Shown: piece after piece, positions 1 to 64,000 of the stretch
How the letters are laid out: the number at the start of each line of letters is the position of its first letter
Position numbering within the stretch: the first letter of the stretch is position 1
NCBI RefSeq assembly: GCF_000347635.1
Contig: NC_020514.1
Location: forward strand, 3,224,001 to 3,288,000
From: Paraglaciecola psychrophila 170
GTDB taxonomy: Bacteria > Pseudomonadota > Gammaproteobacteria > Enterobacterales > Alteromonadaceae
Length of the DNA stretch: 64,000 bases
Direction: 5' to 3'
Notes under the pieces: model-generated
The model's input: only the letters and a program-made list of their open reading frames with translations
Databases searched by the model: none
Told to the model about the DNA's origin: nothing
Made by a program: the position numbers and the translations under genes

Positions 1-87
1 ATTTTTTCAAACCAAAAAGTGATGATATCTTGACTCGTCATTTACTTGCCTTTTCAAATCATTGCCGCATCTTGAAATCAAACCACG

Positions 88-462
88 TTACTTTTGATAA
101 GACTCAGCTAAAAAAGAGATTTGTAATGCTACACGTTTAACTTCACGTATCACCGATAATCGATTTAGCTCCATAAAAAACCATATACGGGCAATAGCAA
201 ATGCAACAACTGTTGACAATGTACCTGCAAGCCAATTGATTTTTAAACCTACATCTACCTCCTTTACCAAATGACATGCACAATAAAGGGCAAACCCTGC
301 AAATATTAATTGTAAGCTAACCACCACTGCAAAGCTTAAACGAAAAGTACCTTTAAAACTTTGCCCAATTAATTGCAATGAATTGGCTTGTTCTTCTGAA
401 AACTCATGTGCGGCCTCATCATCTTTTAATGCTTCGAGTATTTTTTGATTTATATTTTTCAT
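88..462 (-). CDS. DUF6768-like two-helix membrane protein, partner of ECF sigma factor
   Basis: A 124-residue protein with two hydrophobic segments (about residues 42-64 and 76-95) and a short charged N-terminus; the C-terminal stretch ending in LNRLSVIREVKRVALQ resembles the DUF6768 family usually found just after an ECF sigma gene. The start overlaps the sigma-factor stop by four bases (ATGA), which points to translational coupling. By position it could be a membrane-bound modulator of the sigma factor, but no anti-sigma motif is visible, so that role is inference. The family call rests on recalled pattern, not on a search. Confidence 0.62.
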   Translation of the reverse strand: MKNINQKILEALKDDEAAHEFSEEQANSLQLIGQSFKGTFRLSFAVVVSLQLIFAGFALYCACHLVKEVDVGLKINWLAGTLSTVVAFAIARIWFFMELNRLSVIREVKRVALQISFLAESYQK

Positions 463-1013
463 AAGATTTCTCCCATTTGACTATTTTGTATTAGTTTTCT
501 TGATTGATGCAGGCTAGACTTAATGGTCCCTGTAGGCATAGCTAACAAATCGTTTATCTTAAGCATGCTAAATCCTTCTAGATAATGCGGATGCACAAGT
601 TGATATAGCTGCAGCTCCAACCCACTCAACATTTGTTCAAAGTGAAAATCTTCTGGCCCATTATGCAAGGTTGCTTGGCAGCATGTACATCCTGAAACTT
701 CACATATTCATTACATAGCTTATCTTGCTTTTGCTTTTTCCAAATGATGACAACGTCCTTGTTTTGTACTAATTTGGTACAACCATTTAATAAAAGAACC
801 CAGATCTTTTAGTTTACGGATGGTTTTACTGACTGCTTCGAAGGTATTTTGTACTGCATCTTGTGCTTTTTGTTCGTCACCTAACTCTCGAGAGGCATAA
901 CGTAATAACTTGGGATACCAAATTTTCATCAGTTGTTGTAATGCGTCGGCACAACCCAATTGGCAGTTCACCACTAACCATTCTGATAAAATGTGTTGAT
1001 TATTTCTTTTCAT
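459..1013 (-). pseudogene. ECF RNA polymerase sigma factor, broken by two compensating frameshifts
   Basis: The N-terminal part (720-1013) carries sigma-70 region 2 (ADALQQLMKIWYPKLLRYA then DAVQNTFEAVSKTIRK). The C-terminal part (459-668) carries region 4, with the helix-turn-helix YLEGFSMLKINDLLAMPTGT followed by IKSSLHQSRKL. They lie in the same frame, but stops at about 708-722 separate them. Reading the next frame over about 668-740 gives an open linker containing KLCNEYVKFQDVHAAKQP, so one indel near the five-A run at about 738 and an opposite one near 670 would explain the break. The gene is probably co-transcribed with the DUF6768-like gene. It is either a pseudogene or carries base-calling errors. 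Confidence 0.72.
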
Positions 1014-1108
1014 AACTTAAAGTCGTAGTAAAGTTGAAAGGGGTTCAGAACATTGGGCGAAAATTGTTAATAAAGTATACTCAATATGTAAGGGTCTGAA
1101 GATTATGG

Positions 1109-1588
1109 TTACTTGGTATGTATGCAATGCACATGTTGGTCAAGTAACTTAGCCCAGTGATGATCATAACCGTGTACGGCTAACGTTGGCACTTGGTATT
1201 GTTTGACTAAGGATTTGTAATCATTTGCCCAAGCAAATATGCCACCGTATAAATTCCTTACATTAGAAAATCCAGAGGCTATGAGTTTCTCAGCTATTTT
1301 TTCGCTGCGCACTCCTATTGAGCAATACACCACTACATTTACATTTTTGGGCACCTCAGACACCTTGAGCATACAAAAATCATTATACCCTACCCACTTT
1401 GCAGCAGGTAAATGGCTAATTTCGAATTCGGCCGCTTCGCGGCTATCGAGTATTAGCCAAGCAGACCCGCCACTAATAGAATCAGCCAACATGTCGCAGC
1501 TAATAACAGCAACAGAGCCTTGCAACATTTTCTTTAATGCCTGTTCTATTCTAACTGACACAGGAGAGCCAGGTTGTGTCACATTCAT
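1109..1588 (-). CDS. Rhodanese-domain protein
   Basis: A 159-residue protein with a single rhodanese (sulfurtransferase-fold) domain at about residues 28-130. Visible signatures are the LDSREAAEFEISHLPAA entry segment, the active-site loop CSIGVRS with the catalytic Cys at residue 89, and the GGIFAWAND end motif. No signal peptide is seen, so it is likely cytoplasmic, transferring sulfur or acting on another oxyanion. Its ATG overlaps the creA stop by four bases (ATGA), so the two form an operon with creA first. The substrate is not evident. Confidence 0.85.
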   Translation of the reverse strand: MNVTQPGSPVSVRIEQALKKMLQGSVAVISCDMLADSISGGSAWLILDSREAAEFEISHLPAAKWVGYNDFCMLKVSEVPKNVNVVVYCSIGVRSEKIAEKLIASGFSNVRNLYGGIFAWANDYKSLVKQYQVPTLAVHGYDHHWAKLLDQHVHCIHTK

Positions 1589-2055
1589 AAGGTAGAGGTA
1601 TTAAACTTGTTATATGCTTGAGTACCCCACAATGGAACAGTTGAAAGGCTATGTTTAAAACTGCCTGACGTTTCTTTAGTGGAGTAAGACACATACATCA
1701 ATGTTTGACTTTGTTGATCATACACACGACGAATCTTCATGCTTTTGAAAAAGATACTTTTTGATTTTTTAAACACCACATCACCTGATTTTGATTTATC
1801 AATAGCAGCAATCATGGCTGATGTTATTTCGCCTGTTTGCCGGCATGAAATAGAGCTATCAGAAGGATCAGACAAACTAAGATCCGCTTCTATACTGGCA
1901 ACATGGCAAGTCACACCCGTGACAATAGGGTCAACCAAAGTATTTAACTTGATATCCTTCGTAGTAAAAGCTCCAAGAGAGATATCACCCACTTCATTTT
2001 TGTCACAGCCAACTAACAACAAAGTGAGCCCCAAACATACACACAACCCTTTCAT
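1585..2055 (-). CDS. creA: CreA family lipoprotein
   Basis: A 156-residue protein with a lipoprotein signal: hydrophobic stretch, then LLLVGCDKNEVGDIS with the lipobox Cys at about residue 17. The mature part matches the CreA family: TLVDPIVTGVTCHVAS, ISCRQTG, VVFKKSKSIFFKSMKIRRVYD and the SYSTKETSGSFKHSLSTVPL end. It is probably periplasmic, anchored to a membrane; the family's function is poorly known. It overlaps the downstream rhodanese gene by four bases. A hydrophobic opposite-strand frame here is a shadow. Confidence 0.85.
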   Translation of the reverse strand: MKGLCVCLGLTLLLVGCDKNEVGDISLGAFTTKDIKLNTLVDPIVTGVTCHVASIEADLSLSDPSDSSISCRQTGEITSAMIAAIDKSKSGDVVFKKSKSIFFKSMKIRRVYDQQSQTLMYVSYSTKETSGSFKHSLSTVPLWGTQAYNKFNTSTL

Positions 2056-2363
2056 TTTAAATCCTCAATATTGTCAGTTTATTATAAAAATTATTTTTTA
2101 ATTAGTTTTGAACTTTTTACCCAAATTGCACGACTTAGTATTGGTAGCCTAGTGAACTGCCATCTCCCTGGGCCGTTTAGCGTAAATACTATGCTAGCGG
2201 CTTTTTACTTTCTGTCAAAGCCTCTGTACCTCAGATTTACCTACCACCATACAAGAACACACAAGAACAAAAATAGTGTTCACAAAAACCACAAACAGTC
2301 TGACTTAGTGGTTAAAATGCTGTATATTCCCGCCTCGCTTTTTGCCCTTGCACAGGAATCAGT

Positions 2364-3653
2364 ATGAAATTTTCAAATTTAGGTTTAGCCAATGAAATCC
2401 AACAGGCCCTCGAAGTCTGTGGTTATACTGAAATGACGCCCGTTCAAGAACAGGCAATTGTTCCTGCCCGCAGAGGCAAAGATCTTTTGGTTAATGCCCA
2501 GACAGGTACCGGTAAAACGGCCGCTTTTGCTTTACCTATTTTACAGCAAATGCTGGATAAACCTAAAGACACCTTATCGGGTAGCCCGCGAGCATTAATT
2601 TTAACCCCAACTAGGGAGCTAGCTGAACAGCTCGCCAACACTATTGGCGCCTATGCACAATTTTTACCTTTAAAGGTAACTGCGCTTTATGGTGGCGTGA
2701 AAATGGGTGGCCAATCAAATAAACTTAAAGATGGCGTGGATATCCTGATTTCAACACCAGGGCGCTTAATTGAACATTTAGAATTGAGTAACGTTAATCT
2801 TGCCAACGCTGAGTTTGTAGTTCTCGATGAAGCAGACCGTATGTTAGATATGGGATTTGTTGCTGATGTACAAAATATATTAAAGTTCACCGCTAAAAAA
2901 CGCCAGACATTGTTATTTTCTGCTACTTCATCTCCAGCCGTAAATGAATTATCCCATAAGTTATTGAACAATCATCAGGTGTTAAGAGTTACCAAAATTA
3001 ATGCCACGGCCGAGACAGTTTCACACGTTATGTACCCAGTGGAAGAGTCACGCAAGATTGATTTGTTCAAAGCCTTATTAAAAGAGCAAAACTGGTTTCA
3101 AGTACTGGTTTTTACTAGTACAAAGCAACAAGCCGATGAACTCATGGCTGCATTAAAACGCAGCAAAATTGATGCTGCTGTGTGTCATGCTGACAAAACC
3201 CAAGGGGCTCGCCGCCGTGCTATTGCCGATTTTAAATCAGCAAAACTACAAGTGTTAATTGCTACAGAAGTAGCGGCGCGAGGCTTAGATATTCAAGGTT
3301 TAGATTATGTGGTCAACTACAACCTACCTTATCTACCTGAGGATTATGTGCACCGCATTGGCAGAACAGGTCGTGCAGGTAAAGAGGGGTACGCTATATC
3401 ATTCGTTAGCCGTGAAGAAGAAAACACCGTAGCTCGCATCGAAAAAATGATTGGTAGCAAAATAAAACGTATTGTAAAAGCAGGCTTTGAAGTCAGTAAC
3501 CGCATGAGTTTGTTGAAAAGCGTTGCAAAAAACACCCGAAACAGTCGCAGTAACAAAGCTAGTGAGACCCAAATAAGTCATGATAAGTCTTCACCGTATC
3601 AAGCAAAAAAATCAAAGGCACGGGCTTCCAAACCCAACAAAGGTAAAAAATAA
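2364..3653 (+). CDS. rhlE: DEAD-box ATP-dependent RNA helicase, RhlE type
   Basis: 429 residues with all DEAD-box landmarks in order: Q motif (FSNLGLANEI...TPVQEQAI), Walker A AQTGTGKT (residues 45-52), PTRELAEQ, TPGRL, DEAD (155-158), SAT, and the C-terminal RecA domain with ARGLD and HRIGRTGRAG. A basic tail after residue about 375 (KKSKARASKPNKGKK) is typical of RNA-binding extensions. It probably unwinds structured RNA in ribosome assembly or cold adaptation. The start follows CACAGGAATCAGT, giving a usable ribosome binding site. RhlE is the closest subfamily by eye; other DEAD-box subfamilies are possible. Confidence 0.9.
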   Translation: MKFSNLGLANEIQQALEVCGYTEMTPVQEQAIVPARRGKDLLVNAQTGTGKTAAFALPILQQMLDKPKDTLSGSPRALILTPTRELAEQLANTIGAYAQFLPLKVTALYGGVKMGGQSNKLKDGVDILISTPGRLIEHLELSNVNLANAEFVVLDEADRMLDMGFVADVQNILKFTAKKRQTLLFSATSSPAVNELSHKLLNNHQVLRVTKINATAETVSHVMYPVEESRKIDLFKALLKEQNWFQVLVFTSTKQQADELMAALKRSKIDAAVCHADKTQGARRRAIADFKSAKLQVLIATEVAARGLDIQGLDYVVNYNLPYLPEDYVHRIGRTGRAGKEGYAISFVSREEENTVARIEKMIGSKIKRIVKAGFEVSNRMSLLKSVAKNTRNSRSNKASETQISHDKSSPYQAKKSKARASKPNKGKK

Positions 3654-4130
3654 GATACTGCTGATAGCATTATTCTAAGACGATCCAAGCAGATTCGACA
3701 GCATTCTATTTCTAACTAAGAACGAATCTGAAAATGGTAATGAGTGAATTATAGTCATTTTTAAAATGGACCTTTCGTTTACTAATTGATAAATATGCCA
3801 GTAAATATTAACCAACGAAAAAAGAATAATAAAATGGGTAATTTAATGTTGATACGTAGCGATATCAAACACATTATAGAATAAAACTAGTTTGCTGTTT
3901 TTATAGGCTTTTTTATTCTTGGGGGTGACGTGTTTATTGGTAATCAAGTGGCCAATTGACGCATATCCACATGAATAGTCTGCTTAAATCCAGCAAACAT
4001 TGTATATCTAAAAAGTATTAAATCTAGTGAAGCCTGATCCATCGTACTTTATTTACGACTAAATACTCTTATCGGAACAGTGTCCTAAGCTCAAAACGTG
4101 TCGCTAGAAACTCGTATATTTGAGCCCATA
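3654..4130. other. Intergenic region, nothing recognised
   Basis: 477 AT-rich bases between the helicase and the response-regulator stop. No convincing ORF, RNA gene or strong hairpin was seen. Confidence 0.5.
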
Positions 4131-4949
4131 TCATCCCAATAAAAAATGCTTGATTGCATCTTTGTAGTTACGACTAACTTTTATTTTCTCAAACTCCCCC
4201 AATAACAAGAAAAATTCTCCTTTAGTATGGGGAATAACCTTATCGATAAAGTTCAAATTGACTATGGTAGAGCGATGAACCCGCTTAAAAATATTGTCAT
4301 CCAATTCAGACAATAACTCTTTTAAGGTACTGCGCTTGATGTGGGTTTCTCCTTGCGAATGTAAACACACATAATCGCCAGCAGCGTCGACCCATTCAAT
4401 ATCCGATTGTTTTAAGATAGTGATTTCATCACGGTCTTTAATCACTATTTTTTTATCTACAAAGGTGTTCATGGGAAATAAGCTGGGTATACTTCTATTG
4501 CTGCTTGTTTCAGAGTTTTTTCTTTGATTAATGCTATCGATCGCTCCTAAAATTCGCGGTTTGTCTTCTTGAGTATCAACGCCCTCCAATCGTTCTTGAG
4601 CTCTTTGTACCGCACGCACAATTCGCTCATCATCAATGGGTTTCAAAATATAATCGACCGCGTGAACGTCGAAAGCATCTAGTGCATATTGTTCATAAGC
4701 TGTGGTAAAAACAATAAGGGGTAAAATATCACTTTGTAAGCTTTTAACCACGTCAAAGCCGTCTAAACCAGGCATCTGAATGTCTAGAAAAATCAGTTGG
4801 GGAGATAAGTCTAGAGTGGCAGCTATGGCTTCACGGCCATTTTTGCATTCACCTACGATCTCAATGTCAGGTATTTTATTCAACTTGGCGCGAAGCAGTT
4901 TTAGCGCCAATGGTTCATCATCAACTATCAGCGTTTTTAATTTGGTCAT
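4131..4949 (-). CDS. LytTR-family response regulator
   Basis: 272 residues. The receiver domain occupies residues 4-120 with the acidic pair DDEP (10-13), phospho-acceptor Asp56 in IFLDIQMPG, and the conserved Lys in YILKPID. A linker of about 50 residues leads to a LytTR DNA-binding domain (about 168-270) containing IEWVDAAGDYVCLHS and FKRVHRSTIVNL. It probably binds direct repeats upstream of target genes. Its ATG overlaps the kinase stop (ATGA), so kinase and regulator are translationally coupled. The nearest divergent target is the sugar MFS gene at 6346, suggesting sensing of a sugar or its products; that is inference. Confidence 0.92.
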   Translation of the reverse strand: MTKLKTLIVDDEPLALKLLRAKLNKIPDIEIVGECKNGREAIAATLDLSPQLIFLDIQMPGLDGFDVVKSLQSDILPLIVFTTAYEQYALDAFDVHAVDYILKPIDDERIVRAVQRAQERLEGVDTQEDKPRILGAIDSINQRKNSETSSNRSIPSLFPMNTFVDKKIVIKDRDEITILKQSDIEWVDAAGDYVCLHSQGETHIKRSTLKELLSELDDNIFKRVHRSTIVNLNFIDKVIPHTKGEFFLLLGEFEKIKVSRNYKDAIKHFLLG

Positions 4950-6136
4950 ACTTTATACTCATTTTCTGACAACCGTTCTTGATTAATAATTGGATAACCA
5001 CTACCAGTAGTGCTGTATTCACAGGGGATCTCTATAGTGGTTCTTAATCCCCCTAATGGCAAGAGGTCAATATTCACCGAAAAATCGTTTTCATACAGTA
5101 CTTTTAGTCGTTCATTGATGTTACGTAGACCAACCCCCCGCCCCTTAGAACTTTCCATTTTGCTTTTACCTATTTTACTGCCACTACCCGTGTCACTTAG
5201 CTGCATAATAAGCCGTTGCTGAACTACTTTAGCTTGGATTGAAATAGTGCCACCTAACTCATTTTGAGCAATCGCATGTTTCATGGAATTCTCAATAATG
5301 GGTTGTAACAAGAGGCTGGGAACCATGGCTAGTTTAGCCTTCTCATCAATCTGAAAATCCAAACTCAATCTGTCACCAAATCTCGTTTTTTCTATTTCCA
5401 GATAAAGATTAAGAGCCTTAACTTCATTTTCTAACGATAATTTGGTGTCTGGATTATTATCCAGAGAGTGACGTAAAAAACGGCTCAATTGCACCGTCAT
5501 GCTTTGTGCTTTTTCTGATTCATTCACTTCCACCAATGAACTGATAGCATTTAGGGTATTGCACAAGAAATGGGGGTTTAACTGATAACGTAGCATTTTT
5601 ATTTGAGCGTCTCTAGCAATGGTTTGAGCATGCATACGTTTCATCTGCTCTTCACGGGCTTCAGCCTCAGCTTTAAGCATGATCCTGTGTTCTGTTTGCA
5701 GTAAATCGTTGTAACGCATGCCATGAAACAGACCGGTCCAACATAAAAATATAAATACACTGGCAAAGTGCCAACCACCAAATTCGCTCCACTCTGTAAT
5801 GATATCAGTCAAACGAATAAAAGCTTCAATCCTAAATAATGTCCAGATCAGTGACACCACTAACACCATTATAAATCCAGCGGTAGCGCGATAAATAAAA
5901 GGTTTATGCCATATATGCATAAAACCAACATATAAAAACAAAGTAAGAATCAACCCGAGTATCGCCTGCAGAATAATGTGTACAATGTGACTCCAATCAT
6001 AAGGTCCGTACCACAGCGTCAGAGAAAAAAAGCTGATTGTACTGACAAATGCCCAGAATCCTAGGTGCAATAATCCAAACTGGTAGACCCTATAACGGCC
6101 GATCATTGTGGGAGGATGTTCAAAAAATGAGGTCAC
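4946..6136 (-). CDS. LytS/YehU-type sensor histidine kinase
   Basis: 396 residues. Four membrane segments fill the N-terminus (about residues 20-42, 53-75, 84-105, 122-142), followed by a short coiled coil (150-180). The His_kinase domain has the phospho-acceptor His189 in LRYQLNPHFLCNTLNA, and the HATPase region has the N box (LLQPIIENSMKHAI) and glycine-rich GRGVGLRNINERL. The family pairs with LytTR regulators, as here. There is no separate sensor domain, so the signal is probably read by the membrane bundle. It is divergent from the MFS sugar transporter with about 210 bases between starts. Confidence 0.92.
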   Translation of the reverse strand: MTSFFEHPPTMIGRYRVYQFGLLHLGFWAFVSTISFFSLTLWYGPYDWSHIVHIILQAILGLILTLFLYVGFMHIWHKPFIYRATAGFIMVLVVSLIWTLFRIEAFIRLTDIITEWSEFGGWHFASVFIFLCWTGLFHGMRYNDLLQTEHRIMLKAEAEAREEQMKRMHAQTIARDAQIKMLRYQLNPHFLCNTLNAISSLVEVNESEKAQSMTVQLSRFLRHSLDNNPDTKLSLENEVKALNLYLEIEKTRFGDRLSLDFQIDEKAKLAMVPSLLLQPIIENSMKHAIAQNELGGTISIQAKVVQQRLIMQLSDTGSGSKIGKSKMESSKGRGVGLRNINERLKVLYENDFSVNIDLLPLGGLRTTIEIPCEYSTTGSGYPIINQERLSENEYKV

Positions 6137-6345
6137 ATGGCTGTCCTACTTAAGCCAACATCGTTAGCATTAACTTCAAAATTCAGTTTACACACTGTAT
6201 AGGTTGCTCGCCAGCAATTCAGTCCGTACTATCGCTAACAATGACCGCTCTATCGCAATTAAATATATTTTTAGGAGCAATAGTCTAGCTTGGCAGAATC
6301 TGTGTGAATAGTATTTATTAATAATCCAAATTATAGGCAATAATA

Positions 6346-7920
6346 ATGAAAAACAATCAGCCTCAATCCATTATCTACGTATTTTATGTATCTATCATAG
6401 TGGCATTGGGAGGATTCTTAATGGGCTTCGATGCATCTGTTATTTCAGGTGTGGTCAAATTTATTGAACCAGAATTTAATTTAACTAAAATTCAATTAGG
6501 CTGGGCTGTGGCTTCATTATCGCTCACCGCAACGTTCGCCATGATTACAGCCGGACCGCTAAGTGACCGATTTGGTAGAAAAGTCATATTGAAGGTAGCC
6601 GCACTGCTGTTTTTTGCATCGGCCATTGCTTCAGCATTTGCACCCAGCTTTTTACTGTTAGTTATGGCGAGAATGCTCGGTGGTTTGGGTGTAGGTGCAG
6701 CTCTAATAATTGCCCCTATGTATATTGCTGAAATTGGTCCTGCTAAATATCGTGGCCGTATGGTATCCCTTAATCAGCTAAATATTGTACTGGGCATATC
6801 GGTAGCCTTTTTTACCAACTACTTGATATTGCAGGCTGCTAATTCTGATAGCGACTGGGTGCAAACCTTTGGTTTTGACCAGTGGAATTGGCGCTGGATG
6901 TTAGGTATTGAGGCAATCCCAGCACTAATATATTTTATTTGTTTATCCATAGTGCCAGAAAGCCCACGCTGGTTGATGATGAAAGGCCGCGTTCAGGAAG
7001 CAAGCGTTATTTTGAAAAGGGCGTTAGGCCAGCAAAATGCAGAAAAAGAAATCCAGCAAATCAACAACAGCATCAGCCTCGCGCAAAACCAAACGAAAGG
7101 CGCATTCATGGACTTACTTAAACCCTCTATGCGCCTAGTAATGATTGTCGGTATCTCAATTGCCATATTGCAGCAAATTACCGGTATTAACGCCGTTTTC
7201 TTTTATGCCCCGATGATTTTTGAACAAACCGGTCTAGGTACTGATGCCTCGTTTATGCAAGCGATATTGGTGGGCATCACCAACGTAGTATTTACCTTAA
7301 TTGCCATTGCACTAATTGATAAAATTGGGCGTAAATCATTATTATTAGCCGGTGTCTCTGGAATTATTGTATGTATGTTTAGTTTGGCCTATCAGTTTAA
7401 TGCCGCCACTTATACTCTTACAGCTCAAGCTATCAGCAGCCTCTCCACAGAAATAGATATTCAAGCGTTACAACCCATAGTTGGCGCGACATTTAACAGT
7501 GACTTAGCATTTAAATCAGCAATCACTGACCTTCTAAGTGCAACCCAAGTGGTACAATTTGAATCAACCTTAGTATCTGCAGCCATCCAAATGAATGGCA
7601 CCATGATTTTAGTGAGCATATTAGGTTTTGTAGCCTGCTTTGCAGTGTCTTTGGGGCCAGTTATGTGGGTATTGTTTTCAGAATTGTTCCCTAACCGAAT
7701 TCGCGGTATTGCTATTTCGTTTGTTGGCTTAATCAATTCGGGTATAAGTTTCTTGGTACAACTTATATTCCCTTGGGAACTGGCAAACTTAGGCGCCACA
7801 TTTACCTTTGCTATTTATGGCGGATTTGCCTTCATTGGTCTGATGATTATTCTCAAGTTTTTACCTGAAACTAAAGGGAAGACATTAGAAGAATTAGAGA
7901 TTTTGTTGGTCAAACAATAA
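6346..7920 (+). CDS. Sugar porter family MFS transporter
   Basis: 524 residues, twelve predicted membrane helices. Sugar-porter signatures are clear: GGFLMGFDASVISG at the first helix, DRFGRK after helix 2, PESPRWLMMKGR after helix 6, QQITGINAVFFYAP in helix 7, DKIGRK, and the terminal PETKGKTLEELE. This family imports monosaccharides such as glucose, galactose or xylose by proton symport. An extended loop (about residues 365-410) between helices 9 and 10 is longer than in E. coli XylE. Placement between a two-component pair and beta-glucan enzymes fits glucose uptake, but the substrate cannot be read from sequence. Confidence 0.9.
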   Translation: MKNNQPQSIIYVFYVSIIVALGGFLMGFDASVISGVVKFIEPEFNLTKIQLGWAVASLSLTATFAMITAGPLSDRFGRKVILKVAALLFFASAIASAFAPSFLLLVMARMLGGLGVGAALIIAPMYIAEIGPAKYRGRMVSLNQLNIVLGISVAFFTNYLILQAANSDSDWVQTFGFDQWNWRWMLGIEAIPALIYFICLSIVPESPRWLMMKGRVQEASVILKRALGQQNAEKEIQQINNSISLAQNQTKGAFMDLLKPSMRLVMIVGISIAILQQITGINAVFFYAPMIFEQTGLGTDASFMQAILVGITNVVFTLIAIALIDKIGRKSLLLAGVSGIIVCMFSLAYQFNAATYTLTAQAISSLSTEIDIQALQPIVGATFNSDLAFKSAITDLLSATQVVQFESTLVSAAIQMNGTMILVSILGFVACFAVSLGPVMWVLFSELFPNRIRGIAISFVGLINSGISFLVQLIFPWELANLGATFTFAIYGGFAFIGLMIILKFLPETKGKTLEELEILLVKQ

Positions 7921-8280
7921 GGATAGCAAAATCACTAGGTTTTGATTCAAATGTCAGGCAATCATGACCTAGTGGTTGTTTTATAGACTTTATCTAAGGA
8001 TGGATCGACAAGTTCAACAGATTATCAGTGGGTGATTTTTTACTTACGCTGGTTCAAGTCAGCATCAACGCCCTATTTATTAGTGACGTGCCGAGAGACA
8101 TAAGCTAGATAGCAGCCAAACAATATTAAATCCTTCACACGAATAGGACGTAAAATTCATTTGTGTGAAGGAAAATATTGAGGATGATTTACTCAGCCAT
8201 TGTAGAAAAGAAAATATGAATAAATTTCATACTACATTAAGTATTACAATGTTGTTGCTATTTAGCTCCGAAGCCTAAAT
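7921..8280. other. Intergenic region between convergent genes
   Basis: 360 bases holding the inverted repeat at 8131-8172. A 20-codon open frame at 8217-8279 has a start and hydrophobic residues but no clear ribosome binding site; it is not called. Confidence 0.4.
8131..8172. terminator. Long imperfect inverted repeat, likely bidirectional terminator
   Basis: TCCTTCACAC (8131-8140) pairs perfectly with GTGTGAAGGA (8163-8172). Outside it CAATATT (from about 8121) matches AATATTG, and inside it GAAT pairs with ATTC. It sits between the convergent MFS transporter and the second GH17 gene, where a two-way terminator is expected. It has A/T-rich flanks but no long T run. Confidence 0.55.
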
Positions 8281-9243
8281 CTAGGCTTCCTGCATGACCT
8301 GTTTGGGTTTACGATCAACCTTAAAAAGACCCCAGTGTTTCTCTGGCTCTTGTGGATCATCTGAACCTTTCCAAGGCTCATCAAACGCTTCAAATACGAA
8401 GGTAAGTATGCGTTCTTTTGTGGTCCATTCTAACAACTGAGCGTAATACGCAGTTTGTAATGCTTCTGATGCATTCCATGACTCAATACCCTGACCGTTT
8501 GACTGAGTGGTCCAGCCCGCTTCAGTAATGACGATAGGTTTATGCGGGTGACAAGCCAACACCTGATTGTAATTATTTTTTGTATATTCAAGGGCATTAT
8601 CGATATTCTGATATTCCCAAACTGGATAAGTGTGGATTGAAATAAAGTCCAACTCCGCCACTAAAGGCGCCAATTTATTTGTCCAAGGTACGTAGTTTTC
8701 ACAGAAAGTCACAGGTTGTGCAATATTGGCTTTTATACGCTGCACGTAATTCACCAGACTATCTACGGGTACCATATGATCGGTCCATTCCACACTGGCT
8801 TCATTCCCCACAGACACAGAAAACACGGATTTTGGATAGTGAGCAGCTAATGCAATAAGGCGGTCAATTTCATCACTGTTGTGACGTTTATTTTCCATGA
8901 GTTTTTCATCGTCAAAATGCGCGCCCCAGGGGCAATTAGGATTACTGACTTCTGCAGCCATATCCACTCCCAACATAATATGAAAATCTAACTTTTCTGT
9001 TTCAATCACACTGAGCACAGTTTCGGCATGTTTGCTGCAGTCATATAAACGTAAATAAGACCAATTATCAGCCAACAACAGTAAATCTTCTTTCACTTGC
9101 GCATAACTTGGAAAAATTCCTAAACGTGGATCTTGACCCTCTCTGTAACCCGAATAACAAATGCTATTACCATGTTTTAGACCTGTCAATTTTTCAATAG
9201 AAGATTGAGTAGTCAGACTACTTTGCATACTTGTGATTTCCAT
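8281..9243 (-). CDS. GH17 family beta-1,3-glucanase or glucanosyltransferase
   Basis: 320 residues, one TIM-barrel GH17 domain. The likely acid/base is Glu148 (VSVGNEASVEW) and the nucleophile Glu241 (IVITEAGWTTQS); LRLYDCSKHAETVL and ISIHTYPVWEY are also family-like. There is no signal peptide, so the enzyme should act in the cytoplasm on imported beta-1,3-glucan oligosaccharides, either hydrolysing or transferring them. The frame overlaps the upstream GH17 gene by 26 bases from Met1; Met6 (9228) would cut the overlap to 11. It is the last gene of a GH149-GH17-GH17 operon and a clear paralogue of its neighbour. Confidence 0.85.
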   Translation of the reverse strand: MEITSMQSSLTTQSSIEKLTGLKHGNSICYSGYREGQDPRLGIFPSYAQVKEDLLLLADNWSYLRLYDCSKHAETVLSVIETEKLDFHIMLGVDMAAEVSNPNCPWGAHFDDEKLMENKRHNSDEIDRLIALAAHYPKSVFSVSVGNEASVEWTDHMVPVDSLVNYVQRIKANIAQPVTFCENYVPWTNKLAPLVAELDFISIHTYPVWEYQNIDNALEYTKNNYNQVLACHPHKPIVITEAGWTTQSNGQGIESWNASEALQTAYYAQLLEWTTKERILTFVFEAFDEPWKGSDDPQEPEKHWGLFKVDRKPKQVMQEA

Positions 9244-10105
9244 CTTTATCTAAAATACCCCAATAAGCACCCACGTCACCTTCATCAGCTACTTTCCAAT
9301 CTTCATCAAATGAGGAAAAATAAAACAAGTCAATTCCCTCTTCTTGTGTCCAGTGGTAAGAGTCTACAAAATAACGGATCGCATTTTCATAAGATGGCAC
9401 CGCGGCTCCCTCAGCACTGCCTTGGTCTGGCCAGCCAGTTTCGCTGATAATCACCTGTTTACCCGGCGCGACCTTTTGTGCTCTGCTGTACATATCTTTC
9501 ATGTAAACCAATGCATGCTCTGCAAGGTAACCTTCCCAAAAGGGATAACAATTAGCAAAAATCACATCGCAGGCGTCGGTAACTTTCTGATTGTCTTCAA
9601 ATAAGAAATACGCATCCACGTATCCTACCGGTACGCCGGGCGCACCTTGTTTGGCGCGCTGAATATAATCTATTAATTGGTCCTGTGACATTTCTTCGCG
9701 CAGCAACACTTCGTTGCCCACAGCGAGTAAGTCGGCGTGTCCCGCTCGAGCCACTTTGATAGCATTTGCAAGCTCTTTTTCGTTATTCTCGAGGTCGCCT
9801 TCTAGCCATACACCAACTAACGTTTTCAAACCATATTCAGCGGCTATTTTAGGGATTAACTCATTACCTTCAGTGCAAGAGAAAGTTCTAACCCATTTCA
9901 CATGAGGCGCAATAAGTTGCAAGCGCTGATGAATTTGCTCTTCAGTAATTTGGGTACCAGGCCCTTGCCCAGAAATATAAGGACTAAAAGACAAACCATG
10001 AATTTTATCAGCTAATAACCTGCCGACTTCAGCTTGCATTTCATTTATCGACGATTTACCAACATGAAGTAAATTAGCGCGATTTCTATAATAATTTCCA
10101 GACAT
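9218..10105 (-). CDS. GH17 family beta-1,3-glucanase or glucanosyltransferase
   Basis: 295 residues, a single GH17 barrel. Likely acid/base Glu132 (LLAVGNEVLLREE) and nucleophile Glu222 (VIISETGWPDQG); WVRTFSCTEGNELIP and VIFANCYPFWEG are family segments. No signal peptide. It lies between the GH149-like phosphorylase (52 bases upstream) and the second GH17 gene, which it overlaps. Bacterial GH17 enzymes act on laminarin-type chains by hydrolysis or transglycosylation; which applies cannot be told here. A tandem GH17 pair suggests complementary chain-length preference (inference). Confidence 0.87.
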   Translation of the reverse strand: MSGNYYRNRANLLHVGKSSINEMQAEVGRLLADKIHGLSFSPYISGQGPGTQITEEQIHQRLQLIAPHVKWVRTFSCTEGNELIPKIAAEYGLKTLVGVWLEGDLENNEKELANAIKVARAGHADLLAVGNEVLLREEMSQDQLIDYIQRAKQGAPGVPVGYVDAYFLFEDNQKVTDACDVIFANCYPFWEGYLAEHALVYMKDMYSRAQKVAPGKQVIISETGWPDQGSAEGAAVPSYENAIRYFVDSYHWTQEEGIDLFYFSSFDEDWKVADEGDVGAYWGILDKDGNHKYAK

Positions 10106-10157
10106 AATGACCTCTATATTATATATATCTCAACATCAACAAAACAAACTACGACTA

Positions 10158-13100
10158 TTATACGTCAAGCAGTTGACTGGCGTTTAACGTGATATGAATT
10201 TGTTTGATGAAATCTGTTCTGTTAAATACTGCATGACTGAACTCGCCAGTCAACGTCAGGTCGCTGGAAGTTCTTTGTTTTCCATCAGACAAGGTTACCG
10301 TAAGCGTGGATGCACCAATGCTTAGTTCATATACAACAGGTACTTGACACCAAGTAAACCCGATACCATTTTTTGGAACAATCACTTGCTGCCATTCATT
10401 TTGTACATCTAGGTAACGGAATGGCTTTTCATGAGATACAAATTCACTACTGCGTAAAAGACTAGGTTTAAACTCAACATCACCGTTGTGAACATGAATA
10501 CCTAACTCACCAAAGCGACTCAAAATTTCTTCTTTAACCTGTCCTGTCATACCAGGTTGTTGTGCCCCAGCATGCTTAGGGGTGTGAGAGTAAGGATCAC
10601 AAGGAAATGCGCCATATTCTTCAGGTGATTTGTTAAAACCAATGCCACCACGTACCCGGTAATAAAGTCCGCCTAAACGTTGAATAAGCTCAGGCTCGGC
10701 CTCTTCTGCAACTGCAGTATAAAAGTTTTCTTTTAATGCTAGTAGTAGTTTTGACACCATGTGCCAATACACGCTGCCTAAACCTTCAAAACCAAACATG
10801 CCACCAGATCTACCAGTAAACGATTGATGATTAAACACTTGCTCATACAGGCTCTCAACTTTAGACAACATTGTTTTATCCAATGCAGGATAGTCAGCAC
10901 TTATCGCATTAAGTTGAATAATCAATTCACCATTATTTTTGATATTAGGATTAAAACGATAATAACCTGCAGCGTCTTGCATGACGATACGGGCATCAGC
11001 GGCGGCTACCATTTGTGCTAAAACAGACACCTGATTGAACGCAGCCAAAGTGATCACATTTTTATCTAAAAATGGGGTCTGAATTCTGTCTGGATATAGC
11101 ATAAAGGTTTTCTGATCAGCACGATAAACATCACTAGCAAACAATGCATCCAATACGTCTGCAGTCTGCTTAGGGTTAATAGCCCCGGAACTGATTGCCG
11201 CCACTTGTCCTTCGAGCATGGGATAAAGATTTTCTACTGTGGCTTTGTTACCATCGAAATCTAATAAATTATATGATTGGTATAAACCATCAGCACCTAC
11301 GTTAGTTTGAATTGTATGGTCGATCACAATCAATGCATTACTGAGTAATTGATTGATCATTTCAAGCGAACACTTATCTTTATGACTAAAGATTTGAGTT
11401 TTATACACCTCTTCACGATAACGCCAAGCCGCTTGGCCTAAATCCTGTAACACTTCAAACCGCAAGGTATCAGAAACTGCTATACCAGCTAGTTTTGGAC
11501 TTAATTTCTGTAGTATTTCGGTGGTTTCCCTAAGCCACAATGCGACTTCATGTGATAGTTCAGTAGTTTCTGTCTGTGTCTTTATTAAATCTTGGAGAAA
11601 ACGCACATAACGTCTTAGATAATTCAGTGTGACCATAGACAAGCCTTGACCCACCAAAGCATTGTTTGCATCATTCCATTCTGGTCTCTGGGCGTTTAAC
11701 CAAATACCACCGTCGACGACCAAGTTACCTAATTTACATAACAAAGGTACTAAAAGTTTTTCAAGTAAATTAACTTGATAAACATCACCATTTTTATCCA
11801 GTATTAACTTACCATCGGCACCAAATTGTTCGACTTTTTCAGCAATACGTTGTGCAGAATCTTCATCATAAGTCACAGTGCTTTTTGCATTGTTCAACAT
11901 ATCGTCAAATGACTTGATTCGATAAGGCACATTGGCATAACTAAAAATAGATTTATTCAGTAATTGCGCTAATAACGTGGGGTGAAACTGTTTAGACAAT
12001 TCCAACATTTTAAGCAAATAAATGATCTGGTGATCACCCCAATATCCAATGTAACTCCATGGGTCATCTGGCTCTTCCACTTCCCAATCTATTCCCCCTT
12101 TAGTAATACGGTAGGGGTTATAGCCATCTATGGTGGATGCATTCACGAATTTGGCGATAACACATTCAATAAATTCTGGATAACTGAAAGTTAAGGCTTC
12201 CCAATTTTGAAAAATATCACGCCAGTTACCTTGATATGACAATAAGCGATGTCCGGCATCATCTTTTAATTTGATTTCAAATTGGTTCCATGGACGACTA
12301 GGGTCGCCATGTCTACGCCCAAAAGTAATAGGCAAGTATTCAGCAGCTAATCGTTCTAGCTGCGAGTCATTAAGAGAGGTGATAATGCTAGAAAAATCCT
12401 GTAAAGCGATCTGTTCTGGCAACTGAGACAATCCTTCTAAATGCTTGCTGTACACATCGATATTAAAGGTTTTTAAGGTGGCAATAAAATCTCTAGTTGA
12501 TAAGGAGTATTGATTATCAAACACGCCACCTCTTAAATTATTAAACAAAGTATTGGCGTAATGGTGTACTGACACATTTTCTTCATTAGTCAGCTGAAAC
12601 CCGTCGGTCGCGGCCATAATACGAGCCAAAATATCAGAGCCTTTACTGATTGAGTCGGTCAATTCAGTGAGCACTTTACTTGGGTTACCTAAAGCTTGGA
12701 TCAACGCGCTGACCTGAGACTGATTTTGCTCAAGATTGGCGACCTGCTGCCATTTTTTAATTTTCTTTGGAGCTAATTCAAACTCTGCATTGATAAAGTA
12801 GGCACCCCGTATACCACGTTTATGACTCTCAGACTCTAGGTCTTCATTGCGCCAAAAGTGCTCAAGTTGAGCATTACACAGTAAGACTTTGTATTCATCG
12901 AAACCCATTGAAAATACAGTATTGGCCTTCAACGATTCACTGGGTTCTGCTCGGTCAGTAATACCCGAGTATAGTGTAAACATTGCCAAACCAGTTGGCC
13001 TATGCAACTCACTCCATTTATAGGCATCAACCAGGTTACTGGAAACCGTTTGAGTAAAACGTGGAGTGCCCGCAGGCAATATATTCTGCAAACCATCAAT

Positions 13101-13610
13101 CATGTTAACCGATACATTTTCGTCAGCTAAATTGTGTAATTCACACTCACGACAAAAACCAAACTCATCACTGGTCATCCACGTGTAACGAAATGCCAAC
13201 TGGAGGTCATGATTAACTTCTTCAAAACAAATTTTATCTCCCAAAGTATTTTTATATAAATTTTGGCTGATTTTATATTGGTGATTAAAATCTTTATTAA
13301 ATGCTTCCCACTTGTAAGTTTGACCTTGCTTGCTAATTTTAAGCAGAGTTTTACACCCAGTATTAGCCGCGCTCTCATGGATTTTATCTACTGGTGCATA
13401 AGGAAATAAAGCCGTTTCAGGAGAAACTCTGCCCGCGGTCAAACCACCAGTGGAGGAAACAAATAACCAGTGGTCACTGTCTGAAATTAAACTGATAAAA
13501 AAGGGTGCCATGTTCTGCATATTGCGGATGGCATAATAACGCTCACCTTGCATATCGATAAATTGGCCTACTGCATCACTACTATTTGGGGCTGAAATTC
13601 TCATCGCCAC
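10158..13610 (-). CDS. GH149-like beta-1,3-glucan phosphorylase
   Basis: A 1150-residue protein without signal peptide. The catalytic-domain motif RPEWNDANNALVGQG (Asp647 the likely general acid) parallels the WNDGMN motif of GH94 cellobiose phosphorylases, but the protein is far longer than GH94 (about 800) and fits the roughly 1100-residue GH149 family; other landmarks are GRRHGDPSRPWNQFEI and YQGNWRDIFQNWEAL. These enzymes split beta-1,3-glucan oligosaccharides with phosphate to glucose 1-phosphate in the cytoplasm, saving ATP. It is first in an operon with two GH17 genes. GH161 is the main alternative; assignment by recall of motifs and length. Confidence 0.72.
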   Translation of the reverse strand: MAMRISAPNSSDAVGQFIDMQGERYYAIRNMQNMAPFFISLISDSDHWLFVSSTGGLTAGRVSPETALFPYAPVDKIHESAANTGCKTLLKISKQGQTYKWEAFNKDFNHQYKISQNLYKNTLGDKICFEEVNHDLQLAFRYTWMTSDEFGFCRECELHNLADENVSVNMIDGLQNILPAGTPRFTQTVSSNLVDAYKWSELHRPTGLAMFTLYSGITDRAEPSESLKANTVFSMGFDEYKVLLCNAQLEHFWRNEDLESESHKRGIRGAYFINAEFELAPKKIKKWQQVANLEQNQSQVSALIQALGNPSKVLTELTDSISKGSDILARIMAATDGFQLTNEENVSVHHYANTLFNNLRGGVFDNQYSLSTRDFIATLKTFNIDVYSKHLEGLSQLPEQIALQDFSSIITSLNDSQLERLAAEYLPITFGRRHGDPSRPWNQFEIKLKDDAGHRLLSYQGNWRDIFQNWEALTFSYPEFIECVIAKFVNASTIDGYNPYRITKGGIDWEVEEPDDPWSYIGYWGDHQIIYLLKMLELSKQFHPTLLAQLLNKSIFSYANVPYRIKSFDDMLNNAKSTVTYDEDSAQRIAEKVEQFGADGKLILDKNGDVYQVNLLEKLLVPLLCKLGNLVVDGGIWLNAQRPEWNDANNALVGQGLSMVTLNYLRRYVRFLQDLIKTQTETTELSHEVALWLRETTEILQKLSPKLAGIAVSDTLRFEVLQDLGQAAWRYREEVYKTQIFSHKDKCSLEMINQLLSNALIVIDHTIQTNVGADGLYQSYNLLDFDGNKATVENLYPMLEGQVAAISSGAINPKQTADVLDALFASDVYRADQKTFMLYPDRIQTPFLDKNVITLAAFNQVSVLAQMVAAADARIVMQDAAGYYRFNPNIKNNGELIIQLNAISADYPALDKTMLSKVESLYEQVFNHQSFTGRSGGMFGFEGLGSVYWHMVSKLLLALKENFYTAVAEEAEPELIQRLGGLYYRVRGGIGFNKSPEEYGAFPCDPYSHTPKHAGAQQPGMTGQVKEEILSRFGELGIHVHNGDVEFKPSLLRSSEFVSHEKPFRYLDVQNEWQQVIVPKNGIGFTWCQVPVVYELSIGASTLTVTLSDGKQRTSSDLTLTGEFSHAVFNRTDFIKQIHITLNASQLLDV

Positions 13611-14506
13611 ACTCTCTTAAATTTAATAAATTATATATTTATAATTTTCTATGAAACGAAATACAACCTGAGCCATTTACGGACATTTCAATTAAAACCA
13701 TCTGCTATGGTTATTAGTTAAACTCACTTTAGATTGACGCAAAACAAAGAATCAGATTTTCATTGATTGAAAACAGTCAAACACTAAGCTATGTATGACT
13801 TAACGCAACGTAAATAAGTCAAGAGGGACTGGGCTTGCGACTAACCAGATTTACAAATTAATAGCATCTACACAGTACTTACTGGGACAAATAATTGAAT
13901 TTAAGCGAATAAACTTTGATTGATAATAAGTTCTACTTTTACCTATTTTTGTCATTTCACTGCAAAGGTTGGCATATTTATATATTAAGGACAGACTTCA
14001 TACTTTAATCCTCATTTATATTTAATTTAATTATTTTTTTATAAAACGGAGAATGTTTAATCCAATAGTTACTGTATAAACACAACTTTAATAAAGCCCA
14101 TTAACAGCTAAAAGCTTCCCATTTTTATTAGAGCTTTTTTACTCATTGAAGAGAAAATTGTATAGCCATAGCAGCATTCAATCCACATTTAAATGTTTCA
14201 CTACAATCGGAATCGTTGATCACTCGATGTGTTTAGATCTTGCACTTAATCCATTCCACCTTTCATTAATACCGCCCCACCGTATTTAATGCCATCTTAA
14301 TTAACCTCTGTGTTACAACTTCGTACATAAAATATTCATATTGGTCATGTAACCAATCTTAGCTGCAAGAATTTTATGAAGACGTAGAACCTTTTGTTAA
14401 AAATATCGTAATAATTAAAATATTTTAACTTGGCGCAGGCTCGCTAGATAATAATAGTTTGAACACGATTTCCACTACTATTGAAAACAAAAAATTGAGG
14501 ACACAC
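13611..14506. other. Long AT-rich divergent promoter region
   Basis: 896 bases between the phosphorylase (minus) and TonB receptor (plus) starts. It must carry both promoters. No clear operator palindrome, RNA gene or sizeable ORF was found; an eight-codon frame with a GGAGA site at about 14053 is probably chance. Confidence 0.4.
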
Positions 14507-17476
14507 ATGAAAACCAAAATATTTAGTAAGACTCCTATAGCGGCAAGTATGTCGCTTATATTAGGCATCGCCGGTATAGCGCCAAGCTTTGCACAAGAAG
14601 CAGGAGATGAAGTAGAAGTGATCAGCGTTAAGGGAATACGCAGCAGTATGATCCAGTCTCTGGATATTAAGCGCTCTTCAAGCGGAATTGTTGATGCGAT
14701 TAGTGCCGAAGATATAGGTAAGTTTCCAGATAGTAACTTAGCAGAATCTCTGCAACGGATCACCGGTATTTCCATTGAACGCTCTAACGGTGAAGGTTCC
14801 AAGGTCAGTGCTCGTGGTTTTGGCCCAGATCGTAACCTAGTGACTTTAAATGGTCGCCAAATGCCAACCACTACAGGTGAGCGTTCATTTGATTTTTCTA
14901 ATCTTGCTGCTGAAGGTGTCAGCGGCGTAGAAGTTTACAAAACATCAAAAGCAGATGTGCCTACAGGTGGTATTGGTGCCACTATTAATATTTTAACTCA
15001 CAAACCACTCAGTAACCCTGGTCAGAAAGCAACTTTTAGTGTGGAAGCATTAGATGACACCACTACGAAGAAAGGCAGCACAACCCCACAATTGTCTGGA
15101 CTCTACTCAAATACATCTGACGACGGTAAGTTTGGTGTGTCAATATCAGGCAGTTATTCAGAACGCGAAAGTGGAAGTCAACAAGCCAAAATAGCATATT
15201 ATCGCTCTTTTTCAGGTATCCAAGATACTAATTGGAGTGGTTCTAATGCAGTGTGGGGCGGTGTAGCCAAAGACGCTTCACAAACAAATCGTCCAGGTGA
15301 CAATGACATATATTCAGTACCGCAAAACACCATTTATAAGTTTGAAGAACAGCAACGAAAAAGAACTAATGCTCAGTTAGTTCTTCAATATAAACCTATG
15401 GATAATCTTACCGCAACAGTCGATTACACCTATGTGTCAAAAACGAACGACACACAAAGCAACGTTATTTCTGCTTGGTACAATTTTGGACCTAGTGAAA
15501 ACATTTGGACAGATGGTCCTATCGCTTCACCACTGGTATATTCTGAAACCTTTGGTAATCCAGCAGATGTCGCCATAGGTGGTAGTGACTTCAGTGTTAA
15601 AGATGAAACTAAGTCTCTAGGCTTAAACCTAGAATGGCAAGCCAGTGACAACTTAAAATTAAAACTTGACCATCATGAATCTAATGCTGACAGTAACCCA
15701 AATAGTGTCTTAGGTTCGGGTAATGAAATCCAGCTAGCTGCTTTCGTTCGTCAAGCTTCTGCCACAGATTTTAGTGGTGACAGACCTGTTTTATCGATTG
15801 TAGGTGGTAATTCTATTGTTGCAGCAGACTTTGTGGTTACCGGAAGTGTGTTTACCAACAAAAAGAACGAAGCTGACATATCTCAAACCCAGTTTAGTGG
15901 TGAATACATCCTAGAAGAAGAACTAGGTAGTATCGATTTTGGTTTATCTTTAACCAGCTCAGAAAACCGCGCAAGACTTAAAAATGTGCAACGTAATAAC
16001 TGGGGTGGAGAAGGTGCCGCTGGTAACTTTGGTGATAATTTGTTTCCGCGCGGAAGCATTTCAGCTCAATTTGACAACCTAAGTGGTGGTAATTTTGATG
16101 GGTTTGGTGGCCAAGTAGAGGTCTTAGATAATTACTTCCCATTTAACTTTAATGCTGTACGAGATATTGCTGCGAGTACTTTGAGTGTGCAACCCGCAGC
16201 TTTAGGCGATTGCGGCAATTCTTTCTGCCCATCAAGTGACTACGGCTCAGAAGTAGACCAATTTACCAAAGAAGAAATGACATCTGTTTATGTACAATAT
16301 AATTATGATGGTGAAATAGGTGATATGTTTTATGACATTCACTTTGGCTTACGTTATGAAGAAACCGATGTAACTGCCACTTCCTCGGTGCCTGAGTATA
16401 TTGATTCTCCTCTTTGGAATGGTGTCAGTGAAGTTACCTTAGTGGGATCTGGGAACATCATATATGAAACCAAACAAGCCAGCTATAACCATACTTTACC
16501 AAGCATTAACTTTAATTTAAATGTGACTGATGACGTGGTTCTTCGCCTAGCTTATAGTGAAACAATTGGTCGTCCCAGATACGATCAAATGATTGGTGGT
16601 ACTAACTTGCAAGCAGGTGCAAGAATTGATGGCGGAATTGGCAATACTGGCAACCCAGCTTTGTTGCCACTTGAGTCTCAGAACATCGACATTTCAGCAG
16701 AGTGGTATTATGGCGAGGGCAGCTATGTCTCTTTGGGTTATTTCACCAAAGATGTTGAAAACGATATTTTAACACTACCAGTCGACACTCAACTTAGCAT
16801 AGTTAATCCGGCTATTGGGCCTTATGGAGATGAAGCTAGGACTGCTGTTGGTAACGATACAACGTTACAGCGTCAGTACATATATGACACTTATGGTGCA
16901 ACTGACCCGCTTGTTACTTTAGAAGCTGGCAATATCGTTATTGCAGGTAACACAGCAACTGACCCATTAATGAACTTTAAGGTTAATACTCCACTTAATG
17001 TTGCGGGCACTACTGGTTATGATGGTTTAGAATTTGCAGTGCAACACTTATTTGGTGAAAGTGGTTTTGGCGGCATAGTTAACTATACCAAAACGAATAC
17101 TGATAACGAACATGATGACTTTGTGTTAACACCTCAACTAGCTGAATTAGGTATCAGTGATTCGGCTAACGTGGTTGGCTTCTATGAAATGGACGGTTTC
17201 TCTGCACGTATAGCTTACAACTGGAGAGATAAGTTCATAGTAGCCCTTGTGCAGGATGGTGGTGCAGGTCCAGGTCCTCGTTACATTGAAGAATATGGCC
17301 AAATAGATCTAACTGTAAGTTACGATTTACCTCAAGTTGAAGGATTAAATGTATACTTTAATGCTATTAACCTGACTGCAGAAAATCTACGTACTAGTGG
17401 CCGAAGCGAAACACAGGTACTTGATTCTATTCAACAGGGTGCACGCTATGTATTAGGCGCACGTTACACTTTTTAG
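14507..17476 (+). CDS. TonB-dependent receptor for oligosaccharide uptake
   Basis: 989 residues from the ATG at 14507, chosen over an upstream TTG because TTGAGGA precedes it and a signal peptide follows directly (hydrophobic core, cleavage after PSFA near residue 29). The plug domain (about 40-170) contains SSSGIVDAISAEDIGKFPDS and LAESLQRITGISIER, the hallmark of the Xanthomonas/Caulobacter-type carbohydrate receptors. The 22-strand barrel ends in RYVLGARYTF with terminal Phe. It sits in the outer membrane and probably imports beta-glucan oligosaccharides, given the flanking GH149, GH17 and GH3 genes. A terminator follows at once. Confidence 0.93.
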   Translation: MKTKIFSKTPIAASMSLILGIAGIAPSFAQEAGDEVEVISVKGIRSSMIQSLDIKRSSSGIVDAISAEDIGKFPDSNLAESLQRITGISIERSNGEGSKVSARGFGPDRNLVTLNGRQMPTTTGERSFDFSNLAAEGVSGVEVYKTSKADVPTGGIGATINILTHKPLSNPGQKATFSVEALDDTTTKKGSTTPQLSGLYSNTSDDGKFGVSISGSYSERESGSQQAKIAYYRSFSGIQDTNWSGSNAVWGGVAKDASQTNRPGDNDIYSVPQNTIYKFEEQQRKRTNAQLVLQYKPMDNLTATVDYTYVSKTNDTQSNVISAWYNFGPSENIWTDGPIASPLVYSETFGNPADVAIGGSDFSVKDETKSLGLNLEWQASDNLKLKLDHHESNADSNPNSVLGSGNEIQLAAFVRQASATDFSGDRPVLSIVGGNSIVAADFVVTGSVFTNKKNEADISQTQFSGEYILEEELGSIDFGLSLTSSENRARLKNVQRNNWGGEGAAGNFGDNLFPRGSISAQFDNLSGGNFDGFGGQVEVLDNYFPFNFNAVRDIAASTLSVQPAALGDCGNSFCPSSDYGSEVDQFTKEEMTSVYVQYNYDGEIGDMFYDIHFGLRYEETDVTATSSVPEYIDSPLWNGVSEVTLVGSGNIIYETKQASYNHTLPSINFNLNVTDDVVLRLAYSETIGRPRYDQMIGGTNLQAGARIDGGIGNTGNPALLPLESQNIDISAEWYYGEGSYVSLGYFTKDVENDILTLPVDTQLSIVNPAIGPYGDEARTAVGNDTTLQRQYIYDTYGATDPLVTLEAGNIVIAGNTATDPLMNFKVNTPLNVAGTTGYDGLEFAVQHLFGESGFGGIVNYTKTNTDNEHDDFVLTPQLAELGISDSANVVGFYEMDGFSARIAYNWRDKFIVALVQDGGAGPGPRYIEEYGQIDLTVSYDLPQVEGLNVYFNAINLTAENLRTSGRSETQVLDSIQQGARYVLGARYTF

Positions 17477-17507
17477 TAACAGCTTAATGTATTAAGTCAA
17501 TTATTGA

Positions 17508-17543
17508 GGCCGCTGGATTAACGTAAATCAGCGGTCTTTTTTT
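17508..17543 (+). terminator. Rho-independent terminator after TonB-dependent receptor
   Basis: CCGCTG (17510-17515) pairs with CAGCGG (17529-17534), extended by ATT/AAT with one bulge, and a run of seven T follows. It separates the receptor from the halogenase cluster, allowing stronger receptor expression. Confidence 0.8.
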
Positions 17544-17718
17544 ATTAACCAAAGTTTTTTTCCAAAAAAGATAAAATAATACTTACTATGAAACCTAATT
17601 TACCTGTTACGTATGATCAACATTGTCTTTTTGACCGTAGAAGTAATGTATTAAAGGGTTAAAATTAAGCGCAAATTATAGTGATCCTACTTTTCCTTTT
17701 TTTGAAAAATGTTTAATA

Positions 17719-19283
17719 TTGAGTAACCAAATGCACAAGCCATTAAAAAAAATAGTGATAGTTGGTGGTGGGTCTGCTGGATGGTTAACTGCAGGTATCA
17801 TTGCCGCTGAACACTCCACAGATGCCGTTTCAGGCATTGAGGTCACACTTGTTGAATCGGCAGATGTTCCCACTATCGGAGTAGGTGAAGGTACATGGCC
17901 AACTATGCGAAGCACCCTTAAAAAAATGGGTATTTCGGAAACCGATTTTTTACTTGAATGTGATGCCAGTTTTAAGCAAGGCACAAAATTTATAAATTGG
18001 CAGACCAATACCAATGAGTATTATTATCATCCTTTTACACTACCGCGTGGATTTAATGAAACCAATCTTGCCCCATTTTGGCAACCTTTCAGAGATAAAA
18101 TAAGTTTTGCTGATGCAGTGTGTATGCAAAGTCACTTGGGAGAACATGACTATGCACCAAAACAAATTTCAACTGCTGAATACGACTTTAGTGCCAACTA
18201 TGGCTATCATTTAGATGCTGGTAAATTTGCGTTTTTTTACAAAAACATGGTGTAAAAAATTTAGGTATCAAACACATAGTCGATCATGTTGGCCAAGTTA
18301 ACGCCGCAGAAAATGGAGATATTGCCTCTATAACTACCCAGCAACATGGTGATATATCAGGTGACCTATTTATTGACTGTACTGGTACCTCATCAATTTT
18401 GTTAGCTAAACACTATTCAGTGCCTTTTGTTGGTAAAAAACATATTTTATTTAATGATTCTGCCTTGGCCGTGCATGTGCCTCACCAAACCCCAGACAGC
18501 CCAATTTCTTCTTTTACATGTTCTACAGCACAAACTGCAGGTTGGGTATGGGACATAGCTCTGCCGTCTCGTCGAGGCGTCGGTTATACCTACTCCAGCG
18601 CTCACCTCTCTGATGAAAAAGCAGAGCAAACATTACGCAACTATATTACCCCTATAATAGGTAAAAGTGCGGCTCAGGTTAGTAGTATTCGTAAAATCGG
18701 CTTTAACCCTGGGCATAGAGAAAAGTTTTGGCACAAAAACTGTGTAGCGGTGGGCTTAGCCGCAGGATTCATTGAGCCTTTAGAAGCGACTGCATTAGCA
18801 TTAATTGAGCTTTCGGCCAAAATGATCAGCGAACAACTACCCGCCACACGCCAAACAATGGACATAGTAGCGAAACAATTTAACATTAAGTTTTTGCATC
18901 GCTGGGACAACATCATTGAGTTTCTAAAGTTACACTATGTATTAAGTAAAAGAGTTGATTCAGATTATTGGCGAGATAATAGGGATGAAACGCATTTCCC
19001 TGAAGGTTTACAGGAACAATTGATACTTTGGAAAACCCAGTCTCCATATCACTATGATGGTGACGAAGCAGGAAAAATGTTTCCCCCAGCTAGTTTTCAA
19101 TATATTTTATATGGTATGGGCTTTATTACCAACTCTGCTCGCAAAAAAAGAATCGATTTATCTAAAAATGCTGATAGGTTATTTAATGAAAACGTTAAGC
19201 ACAGCAGACAACTGCTAGCTGCTTTACCGACTAATCGTGAATTGATTAATAAAATTAAACAATATGGCTTACCAAAAATATAG
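17719..19283 (+). pseudogene. Flavin-dependent tryptophan halogenase family protein, one-base frameshift
   Basis: Two frames (17719-18255 and 18399-19283) form one PF04820-type protein of about 520 residues. The N-terminal part has the FAD motif VGGGSAGW, GVGEGTWPT and the Lys of FKQGTKF that aligns with the halogenase catalytic lysine; the rest has GWVWDIALPSR (the WxWxI motif) and GFIEPLEATAL. Frame is lost in the seven-T run near 18233: one extra T gives an uninterrupted reading through FLQKHGVKNLGIKHIVDHVG. So it is either a very recent mutation or a base-calling error. These homologues accompany TonB receptors; a true halogenase reaction is unproven. Start is TTG 17719 or ATG 17731. Confidence 0.8.
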
Positions 19284-19352
19284 CCAGCACATACGTTTTA
19301 ATAAACAACTGGCTATCAAAATGTTAAGCAGTGTTAATGAACAAAATTTGGA

Positions 19353-20087
19353 ATGAAAATGGCAAATAATGTACTACTCAATAGTATCGAACATCAAGAA
19401 TTAAAAGTAATTACCGAACGTTCAAAACAATACGGTGATAACCTTTGGTATAGCCTTACTTTTCCAACCGAGTTTAGAAGTGTTCAAGCTTATTACCCAA
19501 TATTTTTTAACAAAGATGCCAGTACAGGGCAATTCATTTCTGTGGCATTATTTGGTTTTCAAGATCAGGAAAACTTGTTTTTAACAGGGAACAAATGGGA
19601 CGCAGAATATATTCCATTAAGTGTAGCCAGACAACCCTTTTTAATCGGTGTTCAAAAAATCAATGAGGATGGGGAAGATAAGGAACAAAGGGTATTACAC
19701 ATTGATATAGACCATCCAAGAGTCAACAAGGAACAAGGCGAAGCATTATTTTTAGAATTTGGTGGTAACACACCTTATTTAGATAGTTGCGCCGATATGC
19801 TTGAAACCATGCATCATGGGATCTTGGATAGTCAGATTTTTATAGGCCTGTTAATAGAACATGAATTATTAGAGCCGTTCTCTTTAGACGTTGAGTTAAA
19901 CGATAATTCCAAACACCAAATGGTAGGGTTTTATATAATTAATGAAGAAAAATTAACTGAACTCAATAGCGAAATATTAACGACATTACATGTAAGCGGC
20001 TATCTGCAAGCCATTTATATGGCTATTGCGTCACAATCTAATATACGGGGTTTATTAAATAGAAAAAATAAGCTTTTAGGTTTGTAG
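19353..20087 (+). CDS. SapC family protein
   Basis: 244 residues, no signal peptide or membrane segment. It matches the SapC family: WYSLTFPTEFRSVQAYYPIFF near the start, LFGFQDQENLFL, WDAEYIPLSVARQPFLIG, and the late FYIINEEKLTELNSE segment. The family recurs next to halogenase-like and cupin genes in TonB-receptor loci; the biochemical role is unknown. ATG at 19359 (MANNV) is an equally likely start. It lies 69 bases after the first halogenase homologue and 31 bases before the cupin, so the cluster is probably one transcript. Confidence 0.85.
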   Translation: MKMANNVLLNSIEHQELKVITERSKQYGDNLWYSLTFPTEFRSVQAYYPIFFNKDASTGQFISVALFGFQDQENLFLTGNKWDAEYIPLSVARQPFLIGVQKINEDGEDKEQRVLHIDIDHPRVNKEQGEALFLEFGGNTPYLDSCADMLETMHHGILDSQIFIGLLIEHELLEPFSLDVELNDNSKHQMVGFYIINEEKLTELNSEILTTLHVSGYLQAIYMAIASQSNIRGLLNRKNKLLGL

Positions 20088-20118
20088 TTATTAACTGCAT
20101 GTTTTAACGGATATTCTT

Positions 20119-21135
20119 TTGCTAAATATAAATAAAAAAGTCAAAGAAATTAATTATTGCCAGCCAGGTGATATTCCTGAATTTGTCCTAAGCTCTTCGC
20201 AACCATTAGTTCTTAAAGGTTTTGCAGACAAATGGCCTGCAGTAATTACAGGCAAAGAATCCTCTAGCAAGGCTGCTGATTATCTACGGAATTTCTATGC
20301 AGATATCCCTGTTAATGCTTACTACGGCGAGCCTGAAACAAAAGGCCGGGTTTTTTACAACGACAAGATGACTGGGTTCAATTTTGTAAGTTCAAAAGCT
20401 AATCTAAATCAGGTATTAGACAAGTTACTTGCACACATCGACGATCCCAACTCTCCGACTATGTATGTAGGTTCTACCGAAATTAATAAGTGGTTTCCAG
20501 GATATAATGAAACCAATAATGCGTCCATCGATCACCTGAATCCATTAATTACGATATGGTTAGGCAACCGCAGTAAAATAGCGGCTCATTATGATGTTCC
20601 AAATAATTTGGCTTGTTGTGTGGTGGGACGTCGAAAATTCACATTATTTCCCCCAGAACAAATTTCTAACTTATATGTTGGTCCAATGGAGTTTTCACCT
20701 GGTGGACAAGACATAAGTTTAGTTGACTTTGATGAGCCTGACTTGGTTAAGCATCCAAAATTTGAACAGGCATTAGCATCCGCACAAGTGGCTGAATTAG
20801 AAGCCGGTGATGCTCTTTTCCTTCCTAGTATGTGGTGGCATCATGTTGAAAGTTTAGATGCACTGGGAGTATTGGTTACTCACTGGTGGCGAGATAGTCC
20901 CGCATTTATGGGCCGCCCTAACAATGCATTAATGTTAGCTATGCTTAGTTTACGAGATTTACCATTGGCACAGAGACAAGCATGGAAAGCGCATTTTGAT
21001 TATTATGTTTTCAGTCACGATGAGGAAAATCTAGAGCATATTCCTGACACCGTGAAGGGTGTGTTGTCAAAACCACACGATAAATTAGCAGCAAAAAGAT
21101 TAAGAGCTGACCTTTTAAATAAATTAAAACAATGA
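20119..21135 (+). CDS. Cupin-like JmjC-type Fe(II)/2-oxoglutarate oxygenase (PassA-type)
   Basis: 338 residues, Cupin_8/JmjC fold. The metal ligands are visible: HYD (His157, Asp159) after WLGNRSKIAA, and a distal His at 241 or 242 in FLPSMWWHHVESL; YNETNNASIDHLNPLITIW and RRKFTLFPPEQISNLYVGP are also typical. It probably hydroxylates a protein, peptide or small molecule; the substrate is unknown. The start is TTG at 20119; no ATG fits upstream. It lies between SapC and the second halogenase homologue. The fragment at 23518 is a decayed paralogue of residues 148-203. Confidence 0.87.
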   Translation: MLNINKKVKEINYCQPGDIPEFVLSSSQPLVLKGFADKWPAVITGKESSSKAADYLRNFYADIPVNAYYGEPETKGRVFYNDKMTGFNFVSSKANLNQVLDKLLAHIDDPNSPTMYVGSTEINKWFPGYNETNNASIDHLNPLITIWLGNRSKIAAHYDVPNNLACCVVGRRKFTLFPPEQISNLYVGPMEFSPGGQDISLVDFDEPDLVKHPKFEQALASAQVAELEAGDALFLPSMWWHHVESLDALGVLVTHWWRDSPAFMGRPNNALMLAMLSLRDLPLAQRQAWKAHFDYYVFSHDEENLEHIPDTVKGVLSKPHDKLAAKRLRADLLNKLKQ

Positions 21136-21196
21136 TCGATACACATTAAGTTAGTTCGTCAGGCTAAACGTTAACATTAATTACTAAGGTTTCATT

Positions 21197-22696
21197 TTGA
21201 AAACACAATATAAAAAAATCAATAAGGTAGTTATTGCCGGAGGCGGCACTGCAGGATGGATGGCTGCAGCAGCATTTGCAAAATTAATAGGTAAAAATCT
21301 AGAGATTGTACTGGTTGAATCTGATGATATCCCGACGGTTGGTGTTGGAGAAGCCACCATTCCCACATTGCATATTTTTCATCAGTTATTGGGGATCAGT
21401 GAGCAAGAGTTTATGGCTGCTACTAATGCTACCTTTAAATTAGGTATTTCCTTTGAAAACTGGCGCGATGTTAAAAAAGACTATTTACACTCTTTTGGCT
21501 TTTTAGGACAAGGTTGTTGGGCTGCTGGTTTTCAGCACTTCTGGCTAAAAGGACGTGAACGCGGTATCGCCTCTGATATCGGTGATTATGTTCCAGAGCA
21601 TTTGGGTGCTAGGGAAGGAAAATTTGCGGTGCTAGCTGGACAGGACCTAAATCATGCTTATCATCTTGACGCTGGTCTTTATGCCAAATTTTTGAGAAAG
21701 ATAGCTGAAAAAAACCATGCCAAACGTGTCGAAGGAAAAATTGATAAAGTCAATTTGAATGATAAATCAGGCTTCATTGATTCACTTACTCTTGCATCTG
21801 GTCAAGTAGTCGAAGGCGATTTATTTATTGACTGTACCGGCTTTAAAGGATTATTGATCGAAGAAGCATTACACACTGGTTATGATGACTGGAGCCATGT
21901 TCTTCCTTGCGACAGCGCCATTGCAGTACAAACTAAAACCGTAGGTAGACCCGTACCTTATACCCGGGCAATTGCACACGATGCTGGCTGGCAATGGCGA
22001 ATTCCATTACAAAATCGAACCGGTAATGGTTTTGTTTTTTGCAGCAAATATATGTCTGACGATGAGGCTAAAAAAACATTGTTAGCCAATATTGAAGGTG
22101 AGCGTTTAAACGAACCACGCGTCATAAAATTTAAAACTGGCCAGCGAAGAAAACACTGGGTTAAGAACTGCGTAGCAATGGGGCTGTCATCTGGGTTTAT
22201 TGAACCATTAGAGTCCACTGGCATACATCTGTTTCAAAGGGCAATTGTGCGCTTATTGCTAATGTTTCCGTCACAAGGTATTAAGCAGTCAGATATAGAT
22301 GAATACAATGTTCAAACAAAAGAAGAAGCAGAGCACATAAGAGATTTTATTATTCTTCACTATAATTTGACCGAGCGAAAAGACACCCCTTTTTGGCGTC
22401 ACTGTAGCAGTATGGAGGTGCCAGAAAGCCTGAAACATCGTATGACTTTATTCAAAGACAGTGGACAAGTATTTAAGAAAGCAGACGAATTGTTTGGTGA
22501 AACCTCATGGATACAAGTAATGATGGGGCAAGGGCTAATGCCAGAACAATATCATCCTATTGTCGATATGATGGGCGATGATGAACTGCGTGATTTCTTA
22601 AATAATATTAAATCTGGGGTGAAGCGAAAAGTTCAAAATTGGCCGGATAGTAATGATTTTATCAAGCACTATTGTCCATCTAGTGTGAACACATAG
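21197..22696 (+). CDS. Flavin-dependent tryptophan halogenase family protein
   Basis: 499 residues, intact. FAD-binding VVIAGGGTAGW (11-21), GVGEATIPT (49-57), the halogenase Lys81 in ATFKLGISF, WQWRIP (265-270), FIDCTGFKG and GLSSGFIEPLESTGIHL are all present, so the residues needed for FAD use and hypohalite chemistry appear conserved. Start is TTG at 21197, preceded by AAGG; no nearer ATG. Homologues cluster with carbohydrate TonB receptors and their true reaction (halogenation or other oxidation) is not established. A hairpin terminator follows at 22715. Confidence 0.88.
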   Translation: MKTQYKKINKVVIAGGGTAGWMAAAAFAKLIGKNLEIVLVESDDIPTVGVGEATIPTLHIFHQLLGISEQEFMAATNATFKLGISFENWRDVKKDYLHSFGFLGQGCWAAGFQHFWLKGRERGIASDIGDYVPEHLGAREGKFAVLAGQDLNHAYHLDAGLYAKFLRKIAEKNHAKRVEGKIDKVNLNDKSGFIDSLTLASGQVVEGDLFIDCTGFKGLLIEEALHTGYDDWSHVLPCDSAIAVQTKTVGRPVPYTRAIAHDAGWQWRIPLQNRTGNGFVFCSKYMSDDEAKKTLLANIEGERLNEPRVIKFKTGQRRKHWVKNCVAMGLSSGFIEPLESTGIHLFQRAIVRLLLMFPSQGIKQSDIDEYNVQTKEEAEHIRDFIILHYNLTERKDTPFWRHCSSMEVPESLKHRMTLFKDSGQVFKKADELFGETSWIQVMMGQGLMPEQYHPIVDMMGDDELRDFLNNIKSGVKRKVQNWPDSNDFIKHYCPSSVNT

Positions 22697-22714
22697 CTTC
22701 TACACTGTTTAAAT

Positions 22715-22740
22715 GGGTGAGAACACTACCTGTCTCACCC
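22715..22740 (+). terminator. Hairpin terminator within halogenase cluster
   Basis: GGGTGAGA (22715-22722) pairs perfectly with TCTCACCC (22733-22740) around a ten-base loop; TTATAATTTTT follows. It would attenuate transcription into the DUF6445 gene. Confidence 0.7.
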
Positions 22741-22767
22741 TTATAATTTTTAGGATCTTATTAACGC

Positions 22768-23487
22768 ATGCAAGAGAAACAACCAAGTTTCCTAATTAAT
22801 CCCCATATTAAAGCTGAAATTATTCAAGTAGGGGTAGAAAATACACCTCTTATAATAATCGATGACCTTGCAATCGATAATACTGATGTCATCAATTTTG
22901 CCTGCACTGCAAGCAAGTTTTCTGATGATCAAGTCACCTTTTATCCTGGTATTCGTGCCACTTTACCTCAACCATATGTCATAACTGTCCTGCAAGCGGT
23001 CTATCGTGGAATTTGTCAAGTTTACAAGATACCAATCGAGTTAAACCTTGAGCCATTGAATCAGAGCTATTCCCTGCTGACTAAACAAGAAAGCGAATTA
23101 CACTTTTTACAGTGCATGCCTCACTTCGACACCAGCAAACCCTACCATTTCGCAGTGTTACATTATTTGAATCCAGGCTCTCATGGAAACACCGGTTTTT
23201 TTCGTCATATTCCAACTGGGTATGAGAGGATCAGTGAAAATAGATGTGAAAATTATGTTGATTCTGTAAAAAAGTACGTCACTAAAAATGGAGAACCTTC
23301 AAAGAATTATGTGACGAGTTCTGATAAGCATTATGAGCTTTATTATGAAGTTGAATATAAGCCAAATCGCCTAGTTATATACCCAGGAAATTTATTGCAT
23401 TCAACTATAGTCAAAACAAAAACAGACATTGATAGTTCCCCCTACACAGGTCGCCTGACAGCCAATATGTTTATAGATTTCCGTTGA
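22768..23487 (+). CDS. DUF6445-type putative Fe(II)/2OG oxygenase
   Basis: 239 residues, soluble. It shows a prolyl-hydroxylase-like ligand set: His119 and Asp121 in MPHFDTSKPYHFAVLHYL, distal His211 in VIYPGNLLHSTI, and Arg229 in TGRLTANMFIDF, the expected 2-oxoglutarate contact. This fits DUF6445, a family that travels with halogenase/SapC/cupin genes at TonB loci. Substrate unknown. ATG at 22768 follows TTAGGATC. It is the last intact gene of the cluster and gives a second putative oxygenase beside the cupin. Confidence 0.8.
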   Translation: MQEKQPSFLINPHIKAEIIQVGVENTPLIIIDDLAIDNTDVINFACTASKFSDDQVTFYPGIRATLPQPYVITVLQAVYRGICQVYKIPIELNLEPLNQSYSLLTKQESELHFLQCMPHFDTSKPYHFAVLHYLNPGSHGNTGFFRHIPTGYERISENRCENYVDSVKKYVTKNGEPSKNYVTSSDKHYELYYEVEYKPNRLVIYPGNLLHSTIVKTKTDIDSSPYTGRLTANMFIDFR

Positions 23488-23517
23488 TATAACAACATTT
23501 TAATTAGCTTCTAGGTT

Positions 23518-23688
23518 GGTAAACAATCGAGGATTGCAGAGCGATATGATGTCACCGACAACGTAGCTGGTGTAACTAATCTAGTTGAGAGTAAGCGGCA
23601 TTTTATTTTATTCCCACCGACTCAATTAGATAGTCTATACATCTGCCCACTGGATTTCACACCTGCTTGCGCGCTTTTTAGTGAATAA
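23518..23688 (+). pseudogene. Remnant of a second JmjC-type cupin gene
   Basis: A 56-codon open stretch whose translation (GKQSRIAERYDVTDNV, then KRHFILFPPTQLDSLYICP) aligns with residues 148-203 of the intact cupin at 20119 (GNRSKIAAHYDVPNNL, RRKFTLFPPEQISNLYVGP). It has no start, the metal-binding HYD has become RYD, and the rest of the gene is gone. It is a decayed paralogue left at the end of the cluster. Confidence 0.75.
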
Positions 23689-23758
23689 ACTAAATAGATA
23701 AATTTCTAGTGTTCAGCCGCTGATTAAAACTCGTAAGTTATGGCATTGTATCTAACAA

Positions 23759-23793
23759 AAAAAAGCATGGAGGCATTGATTTCATGCTTTTTT
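23759..23793. terminator. Bidirectional terminator between convergent genes
   Basis: AAAAAAGCATG (23759-23769) pairs with CATGCTTTTTT (23783-23793). The A run on one side and T run on the other serve both the halogenase cluster (plus) and the GPH transporter (minus). Confidence 0.75.
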
Positions 23794-23829
23794 CGTTTCT
23801 CAATCTTACAATTTTAAGGCTTTAATATA

Positions 23830-25281
23830 TTAGGTCGCTTGCCTTCTTCTTTCTAACTCTTCACGAATTTCAAGCGCCTTTTTTTCAGTAATTGGGTATT
23901 TGTAAACCATCCAGATTGCAATGCCTGAACAGAGTGTTGGAATAAAGGCATCAAAAATGCGCATCAAATAAATGGTTTGTTCGGACTGTGCGCCGCCTAA
24001 CTTTACGTCGAAGCCAGTGTAATTCAATAATATTCCACCGCCAGCGAGCGCTACAGCCATACCCAGTTTGACCACCCACCAAAATATTGAACCATACATA
24101 CCTTCACGTCTTTCGTGAGTATTCAATTCATCCATATCACACACATCAGCAATCATTGAGCCCATCAAAGTGAATAAAGCTCCCAATCCAAAAGCCATGA
24201 AGGGTGCCGGTACCAACACCAGCCAAGGGTAATCTGGATGATAGAAGAACCACTTCAACGAATACCCAACCATTGAAACCGCAGTGGCATAATAAAAGGC
24301 GCGTTTTTTACCCACTTTGGTCGATAACCAAGAAACAAAAAATATAACCGCAAATGTGGTGCCTGCCATAACCGTTCCAGCCCATCCAAAGTACTCGGCA
24401 CCCATAGATTGGTCGCCTCCAAATACATAATAAATAATCACGTAAATTTGAAATGAAGCCACCAATTGAAAACCGTTAAATACCAAAAATGTAGCAGCAC
24501 ACAAATAGAGAAAAGGCTTAAACTTCAGAGTAACAATAAAACCTTTAAAAAAGCCTTTAATAGCGCCTTTAATCGATTTGTCATTTGGATCAGATATGCT
24601 GTCTGGCATAGGCTGACCAGCTGGAGGGACAATGAAACGTTCTTTTAGCAACAATGCTGGGAGTACACCGACCGTAACCGTAAAAGCAGCAATAATAATG
24701 GCTAACCAACCCGCACCATCAATAATGTCATCGAAACTATCAAGCTGCATAAACCACACAAACCAAGGTGCGACTAAGTACGCCACATAACCCATCGCAT
24801 TTTGCACCGCCATCAAACGCGTCCGTTCGTGATAATCAGGTGTTAATTCATAACCTAATGCCACCCAAGGAGTAGCAAACAATGTGTGGCCCAGTAAAAA
24901 AATAATTGAACCTATCAGGAAAAACCAAAAATAAAATTCTTCGCTGTAACCTCTAGGAAATTGCCATAACAGGGCAAAAAGAACACCCGCCGCGATTGCC
25001 CCAAAAAATATGTAAGGCCGTCTCCTCCCCCACTTAGACTTGGTATGATCAGAAATATACCCCATCAGCGGATCGGTAATCGCGTCTGTTAGACGGGGTA
25101 ATGCGCTCACTAAACCCACTAACGCCGGATTCATTCCCAACCCTAAATTTAGGACGACTACCATGCCTCCCATTGCGGCAGCTAAAATGTTGTTTACAAA
25201 TGCGCCTAAGCCATAAATAAGCTTTTTGGAGAGTGATATTTTGTCTTCGGGTGCTGTTTCGAAATGTTGCTGGGCGCTCAT
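23830..25281 (-). CDS. GPH family (glycoside-pentoside-hexuronide) MFS transporter
   Basis: 483 residues, about twelve membrane helices. Early segments LSKKLIYGLGAFVNN, PRLTDAITDPLMGYISD and KWGRRRPYIFFGA are diagnostic of the GPH:cation symporter family (MelB relatives), as is DVCDMDELNTHERREGMYGS near residue 360. It probably carries di- or oligosaccharides across the inner membrane by cation symport. It is divergent from the first GH3 gene, so a beta-glucoside is a reasonable substrate. The C-terminus is charged and cytoplasmic. Confidence 0.9.
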   Translation of the reverse strand: MSAQQHFETAPEDKISLSKKLIYGLGAFVNNILAAAMGGMVVVLNLGLGMNPALVGLVSALPRLTDAITDPLMGYISDHTKSKWGRRRPYIFFGAIAAGVLFALLWQFPRGYSEEFYFWFFLIGSIIFLLGHTLFATPWVALGYELTPDYHERTRLMAVQNAMGYVAYLVAPWFVWFMQLDSFDDIIDGAGWLAIIIAAFTVTVGVLPALLLKERFIVPPAGQPMPDSISDPNDKSIKGAIKGFFKGFIVTLKFKPFLYLCAATFLVFNGFQLVASFQIYVIIYYVFGGDQSMGAEYFGWAGTVMAGTTFAVIFFVSWLSTKVGKKRAFYYATAVSMVGYSLKWFFYHPDYPWLVLVPAPFMAFGLGALFTLMGSMIADVCDMDELNTHERREGMYGSIFWWVVKLGMAVALAGGGILLNYTGFDVKLGGAQSEQTIYLMRIFDAFIPTLCSGIAIWMVYKYPITEKKALEIREELERRRQAT

Positions 25282-25367
25282 ATACGTTTTTCCATCACTG
25301 GGTTAGGTCGGATGAAAGAGACTATTACAGGTAGATAACCCAGTGGTTCTCAACACACACGACATGA

Positions 25368-25379
25368 TTGTTAACGACA
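25368..25379. promoter_or_regulatory. Candidate operator, GTTAAC-centred
   Basis: TTGTTAACGACA, nearly identical to the copy at 25592 and about 90 bases upstream of the GPH start. Repeated palindrome-like motifs at both ends of a divergent sugar promoter suggest a shared regulator; none is identified here. Confidence 0.3.
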
Positions 25380-25591
25380 CTACACAGAATATAGTAATCG
25401 ACAATACTAAAACGACAAAAGAGGACAATTAATAAGTTGAAGCGGTTTTTTACATAACCATAACATCTTAAAGATGATTATTATTGACGACTAAATACCC
25501 TATCCAACCTATCTCACATCAAGTCCATCCTAGCTTGTTTAGATTGTGTAAATCCCCCAGTAAAATACTGTTAAGCATATAAGTAAATGTA

Positions 25592-25603
25592 TTGTTAACA
25601 ACA
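25592..25603. promoter_or_regulatory. Candidate operator, perfect palindrome TTGTTAACAA
   Basis: TTGTTAACAACA contains the perfect ten-base palindrome TTGTTAACAA, 46 bases before the GH3 ATG at 25650. It matches the motif at 25368 in 11 of 12 positions. Confidence 0.3.
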
Positions 25604-25649
25604 CACAACTTAGCCTCATTTTGGTCATAAGGGTTGTCACAGGTTTTTA

Positions 25650-27881
25650 ATGTCATCAAGTCTTTCAAACGAAGTATCAATTGAGCCCCACTCGCGCTCC
25701 GCTGAACCCGATATGTTGGTCGGTATTTTGGATAGTATGACAGTGCAAGAAAAAATTGGCCAAATGAGTCAGATTTTTAGTCACTCGGAACATATAACTG
25801 AACACCTTGCCTACTCGATTCGCCAAGGCCGGGTAGGCTCGATACTTAATGAAGTTAGACTACACACGGTAAATGAGTTACAACGTCTAGCAGTGGAAGA
25901 AAGTCGACTAGGCATTCCTCTGCTAATTGGTCGTGATGTAATCCATGGTTTTAACACTATATTTCCAATCCCTTTGGGACAAGCCGCAAGTTGGTGCGTT
26001 GAAACGGTCAAGCAATGCGCTCATATCAGTGCACTAGAGGCTGCCTCTGTAGGTGTTAATTGGACCTTTGCGCCAATGATCGATATTAGCCGGGATCCGC
26101 GTTGGGGTAGAATTGCAGAAAGTTTAGGTGAAGATCCTTATTTATGTTCTGTCCTAGGTGTCGCCATGTTGCAAGGTTTTCAGGGTGATGAATTACATAA
26201 AAATGGCAGTATTGCGGCCTGCGCCAAACATTTCGCAGGATACGGTGCGGGTGAAAGTGGTCGTGATTACAGCACCACTAATATTCCAGAAAATGAACTT
26301 CGCAATGTATATCTGCCGCCATTTAAAGCAGCTGCCGATGCGGGTGTCGCCACGTTTATGGCAGCTTTTAGCGATCTAAATGGTGTGCCCGCCTCAGGTA
26401 ATAAGTGGTTAATGACTGACATATTGCGTGAAGAATGGGATTACAAAGGCTTTGTAGTTAGCGATTGGGAGTCAGTTATACAATTAACGACTCATGGTTT
26501 CAGCAAAGACAACAAAGACGCAGCTTACGAAGCCGCAAATGCTGGGATTGATATGGAAATGGTTAGCTCCGCATATTTTGAGCACTTACCAGATTTAGTA
26601 GCCGAAGGCCGCATAGACATGCGACAAATTAACAACGCGGTCAAAAAAATATTACACCTTAAGTGGCAGTTAGGCTTATTTGACTCTCCGTACACTGATG
26701 CAAGCTTGCTACCTAAACCTCTCAACTCGCAAAATTTACAGGCAGCCAAAGATGCTGCAATCAAAAGTTGTGTGTTGCTCAAAAATGATAAAAATATACT
26801 GCCACTATCAGCAGGTTCTTTACACTCAGTCGCTATTATTGGGCCATTAGCGGATGATCCTTATGAGCAACTAGGCACCTGGATATTTGACGGTGATCCC
26901 CAGCACAGTCAAACCTGTTTAACCGCTATTACACAAGAATTGTCAGGTAAGGCCAATATTCATCATGTTAAGGCGATGCAAACATCTCGCAGTCATGATC
27001 AGGCTGACTTTAAACAGGCAGTTAAATCGGCTTCCACTGCAGATGTAGCCATATTAATTTTAGGTGAAGAGTCCATCTTATCAGGCGAAGCTCATTGCCG
27101 AGCTGAAATTGATTTACCCGGTTGCCAAGAGCAGTTAATCAACGCTATCGCCGAAACAGGCACGCCCATTGTGTTAGTGATCATGGCCGGTAGACCCTTA
27201 ACGATAGAAACAGTATTGCCTAAAGTAGATGCGGTTTTGTTTGCTTGGCATCCAGGCACAATGGGTGGACCCGCCATCGCAGATTTATTATTTGGTAAAG
27301 CCTGTCCCTCAGGTAAGTTGCCCGTTACCTTCCCCAGAAAAGTAGGACAAGTGCCGATTTACTACGCACAAAAACATTCTGGCAAGCCTGCAACGGAACA
27401 GGCTTTTATACACATGGATAATATACCTGTGCATTCACCGCAAACCTCACTTGGTATGGCCGCCACTCATTTAGACACTCATTTTAGTCCCTTATTTCCA
27501 TTTGGTTTTGGCCTTTCTTATACTCAATTTAGTTATCAAAACCTTGAGCTTAGCCACAAAACATTAAAGCTAGGCGAGACATTAGTGGTTCGTGTGTTGT
27601 TGACTAACGTTGGCGATACTGATGGCGAAGAAATAGCACAGTTGTATATTCGCGATCTAGTGGGCAGTGTGACCCGCCCAGTCAAAGAATTAAAAGATTT
27701 TAAGCGTGTAAAGCTCACTGCTGGCAAAAATGAATGGGTCACATTTGAACTGAGTACTGATAAACTGGCGTTTTATGATAGGAATATGCAGCTTAAAACA
27801 GAGACTGGACAATTTCATCTTTGGTTGGGGGCTTGTTCACAAACTGGGCTGAAGGATGAGTTCGAGATAATTGATGATTAA
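25650..27881 (+). CDS. GH3 beta-glucosidase (BglX-like), cytoplasmic
   Basis: 743 residues. The N-terminal GH3 barrel (about 25-330) contains GRDVIHGFNTIFPIPLG, the KHF motif (193-195) and nucleophile Asp272 in GFVVSDWESV; the alpha/beta sandwich (about 370-600) follows, with GEAHCRAEIDLPG likely holding the acid/base Glu; a fibronectin-III-like domain ends it (VGDTDGEEIAQLYIRD, SVTRPVKELKDFKRV). Unlike periplasmic BglX it lacks a signal peptide, so it should release glucose from imported beta-glucosides in the cytoplasm. It overlaps the next GH3 gene by eight bases. Confidence 0.92.
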   Translation: MSSSLSNEVSIEPHSRSAEPDMLVGILDSMTVQEKIGQMSQIFSHSEHITEHLAYSIRQGRVGSILNEVRLHTVNELQRLAVEESRLGIPLLIGRDVIHGFNTIFPIPLGQAASWCVETVKQCAHISALEAASVGVNWTFAPMIDISRDPRWGRIAESLGEDPYLCSVLGVAMLQGFQGDELHKNGSIAACAKHFAGYGAGESGRDYSTTNIPENELRNVYLPPFKAAADAGVATFMAAFSDLNGVPASGNKWLMTDILREEWDYKGFVVSDWESVIQLTTHGFSKDNKDAAYEAANAGIDMEMVSSAYFEHLPDLVAEGRIDMRQINNAVKKILHLKWQLGLFDSPYTDASLLPKPLNSQNLQAAKDAAIKSCVLLKNDKNILPLSAGSLHSVAIIGPLADDPYEQLGTWIFDGDPQHSQTCLTAITQELSGKANIHHVKAMQTSRSHDQADFKQAVKSASTADVAILILGEESILSGEAHCRAEIDLPGCQEQLINAIAETGTPIVLVIMAGRPLTIETVLPKVDAVLFAWHPGTMGGPAIADLLFGKACPSGKLPVTFPRKVGQVPIYYAQKHSGKPATEQAFIHMDNIPVHSPQTSLGMAATHLDTHFSPLFPFGFGLSYTQFSYQNLELSHKTLKLGETLVVRVLLTNVGDTDGEEIAQLYIRDLVGSVTRPVKELKDFKRVKLTAGKNEWVTFELSTDKLAFYDRNMQLKTETGQFHLWLGACSQTGLKDEFEIIDD

Positions 27882-29711
27882 AAACCCAAAAGATACAGCA
27901 CTCAAAAATAGAGTAATGGCTTTATTAAGTAGCATGACACTTCAACAAAAGGTGGGTCAAATGACTCAGGCTGAACGTACAACATGTTCACCAGAGCAAG
28001 CGAAAAAATATCATATTGGTTCCATATTAAGCAGTGCAGGCTCTTGCCCGGGTAACAACCAACTGCAAGATTGGGTAGAAATGAATGACGCCTATTGGAT
28101 GGCATCAACTGAAAAAGACCAGAACCATTTAGGCATTCCCATTATCTATGGGCTAGATGCAGTTCATGGTAACAACAATGTAAATGGTGCCACTGTATTC
28201 CCACATAATATTGGTTTAGGTGCCGCTAATGATACCCAGCTGATAAAAAAAATAGCCCAAGTAACAGCAAAAGAAGTACTGGCCACAGGTGTTGACTGGA
28301 CGTTTGCGCCTAACTTAGCCATGGCTCGAGACCATCACTGGGGCAGATGTTACGAAAGCTTCTCTGAAATGCCCGCGATCACCAGCCAATATGCAGCAAA
28401 AATAGTTGATGGTTTGCAAGGGCAGTTATCTGAAAACGCTGTCATGGCCTGCGCTAAACACTGGATTGGTGACGGCGGCACTCACCATGGTATTGATCAC
28501 GGCGATACCATATTAAGTTTTAACGAGCTACAGGCTTTACACATGCCGCCTTTCCAAGCAGCTATCAAAGCTGGGGTATTAAGTGTAATGGTGTCGTTTA
28601 GCAGTTGGAACGGCGATAAGTGTCATGCCCACAAATTTTTATTAGTCGACACGTTAAAAGAAAAATGGACTTTAACGGTATTGTTATATCAGATATGCAG
28701 GGTATAGATTATTTGGCTGATGACTTTTATTTAGGCGTGGCGAAAGGTGTTAACGCTGGTATTGATATGTTTATGGTGCCAAGAAATTGGCCAATGTTTA
28801 TAGAGCATTTACTCAGCCATGTTGAATTGGGCACTGTGTCTATTGATCGTATCAACGATGCAGTAAGCAGAATATTAACGGCTAAGCTTGCTCTTGGCCT
28901 CTTTGAAAAGCGCAGGCCTAGAGATCGCAAATGGTCTAATCATGATTCATTTGGCAGTATTGCACATCGACTTGTCGCCCGAGAGGCCGTAAGGAAATCA
29001 TTAGTTCTACTCAAAAATGAACATAATATTTTACCCTTATCAAAATCGACTAGAGTATTGGTCGCGGGTAAAAGTGCTAATAATATAGGCCATCAATGTG
29101 GTGGGTTTACGATTACTTGGCAGGGCGTGTCGGGCAATGAAAAAATTGCAGGTGGCACCTCAATTTGGCAAGGAATAAACGACATAACAAAGCACGCACA
29201 GTTAAGTGAAAACGGTGCTGGTTTAGATGCAGATCCACAGCAACATGATGTGGCAATAGTCGTTATAGGGGAATCACCTTACTCAGAAGGCATGGGTGAT
29301 ATCAGAGACGATGATAAAAAAATCACCGACGTCGGCTCAAATATTAATGGCCAAGTTAAACTATTAAAGGCTTATGGGCATTCCATTGAGTTAAGCAAAC
29401 TTTACCCTGAAGATTTACAAACCATCAAAAATATCAGCAGTAAAGGCATTCCAGTAGTGACGATTATAATTTCTGGTAGACCATTAATTGTGGACCAAGA
29501 GCTAGCTCATTCAGAGGCTTTCATTACTGCTTGGTTACCTGGTTCAGAGGGGCAAGGGGTTGCTGAGGTATTGTTTGGAGACTTCAATTTTCAAGGAAAG
29601 TTGTCCCATAGCTGGCCACAACTTTCACAACCAAAAATGCATGAAAGTGATAAAAATGATAAAAGTTACCAACCACTTTTCTCCTATGGGTTTGGTTTAA
29701 ATTATCAGTAA
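27874..29711 (+). pseudogene. GH3 beta-glucosidase, one-base frameshift
   Basis: Two frames (27874-28707 and 28620-29711) make one GH3 protein of about 610 residues with barrel and sandwich but no fibronectin-like tail. AGSCPGNNQLQDW, YGLDAVHGNNNV, ACAKHWIGDGGT and the nucleophile in GIVISDMQGIDYL are present, plus GGFTITWQG and IISGRPLIVD later. The frame breaks in a five-A run near 28660; one more A reads through as LKEKMDFNGIVISD. It is either recently inactivated or a base-calling error. The domain set resembles cytoplasmic or periplasmic exo-1,3/1,4-glucosidases; no signal peptide. It starts inside the end of the first GH3 gene. Confidence 0.82.
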
Positions 29712-30556
29712 ATCGAAATATGATAACAAATATTAATTAGCATTAATCCGAATTACTATTAGATAAACCCTATTGTATTAATGTTGTTTCTTAACCCATA
29801 TTTCATGCACAACTCATCTAGAATTAATTGTTTTGAGTAATTCAAATGTTTTGCTGTCCAATACTGTCATTCCTGATTTATGCGGTGCTCCTCCTCTAGT
29901 TAATCCTGTACCTATTCCTACTCTAATTTGACCCGAGTCAGTTCCCGAACCCAAATACCAACCATATTGATGGTCAAGCACATGCAAGAAAGAAAAGAGC
30001 CTTACTAGCGAATATTTTAATTGAAGGCGGAATATTGCTTCACCTCAAAAAACCATTACGGGTTTTACCAATTATTGAACGACACCAATAATATTAACTT
30101 CACGTTGGTGCCTCACTGTAGAAATTTAACTAACTCTATGCAAAAATATAAAACTTAACTCTGTTTGTAATAATTTCAAATAAATATTCACACTGATTTT
30201 TCTCAAAAACAGCCTGCAACCAAGTTTTTTCGTTGCGAAATTTTGATCAACCAACTGGTCATAGGTTGCAAGCAACATTAATGACGCCATAAATATTACT
30301 ACTGACATTTAATTTTGTTCTGCCCCTAATTTATTAATTGGCAATTGGTGATAGCATGCGTTTCAAAGTTTACGTGCTGCTCATAATCATCCAGCTAATA
30401 ATTGGGGATAAATAGCAAATACACGAATAGAAAAAATTTCTACATCAGGTCAATGCAGATACGTTTATGTTTTGCATACAGACAATTATCAGTTGCGGTG
30501 TGTGGTTTTTCCGCAGCTGCGCAGTATTTATAACGCCATTGGCGTGGAGTATTTTT
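29712..30556. other. Intergenic region with a possible gene fragment and a repeat copy
   Basis: 845 bases. It holds the open stretch at 29814-30044 (minus) and a copy of the motif TTTAATTTTGTTCTGCCCC at 30308-30326. Nothing else was recognised. The boundary to selO is a sharp rise in GC. Confidence 0.4.
29814..30044 (-). pseudogene. Possible C-terminal fragment of an unidentified gene
   Basis: Open for 76 codons with a protein-like end: HQYGWYLGSGTDSGQIRVG, then GTGLTRGG, then a SGMTVLDSKTFELLKTINSR-type tail before TGA. No start codon or upstream part is found. The composition looks like real protein rather than noise, but I do not recognise the family; it may be a decayed gene. Confidence 0.25.
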
Positions 30557-32317
30557 ATGACTAATCAACTGCCCAAGGTAACGTCTCCTTCAATCGTAAC
30601 CCTTGAGGATCTCGCAGAGTTGGCAGATTACTCACTGCAGGACACGCTTAATTGCGACCCTGATGCTAAAGAAAATGGGATCGATTACTTGCCGCGACAA
30701 GTTTTCACGGGTCATTATGTGCCCGTCAATCCCACTCCAATCGAAGATCCCGAGTATATAGCCCATAGCAAACATTTTTTTCGCGAACTAGGCTTCGCTG
30801 ACAGCATGGCAACATCAGCCGACTTTATAAGCATGTTTTCAGGTGATTTATCTCAGTTGCCAAAGCCGATGCGTAAACTCGGTTGGGCGACTGGGTACGC
30901 TCTTTCCATATATGGCAACGAATATGTACAGCAGTGTCCGTTCCAAACCGGCAACGGATATGGAGATGGTCGCGCCGTTTCAGTCCTTGAGGCCGTCATC
31001 CAAGACCAACGCTGGGAAATGCAGCTTAAAGGTGGCGGACGCACACCCTACTGCCGCGGCGCGGACGGTCGTGCTGTCTTGCGGTCGAGTATTCGAGAGT
31101 TTCTTGTTCAGGATCATATGCATTCGCTTGGCGTGCCCACATCACGGTCTTTGAGCTTGTATGTTTCTAAGTCGGAAAACGTTAAACGACCTTGGTACTC
31201 TGAGGGCTCGCGCTCCAAAGATCCCGACATGCTTATATCGGAACCGGTCGCCATATCGACCCGCGTTGCACCGTCTTTCATCCGAGTAGGTCAACTTGAG
31301 CTCTTTGGTCGTCGTGCCCGCAAAAATGAACACCCAAAAGCGATGCAGGAGTTAGAGAAAATCGTATTGCACGCGATCGAACGTGAGTATGCTGATGTCA
31401 TCGATAATCAACTATCCACCGCCGAAAAAGTGTTGATGTTGGCATGTGAGTTTCGCAGCCGCCTTACATCGCTTGTAGCAAACTGGATCCGCGTTGGGTT
31501 TTGTCAGGGCAATTTTAACAGCGACAATTGCTCAGTAGGTGGATTCACACTTGATTACGGTCCATTTGGTTTTTGCGATGTGTATGATCCACACTTCCAA
31601 TCATGGACTGGTGGTGGCCATCATTTTTCGTTTATGAACCAGCCGGTGGCAGCACAACAAAACTTCAAAAGCTTTTGCAACGCATTGCGGCCATTGCTGA
31701 CGTCGTACCAGGGCACTTTGCAACACGAACCTTCAAAAAAGAACTCGCTGCAACAAGACTATCTACAACAGCTTGATGAAATCCAAGATGGTTTTTCAAA
31801 CGTGATGCAAGCTCAAATGGAAAAGATGTGGGCCGGCAAACTTGGACTCAGCACTTTTAACAAGGCATTGTTTAGTGAGCTCGAATCTCTGATGGCGCAA
31901 ACGCCAGTAGATTACACTCTCTTTTTCCGCGAGCTCTCAATGCTGCCTGAGAACATTGCCCCTCTCAAAAAAAGCTTCTACAAGGACTCAGAAGACATGG
32001 ACCTACGTTGGTCAGAATGGCTTGCAAAATGGAAGTCGCTCATCGCCAGCGATAATGTTGCTGCGCCGCGCAGTGACGATGAAATCTCTAGGCAGATGAA
32101 ACTCGTCAATCCAAAATATATATTGAGAGAATGGTTTGTAGTGCCTGCGTATCAGCAAGCGACCGCTGGAAACTACGCGCTAGTAAGAGAGTTGCAGAAA
32201 ATCATGACGCAGCCATACGCCGAGCAGTCGAAGGAAATTGAGGATAAATACTACAGGCTAAAACCATTTGAGTTTTTTGAACTGGGTGGGACGTCGTATT
32301 ACAGTTGTTCATCGTAA
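30557..32317 (+). CDS. selO: Protein adenylyltransferase SelO (YdiU family)
   Basis: 586 residues from the ATG at 30557, chosen because GGAG lies seven bases upstream; a longer frame from 30467 adds a hydrophobic stretch unlike the family. Pseudokinase landmarks are clear: [59 protein letters not shown], and [20 protein letters not shown] with its metal-binding Asn/Asp. SelO proteins transfer AMP to protein Ser/Thr/Tyr in redox stress. The C-terminus is CSS, with Cys where many eukaryotic homologues have selenocysteine. Base composition is visibly more GC-rich than its neighbours, hinting at transfer. Confidence 0.92.
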
Positions 32318-32513
32318 TTGTCGAACCCCCCCTCACAAGCAAGTCAATGTATGCGGCCTCCACCGCTGCTTACATTGCTGCCTTTCACGCCTAATAATCA
32401 GTCCTTATTAAACTGCGTAGTTAAGTAAAGTTAGCCTCTTTAAAATTTGAAAATGGTTAACTTATATCTAATTTATCCAATCCATCTAATCAATAAAGGT
32501 TAATGCACTAACT

Positions 32514-34418
32514 TCACGCTTGCGCTGTTGGTTTTACCAATCCATTGTTTTGCATAATTGCCCTAATTTCGTCGATACTTGCAGGATCATCGATAGTGGA
32601 AGGGATAACAAACTCTTGATTTTCTGCTATCTGGCGTAACAATTTACGCAGTATTTTCCCTGATCGGGTTTTGGGTAAACGCTCAACAATCAGTGTTTGC
32701 TTCAAACAGGCAACGGCACCTATTTCTTTTCGTACCATAGCAACTAACTCAGCTTGTAAGTCTGCCTCACTTATATTCACACCGTCTTTTAATAGGGTTA
32801 ATCCTACTGGCACTTGGCCTTTGATATTATCGTAAACACCGATAACGGTGCATTCTGCTACGGCGTCATGAGCAGCGATAACCTCTTCCATTTCACCTGT
32901 TGATAAGCGATGCCCTGCAACATTAATAACGTCGTCGGTTCGACCCATTACAAACAAATAGCCGTCTTCGTCGATATAGCCACCATCGCCTGAGCAATAA
33001 TATCCAGGATATTCGCTTAGGTAGCCCGAATCAAAGCGACCAAAATCGCCCCAAATGGTGCTAAGGCAACTAGGAGGTAAAGGTAATTTAATCGCAATAG
33101 CACCTTGCGAATTCGTTGGAAGAGGCAGTCCGTTTGCATCAAGTATCTGTACATTAAAACCAGGCACTGGTTTGGTCGCCGACCCCGGTTTTGTAGGTAA
33201 CCTTTCAATCCCAATTAAGTTTGCAGCAATGGCCCAACCTGTTTCTGTTTGCCACCAATGATCGATGACCGGCTTTCCGGTTATCTTCTTAGTCCATTCA
33301 TAGGTGGGAGGGTCTAGTCGCTCGCCTGCCATAAACACACTTTCTAAGCAGGATAAGTCGTACTTCGCCAGTAATTTAGCATCAGGATCTTCTTTTCGAA
33401 TAGCTCTAAATGCGGTGGGTGCAGCAAAAATAGCTTTGACTGCATACTCTTCAATCACTCGCCAAAATGCGCTGGCATCAGGGGTTTTTACTGGCTTACC
33501 TTCATACACTATAGTAGTGCACCCATGTAACAGTGGCGCATACACAATATAAGAATGCCCCACTACCCAACCAATATCTGACGCAGCCCAAAACACATCA
33601 CCCGGTTGCATGTTGTAAACTGCCGACATTGAGTATTTTAAGGCAACAGCATGCCCGCCATTATCACGAACAACCCCCTTAGGTTTGCCGGTTGTTCCTG
33701 AGGTATAGAGGATATAAAGCGGATCGGTTCCGCTTACGCTAACACAGTCGGCAAGTGGCGCTGAACCTTCGGCATCAGCCCAATCAATATCGCGGCCGTG
33801 TTGCATGTTCGCAATACACTGTTGACGTTGCAACAAGATAACCCGCGCCGGCTTATAAGCCGCAAGTTCAATTGCCTCATCAATCATAGGTTTGTATTCA
33901 ATAATACGGTTAACCTCGACCCCACATGATGCCGTTATCAATAGTTTCGGCTGCGCATCATCAATACGTACAGCAAGTTCGTGAGCAGAAAAGCCACCAA
34001 ACACCACCGAATGCACGGCACCAATACGAGCGGCCGCCAGCATCGCAATAACAGCTTCGCTAATCATAGGCATGTAAATGACCACTATGTCGCCCTTACC
34101 CACGCCGTTGGCTTGCAATAAGCCTGCAAAGCGTGATACTTTTTCAAGTAACTCGCGATAACTAAATTGCTTTTTTGTTGCGGTAACAGGTGAGTCATAA
34201 ATGAGTGCGACTTGCTCGCCACGCCCCTGAGCAACATGATGATCGAGGGCCATATAGCAGGTATTCATTTCGCCATCAGCAAACCATCGTTGAATACAAT
34301 TTTTATCAGTAGACAATATTTTTTCAGGCGCTTTAAACCAAGGCAATTGTTTGGCCTTGTCACCCCAAAATATTGCGGGTGAGTCAATTGAGGCTTGATA
34401 TTCTGTAGCGTAAGACAT
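32514..34418 (-). CDS. prpE: Propionyl-CoA synthetase
   Basis: 634 residues, acyl-CoA synthetase family. The AMP-binding P-loop is LYILYTSGTTGKPKGVVRD; later motifs are DHWWQTETGWAI and MGRTDDVINVAGHRLSTGEME, and the catalytic/acetylatable Lys lies in [18 protein letters not shown]. The N-terminus (ESPAIFW-like, ALIYDSPVTATKKQFSYREL) fits PrpE rather than Acs, and a separate Acs lies at 58426. It makes propionyl-CoA from propionate, CoA and ATP in the cytoplasm. No prpBCD genes are beside it. The divergent neighbour is an EamA transporter. Confidence 0.88.
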   Translation of the reverse strand: MSYATEYQASIDSPAIFWGDKAKQLPWFKAPEKILSTDKNCIQRWFADGEMNTCYMALDHHVAQGRGEQVALIYDSPVTATKKQFSYRELLEKVSRFAGLLQANGVGKGDIVVIYMPMISEAVIAMLAAARIGAVHSVVFGGFSAHELAVRIDDAQPKLLITASCGVEVNRIIEYKPMIDEAIELAAYKPARVILLQRQQCIANMQHGRDIDWADAEGSAPLADCVSVSGTDPLYILYTSGTTGKPKGVVRDNGGHAVALKYSMSAVYNMQPGDVFWAASDIGWVVGHSYIVYAPLLHGCTTIVYEGKPVKTPDASAFWRVIEEYAVKAIFAAPTAFRAIRKEDPDAKLLAKYDLSCLESVFMAGERLDPPTYEWTKKITGKPVIDHWWQTETGWAIAANLIGIERLPTKPGSATKPVPGFNVQILDANGLPLPTNSQGAIAIKLPLPPSCLSTIWGDFGRFDSGYLSEYPGYYCSGDGGYIDEDGYLFVMGRTDDVINVAGHRLSTGEMEEVIAAHDAVAECTVIGVYDNIKGQVPVGLTLLKDGVNISEADLQAELVAMVRKEIGAVACLKQTLIVERLPKTRSGKILRKLLRQIAENQEFVIPSTIDDPASIDEIRAIMQNNGLVKPTAQA

Positions 34419-34666
34419 AACGATAAACCTTCGTAAATTATTGAAAATAACGATTTAGCAAATTTCAGCTTGTGTGCATATTTGGGTGAAACACATAACC
34501 GTATACCTAAGTAAATGATTGTAGGTAACAATTTAGCAAACTGCGCCTTGTGTCCCGACTTTACTCAACAATACTGTAAAGATTTTATGAGTGATATGAG
34601 ACTTCAGTCCTATGTGACCGTATTTATTTGCATGGTAACATCACCCTATTCATATTTAATGAAGCA

Positions 34667-35566
34667 ATGCCCGTGCTTTCTACCTTAAAACCCTTCTATC
34701 CCCTTATTTTTTTGCTCGTCTGGAGCGCTGGTTATGCAATGGCAAAATTAGCGTTAGTTTATACCCAGCCTTTAAATTTACTCGCCTTTCGTTTTGTCGG
34801 GGCTTTTTTAGCGCTGACTCCTTTAGTTATTTTGTGGCGCTTTCCTATTCCTAACGTTCGAAAGTCTTACGCTCTCATTGGAACCGGCTTATTTTTACAC
34901 ATAGGACATTTTGGGAGCATTTATGTAGGAATGAAGCTAGGCGCAAGTGCCAGTATTATGGCGTTGTTTGCAGCTTCACAACCAGTACTGGTTATCATAG
35001 CAAGTGCGTTATTAGCGCGAAAGGTACCAGCCTGGAACATATGGGCTAGTTTGACTTTAGGACTGCTAGGTGCAGCACTGATTGTGGGGGTGAATATGCA
35101 AGGAAACGAAGGGTACTTACTAGGCGCAATCCTAGGGTTCACTGCAGTCGTTGCGTTATCCATTGGTCAGGTAATTGAAAAACAGCGCAAGATAGGTGTA
35201 CATCCCATTGTGGCCACGTGGGTACAATATGCGTTTGCATCGGTTATTTCTATTCCATTTGCATTGGCGTTTGAAGGACTTGTTTTTGAAAATGCTTTAC
35301 CTTTTTGGGGAGCCATCGCCTTTTTAGTCTTCGGCAATTCGATTGTAGGCATATTGTTAATGTTCACCATGGTTAGGCAAGGATCTATAGCGAAGGTGGC
35401 TTCGATTATGTTTATGGTACCTGGTGTGGGTGCGCTCATTGCTTGGGGTGTTGCAGATGAAATCCCCAAATTAATTGCCATTCCTGGGTTTATACTTGCG
35501 ATGTTAGGAGCGCTGTGGACCAATAGAATAGCGAATAAAGCGTTGCCAACAAATGCCTCACAGTGA
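34667..35566 (+). CDS. EamA/DMT family transporter
   Basis: About 299 residues from ATG 34667 (a longer frame starts at TTG 34628). Ten hydrophobic segments in two EamA repeats: the first begins PLIFLLVWSAGYAMAKLAL, the second near ILGFTAVVALSIGQVIEKQ. These drug/metabolite transporters export metabolites or drugs across the inner membrane; the substrate cannot be predicted. No terminator was seen between it and the following intergenic region. It is divergent from prpE. Confidence 0.85.
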   Translation: MPVLSTLKPFYPLIFLLVWSAGYAMAKLALVYTQPLNLLAFRFVGAFLALTPLVILWRFPIPNVRKSYALIGTGLFLHIGHFGSIYVGMKLGASASIMALFAASQPVLVIIASALLARKVPAWNIWASLTLGLLGAALIVGVNMQGNEGYLLGAILGFTAVVALSIGQVIEKQRKIGVHPIVATWVQYAFASVISIPFALAFEGLVFENALPFWGAIAFLVFGNSIVGILLMFTMVRQGSIAKVASIMFMVPGVGALIAWGVADEIPKLIAIPGFILAMLGALWTNRIANKALPTNASQ

Positions 35567-35726
35567 GATGAAATTTACGCACCTAATGCAAAGCGGTCAA
35601 ATACTTTGGTGTGACCTAATGCTTTATGTTTAACTTACCTTGCTTACCCAAGCAGTAAATTTGAGCGTATAAGTGAGTTAACTTAGCTAAAGGTATACTG
35701 TGCTAGCTTGATAAATATTAGCTTGT

Positions 35727-36401
35727 TTATAATAAATCCTTTAGCTTTGTAGCGCCTGTTTTTTGCTGTACCAGAAGTAATTCAGCAGTAGCAATCGCAT
35801 CGCTAAGTGCATTATGAGCAAAGTGATTCGGTAAATTATGTTTGTGCCGTAAAGCAGACAACCTCAATTCTTGAGGGTCGTAAGAAATGTCACTTCGATC
35901 AAGCTTACGTTTCGCCATCGCCAGGGTATCCAAGATCATCAAAGGGGGGGACACGCCATATAATTCTAGGCAAGCTTGCCTTAAAAATTGCTTCTCAATT
36001 CGGGCAAAATGTACCAACATCACCTTCCCTGCTAAGGCTTTTAATAACGCTTCGACGACAACCTGTAAAGATTTACCTTGAGACTTTTGTTGGTCAGTAA
36101 TGTGATGAATAATCACATTGTCTGCATCAAGGCGGTGTTCAGTGTTAATAATTTGATGGTAACAACTGCCTAGTTTAATTTGGCGTTTATCAATGCTGAC
36201 AAAACCAACGCTAAGCAGTTTGTCAGACATTGCATTTAACCCCGTTGTTTCAAAGTCTACAGACAGAATAGGTAGCTCGGATAAAGATGTTGCTTCGCTA
36301 GGAAACGGCACGGATAAAAAATCATGGAGCGCCCCACTAGGCACTTTTTTTAAAAGCCGTTTTCTGCGCGCTTCGTAACCGAATAGACTATTGAGAAACA
36401 A
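35727..36401 (-). CDS. DnaQ-like 3'-5' exonuclease (DEDDh family)
   Basis: 224 residues with one exonuclease domain (about 45-210). Exo I is SVDFETTGLNAMSD, Exo II region is VLVHFARIEKQFLRQ, Exo III is HNALSDAIATAELLL, giving the DEDDh set. Resembles the epsilon-like exonucleases encoded beside DUF294 proteins and sodium-solute symporters in Vibrio and Shewanella relatives. It follows the DUF294 gene by nine bases, so they form an operon. The substrate (DNA, RNA or nucleotides) is not evident. Confidence 0.88.
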   Translation of the reverse strand: MFLNSLFGYEARRKRLLKKVPSGALHDFLSVPFPSEATSLSELPILSVDFETTGLNAMSDKLLSVGFVSIDKRQIKLGSCYHQIINTEHRLDADNVIIHHITDQQKSQGKSLQVVVEALLKALAGKVMLVHFARIEKQFLRQACLELYGVSPPLMILDTLAMAKRKLDRSDISYDPQELRLSALRHKHNLPNHFAHNALSDAIATAELLLVQQKTGATKLKDLL

Positions 36402-36410
36402 GGTAACTCC

Positions 36411-38315
36411 CTAAAGAACAGCTGATTGACGATAATCTTGCATTGATTTAATGACTTTAAACGCATCTTTTAAATGCTCTCTTTCCAGCTTCGAAATTTG
36501 TTTAGGATCAATGTAACTATCAACGGAGAGTTTATTACGCAACAGTTTTCCTTGATGTTCAAGGCGCACAGAAGTCAGAAATGCATATGCATCTATCAAG
36601 TTTTCTGCTGAGGCTTTGGTCAATGATTTGCTGCCTGAACATTGCTGTAATCGCTCAATTGTATTGACGGCAGCCACACCTTCGCTTAAAGCATAAATAC
36701 GAGCTAAGTCCACAATTGGGGCAATGCCATTGTGTTTTAAATCTAGTGTGGCTTTGTGTTTACCGTCTTGAATTAGCACAAAATCTCTAAAAAACCCCAA
36801 AGGCGGCCGAGACCTTAAAGCGTTTGATGACATATGTGCAATAAACAAGGTACTGCTTTTGGTTTTTGCTAGCATCTGCTGACGCACGTTTTCAAGTAAG
36901 TTGACATCACCATGAATGGTACTTAAATCAAAAAACACGCTACTATTTAACAAGGCTTTCGGGCTAGGTTTATCAACCCAGGCATCAAAATATTGTTGCC
37001 ATTTGTTCTGTGTTTGACGCCATTTAATATTAGTAGCCATGATATCGCCAGGACAATAAATAAAGCCACATTTGGCTAAGCCGTCACTCACAAAAGTGGA
37101 TAAACGCATAAACCAGACATCATCTTCTGGTTTCATGCTGTCACAAATAATTAAGGCATTGTCTTGATCAGAGTGCGCAAGTTGTTCTTGCCTTGCTTGT
37201 GAACCCGCTGCTAACCAGGCATATGGAACCGGCGCGGGTCCTAAATCTTGTTCAGCCATTTCTATTAGGCGGATTGTAAATGCCATGGTGATCGCACTAA
37301 TGCTTTTGCCAATATGGTCAGCATTTGAACCAAGTTGGGTGAGCTTTACTTGTAGTTTATTTAACAACTTGCTGATGGTAATTAACTCGTCAAGCGTGCT
37401 GGCTTTGTGAATAATGCTGGTCATGTTAACGGCGTTATGTTCTTCGTTATTCACCAAATCAGTCACGCTTACCATGCCTGCAAGTTTGCCGAATTTGGTC
37501 ACCGGTAAATGATGGATATGTTTGCTGGTCATGGCAATTAATGCATCATATGCATTGCACTTAATATCAATGGTGACAATGTCCTTGGTCATTATATCGT
37601 TTACTGGATTAGACGTAGGCAAACCTAATGCAACACAACGTCGTCTAATGTCTTTATCGGTTATGATGCCTATCTGCATATCTTCGTTGTGCTCATGCGA
37701 CTCATTATCGTCAACCACCACTAGGCAAGAAAACCCCAGTTCGGTCATTTTGACGGCTGCGTCTTGTATAGAAGCGCTAGGTGATATGGTTGCGATGGGA
37801 TGATGATAAAAGTCTTCAACTGAGGTATGACTAATAGAAGACGATAAGATAGCGTCGTCACTTAGCTTGTTTTTTTTGCTATGCAGGCGTTGTTCAGAAG
37901 AATGCTCTAAAAACTCAATCACCTCTGGTGAATCAACTAGCAATGCTTTAAGAATTTTATAATCTAGGCTGTAGATTAAAGAGTCTTCATCCACAATGAC
38001 GGCGATACCCGTATTTAATTCACTTCTTTTTTGACAGAAAACACTGCAAATATCACCTTCAGCATATTTAGCGTTTAGTTCTTTATCTGCAGCTAAATAG
38101 CGCAACGCCCCTTTACGTAATATATACAATTGAGGTTGCACAGTATCATCAGGTGATAGGTGTTCATCCACCCTTAAATAACTAATGCTAATTTCTCTTA
38201 CTAGCTTATCAAGTAATGTGTCAGGTAATAAATCAAAGGGCGGAATACTGGCTACAAAAGCGCTGACTTCTGCTAGTTCATTGTCCATATCAAGACCTTT
38301 TGGTAGTTTTTTCAA
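36411..38315 (-). CDS. cNMP-binding/CBS-pair/DUF294 nucleotidyltransferase-like protein
   Basis: 634 residues in three parts: a cyclic-nucleotide-binding-like domain (about 15-135), two CBS domains (about 170-305; TISPSASIQDAAVKMTELG and IMTKDIVTIDIKCNAYDAL), and a DUF294 nucleotidyltransferase-like domain with its C-terminal partner (about 330-630; AGSQARQEQLAHSDQDNAL is the polymerase-beta-like motif). The family is regulatory, relatives resemble the GlnD nucleotidyltransferase region. It is divergent from the DUF4212/symporter operon, with a candidate regulatory motif between them at 38405. The genomic link to acetate-type symporters is common, its role there is unknown. Confidence 0.9.
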   Translation of the reverse strand: MKKLPKGLDMDNELAEVSAFVASIPPFDLLPDTLLDKLVREISISYLRVDEHLSPDDTVQPQLYILRKGALRYLAADKELNAKYAEGDICSVFCQKRSELNTGIAVIVDEDSLIYSLDYKILKALLVDSPEVIEFLEHSSEQRLHSKKNKLSDDAILSSSISHTSVEDFYHHPIATISPSASIQDAAVKMTELGFSCLVVVDDNESHEHNEDMQIGIITDKDIRRRCVALGLPTSNPVNDIMTKDIVTIDIKCNAYDALIAMTSKHIHHLPVTKFGKLAGMVSVTDLVNNEEHNAVNMTSIIHKASTLDELITISKLLNKLQVKLTQLGSNADHIGKSISAITMAFTIRLIEMAEQDLGPAPVPYAWLAAGSQARQEQLAHSDQDNALIICDSMKPEDDVWFMRLSTFVSDGLAKCGFIYCPGDIMATNIKWRQTQNKWQQYFDAWVDKPSPKALLNSSVFFDLSTIHGDVNLLENVRQQMLAKTKSSTLFIAHMSSNALRSRPPLGFFRDFVLIQDGKHKATLDLKHNGIAPIVDLARIYALSEGVAAVNTIERLQQCSGSKSLTKASAENLIDAYAFLTSVRLEHQGKLLRNKLSVDSYIDPKQISKLEREHLKDAFKVIKSMQDYRQSAVL

Positions 38316-38620
38316 AAAACTTCAAAACAAATTCAAGAGTATTTCTTAATTTTATACAGCTAATTTGGGACGACTTAAGCACTAAGTCAACGGGTAAATG
38401 CTCATATAAGACCAAGGTGGTATATCTGATAAAAAAAAAGCTTGCTAGTGTTGTAGACAGTCAAAGTTGTATATGAATTGTTATAAGTTATCTTCAAGTT
38501 TGTTACTGGAACACTTAACGGCATGTCTATATTCAAACTTTTTCTCGAAAAAAAAGAGTTATTACAACAAAACACAGTGTATGTAATAAATAAAATAGCA
38601 TGCAGTGCTTGGAGAATAAG
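38316..38620. other. Divergent promoter region, DUF294 and symporter operons
   Basis: 305 bases with the motif at 38405-38415 and AT-rich stretches. It must hold both promoters; no ORF. Confidence 0.45.
38405..38415 (-). promoter_or_regulatory. Candidate CrbR-type operator TTGGTCTTATA
   Basis: On the minus strand this reads TTGGTCTTATA, an 11-base exact match to 60433-60443 in the acs/porin intergenic region, and in both copies ATGAGC follows within a few bases. It lies about 205 bases before the symporter operon start. Binding by CrbR is inference. Confidence 0.4.
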
Positions 38621-38875
38621 ATGGAAAATAAAACAACATATTGGCAGGAGAACTTGCGCTTGATAGCAATATGCTTAGTCATTTGGTTTATCGTATCATT
38701 TGGCTTTGGCTTGTTATTAGTAGAACCACTAAACGAGTTTCGACTCGGTGGGTATAAGCTCGGATTCTGGTTTGCTCAGCAGGGTTCAATTTACACATTT
38801 GTTGGGTTAATTTTTTGGTATAGCCACAAAATGAACAAACTTGATAAAAAATACGAGTCTGAGGACGGATCATAA
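38621..38875 (+). CDS. DUF4212 small membrane subunit of a sodium-solute symporter
   Basis: 84 residues from the ATG at 38621 (GGAGAATAAG precedes it). Two membrane helices (about residues 14-36 and 48-70) with the motif SFGFGLLLVEPLNEFRLGGYKLGFWFAQQGS, characteristic of DUF4212. It is always beside a VC_2705-type solute:sodium symporter and probably assists it. Its TAA stop overlaps the ATG of the symporter by one base. Confidence 0.92.
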   Translation: MENKTTYWQENLRLIAICLVIWFIVSFGFGLLLVEPLNEFRLGGYKLGFWFAQQGSIYTFVGLIFWYSHKMNKLDKKYESEDGS

Positions 38876-40611
38876 TGGAAGAGTTAAAACTATATACCTA
38901 CATCGCGGTCTTTGGCACTTTCACCCTATATTTCATCATAGCATGGTGGGCTCGTGCCGCTTCAACCAGTGATTTTTATGTTGCAGGCGGCGGCATAACT
39001 CCCATCCAAAACGGCATGGCAATTGGTGCTGATTGGATGAGTGCAGCATCATTCATTTCAATGGCTGGTTTAATTGCTTTTTTAGGATATGGCGGCTCCG
39101 TATTCTTAATGGGTTGGACAGGTGGCTATGTATTGTTAGCCATGTTGCTGGCACCCTATATGCGAAAACACGGTAAGTTCACCGTGCCTGAATTTATTTC
39201 TGATCGTTATTACTCAAAAACGGCTCGCATTGTCGCTGTTATTTGTTTAATCATCGCATCATTAACCTATATCATCGGTCAAATGAAAGGCGTGGGTGTG
39301 GCATTTTCTCGCTTCTTAGAAGTTGACTACGGTTTAGGCTTAGCTATCGGTATGGCCGTTGTTTGGTTCTACGCAGTACTAGGTGGTATGAAGGGCATTA
39401 CATACACGCAAATTGCGCAATACGTTGTGATGATCTTTGCTTATACCATTCCTGCCGTTTTCATCTCTTTCCAATTAACCGGTAATCCCATTCCACAACT
39501 TGGTTTAGGTTCGACACTAGCTGATGGTAGTGGTGTTTACTTACTTGATAAGTTGGACCTAGTTGTAACTGAATTAGGCTTTAAAGAATATACCACAAGC
39601 AACATGAATGGCTCATTAGATATGTTCGCCTATACCATGTCGCTAATGATTGGTACTGCTGGTTTACCCCACGTTATTATGCGCTTTTTTACGGTTCCTT
39701 CTGCACAAGCTGCACGTTCTTCAGCAGGTTATGCACTAGTTTTCATCTCGTTATTATATACGGTTGCTCCTGCTGTTGGCGCAATGGCACGTCTTAATTT
39801 GATGAGTACAATCGAACCCACTGCCGGTCAACATTTAGAGTATGAAAAGCGTCCTCAGTGGTTTAAAGACTGGGAGAAAACGGGTTTATTAGCATTTGAA
39901 GATAAAAATGGTGACGGTAAAATTCAATATTCAGCAGACAAAGCCACCAATGAAATGGTGAAAGTTGATAATGATATTATGGTGCTAGCGAACCCTGCTA
40001 TTGCTAACTTACCAAACTGGGTAATTGCATTAGTGGCTGCAGGTGGTTTAGCGGCTGCACTGTCAACAGCTGCAGGTTTACTACTCGCTATATCATCATC
40101 AATTTCTCATGATTTGATGAAAGGCGTATTAACACCCAACTTGTCAGAGAAAAATGAGTTGCTGACGGGTCGAATTGTTATGACAATTGCCATTTTAGTT
40201 TCGGGTTACCTCGGTTTAAATCCGCCTGGATTTGCTGCTGGGACGGTGGCGTTAGCCTTTGGTTTGGCTGCATCATCAATATTCCCTGCACTAATGATGG
40301 GTATTTTCTCTAAGAAAATGAGTGGCACAGCAGCCATTGCCGGGATGTGTTCTGGTATCGGAGTCACCATGCTTTATGTATTCCAACATAAAGGCATTAT
40401 GTTTATCCCTGGTACAGATTTCTTAGGTAGTATGAGTCAAAACTGGTTCTTTGGTATCTCACCCAATGCCTTTGGTGTTGTGGGTGCGTTAGTTAACTTT
40501 GGCGTCGCTTTTGTTGTACTTCAGTTCACAGGACCAGCGCCTAAGCATGTTCAAGATTTAGTTGATAACATGCGTCGCCCTGGTGGCACTGCTGCAGTCA
40601 GCAATCACTAA
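38875..40611 (+). CDS. Sodium:solute symporter, VC_2705/ActP-related
   Basis: 578 residues, about 13 membrane helices, SSS family: STSDFYVAGGGITPIQNGMAIGADWMSAASFISM near the start, LIIASLTYIIGQMKGVG and the helix-8 region MRFFTVPSAQAARSS. A hydrophilic insert (about 320-370) includes DKNGDGKIQYSADK, which reads like an EF-hand calcium-binding loop. It probably takes up acetate or another short carboxylate, since it shares a regulatory motif with acs, but this is inference. A strong terminator follows at 40667. Confidence 0.88.
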   Translation: MEELKLYTYIAVFGTFTLYFIIAWWARAASTSDFYVAGGGITPIQNGMAIGADWMSAASFISMAGLIAFLGYGGSVFLMGWTGGYVLLAMLLAPYMRKHGKFTVPEFISDRYYSKTARIVAVICLIIASLTYIIGQMKGVGVAFSRFLEVDYGLGLAIGMAVVWFYAVLGGMKGITYTQIAQYVVMIFAYTIPAVFISFQLTGNPIPQLGLGSTLADGSGVYLLDKLDLVVTELGFKEYTTSNMNGSLDMFAYTMSLMIGTAGLPHVIMRFFTVPSAQAARSSAGYALVFISLLYTVAPAVGAMARLNLMSTIEPTAGQHLEYEKRPQWFKDWEKTGLLAFEDKNGDGKIQYSADKATNEMVKVDNDIMVLANPAIANLPNWVIALVAAGGLAAALSTAAGLLLAISSSISHDLMKGVLTPNLSEKNELLTGRIVMTIAILVSGYLGLNPPGFAAGTVALAFGLAASSIFPALMMGIFSKKMSGTAAIAGMCSGIGVTMLYVFQHKGIMFIPGTDFLGSMSQNWFFGISPNAFGVVGALVNFGVAFVVLQFTGPAPKHVQDLVDNMRRPGGTAAVSNH

Positions 40612-40666
40612 GCATGACTGGACGAATCCTGTTATTAACATGATTTGATAAATATGGTCATTGAAT

Positions 40667-40701
40667 AATAAAGGCTAAAGAGTTTTTCTTTAGCCTTTAT
40701 T
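40667..40701 (+). terminator. Rho-independent terminator after symporter
   Basis: AATAAAGGCTAAAGA (40667-40681) pairs perfectly with TCTTTAGCCTTTATT (40687-40701) around a short loop, followed by T-rich sequence. A 15-base stem. Confidence 0.88.
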
Positions 40702-40825
40702 TTATAAATATTTAAATCAAAAATCTTGAGTGAAAATCAGTTAGCATAGATCAATAGTCATGTGAAAACGCTTTTATTTGATATTCAATCATCAAAAACT
40801 TTAAAGCCTTATAAAAGATAAAATA

Positions 40826-41263
40826 ATGAATAAACATACAAGAACTGCATTTATGGTGGCACCAATTTTAGCTGTAATTGGGTATATTGCTGCAGATTAT
40901 TATGAAGAAGACCAAGCTGAAAAACAGAAAGTGATCCAGTTAGTGCCTTTTGAAGACTGCGATGTCATCAATCAGAAGTGTATTTTAAGAGCTGGCGATT
41001 TCGAAGTGAATGTCTTTGACAAAGACAACTTAACAACTGTCAATTCAACGTTTCCCTTAGACAGTGCAACAATATTTCTGGTTGATAAAAACAATCAGCC
41101 AACGGCCTATCCATTAGGCATGATACAAAGTCCCTATTATTGGCATACCGAAACTAATTTAAGAGAATTAATAGGTGTTTCAGGGCAAGGTTACAAACTT
41201 AGACTTGTAGCAAGCATTAAAGGTGGACGTTACATCTCAGAATTTTATACAACAACCAAATAA
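40826..41263 (+). CDS. Hypothetical membrane-anchored protein
   Basis: 145 residues with one N-terminal hydrophobic segment (about 8-24, AFMVAPILAVIGYIAADYY) and a mostly soluble remainder with two Cys (CDVINQKC) that could form a disulfide outside the cytoplasm. The body has alternating beta-like segments ending RYISEFYTTTK. I do not recognise a family. It follows the symporter terminator and appears monocistronic. Confidence 0.65.
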   Translation: MNKHTRTAFMVAPILAVIGYIAADYYEEDQAEKQKVIQLVPFEDCDVINQKCILRAGDFEVNVFDKDNLTTVNSTFPLDSATIFLVDKNNQPTAYPLGMIQSPYYWHTETNLRELIGVSGQGYKLRLVASIKGGRYISEFYTTTK

Positions 41264-41579
41264 CATGCACAAACGCTGTGATGCCTAAGCTGTATTAGCT
41301 GTAATTTGACAATCAGCAGACGTTCCCCCTTAACTAGACAACCGAAGCAAAAAGTATTCGTTTTTAGCAAAGTAAAATGACGACAATAGATATTTATACA
41401 TTATCTAAAATCAACGTAATAAATTAAAAATAATTATTTATAGCATGTAGTTAAGAATCACACTCAAATTACTAAAACGATTCACTGCATCGATAACGTC
41501 ACAAACCCTTTCAATACATCCAAAATGTAAGATAGCATATGCATGCAAAGCTTTAATAAAACAGAACACAGGAGACAAT
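41264..41579. other. Intergenic region upstream of gloA
   Basis: 316 AT-rich bases; the last ones carry a good Shine-Dalgarno (CAGGAGACAAT) before gloA. Nothing else recognised. Confidence 0.4.
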
Positions 41580-42131
41580 ATGAGCCGTCATTTTGACCAA
41601 GCCCAAGGCTTGACAGAAGAACACGACCCAGCCACCCATGAGTTCGTGTTCAACCAAACCATGTTAAGAATCAAAGACCCTGAGCGCGCACTAAAGTTTT
41701 ATACCTCAGTGTTAGGTATGACGCTTATAAAACGATTAGATTTCGACGAAATGAAGTTCACACTATATTTTCTGGCATGTATACCACCAGAGCGTCTCAT
41801 TGATTGGTCTAACGATGACAATCAGCGCATTGTGCAAACCTTTAGTCGCCCTGCAATGTTAGAACTTACCCATAATTGGGGCGATGAGAGCGACGACAGT
41901 GTGTCTTATCATAGTGGCAACGAACAGCCTAAAGGCTTTGGTCACATTGGTTTTGCAGTTCCTCATATTGATGATGCCTGTGAACGATTTGAATCTTTAG
42001 GTGTTGAATTTAAGAAGAAACCGAACGATGGCGGCATGAAAGGCATTGCCTTTATTAAAGATCCAGACGGATATTGGATTGAGATTTTCACACCGGACCG
42101 CCTGCCAGATTTATTAGGTGGCCGTTTATAA
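41580..42131 (+). CDS. gloA: Lactoylglutathione lyase (glyoxalase I), eukaryote-like zinc type
   Basis: 183 residues in two glyoxalase/bleomycin-fold modules: FNQTMLRIKDPERALKFY with the Gln metal ligand, LELTHNWG with the first Glu, FGHIGFAVPHIDDAC with His, and DPDGYWIEIF with the last Glu. Longer than the nickel-type E. coli GloA (135) and closely similar to the human-type zinc enzyme in the loop NDGGMKGIAFI. It isomerises the hemithioacetal of methylglyoxal and glutathione. A nine-base hairpin follows at 42199. Confidence 0.92.
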   Translation: MSRHFDQAQGLTEEHDPATHEFVFNQTMLRIKDPERALKFYTSVLGMTLIKRLDFDEMKFTLYFLACIPPERLIDWSNDDNQRIVQTFSRPAMLELTHNWGDESDDSVSYHSGNEQPKGFGHIGFAVPHIDDACERFESLGVEFKKKPNDGGMKGIAFIKDPDGYWIEIFTPDRLPDLLGGRL

Positions 42132-42479
42132 TAGATGATGAATAACAACATTTCTGTCAATAATAAAGTTAAATCGAAAATGAATAACAGCAATAGAGGT
42201 CTAGCAGTAGGCTGCTAGACCAATGTCGCGTTTCATTTGAAATGAATTATGTACTAGTGTGATTACCAAGGGAAACTGTCGGTCTAAGTACCGAACGATT
42301 TTGTTGTTGCCACCGAAACAAGTCATGCCTCATACCAGAATATTATAGTCGCTATTTAGAGTTCAAACGATGTATATATTTTACGGATTTTGCTGAGATA
42401 GCGGACAGTCAGGACTTTTTAAGCAATTGGCGCTTTGTGTTAATTGCGGTATTGGGCACCTTTGATTGTTACTTCGGCT
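42132..42479. other. Intergenic region left of the insertion sequence
   Basis: 348 bases with the gloA hairpin at 42199. The sequence next to the insertion sequence has no open frame of interest; joined to 43910 onward without the element it still encodes nothing obvious. Confidence 0.4.
42199..42220 (+). terminator. Hairpin, likely terminator of gloA
   Basis: GTCTAGCAG (42199-42207) pairs perfectly with CTGCTAGAC (42212-42220) around TAGG. A T tract is weak, so it may be an incomplete terminator. Confidence 0.55.
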
Positions 42480-42489
42480 ATACGCCCAA
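42480..42489. repeat. Target site duplication, left
   Basis: ATACGCCCAA, identical to 43900-43909, directly outside the left inverted repeat. Confidence 0.9.
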
Positions 42490-43899
42490 CAATGTCATTA
42501 ACTTAAGGTTAATTGGCGCATTTACAATAAGTTAGCTAGTTGATAATCTGTCAATGAATTAAAAATTTAGAGAAATTACCAATGCGCTGTTCAGTATTTA
42601 ACTCAAATAGTACAAAAACTAACCAACAAAATTCATTCAACTGAGTTTTTAGAAAATCACCGCAAAAAACCTACAGATTTCACTCGAAATAGAACCCTTA
42701 CTTTCCCTCGTTTAATGAGTTTTATGTTGAATGCTCCCAATGGTTCAATTCAAGCTGAACTTGTTCGGTTTTTCAATGTTATCGATGATAGCTACTTGTC
42801 AACAAAATCAGTTAGCACTGCCGCCTTTTGTAAAGCCAGAATGAAACTATCTCATCAGGCATTTATTGAGTTAAACGATGACTTAATTCACACGTTCTAT
42901 GAAGCTGCAACCATTGATAAATGGCAAGGCCATAGACTGTTAGCTGCTGATGGTTCAGTCACACAATTACCTATATCTAATAAACTACTTGAGCATTTTG
43001 GTAAAGCTCGCCCACATGCTGCTATGCCTCATGTTCGCCTTTCACAACTTTATGATGTTAAGAATAATATTACCCTAGACTTACAGGTTGAAAGTCATTC
43101 AACAGGAGGGCGTGAAATGGCACTAAAGCATTTAAATAAAACCCAAGCAGGCGATTTAGTCGTTTACGACAGAGGTTATCCTGCCGTTTGGTTTTATAAG
43201 TACCATAGTCTAAAGAATGTTGATTTCTGCATGCGCATTGTTCAAAGCTCTAATGTGGTTAAAGCCTTCTTAGAAAGTGGAAAATATAGTGATGTCGTTG
43301 ACTTTCCTTGTATTGAGAAGTCTCTTCGTCGATGCAGAAAAGATAAAATATCGACCGAATCACTACGTTTAAGATTAGTGCTAGTTGACCTGCCGTCAGG
43401 TGAGTCGGAGGTTTTAGTTTCATCATTAACAGATCTTAAAACTTATCCAACTGCTCTTTTTGCTGATTTATATCCCCAGCGCTGGGGAGTTGAAGAAGAT
43501 TATAAAGTATTGAAAAGTCGCCTCAATATTGAGAATTATTCTAGTGTTTCTGTTGAAGGTGTTTTATAAGACTTACACGCTAAGCTATTGACTAAAAACC
43601 TTGCAGCTTGTGCAATACATGATGCAAAACAAAAAATAAAGACACCCAAAAACAATAGGCTCTATGAATATAAAATCAATTTCACCTTTGCAGTAAATCA
43701 GCTAAAGGATAATGTTGTCAGGTTCATTATGAAACTAGCAGAGCGTGAGTTATATGAACTGATGATAAGTAAAATATCAAAGAATTTAAGTGTCATTCGG
43801 CCTGATCGTAAGTTTTTGCGACAAGACCGTAGAAACAAGACAAATAAGTACCCAATGAATTATAAACGTATGTGTTAAATCCTTAAGTTAATGACATTG
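42490..43899 (+). mobile_element. IS4-family insertion sequence, complete ends, dead transposase
   Basis: 1410 bases bounded by perfect 19-base inverted repeats CAATGTCATTAACTTAAGG (42490-42508) and its complement (43881-43899). The ten-base duplication ATACGCCCAA flanks both ends (42480-42489, 43900-43909), proof of insertion by transposition. It carries one DDE transposase gene, interrupted by a stop. Between gloA and cyoE. Confidence 0.93.
42582..43878 (+). pseudogene. IS4-family DDE transposase, broken
   Basis: The DDE core is visible: first Asp in LLAADGSVTQLP, second in LVVYDRGYPAVWFYK, and the Glu region QRWGVEEDYKVLKSRLNIENYS. An in-frame TAA at 43567 (after SVEGVL) probably replaces CAA and splits off the last 100 residues (TKNLAACAIHDAK onward). 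Upstream the frame is open from QYLTQIVQKL with a stop behind it; the natural ATG at 42582 is one base out of frame, so a second lesion is likely. Transposition activity should be lost. Confidence 0.85.
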
Positions 43900-43909
43900 A
43901 TACGCCCAA
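43900..43909. repeat. Target site duplication, right
   Basis: ATACGCCCAA, identical to 42480-42489, directly outside the right inverted repeat. Confidence 0.9.
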
Positions 43910-44443
43910 AGCGGACCTTGGTCTTAAACTATTTTATACCTGCTTCATCCGACATGGCTGACATTAGTTCGATTGAGCGATTTCCAATTACATCACGAAT
44001 AATTTAACTTTGTTCTGACCCCGATAGTTATGCCGATAGTTATGACCCCGATAGTTACACGATAGTTAATTCACCAATAAAGTGAGGATAGACCTCGTTC
44101 TCGCCTTCCCAGCCTAGCGTCCTCACTGCAAAAGTTAAAAAGGTAGGTTCGCCAATATTTAACACCGTAAAATCATTGTTTTGCAGACTGGAACGCTTAT
44201 CGTGACACCCATTGTAACAGTAGCAAAGCTACCAAAACGAGTATCGACAAAGTCGATACTCGTGATTTCAATGGCTCTTGACCCCGCAGATTGAAACAAG
44301 CCTTTTTGTGCTCTAACTTTAAATACAGAAGATCAGTGGCGGAGCCACCAAAGCAGCCATCGGTAAAGCCGATTTTCTTGTCATCTTACAATGGGTGTCT
44401 AGTTAGAGTGTCCTCTAGTTATTAAATAATTATTTCGTTTAAT
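43910..44443. other. Repeat-rich intergenic region downstream of cyoE
   Basis: 534 bases with a copy of TTTAACTTTGTTCTGACCCC (44003-44022), short degenerate repeats of CCGATAGTTATG (about 44020-44070) and the hairpin-rich element at 44204-44399. No protein gene. Confidence 0.55.
44204..44399. repeat. REP/MITE-like element with terminal inverted repeats and hairpins
   Basis: The ends GACACCCATTGTAA (44204-44217) and TTACAATGGGTGTC (44386-44399) are perfect 14-base inverted repeats. Inside lie four hairpins: GTAGC-AAA-GCTAC (44220-44232), a 12-base perfect stem ACGAGTATCGAC with AAA loop (44237-44263), GTGGC-GGA-GCCAC (44336-44348), and ATCGG/CCGAT (44359-44373). The terminal GACACCCA also borders the Y1 transposase at 50690-51670. 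It is probably a non-autonomous mobile repeat. Confidence 0.6.
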
Positions 44444-45379
44444 TTAATCGATGAAACTTATTAGAGGTGCTGGTTGTATGGCTTGAAAATCTAGCGACAT
44501 GGTGACGCTTAGTGCCGTAATAGTGATGATCGAAATTATAAATACTCGGCGTGCCCAGCTACTAACATTAATCTCTTGTCGGTAGCCAAGCAAGGCCATG
44601 ACTAACCACAAAAAACTGGTAATGCAAGCCACGGTCATAAACACCCACCCAGTGTATCCTGCGAGTGGCAGCAACACACTGGCTACCGCAAATACCGGGA
44701 TGTACAGCACAATATGTAGTTTGGCCTTGGCAATGCCCTGCGCTACGGGCAACACTGGAATATTGGCAGCAGCATAATCCTTATAGCGAAATATAGCGAT
44801 GGCATAAGAATGGGGCATTTGCCACAAACTAAACATCAATAACAAAATCAACGCAGCTGTATCTACTTGCGCAGTTACCGCGCAGTAACCCACTACTGGC
44901 GGAACTGCACCAGATATACTCCCCACTAAGGTACCGTAGACTGAATGACGTTTCATGTACAAACTATACAAACCAACATACACCACATAACCAATAGCGG
45001 CGAACGTCAAAGCAACCGAGTTAGTAAACAGCGCTAACATAGTAAACCCCAATAAGCCGAGGGTTATACCAAATAGTAGTACAGCGTATACCGATAGTTG
45101 TCCGGTCACAATTACCCGTATACGGGTGCGCTGCATAAGGGCATCGATGTCACGATCAATACAATTATTAATAGCGCATCCTGAAGCCACCACCAAAGAC
45201 AACCCGACAGTAGTACAAATCAACAACAGGTAATCAATCTCGCCACGGGCGGCCATAAAAAAGCCCCCCGCTACCGAAATAAGATTACCTATAATAATAC
45301 CTGGCTTAGTTACTTGTATGTAAGCCTGCAAAACACTTTTTAGCTGCATGATATTTGGCTGTGACACATAGGTAATCAT
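44444..45379 (-). CDS. cyoE: Protoheme IX farnesyltransferase, CyoE
   Basis: 311 residues (a start at 45349, MQLKSVLQ, would give 301), nine hydrophobic helices. UbiA-family Asp-rich motif [16 protein letters not shown] with the second Asp-rich region [12 protein letters not shown]. It makes heme O from protoheme and farnesyl diphosphate for the oxidase encoded by cyoABCD. It lies last in the operon, ten bases after cyoD. Note the motif [13 protein letters not shown] typical of CyoE. Confidence 0.93.
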
Positions 45380-45389
45380 AATAAGCGAC

Positions 45390-45713
45390 CTACATCATTA
45401 AGGCGTTAGCGGCATAGATAATCCATACCGATAAGCCCACGACCATGATAATGATCATCGCAGTAAATAAAAATGAGAATGTACTGAGCTTTCCTTCCGT
45501 TGAAAAATCTAAATGTAAGAAGTACTTCAGATGCACCACAATTTGAGTAATAGCTAACACCAAAACCACGCCTAATGTTGTACTCTTATCAAATTGATGA
45601 GTCATCACCGCCCAAAATGGGATAGCGGTTAACACCACCGACAATGCAAAACCAATCAGATAAGATTTAACACTACCGTGTGAATGATCTTCAGAAATAT
45701 GAGTTTGGCTCAT
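45390..45713 (-). CDS. cyoD: Cytochrome o ubiquinol oxidase subunit IV
   Basis: 107 residues from the ATG at 45713, overlapping the cyoC stop (TGATG) with AGGAG upstream; a longer frame to 45758 is unlikely. Three membrane helices and motifs [18 protein letters not shown] and [15 protein letters not shown] match CyoD. It helps assemble the copper-heme site of the bo3 oxidase in the inner membrane. Confidence 0.93.
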
Positions 45714-46360
45714 CACAATACTCCTAATAAATAAACAACGGTAAATACGCAAATCCATACGATATCAAGAAAATGCCAAAACAAGCTCAAACAACTTAAA
45801 CGCGTTATCGTTCGTTGACCTAAGCCAGTTGTGAACATTTCACCCATCATGATTAACATCCAAATTAAACCTGCAGTAACGTGCAAACCGTGCAGACCCA
45901 CTAGGGTAAAGAATGCCGATAAAAAGGCACTACGCTGCGGTCCATTGCCATGTTCAATCAAGTGGTTAAACTCGTACAGCTCCATACTTATAAATACACA
46001 ACCTAAAGCAAAGGTCACCAGCAACCAAAACAAAGTTGCTGAGCGATTTTGATTTTTAGCACAAAGCAAAGCAAAACCAAACGTAATACTGCTGACGAGT
46101 AAGGCCGCGGTTTCGATCAATACAAAGTCTAGTTCAAAAATATCTTTACCCGATATACCCCCGTCGGTGCTCATAAAAAGCACCGCATACGTGGCGAATA
46201 CCGAGGCGAATAAAATACAGTCGGTCATCAGATATAACCAAAATCCGAAGACTGTATTTGCGCCGCTATCATGGTGTTCGTCATGGTCGTCGTCAAGATG
46301 CGGCATGTGTCGTTCGCTCACCGCATCTACCTTTAATTTATCTGCAATAGCAATGCTCAT
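45713..46360 (-). CDS. cyoC: Cytochrome o ubiquinol oxidase subunit III
   Basis: 215 residues, five membrane helices. Motifs [41 protein letters not shown] and [17 protein letters not shown] are diagnostic of heme-copper oxidase subunit III in its quinol-oxidase form. Its ATG overlaps the cyoB stop by four bases. Confidence 0.94.
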
Positions 46361-48342
46361 AAATGCCCCTTCGCTGCGTTGTCTAAGTGTGCGTTTTCAA
46401 TCTTTTCGATTTCTTCCGGTTGAACGTAATAATCAACATCTGAAGTATAAGCTCGTTGCAAAAACAGCCCAAAAGCACCAAGCATACCAACAATAACCAG
46501 CCAGTTAATATGCCAAATCGCACCAAAACCAGCCGCAGTAACACTCATACTGATCAACATCCCACTGACGGTATTTTTAGGCATATGGATCGGGCTATAT
46601 TTTTGATGACGCTGGTAAGCCTCGCCTTTCTCTTTCATGTCGGTAAAAGCATCAATGTCAGACACCACCGGTAACTTAGCAAAGTTATAAAATTGCGGAG
46701 GCGAAGACGTTGACCATTCTAAGGTATGACCATTCCAAGGATCGCCAGTCAAATCTCTATTCTGCTCGCGGTCGCGGAAACTGACGTACAGTTGAACAAA
46801 CTGAAGCACAATACCGACTAAAATAATGGAAGCACCTATACCCGCTAAGTAAATCCAAAAGTTCCAAGCGGGATTATCGGTATGACTAAGCCGACGTGTC
46901 ATACCTAAAAATCCCAGCACATATAAAGGCATAAAGGCTATATAAAAACCAACCTGCCAGCACCAGAATGCAATCTTTCCTAAGCGCTCATTTAGCTTGA
47001 AGCCCATCGCTTTGGGAAACCAATAACTGAAACCAGCCATATAACCGAATACCGCACCACCAATAATAGTGTTATGAAAATGGGCAATCAGAAATAAGCT
47101 GTTATGTAACACATAGTCCGCACCTGGCAATGCCAGTAAAATTCCTGTCATACCTCCAATAGTGAAGGTCACCATAAATCCTAAAGACCATAATACGGGT
47201 ACAGTAAGACGCAAGCGGCCTCGGTATATAGTAAATAGCCAGTTAAATAGCTTCACCCCAGTGGGTATCGCAATAATCATCGTCGCCACCCCAAAGAAGG
47301 CATTGACATTGGCACTGGAACCCATTGTAAAGAAGTGATGCAGCCATACCACAAATCCCAAAATTGAAATAACGCCACTTGCCCACACCATAGAGGTATA
47401 TCCAAACAAACGTTTGCCCGTGAAGGTTGAAATAACTTCTGAAAAAATACCAAAGGCAGGCAAAACCAGAATATAAACTTCAGGATGTCCCCACGCCCAA
47501 AACAGATTGATATACATCATGGCGTTACCACCGCCTTCATTCGTGAAGAAGTGAAAGTCTAAATAGCGGTCCATCGTGAGCATAGCTAACACCGCGGTTA
47601 AGATTGGAAATGAAGCGACAATCAAAATATTTGCCCAAGTACATGTCCAAGTAAAAATAGGCATCTGCATTAACTTCATACCCGGTGCGCGCATTTTCAA
47701 TACCGTAGCTAAAAAATTAACGCCAGTTAGGGTCGTGCCTATACCAGATATTTGTAAGGCCCAGATATAATAATCAACCCCTACACCCGGACTATAAGCC
47801 AGTTCAGATAACGGTGGATACGCCACCCAACCTGTTTTGGCAAACTCACCGACAAATAACGAAATATTAATTAATATTGCACCGCCTGCAGTTAACCAAA
47901 AACTCAGATTATTTAAGAACGGGAAGGCCACGTCTCGTGCACCAATTTGCAGGGGCACTACTAGGTTCATCAGGCCAACCATAAATGGCATCGCCATAAA
48001 GATGATCATGATCACCCCGTGTGCCGTGAAGATTTGGTCATAGTGCTCAGGTGGAAGATACCCCTCTGCACCACTAGTGGCCATAGCCTGTTGAGTACGC
48101 ATTAAGATAGCATCAGAAAAACCACGAATTAACATGATAAATGCCAATACAATATACATAATGCCCAATTTTTTGTGGTCAACCGAGGTTAACCAATCAT
48201 TCCAAAGCACTAACCACTTTTTGTGCTTGGTAATCAATGCACCAACCACTGATCCCGCAATCGCCACTATCGCAAAAGTCCAAATTAAAATCGGCTCGTG
48301 GATCGGTATCGCGTCTAAACTTAATTTTCCGAAAAAAGACAT
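46357..48342 (-). CDS. cyoB: Cytochrome o ubiquinol oxidase subunit I
   Basis: 661 residues, about 15 helices. Heme and copper ligands are visible: [13 protein letters not shown] (low-spin heme His), [14 protein letters not shown] (CuB His and Tyr cross-link motif), WLHHFFTMG, and HFHNTIIGG (heme o3). It reduces oxygen to water and pumps protons. Two bases separate it from cyoA. Confidence 0.96.
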
Positions 48343-48344
48343 AA

Positions 48345-49247
48345 TTACTCCATAGCCCCGTGTTGAGGAGCTGAATGTCCAGATTGATGTTGATGTTCCA
48401 TGCCCATTTCTTTATGCATATATTGCATTAAAACGTGCTTGAACATTCCGTCACTAACAGAGCCATAATATTCAACAGAATTGTTTTCACTTGGCTCAGC
48501 TAGTAGTTTGTAACTATCAGGATTTAAGGACTGACCTTGTTTTTTTAGCTTGGCTATCCAGCCAGCAAAATCCTCATCCGTGTTTGTGGCAATGGCTTTA
48601 AATTTCATGCCTGCAAACCCTTCCCCACTGTAGTTGGCCGAAATTCCATCAAAGGTACCTGGCTCATTAGCAATAAGATGAAGTTTGGTTTGCATGCCAG
48701 CCATTGAGTAAATTTGACTACCCAACTGCGGAATAAAAAAGGAGTTCATGGCAGTGTCAGAGGTGATCTTAAACGCCACAGGTACATTGGCAGGAAAAGC
48801 CAATTCGTTGACCGAAGCCACTCCGTAGTCAGGATAAATAAACAACCACTTCCAATCTAGCGATACCACCTCAACGTTGATATGATCACGTTCATGTTCT
48901 AGAGGGGTGTAGGGGTCCAAATCGTGGGTCGACTTCCAAGTTATGACACCCAAAATAATGATAATAATAATCGGTACTGCCCACACTACCGTTTCAATCT
49001 TGTTAGAATGCGCCCATTTAGGTGTATAGATTTCATGGTCCCGTCCTTCGCGGTATTTCCAAGCGAAATATAAGGTCATGAAAATAACCGGTAATACAAC
49101 AATCAACATCAACAAAGTTGCGACAATAATTAATTGCTTCTCGTCTATACCGACTTGACCTTTAGGGTCCAGTACACCGCCTTCGCAGCCCGTTAACACC
49201 ATAAAAGATGCCGCGGTCGCTGCTTTACTTAAGTTACTAATTAACAA
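48345..49247 (-). CDS. cyoA: Cytochrome o ubiquinol oxidase subunit II
   Basis: 300 residues. A signal segment ends in a lipobox ([10 protein letters not shown]), then two membrane helices (about 42-62 and 88-108) and a periplasmic cupredoxin-like domain with [30 protein letters not shown] and [12 protein letters not shown]. CuA-binding Cys residues are absent, as expected for a ubiquinol oxidase. The C-terminal tail is His-rich. First gene of cyoABCDE. Confidence 0.95.
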
Positions 49248-49427
49248 GGGAATTTCCTGTGAAGCGAGTTTCTAAAGCTGCTGACAGTGAACCGACAACA
49301 GTACTTGTAGCTTAGTAAATAAATCATCAGCTAACAGACTCGCAAAAAAACCAGCGAGTACAGTCACTTAGGAGCAAGACTAGTGAGTCAGCACCAAGAT
49401 TTATTTAATGAAAAAGCAAATTTAAGT

Positions 49428-49829
49428 TTAAGAAATCAACAAAGAAGGTGGCGCGCGGCAACCGTGGGCGGAATGTTCTGAAGAACGTAAAGAAGGAGCA
49501 GTAAAAGCTAATCTAATACTGTTTAATGCAAGGCCATACAAAACTTTAGCTAAGTAATAGAACGTTCGCCAAACTTGAGAGATCAACCAAGGGTTAATCA
49601 ATAAAACACCAAGTAAACTTAAAGCAACACCTTCTAACAGCAAACCATCTTTGAGCAGCAAGAACCACTCAGTGATATCACCGACATTACCTAAAGATAT
49701 GGATAACATGTCAAATACAAGGAAGACTGATAGCAAAACGTAGAATCGCCCAAAGCTAACCAATCCAAAACTAGATGGCAAACTAGGTAAATATTTATCT
49801 AGTACAGAGGTACAAAAATATCGTTTCAA
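49428..49829 (-). CDS. Hypothetical small membrane protein
   Basis: 133 residues with two hydrophobic stretches (about 26-45 and 60-80). It lies 180 bases upstream of cyoA on the same strand. No family recognised. The Cys- and Ser-rich end (HSAHGCRAPPSLLIS) resembles read-through of non-coding sequence, so the true C-terminus or even the gene is uncertain. Confidence 0.4.
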   Translation of the reverse strand: MKRYFCTSVLDKYLPSLPSSFGLVSFGRFYVLLSVFLVFDMLSISLGNVGDITEWFLLLKDGLLLEGVALSLLGVLLINPWLISQVWRTFYYLAKVLYGLALNSIRLAFTAPSLRSSEHSAHGCRAPPSLLIS

Positions 49830-50471
49830 AAAATCATCCGATTAGCGTTTGGTTGATGTTGTGTAGTAAACGCGAAAGCCTTTTTTTCATCACAACATAA
49901 GTCGAATTATAACAAAAAATAGAAAGCAAAAAAGGGTTAAAATGCTTTAGTTCAGTAACAATCAATATAAAAACCCTAATTTAAACAGACATTTAACATG
50001 AATTTAACGTAGTTAACTTAAATTGATGGAATAACTAAAATTATATCTTAATTACGAAGTGGACATTATTTGAGATCAATCAAAATATCAGGAGAACGTT
50101 AAAATTTTTAAGCCGTAACATGCACACAACTGCTAACGGTCTCAATATCAACATTAAATCTTATGGCCAAGCTGTAAAGCAGTACTTGGCCACGGAACTA
50201 GAAAAAATCTACTGAAAACGATGCCTGATTATCCACTTTGCACGGCCACCGCTATACTGTATATAATTGGTGCTGTTTGGCTTAGATGTTGTTATTTAAT
50301 AAAAAAACTGTATGAACCACTGTGTAAATAGTTCATTAACAAGGCTAACATCCATTAATAAAGCAGATATTAGAGCGTTAGAAGCGCAACTCATCGAATT
50401 GCCTCAGACACAGAAAAACATTTTCTTAGTTTGTTATCACAGCTTATTGAATCTCAGGTGAAAACTTAATT
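49830..50471. other. Intergenic region left of the Y1 transposase
   Basis: 642 AT-rich bases. It contains a palindrome TGGCCAAG (50164-50171) / CTTGGCCA (50185-50192), with CTG/CAG pairing inside, and a 49-codon frame at 50312-50461 (plus). Nothing else is clear. Confidence 0.4.
50312..50461 (+). pseudogene. Possible small remnant ORF
   Basis: 49 codons starting MNHCVNSSLTRLTSINKAD and ending near the left edge of the Y1 transposase element. The segment INKADIRALEAQLIELPQ looks protein-like, suggesting an N-terminal remnant of a gene. No family can be named. Confidence 0.2.
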
Positions 50472-51752
50472 AAGACACCCAAAGTAATAAAGTACCCAAT
50501 CACAGCCAAGTCAACAAACGTAAAGTGATGGGTATGTTCTGACTCTTTGATTTTAAATTTCGAAATCTGAGCTTTTTGGGGGATGTGGCGTGTGAAAGCA
50601 GCTAAATCATTCCTCCCACTCAAATTTCAGGCAACGCCATTGAGTACAGGTTGTGAAGGTAGCTTTTAATGAGTGTGATGCTGAACTGTTCAGGCGGATT
50701 GAAGTAAAGCTCTGGCCTTTGCCATACCTCGTATACGTTGATGGTGTGTGTGATGTTTGAATTGTTGTAACATGTGCTCACTACCTACAGCGTTACTGAA
50801 GTGTTGTTCGAACTCGGTAGTGAGAGTCAACCACTGCTCTGAGTCGAGGCCTAGGCACGCTAAAATAGGGCTATGATGTTGCTCTATATAACTCGCTTTA
50901 TCCTCTCGAATACAGCGACCTGTGCAGTCCACTAGTTCACAATAATCAATCAAGCTGTAAGCGATGCCTTTAGGCATGTCTTGTCTGTGATTGCCCACAA
51001 AACACATCAGGTTTTTAGGTTGTTCGCCTTTGATGAGAGCCTGAATACGGTGCTGAATACTGGTGTGTTTTGACGTTTCTGGGGTGGTTTCCATTTTGGC
51101 GCGAATAGGATTTAAGTCCACATAGGCCATACAGGCTAATACTGCACTTTCATCTAACAATGCTTGAGATTTGAATCGTCCTTCCCAAAATCTGCCTGTG
51201 CAACCATCTTCCTTATTAGCCACTCGGGCTATGTGTTCATTGAGGTTACGCATTAACCAACTGATATCGTATAAACGCTGACGGTAAATCGTCACTGTTT
51301 CTTCTAAGCTGATAAGCTCACCTTTACTGAGTGTATCTCCTCTTTGGTACTTTTGACTTAATAACGTGCCTTGGTAAAGTTGGTGCCAACGCTTTACCAC
51401 TTCTTCTGTCGACCAACCATCAGCCATGTCTTTGTCCACACAAACCACTACATGTGTATGATTACTCATGACCGCATATGCACAAATACTGATTGAAAAC
51501 ACTGACGATAGAAACAACAATCGCTCTTCCACCCAACCTCGGCGATGTTCGTAACTCTGTCCCGTATACTTATCCGTACCGCACAAAAACGAACGGCGAA
51601 CACAGCGAGAAACACAATGGTAATAGGGGGTATCAATTAAACTGACTTGCGTTTTACGTGACTGAGGCATGACAGACCATCCTTGGTTGTTTGAGTACCT
51701 TAAAGATTAGAACATAACGGCTGTTTTGCTACTTTTTAAAAATGGGTGTCTT
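50472..51752. mobile_element. RAYT-type element with GACACCCA-bearing ends
   Basis: AAGACACCCA (50472-50481) and TGGGTGTCTT (51743-51752) form inverted ends around the Y1 transposase gene; beyond them both sides keep the TTAA core (TTAATTAAGACACCC left, TTAACAAGACACCC on the complement right). The right end sits 31 bases before a 5'-truncated ATPase gene. Confidence 0.5.
50690..51670 (-). CDS. Y1 (HUH) transposase, REP-associated RAYT type
   Basis: 326 residues. N-terminal Y1_Tnp domain with the HUH pair His71/His73 (AVMSNHTHVVV), the entry motif YYHCVSRCVRRSFLCG typical of RAYT proteins, and WLMRNLNEHIARVANKEDG followed by GRFWEGRFKSQAL. Longer than IS200 enzymes (about 150) as for RAYTs. 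It cuts single-stranded hairpin DNA at REP-like repeats. No frameshift. See the similar hairpin element at 44204. Confidence 0.88.
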   Translation of the reverse strand: MPQSRKTQVSLIDTPYYHCVSRCVRRSFLCGTDKYTGQSYEHRRGWVEERLLFLSSVFSISICAYAVMSNHTHVVVCVDKDMADGWSTEEVVKRWHQLYQGTLLSQKYQRGDTLSKGELISLEETVTIYRQRLYDISWLMRNLNEHIARVANKEDGCTGRFWEGRFKSQALLDESAVLACMAYVDLNPIRAKMETTPETSKHTSIQHRIQALIKGEQPKNLMCFVGNHRQDMPKGIAYSLIDYCELVDCTGRCIREDKASYIEQHHSPILACLGLDSEQWLTLTTEFEQHFSNAVGSEHMLQQFKHHTHHQRIRGMAKARALLQSA

Positions 51753-51770
51753 GTTAATTTTGTTTTTTAA

Positions 51771-52442
51771 TTTTGGGGTGAGGTTTTCAAAAGCGTTTCC
51801 ATTTCTGGCGATAACGATATCCCTATTAACAAACGAGGAAGTGGTGTTAAGCGGCTAGTATTAATAAGCTTCTTTCGTGCTGAGGCAGAAAGACGGCAAC
51901 TTGAGGCGGGTTTGCCAAGTGTTGTCTATGCAATCGAAGAGCCTGAGACGTCTCAGCACCCAGATCACCAACGCGCACTGATAGACGCTTTAGTTGCTTT
52001 ATCTGGGGTGCCACGCACACAAATCATTCTTACTTCACACAGTCCCGAAATCATAAAACGGTTAAAGTTCGAAAATATTCTATTAATAACAGGACAAGAC
52101 TCAGCATCAATTCGACAGGTGCAAGAGCATGAGCTACCTTATCCTAGCTTGAACGAAGTCAACTATGTGGCTTTCGATGAACCATCCTCTGAGTATCACA
52201 ATGAACTTTATGGCTATATAGAGTCGCGGGGAGCACTTGCAGCATATAAAGCTGGGAAGTCAACCGTTGCTTATAATCGGTTAAACCGTGATGGAACCAC
52301 TACTCAACAACAGATACTCTCAACCGAGTATGTGCGGCATCAAATACACCATCCTGAAAATACCAGCAATCCTAGATTCACAGCTGCCCAGCTAAATCAA
52401 TTTATTGAAGATATGCGAGCGCACATACAGGCAAATCCGTGA
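51771..52442 (+). pseudogene. 5'-truncated AAA/ABC-type ATPase, defence-like
   Basis: The open frame from 51771 lacks a start and the Walker A half but retains the ABC signature-like NKRGSGVKRLVLISFF, Walker B VVYAIEEPETSQHP and an H-loop ILTSHSPEIIKRL, then a C-terminal tail with YVRHQIHHPENTSNP. This is the OLD/RecF-like AAA_21 type common in anti-phage systems. The missing N-terminus probably was lost where the Y1 element now sits. An attC-like site follows 15 bases after the stop, so it may have been an integron cassette. First ATG in frame is at 51930 region; the likely product is non-functional. Confidence 0.7.
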
Positions 52443-52456
52443 CCGAAGAAAAGCAC

Positions 52457-52523
52457 ATAACAAACGCCTGTTGTCAGACGTACCTAAGCTGCGCTTCGGT
52501 AAGCCGCAAAGCCGAGCGTTATA
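52457..52523 (+). repeat. Integron attC-like recombination site
   Basis: Begins ATAACAAACGCC and ends GAGCGTTATA, the pattern of Vibrio-type attC sites, with a hairpin-forming middle (GCTGCGCTTCGG / AAGCCGCAAAG). It lies just after the truncated ATPase and before the next gene, as a cassette junction would. Based on pattern; the 7-base cores are degenerate. Confidence 0.5.
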
Positions 52524-52548
52524 TTTTTTTACTAGATGGAGCTAATCG

Positions 52549-53487
52549 ATGAGTATGTCTAAAGATGAAATTGAAAAGTTAAAAAAATATTGAGTATTTA
52601 CTTGGTGGAAAATATTACCCTTCAGATAAAGATAAAATGGTATCCGTATCTAAGTACTTCCGATATCTATCTGAATGTATTTCTTCTGATGAAATACTAA
52701 TAAATTGCGATAAAGAACTTTTAATGAGTTTTGAAGCTATTTATTTGTGGTTACAAGAACAGTCAGCATATTTACCTTCACATTTAAAAGACCAAATAGA
52801 AAATATCAATAAACGTCAAAATTGTGCGAGTTATTTGCAATATTATCTAGCTTAAGTGATAAGGAAATCTGGTCAATCAGTCGACGCAGAAGACTTAATG
52901 CTTCTTTTGGCATCTTTGCCAATGTAATTAGTATACGAAGTTACTCTGAGTTAGAAGAGTCTCAACTAGTATCAGGCACTAATTTAGTTGAGGCAAAAGT
53001 AGCTCTTACCAGGCTTTGTCAAGTTACATTGTTCGCATCAACCAAAGTTGATAATGACTTTTTTATTGATGATGATATTGAAGACGTTTCGTAACGTTAT
53101 AATCCTAATATTATAAATAAATCTAAAATTATAGCGTTAGTTAATCTATTAAAATCTCAATTAAATGAAGTTGAAGAAAACGATGACGTTTAACTTATTC
53201 TAGAAAAACTAGATGTAGTCGAAAAAGAGATAAATAAACGTAAGCCACGATGGGGGGTAATATTTTCTGTGCTTTTTCTTGTTTTTGGTTTTATTGCAGA
53301 TTTAAAAACATTAAACCCGGTTATATATACAAAACCACTTCAAACAGTAGAGGTTATTTTGCTTAACCTTCATGAAGAAGGACAAGTTGAAAAGAGTACT
53401 TCTTATAATTTACCCCATTATCCTCAAGAAAAACAAAGCAATGAAAATAAATATGCGCTGTTTAGGAAAGAAGAGTTTGAAAACTAG
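52549..53487 (+). pseudogene. Cassette gene of unknown function, multiply interrupted
   Basis: One gene of about 310 codons can be pieced together from ATG 52549 (GGAG upstream): MSMSKDEIEKLKN, then frame changes in the seven-A run at 52581-52587, a second frameshift near 52815-52822, and TAA stops at 53092 and 53191 in the third part. The product would be mostly helical, with one membrane helix near the end (WGVIFSVLFLVFGFIADL). I recognise no family. It lies between two attC-like sites, so it is probably a decayed integron cassette. Confidence 0.6.
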
Positions 53488-53509
53488 GTAACTTTGTAGC
53501 TACAAAGAT

Positions 53510-53604
53510 ATAACGAGCTAATTAATAAGGACAAAAAACAGTTGGCTGTTTTCGTTCCTCAACATTTTAACCAACAATTTTTTTCTTCATTATTAGGGCG
53601 TTGA
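53510..53604 (+). repeat. Integron attC-like recombination site
   Basis: About 95 bases starting ATAACGAGCTAATTAATAAG and ending TTATTAGGGCGTTGA. Arms pair imperfectly: AATAAGGACAAAAAACAGTTGG against the complement of CCAACAATTTTTTTCTTC. This is close in layout to Vibrio/Shewanella superintegron attC sites. No integrase gene is in the window. Confidence 0.6.
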
Positions 53605-54240
53605 AACCTGCGTGGTCAGAGACACTTATTTACGCAGGTAGCACTACTCGTTAAGGTCTGCAACTCGCTCATTGCCGTCAGTCAAGTTTGATTAATCGTA
53701 TGATGATTTTTCGCTAAATATAGTCTAATAGTTCGAATTCTCTTACGTCCGCTTTAGGTCGAAAACTGACCTAATCCCACACTATCAGATAATTTTCTGT
53801 GTGTCTGTTTTTCGCTGGGAAGGAGTCATACCTCAATTTTATCGACAGTATCCTAACGGCTAACTTGAGACGGTCACTCAGATAGGACTAAACTTCTATC
53901 GCGGTAGGGTTTCCCCTAATTCAAATTTAATTATGACCAGTTTGTGCTCAAACTGCTCATAATGTTGGCGATAAAGAGTGACCGTTAAGAAGCAAAAATC
54001 AGTTCAGTGCCGATTAATTCAACTCAAGCACAAAAAAGCGTGAACCTAGGTTATTTTGCATGGCTTAAGACCTTATAAATTGAACCTACTTGGGGTTTCT
54101 TAGCTGTTGTTGCTTTATACCAGTGCATCAGCGCAATGAGACAATGGTCTTAGGCCCTCAAAGATATTTAAAAGCTGTGCTAAAGTAATTCTAATGTGAA
54201 ATATATACTGTGTAACGGTGTAAGAAAATTGGAATGAAGC
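53605..54240. other. Intergenic region with crbS promoter
   Basis: 636 bases. It includes a palindrome CAGTTTG-TGCT-CAAACTG near 53940-53970 and the candidate CrbR motif at 54145-54152. No gene seen. Confidence 0.45.
54145..54152 (+). promoter_or_regulatory. Candidate CrbR-type motif upstream of crbS
   Basis: TGGTCTTA within AATGAGACAATGGTCTTAGG, about 90 bases before crbS. The acs/porin region has AATGAGACTTTGGTCTTATA at matching alignment, 17 of 20 positions. Suggests shared control; inference. Confidence 0.4.
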
Positions 54241-57200
54241 ATGGCAATGGGTTGGGTAGCGTTAGCATTGGTGTATTTAGGTGGGCTATTTTGGCTTGCC
54301 AGGTGGGGTGATAGCGATTCTCCATTAGCCAAAAAAATTAACCTCTCATCCTGCGATCTATTCGCTTGCACTTGCAATTTATTGTACAGCCTGGACCTTC
54401 TTTGGTTCTGTTGGTGAGGCAAGTCGAAATAACTGGCAGTATTTACCTATTTTGCTTGGCCCTATGCTGGTTTACGTATTTGGCTTTCGATTTATCCAAA
54501 AACTAACCTTGGTTAGCAAAAAACAACACATCACCACCATCTCTGATTTTATTTCGTCTCGCTATGGTAAACGTCAGACCGTAGCGTTACTGGTGACCAT
54601 CATTGCGCTTCTGGCAACTATTCCCTATATGGCGTTGCAACTAAAAGCCATCGGCTCAGCATTTCAGCTGGTATCCGATCAGCAAGACAGTGAGTTGATT
54701 GTGTTTCTAGCAACCATTTTTATTGCTATATTTTCGATTTATTTTGGCACACAAAAAACAGATGTGACGGAGTATCGCAGAGGCTTGATGCTCGCTATTG
54801 CTTTTGAGTCCAGTGTCAAACTCCTTGCCTTGCTAGTGATTGCAATCGTCGCATTTTTCATGTGGTACCCACTCAGTACAGCCCCACTCTTACAGTCATT
54901 TATTACACCTGAAGCACTGAGCACGTTTCAATCATTTCCTTTCATCGCACAGACCATTATGGCTGGTGCTGCAGTTATTTGCTTACCTAGGCAATTTCAT
55001 GTGGCCGTTGTTGATAATTTAAGTTTGGAACATTTGAAGACTGCACGATGGCTGTTTCCTTTGTACCTTGGACTCATTGCCATAACCATTCCGGTGATTA
55101 CCGTAGCAGGGCAAACACTATTGGCACACACAACATCTGAAACAGATACGTATGTACTTGAGCTGGCATTAATTTCAGGCTCTGGGTTAGTGCAGATGCT
55201 GGTATTTGTTGGTGGTCTATCCGCTGCTACAGCGATGATAATAGTCGCTACATTGACACTGAGTACGATGTTGACGAATGACGTGATTTTGCCAAGAATG
55301 CTGGATAAACACAGTACTGCGTATCATCAGCGTAACGTCAGTAAAGTCATCCTCGTTACTCGTCGCTGCGTCATTGCTGGGTTATTATTATTGGCATATT
55401 TGTATCATCAACAAATGGGAAATAGTCGTTCATTGGCATCAATCGGTCTGATTGCCTTTTCGCTCGTCATTCAATTACTGCCAGCCATAGTCGGTGGTTT
55501 GTATTGGAAAAAAGGACATGCCCATGGCGTGTATGCGGGCTTAATAAGTGGCATTATTGTGTGGGTTTTGTGGCTGATGTTACCCGCTTTTGAAGGAAAT
55601 ATTAATACTCAGTTAAATAATGATAATATTTCTTTTGTGGCCATTATTAGCTTGGTTACAAATTTCATAGCGTATTTTTTCTTTTCATCATTCGCCACAG
55701 AGCGACTGATTGATCGCATTCAGGCCCAAGCTTTTGTTGCTCCCCGCGAAAATCTTAATGACCGACCTAAGAAACCTTCGACTTCGGTAACCACCGGTGA
55801 TCTAACAACATTACTCTCGACCTTTCTGGGCGAGACCCGTTGCAATGGATTGATTGAAGACTTTCAACGTAACAACGATATTACTGTTCATGCAGATACA
55901 GCACCACCTGAAAATTTTGTGACTTTTTGCGAACGTGCATTAGGAGGAGTGTTGGGTGGATCCAGCGCTAGAGCATTGATTGATAGTGTATTGAGTGGCA
56001 GGAAACTCGGTTTTGAAGAAGTGATTAATTTTTTCGATGACTCCACTCAAGCCATAAAATTTAATGCTGGCGCTTTGTTTACCTCGATAGAAAGTCTCGA
56101 CCAAGGTATCAGTGTCATCGATAAAAACCTGAATCTGGTTGCCTGGAACAAACGTTATTTAGAACTATTTAACTATCCACAAGATATGATTTTAGTAGGC
56201 ACGCCAATTGAAAGACTGGTTCGCTACAATGCATCTCGTGGTGATTGTGGGTTAGGTGAAATTGATGCTTTAGTAAAGAAACGCTTAAGTCACTTAAGGC
56301 GTGGATATGCGCATAAATTTGTGCGACAACGAAGTGATGGCAAGATGCTTGAGATGGTCGGAAACCCTCTTCCTGGAGGTGGTTTTGTGACCAGCTTTAG
56401 TGATATTACATCCCATATTGAGTTACAGGTTGCGCTTAAGGAAGCCAACATTGACTTAGAGAACAGAGTCAAAATACGTGGTGAAGAAGTTCAGGCTGTT
56501 AATGCCGAACTGCACAATGAAATTGCCCGTCGAATAGATTTGGAACGGGAACTGATTGATGCTCGTCAAATTGCCGAAAAAGCCAATGCCGATAAGACTC
56601 GGTTTCTGGCATTGGCTAGTCACGATATATTACAACCTCTAAACGCCGCCAAACTATACCTTTCGGCGCTAGATGAAGTCACAATGCAAGACAATGTTCG
56701 CACCATCATCAATAAACTTGGAGAAAGTGTTTCTTCAAGTGAGGTGCTTATCGCAACATTGTTGGACATTGCACGCTTAGATCAAGGTGAATTAAAGCCT
56801 GTTAAAGCATCCTATTCGATTCTCAAAATACTGTCTCCGTTAATACACGAGTTTTCAATGCTGGCACAAAGTAAAGGCCTCAAATTCAGTTCCCGGATTG
56901 CAGATGTCTGGGTTGAAACGGATAAAACCTATCTTTATCGAATTGTTCAAAACTTGTTATCCAATGCGGTTAAATACACTAATACTGGTCGAATTTTATT
57001 CACGGTCAGAACGCGCAATAATTCAGTGCTGATCCAAGTTTGGGATACCGGAGTGGGAATATCTGCCAGTGAGCAACAACATGTTTTTGGTGATTTTTAT
57101 CGTGTAGACGGCAGCAAAGAGCGCGGAGCAGGTTTGGGGTTGGGGGTGGTGTCTCGGTTATCAGAAAAACTCAATGCCCCTTTAACCATAAAGTCTAACC

Positions 57201-57664
57201 TGCGAAAAGGCAGTTGCTTCACTCTTTCATTGCCGATGGTTCAGGCAGAGACTCAAGGTCTAGTGCCTTTATCCAAAAGTTACACTGGGCTGACTGGTCT
57301 TAAAGTTTTGTGTGTAGACGACACGGTTGAAAACCTCGATGCAATGCAAACCTTACTTGAGAAATGGCAAGTGATATGTTTTAAGGCAAGTGATGCTGAT
57401 GAAGCGCTGCAAAAAGCAGGAGAACATCAACCTGATGTGTTATTGGTTGACTATCATCTTGGCAACAAAATGAACGGTCTGGAATTAATTCATAAGCTTA
57501 GAATAGACGCTGCCAAGGAAATACCCGCGGCGTTGGTGACAGCTAATCAAGACGAAGAGGTAAAAAAGAAGTGTGTGACTGCAATGATAGGCTATCTGAG
57601 TAAACCAGTGAAACCCGCTAAACTAAGAGCGTTGTTATTAAGTCTTAAGAATAAAAAGCAGTGA
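54241..57664 (+). pseudogene. crbS: CrbS hybrid sensor kinase (SSS-STAC-PAS-HK-REC), one-base frameshift
   Basis: About 1140 residues. A sodium-solute-symporter-like domain with some 13 helices fills the first half, followed by a STAC region (DLTTLLSTFLGETRCNG), a PAS domain (SVIDKNLNLVAWNKRYLELF), HisKA with ASHDILQPLNAAK, HATPase (NLLSNAVKYTNTGR, GAGLGLGVV), and a receiver with Asp in VLLVDYHLGN. The N-terminal helix (MAMGWVALALVYLGGLFWLA) is in a different frame; the break is in a seven-A run at 54331-54337, and removing one A joins it as KKLTSHPAIYS. Convergent with crbR; this system controls acetate uptake in Vibrio and Pseudomonas relatives. Confidence 0.85.
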
Positions 57665-58321
57665 TCAGCAAGCTTGCACACTGGGTGGTGGCTCTAACTG
57701 TAGCTGAGAAGCAATTAGCACAGCTTGCGTTCGATTGTTGATTTTTAACTTCTTAAATACGGCTGTTACATGTGCTTTTACCGTAGCAACAGCAATGTCG
57801 AGCTCGTAAGCAATTTGTTTGTTAAGTAAACCATCTCGCATAAAACACAGCACTTTATATTGAGCAGGTGTGAGGCTAGAAACTGACTCCGCAAGTTCGA
57901 CAAAAGCTTCATCAAAGTCGGTCACATCAGAAGGCATTTTTTCTGGTACCCACACTTCGCCTTCTAATATGCTGGCAACCGCTTTTGCCACTTCTGAAGC
58001 TTGGGTTGTTTTAGGAATAAAGCCAAGCGCCCCAGTGTTCATCACTTTGGACACAATCCCAACATTTTCAATACCTGATACAACCGCCACAGGTATCTCT
58101 GGGAACAACTTGCGAATATGAATGAGACCAAATAAATCAGTACTTCCAGGCATATGCAAATCAAACAGCAGCAGATCGACATCGTTCTCATGTAACGTTT
58201 TGACGGTCTCATTCAAATCGCTAGTTTCCAGCAAATTTAAATCGTCTAAATGGAGCATTAGTGCTCCTCTAAGCGCGTCGCGATACATGGGATGATCATC
58301 AGCAAGCAGTATTGTCAGCAT
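57665..58321 (-). CDS. crbR: CrbR, LuxR/NarL-type response regulator of acetate utilisation
   Basis: 218 residues. Receiver domain (1-120) with DDHPMYRDALRGAL, phospho-acceptor Asp54 (LLFDLHMPGS) and Lys in FIPKTTQ; LuxR helix-turn-helix at about 148-208 (SLTPAQYKVLCFMRDGLLNKQ, VATVKAHVTAVFKKL). CrbR switches on acs in Vibrio. It follows acs on the same strand with a 104-base gap and abuts the crbS stop from the other side. Confidence 0.88.
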   Translation of the reverse strand: MLTILLADDHPMYRDALRGALMLHLDDLNLLETSDLNETVKTLHENDVDLLLFDLHMPGSTDLFGLIHIRKLFPEIPVAVVSGIENVGIVSKVMNTGALGFIPKTTQASEVAKAVASILEGEVWVPEKMPSDVTDFDEAFVELAESVSSLTPAQYKVLCFMRDGLLNKQIAYELDIAVATVKAHVTAVFKKLKINNRTQAVLIASQLQLEPPPSVQAC

Positions 58322-58425
58322 TTCATTTCCTCAACTTAAGAAAATTATTCTAACAATTTGTTGTTTATTTGCAATTGTTCTGTGATTGATAAGTCGAAAA
58401 AATGTAAATAATTAGTTAACACATA

Positions 58426-60364
58426 CTATACGTTAAGCCTATTCGCTATCAGACTGTCTACAACAGCTGGATCAGCCAATGTTGAGGTATCACCTAACTG
58501 TTGATATTCATTGACTGCAATTTTGCGTAATATTCGGCGCATGATCTTACCCGAGCGAGTTTTTGGCAATCCTGAGGTCCACTGAATTAAATCGGGGGTC
58601 GCTATAGGACTGAGTTCCTTTCGCACCCAAGCACGCACTTCAGCGGTAAGTTCATCACTTGGCAAAATACCTTCTACCGGTGTCACAAAAACGTAAATGG
58701 CTTGGCCTTTGATGTCGTGAGGAAAACCCACCACTGCGGCTTCAGCAATTGCCTTATGGGACACCAGCGCACTCTCTATCTCAGCCGTACCTAAACGATG
58801 TCCTGAAACATTTAGAACATCATCAACCCGACCAGTGATCCAGTAATAACCGTCTTCATCCCTTCTTGCACCATCGCCCGTAAAATAGACATTATCGTAG
58901 GTGCTGAAATAAGTTTGAATAAAGCGCTCATGATCTTTATAAATAGTTCGCGCTTGTCCAGGCCAGCTGTCTTTTATACCTAAATTGCCTTCTGCAGGGC
59001 CATCAAGCTCAACGCCTTCACTATCAAATAACGCAGGCACAACACCAAATAAAGGTAACGAAGCAGAGCCGGGTTTCAAATCAGTGGCCCCAGGTAAAGG
59101 TGAAATCATCATGCCTCCTGTCTCTGTTTGCCACCAAGTGTCCACTATCTGACAGCGACCTCGCCCTATAACATCATAATACCAGCCCCACGCTTCTGGA
59201 TTGATAGGCTCACCGACCGAGCCCAGCAAGCGTAATGATTCTCCGTGAGTATCCGATGCTGCAAAGTCGCCATGAGCCATCAATGCTCGAATAGCGGTTG
59301 GCGCGGTATATAAAATGCTGACCTGATGTTTATCTACTATTTGACAAATCCGCCTCACATCTGGGTAGGTAGGCACCCCTTCAAATAACAACGTAGTCGC
59401 ACGATTGGCTAAAGGACCATATACCATGTAGCTATGACCGGTGATCCAGCCAACATCCGCAGCGCACCAGTAAACTTCTCCAGGTTGATAGTCAAACACA
59501 TATTTATGCGTTATTGCAGTGTAAAGAAGATAGCCACCTGTAGTGTGAACCACTCCTTTTGGTGTGCCTGTAGAGCCTGATGTATACAGAATAAAAAGAG
59601 GATCTTCGGCGTTCATTACTTCTGGTTCACAGCGACTACTGCAATCACTCACCAAATCCCGCCATAAGCAATCAAGAGCACCCATAAGTACGTCTGCTGC
59701 GGTGTGTTTCCATACTATGACTTGTTCAACACAAGGGCAGCGATTATTCAATAACGCCTCATCAACGTTAGCTTTCAATGGGACTGGTTTTTCAGCTCTA
59801 AGCCCTTCATTAGCGGTGATGACTATTTTAGCACCGCAGTCATTGACACGATCCGCAATGGCGTGTGGAGAGAAGCCTGCAAAAATAATAGAATGAACGG
59901 CTCCAAGCCTTGCGCAGGCTAACATTGCATAAGCAGCTTGTGGGATCATCGGCATATATATTGCGACTCGATCGCCCTTCTCGACTCCAAGTTTTTTCAA
60001 ACCATTAGCAATTTTACATACTTCATCGTGTAAGGATTGATAGGTAATATAGGTACTGGTTTCCCCAGAATCACTTTCCCACACTATTGCGTTTTGATTA
60101 GCATGTTCTGCAAGATGCCTATCAATACAATTATAAGAGACATTTAACTCCCCATCTTCAAACCACTTTATTTGCGCATCTTGTTTATTGAATGATGTAT
60201 TTTAATTTTTTAGGAAATTTATACCAATCTAAGACTTTGGCCTGCTCCGCCCAAAATGAATCGGGAAACGCCACCGACTGTTGATACATTTCTAGGTACT
60301 GCACTTTATTAAGATGTGTGTGTTTTTTTGCCTGTTCAGACACAGGATATATTGTATCGGTCAT
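58426..60364 (-). pseudogene. acs: Acetyl-CoA synthetase Acs, one-base frameshift
   Basis: Full gene of about 645 codons from ATG 60364 (MTDTIYPVSEQAKKHTHLNK). The first 59 codons read in one frame to [12 protein letters not shown]; the rest continues in another as [20 protein letters not shown]. One more A in the run at 60200-60203 restores the frame. Motifs after it are intact: [49 protein letters not shown], and [18 protein letters not shown] with the regulated Lys. It converts acetate to acetyl-CoA. Either recently mutated or a sequencing indel. Divergent from the porin. Confidence 0.87.
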
Positions 60365-60432
60365 ATATTATTTCCAGCGACATTAACTAATCATTATAAT
60401 CTACTCTCTACTAGAAACAGTGGAATGAGACT

Positions 60433-60448
60433 TTGGTCTTATAGACCA
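60433..60448 (+). promoter_or_regulatory. Candidate CrbR operator in acs/porin intergenic region
   Basis: TTGGTCTTATA (60433-60443) extends into the palindrome TGGTCT-TAT-AGACCA (60434-60448), fit for a dimeric LuxR-type regulator. It lies about 70 bases from the acs ATG and 70 from the porin ATG. Exact 11-base match to 38405-38415. Confidence 0.5.
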
Positions 60449-60515
60449 TGAGCTTATATGCAAACTTATAATTTTAGTTCAAGGTTCAGATAGATTCAAC
60501 AAATTGGACTATCAC

Positions 60516-61634
60516 ATGAATAATTTTATTAAGAAAACTGCAGTGTTGGGTTTCTTGCTAATGGGTACAAGCTTCATCACCACAGTTGCAAATGCAGAAG
60601 CATTAGAATTAGACTTCAAAAACGGTGACAAAATGAAGTTTGGCGGTTACCTAAAGGTGGATGCTCGATATGTCAACGGCAATTTAAACTATCAAGATTA
60701 TTGGATTGGTAATAATCCTGGCGCGGTGGAGACTTCGAAACTGGGTTTAAATGTAAAAGAGAGCCGATTTAACATTTCTTATATTCATAATGATTGGACC
60801 GGCTTTATTGAAATGGATTTTTATGGCGGCGGCGGTAACGAAATTATCAGTAATTCGGTGAACCCGCGCTTACGTCATGCATTTGTAAAAAATGAAAACT
60901 GGTTAATTGGTCAAACATGGTCAACTTTTATGCCACTAGCTGCATTAGTTGAATCTTTAGATTTTGGTGGGCCAATGGTCGCTGAAGGGTTTATCAGACA
61001 AGTACAAATCCGCTATACAGTTGGTAACTGGCAATTCGCTATTGAAAACGCACAAACATTTGGAGACACCGATGGCAATGGTGGTTCTGGTAATGTAGGA
61101 GTAACTGGGGCCAACAATGACCCAGATAGTAATATTCCAGATATTGTTGCCCGATATAACTTTAAAGGCGACTGGGGTCAAGCCAGTGTGGCTGGACTCT
61201 TGAGAAAAGTTGACCAAGGTGGCATCGATGCCACAGCCACTGCATTTAGTTTATCCGGCAAGATAAATGCTGTGGGTAAAGATGATATTCGTTTTCAACT
61301 AACCCTTGGTGAGTCAGGTCGTTATGCTGGAGTAACGTTAGCCACAGACATCGTGGTCGATCCAGTCAGTGGTGAAACAAAAGCAGAAAAAACAACCGCT
61401 TGGTATGTTGGTTATAGAAGAATGTGGAGTGACGAGTATCGCAGCACGATATTTTACGGTAACGGTGAAACCGATATACTCAGACATGACCGTTCACATT
61501 ATGCAGTTAACCTAATCAGACAATACACCCCTAACATGATAATTGGCGTTGAGCTTGGCAAATATGTAGTCGATGACCAAGGTTTAGATCTTGATTCGAG
61601 TTACCTGCAAACATCAGTGAAGTTCACTCTATAG
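60516..61634 (+). CDS. DcaP-like outer-membrane porin
   Basis: 372 residues from ATG 60516 (an upstream TTG at 60504 is unlikely). Signal peptide MNNFIKKTAVLGFLLMGTSF with cleavage after ANA. The mature part is a beta-barrel with amphipathic strands, YIHNDWTGFIEMDFYGGG, LIGQTWSTFMPLAALVESLD (typical of DcaP-type trimeric porins) and a terminal aromatic-like strand ending SVKFTL. DcaP proteins pass dicarboxylates and small acids across the outer membrane. Placement opposite acs with a shared operator suggests carboxylate import for acetate or related growth; inference. Confidence 0.82.
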   Translation: MNNFIKKTAVLGFLLMGTSFITTVANAEALELDFKNGDKMKFGGYLKVDARYVNGNLNYQDYWIGNNPGAVETSKLGLNVKESRFNISYIHNDWTGFIEMDFYGGGGNEIISNSVNPRLRHAFVKNENWLIGQTWSTFMPLAALVESLDFGGPMVAEGFIRQVQIRYTVGNWQFAIENAQTFGDTDGNGGSGNVGVTGANNDPDSNIPDIVARYNFKGDWGQASVAGLLRKVDQGGIDATATAFSLSGKINAVGKDDIRFQLTLGESGRYAGVTLATDIVVDPVSGETKAEKTTAWYVGYRRMWSDEYRSTIFYGNGETDILRHDRSHYAVNLIRQYTPNMIIGVELGKYVVDDQGLDLDSSYLQTSVKFTL

Positions 61635-62404
61635 AACCAGTATCAAAAAAACGGTTAAAGAAGAAGGAAGTAACTTCTTCTTTAACCAGCTAATACTCGT
61701 CGGTTTTGTAAATGCTTGGGGTAAATTAAGCACTAAACTCAGAACTCTTGAATTAACATATTTAAATCAGCGCATTTAATTAAGCACATTGGCACCTCAA
61801 AAAGTCCATAACTTCACGTTACGATCGATTTTTCGTTTAATAATTTAAAAAAATTATTATATTAGCCAAAAACAGGCACTGCTTTGTTATCTCAACGCCT
61901 GCGAATCGTTGCTCTGAGTACCATGACTATATTAATGCTATGAGGAAAGCTATTAAGAACAACAAGGATAACAAGAGGCTCGTGAAAGCGGTTATACAAT
62001 CCTTATTAAGTCAAACAGTTTAATTAAGCTAGCATCGAACTTTTGTTAATTATTTATCTGCACCATCAAAATATGCTGCCACCTCTTGCATTATTACTGG
62101 TCGGTTACCTGTCATATATTAACGACAAGCTAATGAAAAATTTGAAGAAGCCTATTTGAAGAAGCCTAGTGTTACGATCAAGTATGCTGATACACAGCAC
62201 TCTATTATTGGCATCTGACTCAAACAAAAACTAGTCACCGTATTCCTACTTTTTTCACATAATCGTTAACTGACAGATATGACAGAAAATAGTATATAAG
62301 TGTTTTATAGCTAGTTGAATAGTGACAAATAAAGCTTAATATTTTGTTCCCGTAATTTTCAGCCCAACAGCTCGGCTGTTATTTAAACAATAGGAAAGAG
62401 TGAT
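61635..62404. other. Intergenic region with hairpin and small duplication
   Basis: 770 bases. It holds the porin terminator, a 14-base tandem duplication TTTGAAGAAGCCTA at 62141-62168, and a short frame (about 61915-62023) reading EYHDYINAMRKAIKNN onward, which may be a gene fragment but has no recognised family. No clear gene. Confidence 0.4.
61653..61687 (+). terminator. Hairpin terminator after porin
   Basis: GGTTAAAGAAGAAG (61653-61666) pairs perfectly with CTTCTTCTTTAACC (61674-61687), a 14-base stem with a seven-base loop, 19 bases after the stop. An A run precedes it; no long T run follows. Confidence 0.75.
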
Positions 62405-62866
62405 ATGGATGCAAGTGAACATTTTGAATATCTGATCAGAATGCATGATTCAGTAAAGATAAACGAATTTTATCAACCAACACTTGCAGTGGGTGAAGGT
62501 ACAGCAGAAATAGAAATAAATTTGTCTGAAGCGTTTCACCATGCAGCAGGCGGAGTTCACGGGTCTGTATACTTTAAAATGCTTGATGATGCCGCTTGGT
62601 ACGCAGCTAACTCGCTAGAGCAAGAATATTTTTTAGTCACGGTATCCTTCACTACATATATCACTCGCCCAGTTTCTTCAGGAAAAATGAGAGCGGTAGG
62701 GAGAGTTGTTAATAAGAATACATCACAATTTATTTCAGAAGCTGTGGTTTATGATGCTGATGGTCGCGAAATTGGTCGAGGTAATGGGGTCTTTGTTCGA
62801 AGTAAAGCGCTATTAGCTAATGCACAGGGTTACACATTAAAAACGGCTCAAACAAACCCTAAATAA
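62405..62866 (+). CDS. PaaI-type hotdog thioesterase
   Basis: 153 residues with one hotdog fold. The active-site helix region GGVHGSVYFKMLDDAAWYAA matches the PaaI/4HBT pattern (HG with Asp/Ser nearby), followed by VTVSFTTYITRPVSSGKM and GRVVNKNTSQF. It hydrolyses a CoA thioester; substrate unclear. ATG at 62405 follows AGGAAAGAGTGAT. It is monocistronic by position. Confidence 0.82.
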   Translation: MDASEHFEYLIRMHDSVKINEFYQPTLAVGEGTAEIEINLSEAFHHAAGGVHGSVYFKMLDDAAWYAANSLEQEYFLVTVSFTTYITRPVSSGKMRAVGRVVNKNTSQFISEAVVYDADGREIGRGNGVFVRSKALLANAQGYTLKTAQTNPK

Positions 62867-63234
62867 TGTTTTGGTCAATTCCACGAAGACTCTAAAATAA
62901 AGGCCATGAATTACAAAACCTATTAGCCTGATTAGCCTAAAAATATAGAAAGAAGATATTCAGGCTCTTCGACTAACGCAAAATGTGGCGCATGGAAAAC
63001 AGAAAAAACTAGGGAATATTTCCAATATTAATCAAAGTAATATCAAACCCATGGTCTGAATACTTGCCTGATAAGTTCTAATACGACAACCACTTCATTT
63101 AGCCCCGGTTGGTTCATCGCTGTCTATCAGGTTCGATACAAACCCATCTAAAAACGATTAAACTTTAACGAATATTTCAGGCCTTTAATCGCAGACAATA
63201 ACTCGATAGCTAAAATGTTATTTTAACACTGATA
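62867..63234. other. Intergenic region, nothing recognised
   Basis: 368 bases between convergent genes. No hairpin, ORF or RNA gene was found. Confidence 0.4.
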
Positions 63235-64000
63235 TCAATTATTCAAATGCGAATAAATGACGCGTAAGGTATTGTTTAATGAACGTTGCACTGTAGGCCA
63301 AGAGATAGATATATTATCCACAAGGCCTTGACGACAGTCAGCTTCTAACCTTGTTACCACGTCGGTTAATGCTTCGGAATTGACTTTATTTGCCACAATC
63401 ACCAGCTTTCGGGCACCGCGTAAAATACAAGCCACGTCATCTTCATCTACGGCAATATCAGTTTCTTTGATACCGTTTTCTAACTCATCCATCAGCTCAT
63501 TTAAGACAACTGGCAAAGGCTTAGTCACATTCTGATTTTGTAAGTATGGCAATAAATCAAACCAAATAGCAGGGTTACCGGGCATCACAATTTTGGCAAT
63601 GTCAGATGGTGCTTTGTTTTCTTGCAGCGGTTGCTGCTCTATGGCTTGCTGCAGCTCTTCCTTATGTGCAGATAACAATGCGCTCTCTTGTTCCACTAGT
63701 TTTGCCTGATTCGACTCTAACTCTTGTTTTGCTTCCTGCAGAGCCGATTCTTTATCACTTAACTGAGATTGACTGTAGTGTAAATCCTGTTCCAGTTTTT
63801 GTAACTGCTCTGCTAACTCAGTGTGATCAATGTGTCGGTCGCTTAAACTCTCTTTACTGTTTGAGTATTCCTGTTGCACAGCTTGTAATTGCTCAGTTAA
63901 CAGAGCCTGTTTTTCCTCTAAAGAATGAATACTCTGTTCACTGCCCTGTAAACTTTGCTGTTGCTGTTCGAGCTGCTCTTGTAGTTTACGTTCATGCTCT
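63235..64000 (-). CDS. C-terminal part of a long coiled-coil protein (continues beyond window)
   Basis: The open frame runs off the right edge, so only the last about 254 residues are seen. A long glutamine- and glutamate-rich coiled coil (EHERKLQEQLEQQQQ, SALQEAKQELESNQAKL) is followed by a globular C-terminus of about 110 residues beginning DIAKIVMPGNPAIWFDLLP and holding a helical bundle DVACILRGARKLVIVANKV. That bundle recalls an HPt domain but lacks a clear phospho-His; the similarity is weak. A large sensor or structural protein is possible. The true start is outside the window. Confidence 0.6.
   Translation of the reverse strand, partial: EHERKLQEQLEQQQQSLQGSEQSIHSLEEKQALLTEQLQAVQQEYSNSKESLSDRHIDHTELAEQLQKLEQDLHYSQSQLSDKESALQEAKQELESNQAKLVEQESALLSAHKEELQQAIEQQPLQENKAPSDIAKIVMPGNPAIWFDLLPYLQNQNVTKPLPVVLNELMDELENGIKETDIAVDEDDVACILRGARKLVIVANKVNSEALTDVVTRLEADCRQGLVDNISISWPTVQRSLNNTLRVIYSHLNN

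What the first reader, a model, noticed from the sequence alone, without database searches (positions are those of the whole stretch)
17477..23688. TonB-receptor partner set with two halogenase homologues, SapC and two different putative oxygenases
Downstream of the carbohydrate TonB receptor are two PF04820 halogenase-like flavoproteins, SapC, a JmjC-type cupin and a DUF6445 protein, with a decayed second cupin after them. The catalytic Lys and WxWxI motifs remain in both flavoproteins, and the HxD...H ligands in both oxygenases. Such sets recur at TonB loci in Alteromonadales and Xanthomonadales but have no known chemistry. They could together modify the receptor, an imported ligand or a secreted peptide (inference). 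No halogenated small molecule pathway is nearby.
Basis: partly seen in the sequence, partly recalled or inferred. Interest (0 to 1): 0.75.

Follow-up and report, generated by a model that had tools for sequence, protein, structure and literature searches.

The report
Oxygenase cassette tied to glucan receptors
A sugar-importing outer-membrane receptor travels with its own set of halogenase-like and oxygenase-like enzymes, in the same gene order in many bacteria, which suggests an uncharacterised chemical modification step tied to the receptor; one of the enzymes in this genome carries a frameshift.

Summary
The gene set is real: TIGR01782 receptor, FDH-A, SapC, Cupin_8, FDH-B, DUF6445, then a decayed Cupin_8. 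Correction: FDH-A is split by one frameshift near 18,226-18,231. The association is strong: 40 of 40 sampled halogenase places in the family sit directly downstream of such a receptor, and 46 of 80 named loci carry the exact order receptor-FDH-SapC-Cupin_8-FDH, across alpha-, beta- and gammaproteobacteria. Cassette make-up follows the receptor's clade, not the genome. The flavoproteins are of distinct types: the FDH-B clade keeps the halogenase Lys, Glu, Ser and Thr (74 of 74), the FDH-A clade has Ala for Ser (48 of 48), as does a sister clade made mostly of second enzymes of alpha-glucan sets (12 of 12). DUF6445 is modelled as a prolyl/lysyl-hydroxylase-like 2OG oxygenase. FDH-B's closest solved relatives are Xcc4156, 9luq and BrvH; for BrvH and Xcc4156 no native substrate is known. 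I found no peptide gene and no receptor residue common to all sets, so the substrate is open. Best guess: cytosolic oxidative modification of the receptor polypeptide before export (0.35).

The parts
14507..17476 (+). TonB-dependent receptor, TIGR01782 (Xanth-Caul) type
   Evidence: 623 bits over a cut-off of 310; plug and barrel in Pfam
17510..17543 (+). terminator-like hairpin (6 bp stem, 13-base loop, then T-rich run) between receptor and cassette
   Evidence: Read directly from the sequence; not reported by the simple scan, whose loop limit is 8; function not tested
17731..19283 (+). FDH-A (PF04820), frameshifted near 18226-18231: N-terminal part 17731-18255, C-terminal part open from about 18225 in another frame to 19283
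   Evidence: nearest solved relatives of the C-terminal part: 2pyx, 9ltb, 9lu2
19353..20087 (+). SapC family protein (PF07277), 244 aa, no fold match found
20119..21135 (+). Cupin_8 (PF13621), FIH/JMJD5-like 2OG oxygenase with HxD...H
21197..22696 (+). FDH-B (PF04820), intact, complete halogenase motifs; best solved relative 6y1w (Xcc4156)
   Evidence: 6y1w named as Xcc4156
22768..23487 (+). DUF6445 (PF20043), predicted prolyl/lysyl-hydroxylase-like 2OG oxygenase
23494..23682 (+). remnant of a second Cupin_8 gene (homology around the HxD region, then stops)
   Evidence: tblastn best E 1e-15; 37-50% identity in the 12 best rows shown, over about 55-65 residues

Best explanation
This is a receptor-dedicated oxidation cassette. 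Shown: a conserved gene set in which one TIGR01782 glucan receptor is followed by a Ser-to-Ala FDH (A), SapC, an FIH-like Cupin_8, a canonical FDH (B) and, in some lineages, a PHD/P4H-like DUF6445; the cassette follows the receptor's clade. Inferred: few of the enzymes have a hydrophobic N-terminus, so they act in the cytosol. FDH-B halogenates or hydroxylates an aromatic side chain, Cupin_8 and DUF6445 hydroxylate aliphatic side chains, and SapC presents the substrate. The substrate most likely is the freshly made receptor polypeptide before Sec export, as QhpG dihydroxylates a Trp of its partner protein. In the window FDH-A is frameshifted, so this copy would lack that step unless one of the two intact A-type paralogues of the genome acts in trans.
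For: 40 of 40 fetched FDH places are contiguous with the receptor on one strand. In named genomes 65 of 80 loci have the receptor; 46 of 80 show the full order and 10 more lack only FDH-A. B-type FDHs of one genome next to different receptor clades are 49.1% identical (9 pairs), no more than pairs of different genomes and clades (49.4%), against 60.0% for different genomes next to the same receptor clade (962 pairs); identity matrices of receptor and FDH correlate, r 0.89 over 61 loci, 0 of 2000 permutations as high. Beta-glucan receptors (GH3, GH1, GH16, LacI) and alpha-glucan receptors (alpha-amylase, pullulanase) both carry FDHs although glucans have no aromatic ring. Cupin_8 resembles FIH and JMJD5 and DUF6445 resembles OGFOD1, LH3 and PHD2, which are protein hydroxylases (established knowledge); its fold list also holds small-molecule enzymes such as HygX and PasI. 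QhpG shows a flavoprotein dihydroxylating a peptidyl Trp (abstract of PMC7876137); FDH-B and the FDH-A fragment match the QhpG model only weakly. The Xcc4156 paper proposes larger substrates, possibly peptides.
Against: No Trp or His position distinguishes all halogenase-linked receptor clades from unlinked ones: W340, W653 and W922, conserved in the 'big' clade, are absent in the 'up' clade. Loss of FDH-A is not matched by loss of a receptor aromatic residue at the thresholds used. FDHs of this kind also exist without a receptor: 7 of 80 named loci had room upstream and no receptor of this type. 13 of 20 fetched receptors have no FDH nearby; one of those 13 (L192) has Cupin_8 and SapC. A TYW5 structure (tRNA hydroxylase, recalled) is also among the Cupin_8 matches (3al5). 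The cytosol argument rests on a crude hydrophobicity count: 27 of 265 FDH, 6 of 116 SapC, 2 of 95 Cupin_8, 9 of 68 DUF6445, against 146 of 188 receptors.
Confidence: 0.35

Rival explanations
1. The cassette makes or tailors a small molecule or a short peptide (encoded elsewhere or very short) that the receptor imports, binds or is regulated by.
For: Free amino acids or indoles are substrates of many PF04820 enzymes; BrvH and Xcc4156 act on indole; MibH acts on a peptide (passages).
Against: No small ORF is shared by more than 7 of 95 cassette loci; the shared one at 7 loci is sigma-70 region 4 like, its antisense frame also scores at 7, and all other groups printed hold 4 loci or fewer. Neighbours are mostly glycoside hydrolases, MFS and LacI; no NRPS family appears among the 25 families listed per scan, and an RND exporter family (ACR_tran) appears once each in two scans (lists capped). 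One diffusible product would not need a separate cassette for each receptor (inference).
Confidence: 0.25
2. The enzymes act on the imported material, for example an aromatic aglycone or phenolic attached to glucans, after uptake.
For: Most cassette proteins look cytosolic and the loci lie among sugar-utilisation genes.
Against: The ligand families implied are neutral glucans; the same FDH family serves alpha- and beta-glucan loci; Cupin_8 and DUF6445 are closest to protein hydroxylases.
Confidence: 0.12
3. The set modifies another cytosolic or envelope protein (a regulator, TonB/ExbB, a nascent lipoprotein) and is co-located with the receptor for co-regulation only.
For: Co-location alone cannot separate physical partner from regulon partner; some cassettes sit beside sigma-factor-like genes; 7 named FDH loci have no such receptor nearby.
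Against: FDH and receptor distances correlate within the 'big' clade as well (r 0.84, 36 loci), though shared inheritance of one operon would also give this.
Confidence: 0.2
4. The association is selfish or accidental: the genes travel together with no shared step.
For: FDH-A is lost in several branches and is frameshifted here.
Against: Same order across three classes of Pseudomonadota and invariant catalytic residues in both oxygenases.
Confidence: 0.04

Closest known systems
Xcc4156 (6y1w) and BrvH (6frl), indole-halogenating flavin-dependent halogenases
   Same: FDH-B aligns end to end (644 and 464 bits), with the same Lys, Glu and Ser; the papers describe an open substrate site
   Different: No native substrate known; a word search of those two papers for TonB found no mention. 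FDH-A is of a different type (Ser to Ala)
2pyx (solved 'tryptophan halogenase'), 9ltb, 9lu2
   Same: Closest solved relatives of the FDH-A fragment
   Different: No function of these entries was looked up
QhpG, peptidyl-Trp dihydroxylase of quinohemoprotein amine dehydrogenase
   Same: Flavoprotein acting on a Trp inside a partner protein (PMC7876137 abstract): a model for how the cassette might work
   Different: Weak match only (27 bits against a cut-off of 240); no radical SAM family among the listed neighbour families; not a member
FIH, JMJD5, TYW5 (Cupin_8/JmjC hydroxylases)
   Same: HxD...H ligands and 64 bits to FIH
   Different: Substrate unknown; similarity to FIH covers residues 153-262 only
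OGFOD1, lysyl hydroxylase LH3, PHD2, P4H (2OG oxygenases)
   Different: 11% identity; no credible sequence-level match in PDB
Carbohydrate-utilisation TonB receptor (CUT) loci of Xanthomonas
   Same: Sugar receptors set among carbohydrate genes (title and passages; the rest recalled)
   Different: The main text of the 2007 paper (PMC1790865) does not contain the words halogenase or SapC; its supplements were not seen

Membership tests
Flavin-dependent halogenase (FDH-B) | GxGxxG, catalytic Lys, WxWxIP, catalytic Glu and Ser, halide-site Thr | tested here: met
   FDH-B of the window has all. In the tree-defined B clade (74 enzymes, support 0.90) K, P, E, S and T are 74/74. The B group was picked by motif, so its 69/69 is partly circular
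Flavin-dependent halogenase (FDH-B) | FADH2- and halide-dependent halogenation of an aromatic substrate | not testable with these tools
   Needs enzyme assay; relatives do it on indole in vitro
Flavin-dependent halogenase (FDH-A) | Same motif set | tested here: not met
   In the tree-defined A clade (48, support 1.00) Lys and Glu are kept 48/48, but Ser is Ala in 48/48, Pro of WxWxIP is G/A/S in 48/48 and the last residue of the halide loop is Ala in 47/48. The window copy reads WVWDIA and EPLEATA and is frameshifted
QhpG peptidyl-Trp dihydroxylase | Score above the NCBIfam cut-off (240) | tested here: not met
   27 bits (FDH-B) and 19.7 bits (FDH-A fragment)
Cupin_8 / JmjC-like 2OG oxygenase | Pfam score above cut-off and HxD...H facial triad | tested here: met
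   233 bits over 27.4; H157, D159, H241 in 101 of 101
2OG-Fe(II) oxygenase, prolyl-hydroxylase-like (DUF6445) | Double-stranded beta-helix fold with HxD...H and a 2OG-binding basic residue | tested here: met
2OG-Fe(II) oxygenase, prolyl-hydroxylase-like (DUF6445) | Prolyl or lysyl hydroxylase activity | not testable with these tools
   Needs assay
SapC (PF07277) | Pfam score above cut-off | tested here: met
   236.9 bits over 28.9; the name comes from an S-layer protein (recalled) and says nothing of function here
TIGR01782 TonB receptor | Score above cut-off, plug plus barrel | tested here: met
   623 over 310 bits; Plug and barrel
RiPP biosynthetic cluster | A conserved precursor-peptide gene beside the enzymes | tested here: not met
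   None among 1417 small ORFs of 95 loci, BLASTP E 1e-3; a precursor under 20 aa, overlapping a large ORF or elsewhere in the genome is not excluded

The most novel reading that the evidence does not exclude
An outer-membrane transporter maturation system: a pair of flavoproteins (one S-type halogenase, one A-type) with FIH-like and PHD-like hydroxylases and SapC as adaptor chemically modify the nascent glucan receptor in the cytosol, so that a working sugar receptor of this clade carries halogenated and hydroxylated residues. This would be the native role of the Xcc4156/BrvH type of halogenase.
Probability: 0.28. Interest if true: 0.88.

Novelty: new variant of a known kind. Interest (0 to 1): 0.62.

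Why it matters
Halogenases of the Xcc4156/BrvH type have been crystallised and assayed, but their natural substrate is unknown. Their position behind a glucan TonB receptor, in a fixed gene order across three bacterial classes, turns that question into one protein and one deletion to test. If the receptor is modified, it would be a new kind of post-translational maturation in the outer membrane, and it would concern the uptake of laminarin- and starch-type glucans.

Tried and rejected
Receptor signature: columns conserved in halogenase-linked receptors and not in others. Many clade-specific columns were found in the 'big' clade (W340 98%, W515 100%, W653 97%, W922 100% of 102 linked receptors against 36, 27, 9 and 32% of 22 unlinked). 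No Trp or His column is shared by the 'up', 'big', 'fsd' and 'fff' clades (W922 is in three of the four); an Asp at 404 is at 100% in all four linked clades and 32% in unlinked receptors, a column not followed up. W515 did not stand out in the first alignment. Tyr-to-Phe changes at 751 and 942 in receptors lacking Cupin_8 fall in one clade of the tree and count as one event. These are leads, not evidence.

Literature: (all 10 searches). No paper of this open-licence library held 'tryptophan halogenase', 'SapC' and 'TonB-dependent receptor' together; DUF6445 gave 0 papers. 'Tryptophan halogenase' with 'TonB-dependent' gave 3. [quoted passage not shown] the two Pseudomonas papers were not opened. 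One search gave 2, one of them the same paper; the other was not opened. Passages only were seen of PMC5945002, PMC7336383, PMC8269204, PMC2996990 and PMC1790865; abstract and outline of PMC7876137. Subscription journals, preprints and supplements were not searched, so the association may be in print.

Rows dropped before counts: the 'unlinked' group holds 22 of 37 receptors whose downstream chain is 'none'. I left out 10 (two small clades) whose members mostly lie beside a cassette, 1 inside a linked tandem and 4 of about 1065-1215 aa near DUF6445 genes. Fragments under 400 aa were left out of the FDH tree, the frameshifted FDH-A of the window and a truncated FDH of L136 included. In one search the B and 'up_f2' groups were picked by the very motif that is then counted; one search repeats the count on tree clades. 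For the neighbour scans I passed 104 of 108, 78 of 86, 67 of 87 and 81 of 94 listed ORFs, leaving some out by hand without a fixed rule (lists; scans); the lists themselves stop at a residue cap, so the last loci are thinly covered. The script filed L223 as cut off because of a short reverse-strand match; I count it as having room.

Sampling: 60 FDH and 40 receptor places were drawn at random from the 150 listed of each search. 40 FDH places and 20 receptor places were fetched; the third FDH batch was not asked for. The 150 are the best-scoring, so the 40 of 40 may not hold for remote members.
Full report
What is there. The window is position 3,224,001-3,288,000 of a single-contig 5.41 Mb genome. 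Its genus appears to be Paraglaciecola: a named P. chathamensis contig (BAEM01000008, 108,686 bases) has the same length as contig C56 of the same-genus genome G084. From 14507 on the + strand lie a TIGR01782 receptor, FDH-A, SapC, Cupin_8, FDH-B and DUF6445, then a Cupin_8 remnant at about 23494-23682. FDH-A is broken by one frameshift at a run of seven T. Downstream are an MFS_2 transporter and two GH3 genes, the second in two frames.

The association. The genome has 9 PF04820 matches. Eight lie in four clusters with TIGR01782 receptors; the ninth is a weak partial match (21.6 bits) elsewhere. In 98 genomes of the family, PF04820 at E <= 1e-60 occurs in 90, TIGR01782 at E <= 1e-90 in 96 and DUF6445 at E <= 0.001 in 51. 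Of 40 FDH places fetched at random from the 150 listed, all 40 have a receptor contiguous on the same strand. Of 20 receptor places, 7 have an FDH within the 20 kb, so only some receptors of this family carry the cassette. In 80 named loci found with an FDH-B profile (an FDH is there by design) 65 have the receptor: 46 receptor-FDH-SapC-Cupin_8-FDH, 10 without the first FDH, 5 receptor-FDH-FDH, 4 other orders. Of the 15 without, 8 begin within 1.8 kb of the locus start and 7 have upstream room but no such receptor (L223, L238, L247, L268, L270, L273, L281). The organisms include Alteromonadales, Cellvibrionales, Xanthomonadales (Lysobacter, Pseudoxanthomonas), Burkholderiales (Massilia, Duganella) and Sphingomonadales (record titles; orders recalled).

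The cassette follows the receptor. In a tree of 122 receptors clades differ in cassette: 'big' mostly (FDH-A)-SapC-Cupin_8-FDH-B-(DUF6445), with some that lack SapC or Cupin_8; 'up' one or two FDHs; 'fsd' FDH-A-SapC-DUF6445, with sigma-factor-like genes beside some; 'fff' three FDHs and DUF6445, with one single-FDH member. B-type FDHs of the same genome beside different receptor clades are less alike (49.1%, 9 pairs) than those of different genomes beside the same clade (60.0%, 962 pairs); different genome and clade gives 49.4%. For A-type the figures are 47.4% (4 pairs), 54.9% (225 pairs) and 49.6%. Receptor-FDH correlation is 0.89 over 61 loci and 0.84 within 36 'big' loci. This fits inheritance as one unit; it does not by itself prove contact.

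Ligands. Neighbours of 'big' loci are rich in GH3 (10 of 104 ORFs), with GH1 and GH16 (4 each), MFS and LacI, and those of named, taxonomically wider loci likewise (GH3_C 8 of 81, GH16 3). Neighbours of 'up' loci are rich in alpha-amylase domains (12 of 78) and pullulanase-type domains. So beta-glucan and alpha-glucan receptors (inferred ligands) both carry FDHs, and the implied sugars have no aromatic ring.

Two kinds of flavoprotein. In a tree of 138 FDHs, the B clade (74, support 0.90) keeps Lys81, Glu339, Ser340 and Thr341 in all; the A clade (48, support 1.00) keeps Lys and Glu but has Ala for Ser in all, and G, A or S for the Pro of WxWxIP; a third clade (12, support 1.00; 11 are second FDHs of 'up' pairs, 1 is in a DUF6445-SapC locus) also has Ala for Ser in all and keeps the Pro. 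The second and third clades join (61 members, support 0.97), so the change may have one origin; one member of that joint group, L133, keeps Ser. The middle FDH of the triple sets (3) has lost Lys and Glu and looks like a pseudoenzyme. FDH-A is absent from several 'big' operons, including the four 'big' operons fetched from congeners of the window (L079, L086, L095, L099), which the tree places in separate branches, so it is dispensable. The window's frameshift fits that trend, but a homopolymer sequencing error is possible: the GH3 gene at 27871-29711 also changes frame, and two other receptors of this genome are split. Two intact A-type FDHs exist elsewhere in the genome (L134, L135).

How it may work. 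Shown: cassette, conservation, enzyme classes. Inferred: cytosolic action (an N-terminal hydrophobic stretch in few cassette proteins but most receptors) and a polypeptide substrate, because the two oxygenases resemble protein hydroxylases, FDH-B relatives have open sites, no peptide gene is present and the sugars offer no target. The receptor is the most constant partner, hence my first choice at 0.35. Against it, I found no Trp or His position common to all halogenase-linked receptor clades. QhpG shows that a flavoprotein can oxidise a Trp in a partner protein (abstract); the cassette is not a member of that family by score.

Known or new. The components are known families and the operon may be familiar to annotators. 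In the open-licence library I found no paper that puts it together (passages of one hit). I therefore call it a new variant of a known kind, with a bolder reading kept in the novel case.

Noticed in passing
window 27871-29711: The second GH3 gene is read in two overlapping frames (27871-28707 and 28620-29711), so it carries another frameshift; together with FDH-A this may point to homopolymer errors in the assembly.
   Followed up: partly
own genome, L140 and L141: Two further TIGR01782 receptors are split into two open frames each (755+167 aa and 202+617 aa).
   Followed up: no
L088, L103, L105: Receptor-FDH-FDH-FDH-DUF6445 sets whose middle FDH has lost the catalytic Lys and Glu in all three and the last Gly of GxGxxG: a likely pseudoenzyme or adaptor.
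   Followed up: partly
L075, L083, L089, L097, L102, L110, L134: Small sigma-70 region 4 genes (4 of 7 tested, all match Sigma70_r4_2 and weakly Sigma70_ECF) beside receptors or cassettes of the FDH-SapC-DUF6445 type or their sister receptors, hinting at FecA-like signalling.
   Followed up: partly
own genome, L136 4120-5135: A second decayed Cupin_8 gene, in three fragments, upstream of the receptor-FDH-FDH locus.
   Followed up: no
L223, L238, L268, L270, L273, L281: Solitary halogenase homologues without a receptor of this type, in Cellvibrio and other genomes; no shared neighbour seen by eye.
   Followed up: partly
receptor residue D404 (1005-aa numbering), window about 15668-15670: This Asp is at 100% in all four halogenase-linked receptor clades and in both second-receptor clades, and at 32% in unlinked receptors; not aromatic, but a possible hydroxylation site.
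   Followed up: no
window 10158-13610 (-): A 1150-aa ORF without a Pfam match at 1e-8; by eye it resembles large GH94-type phosphorylases (recalled, not tested).
   Followed up: no
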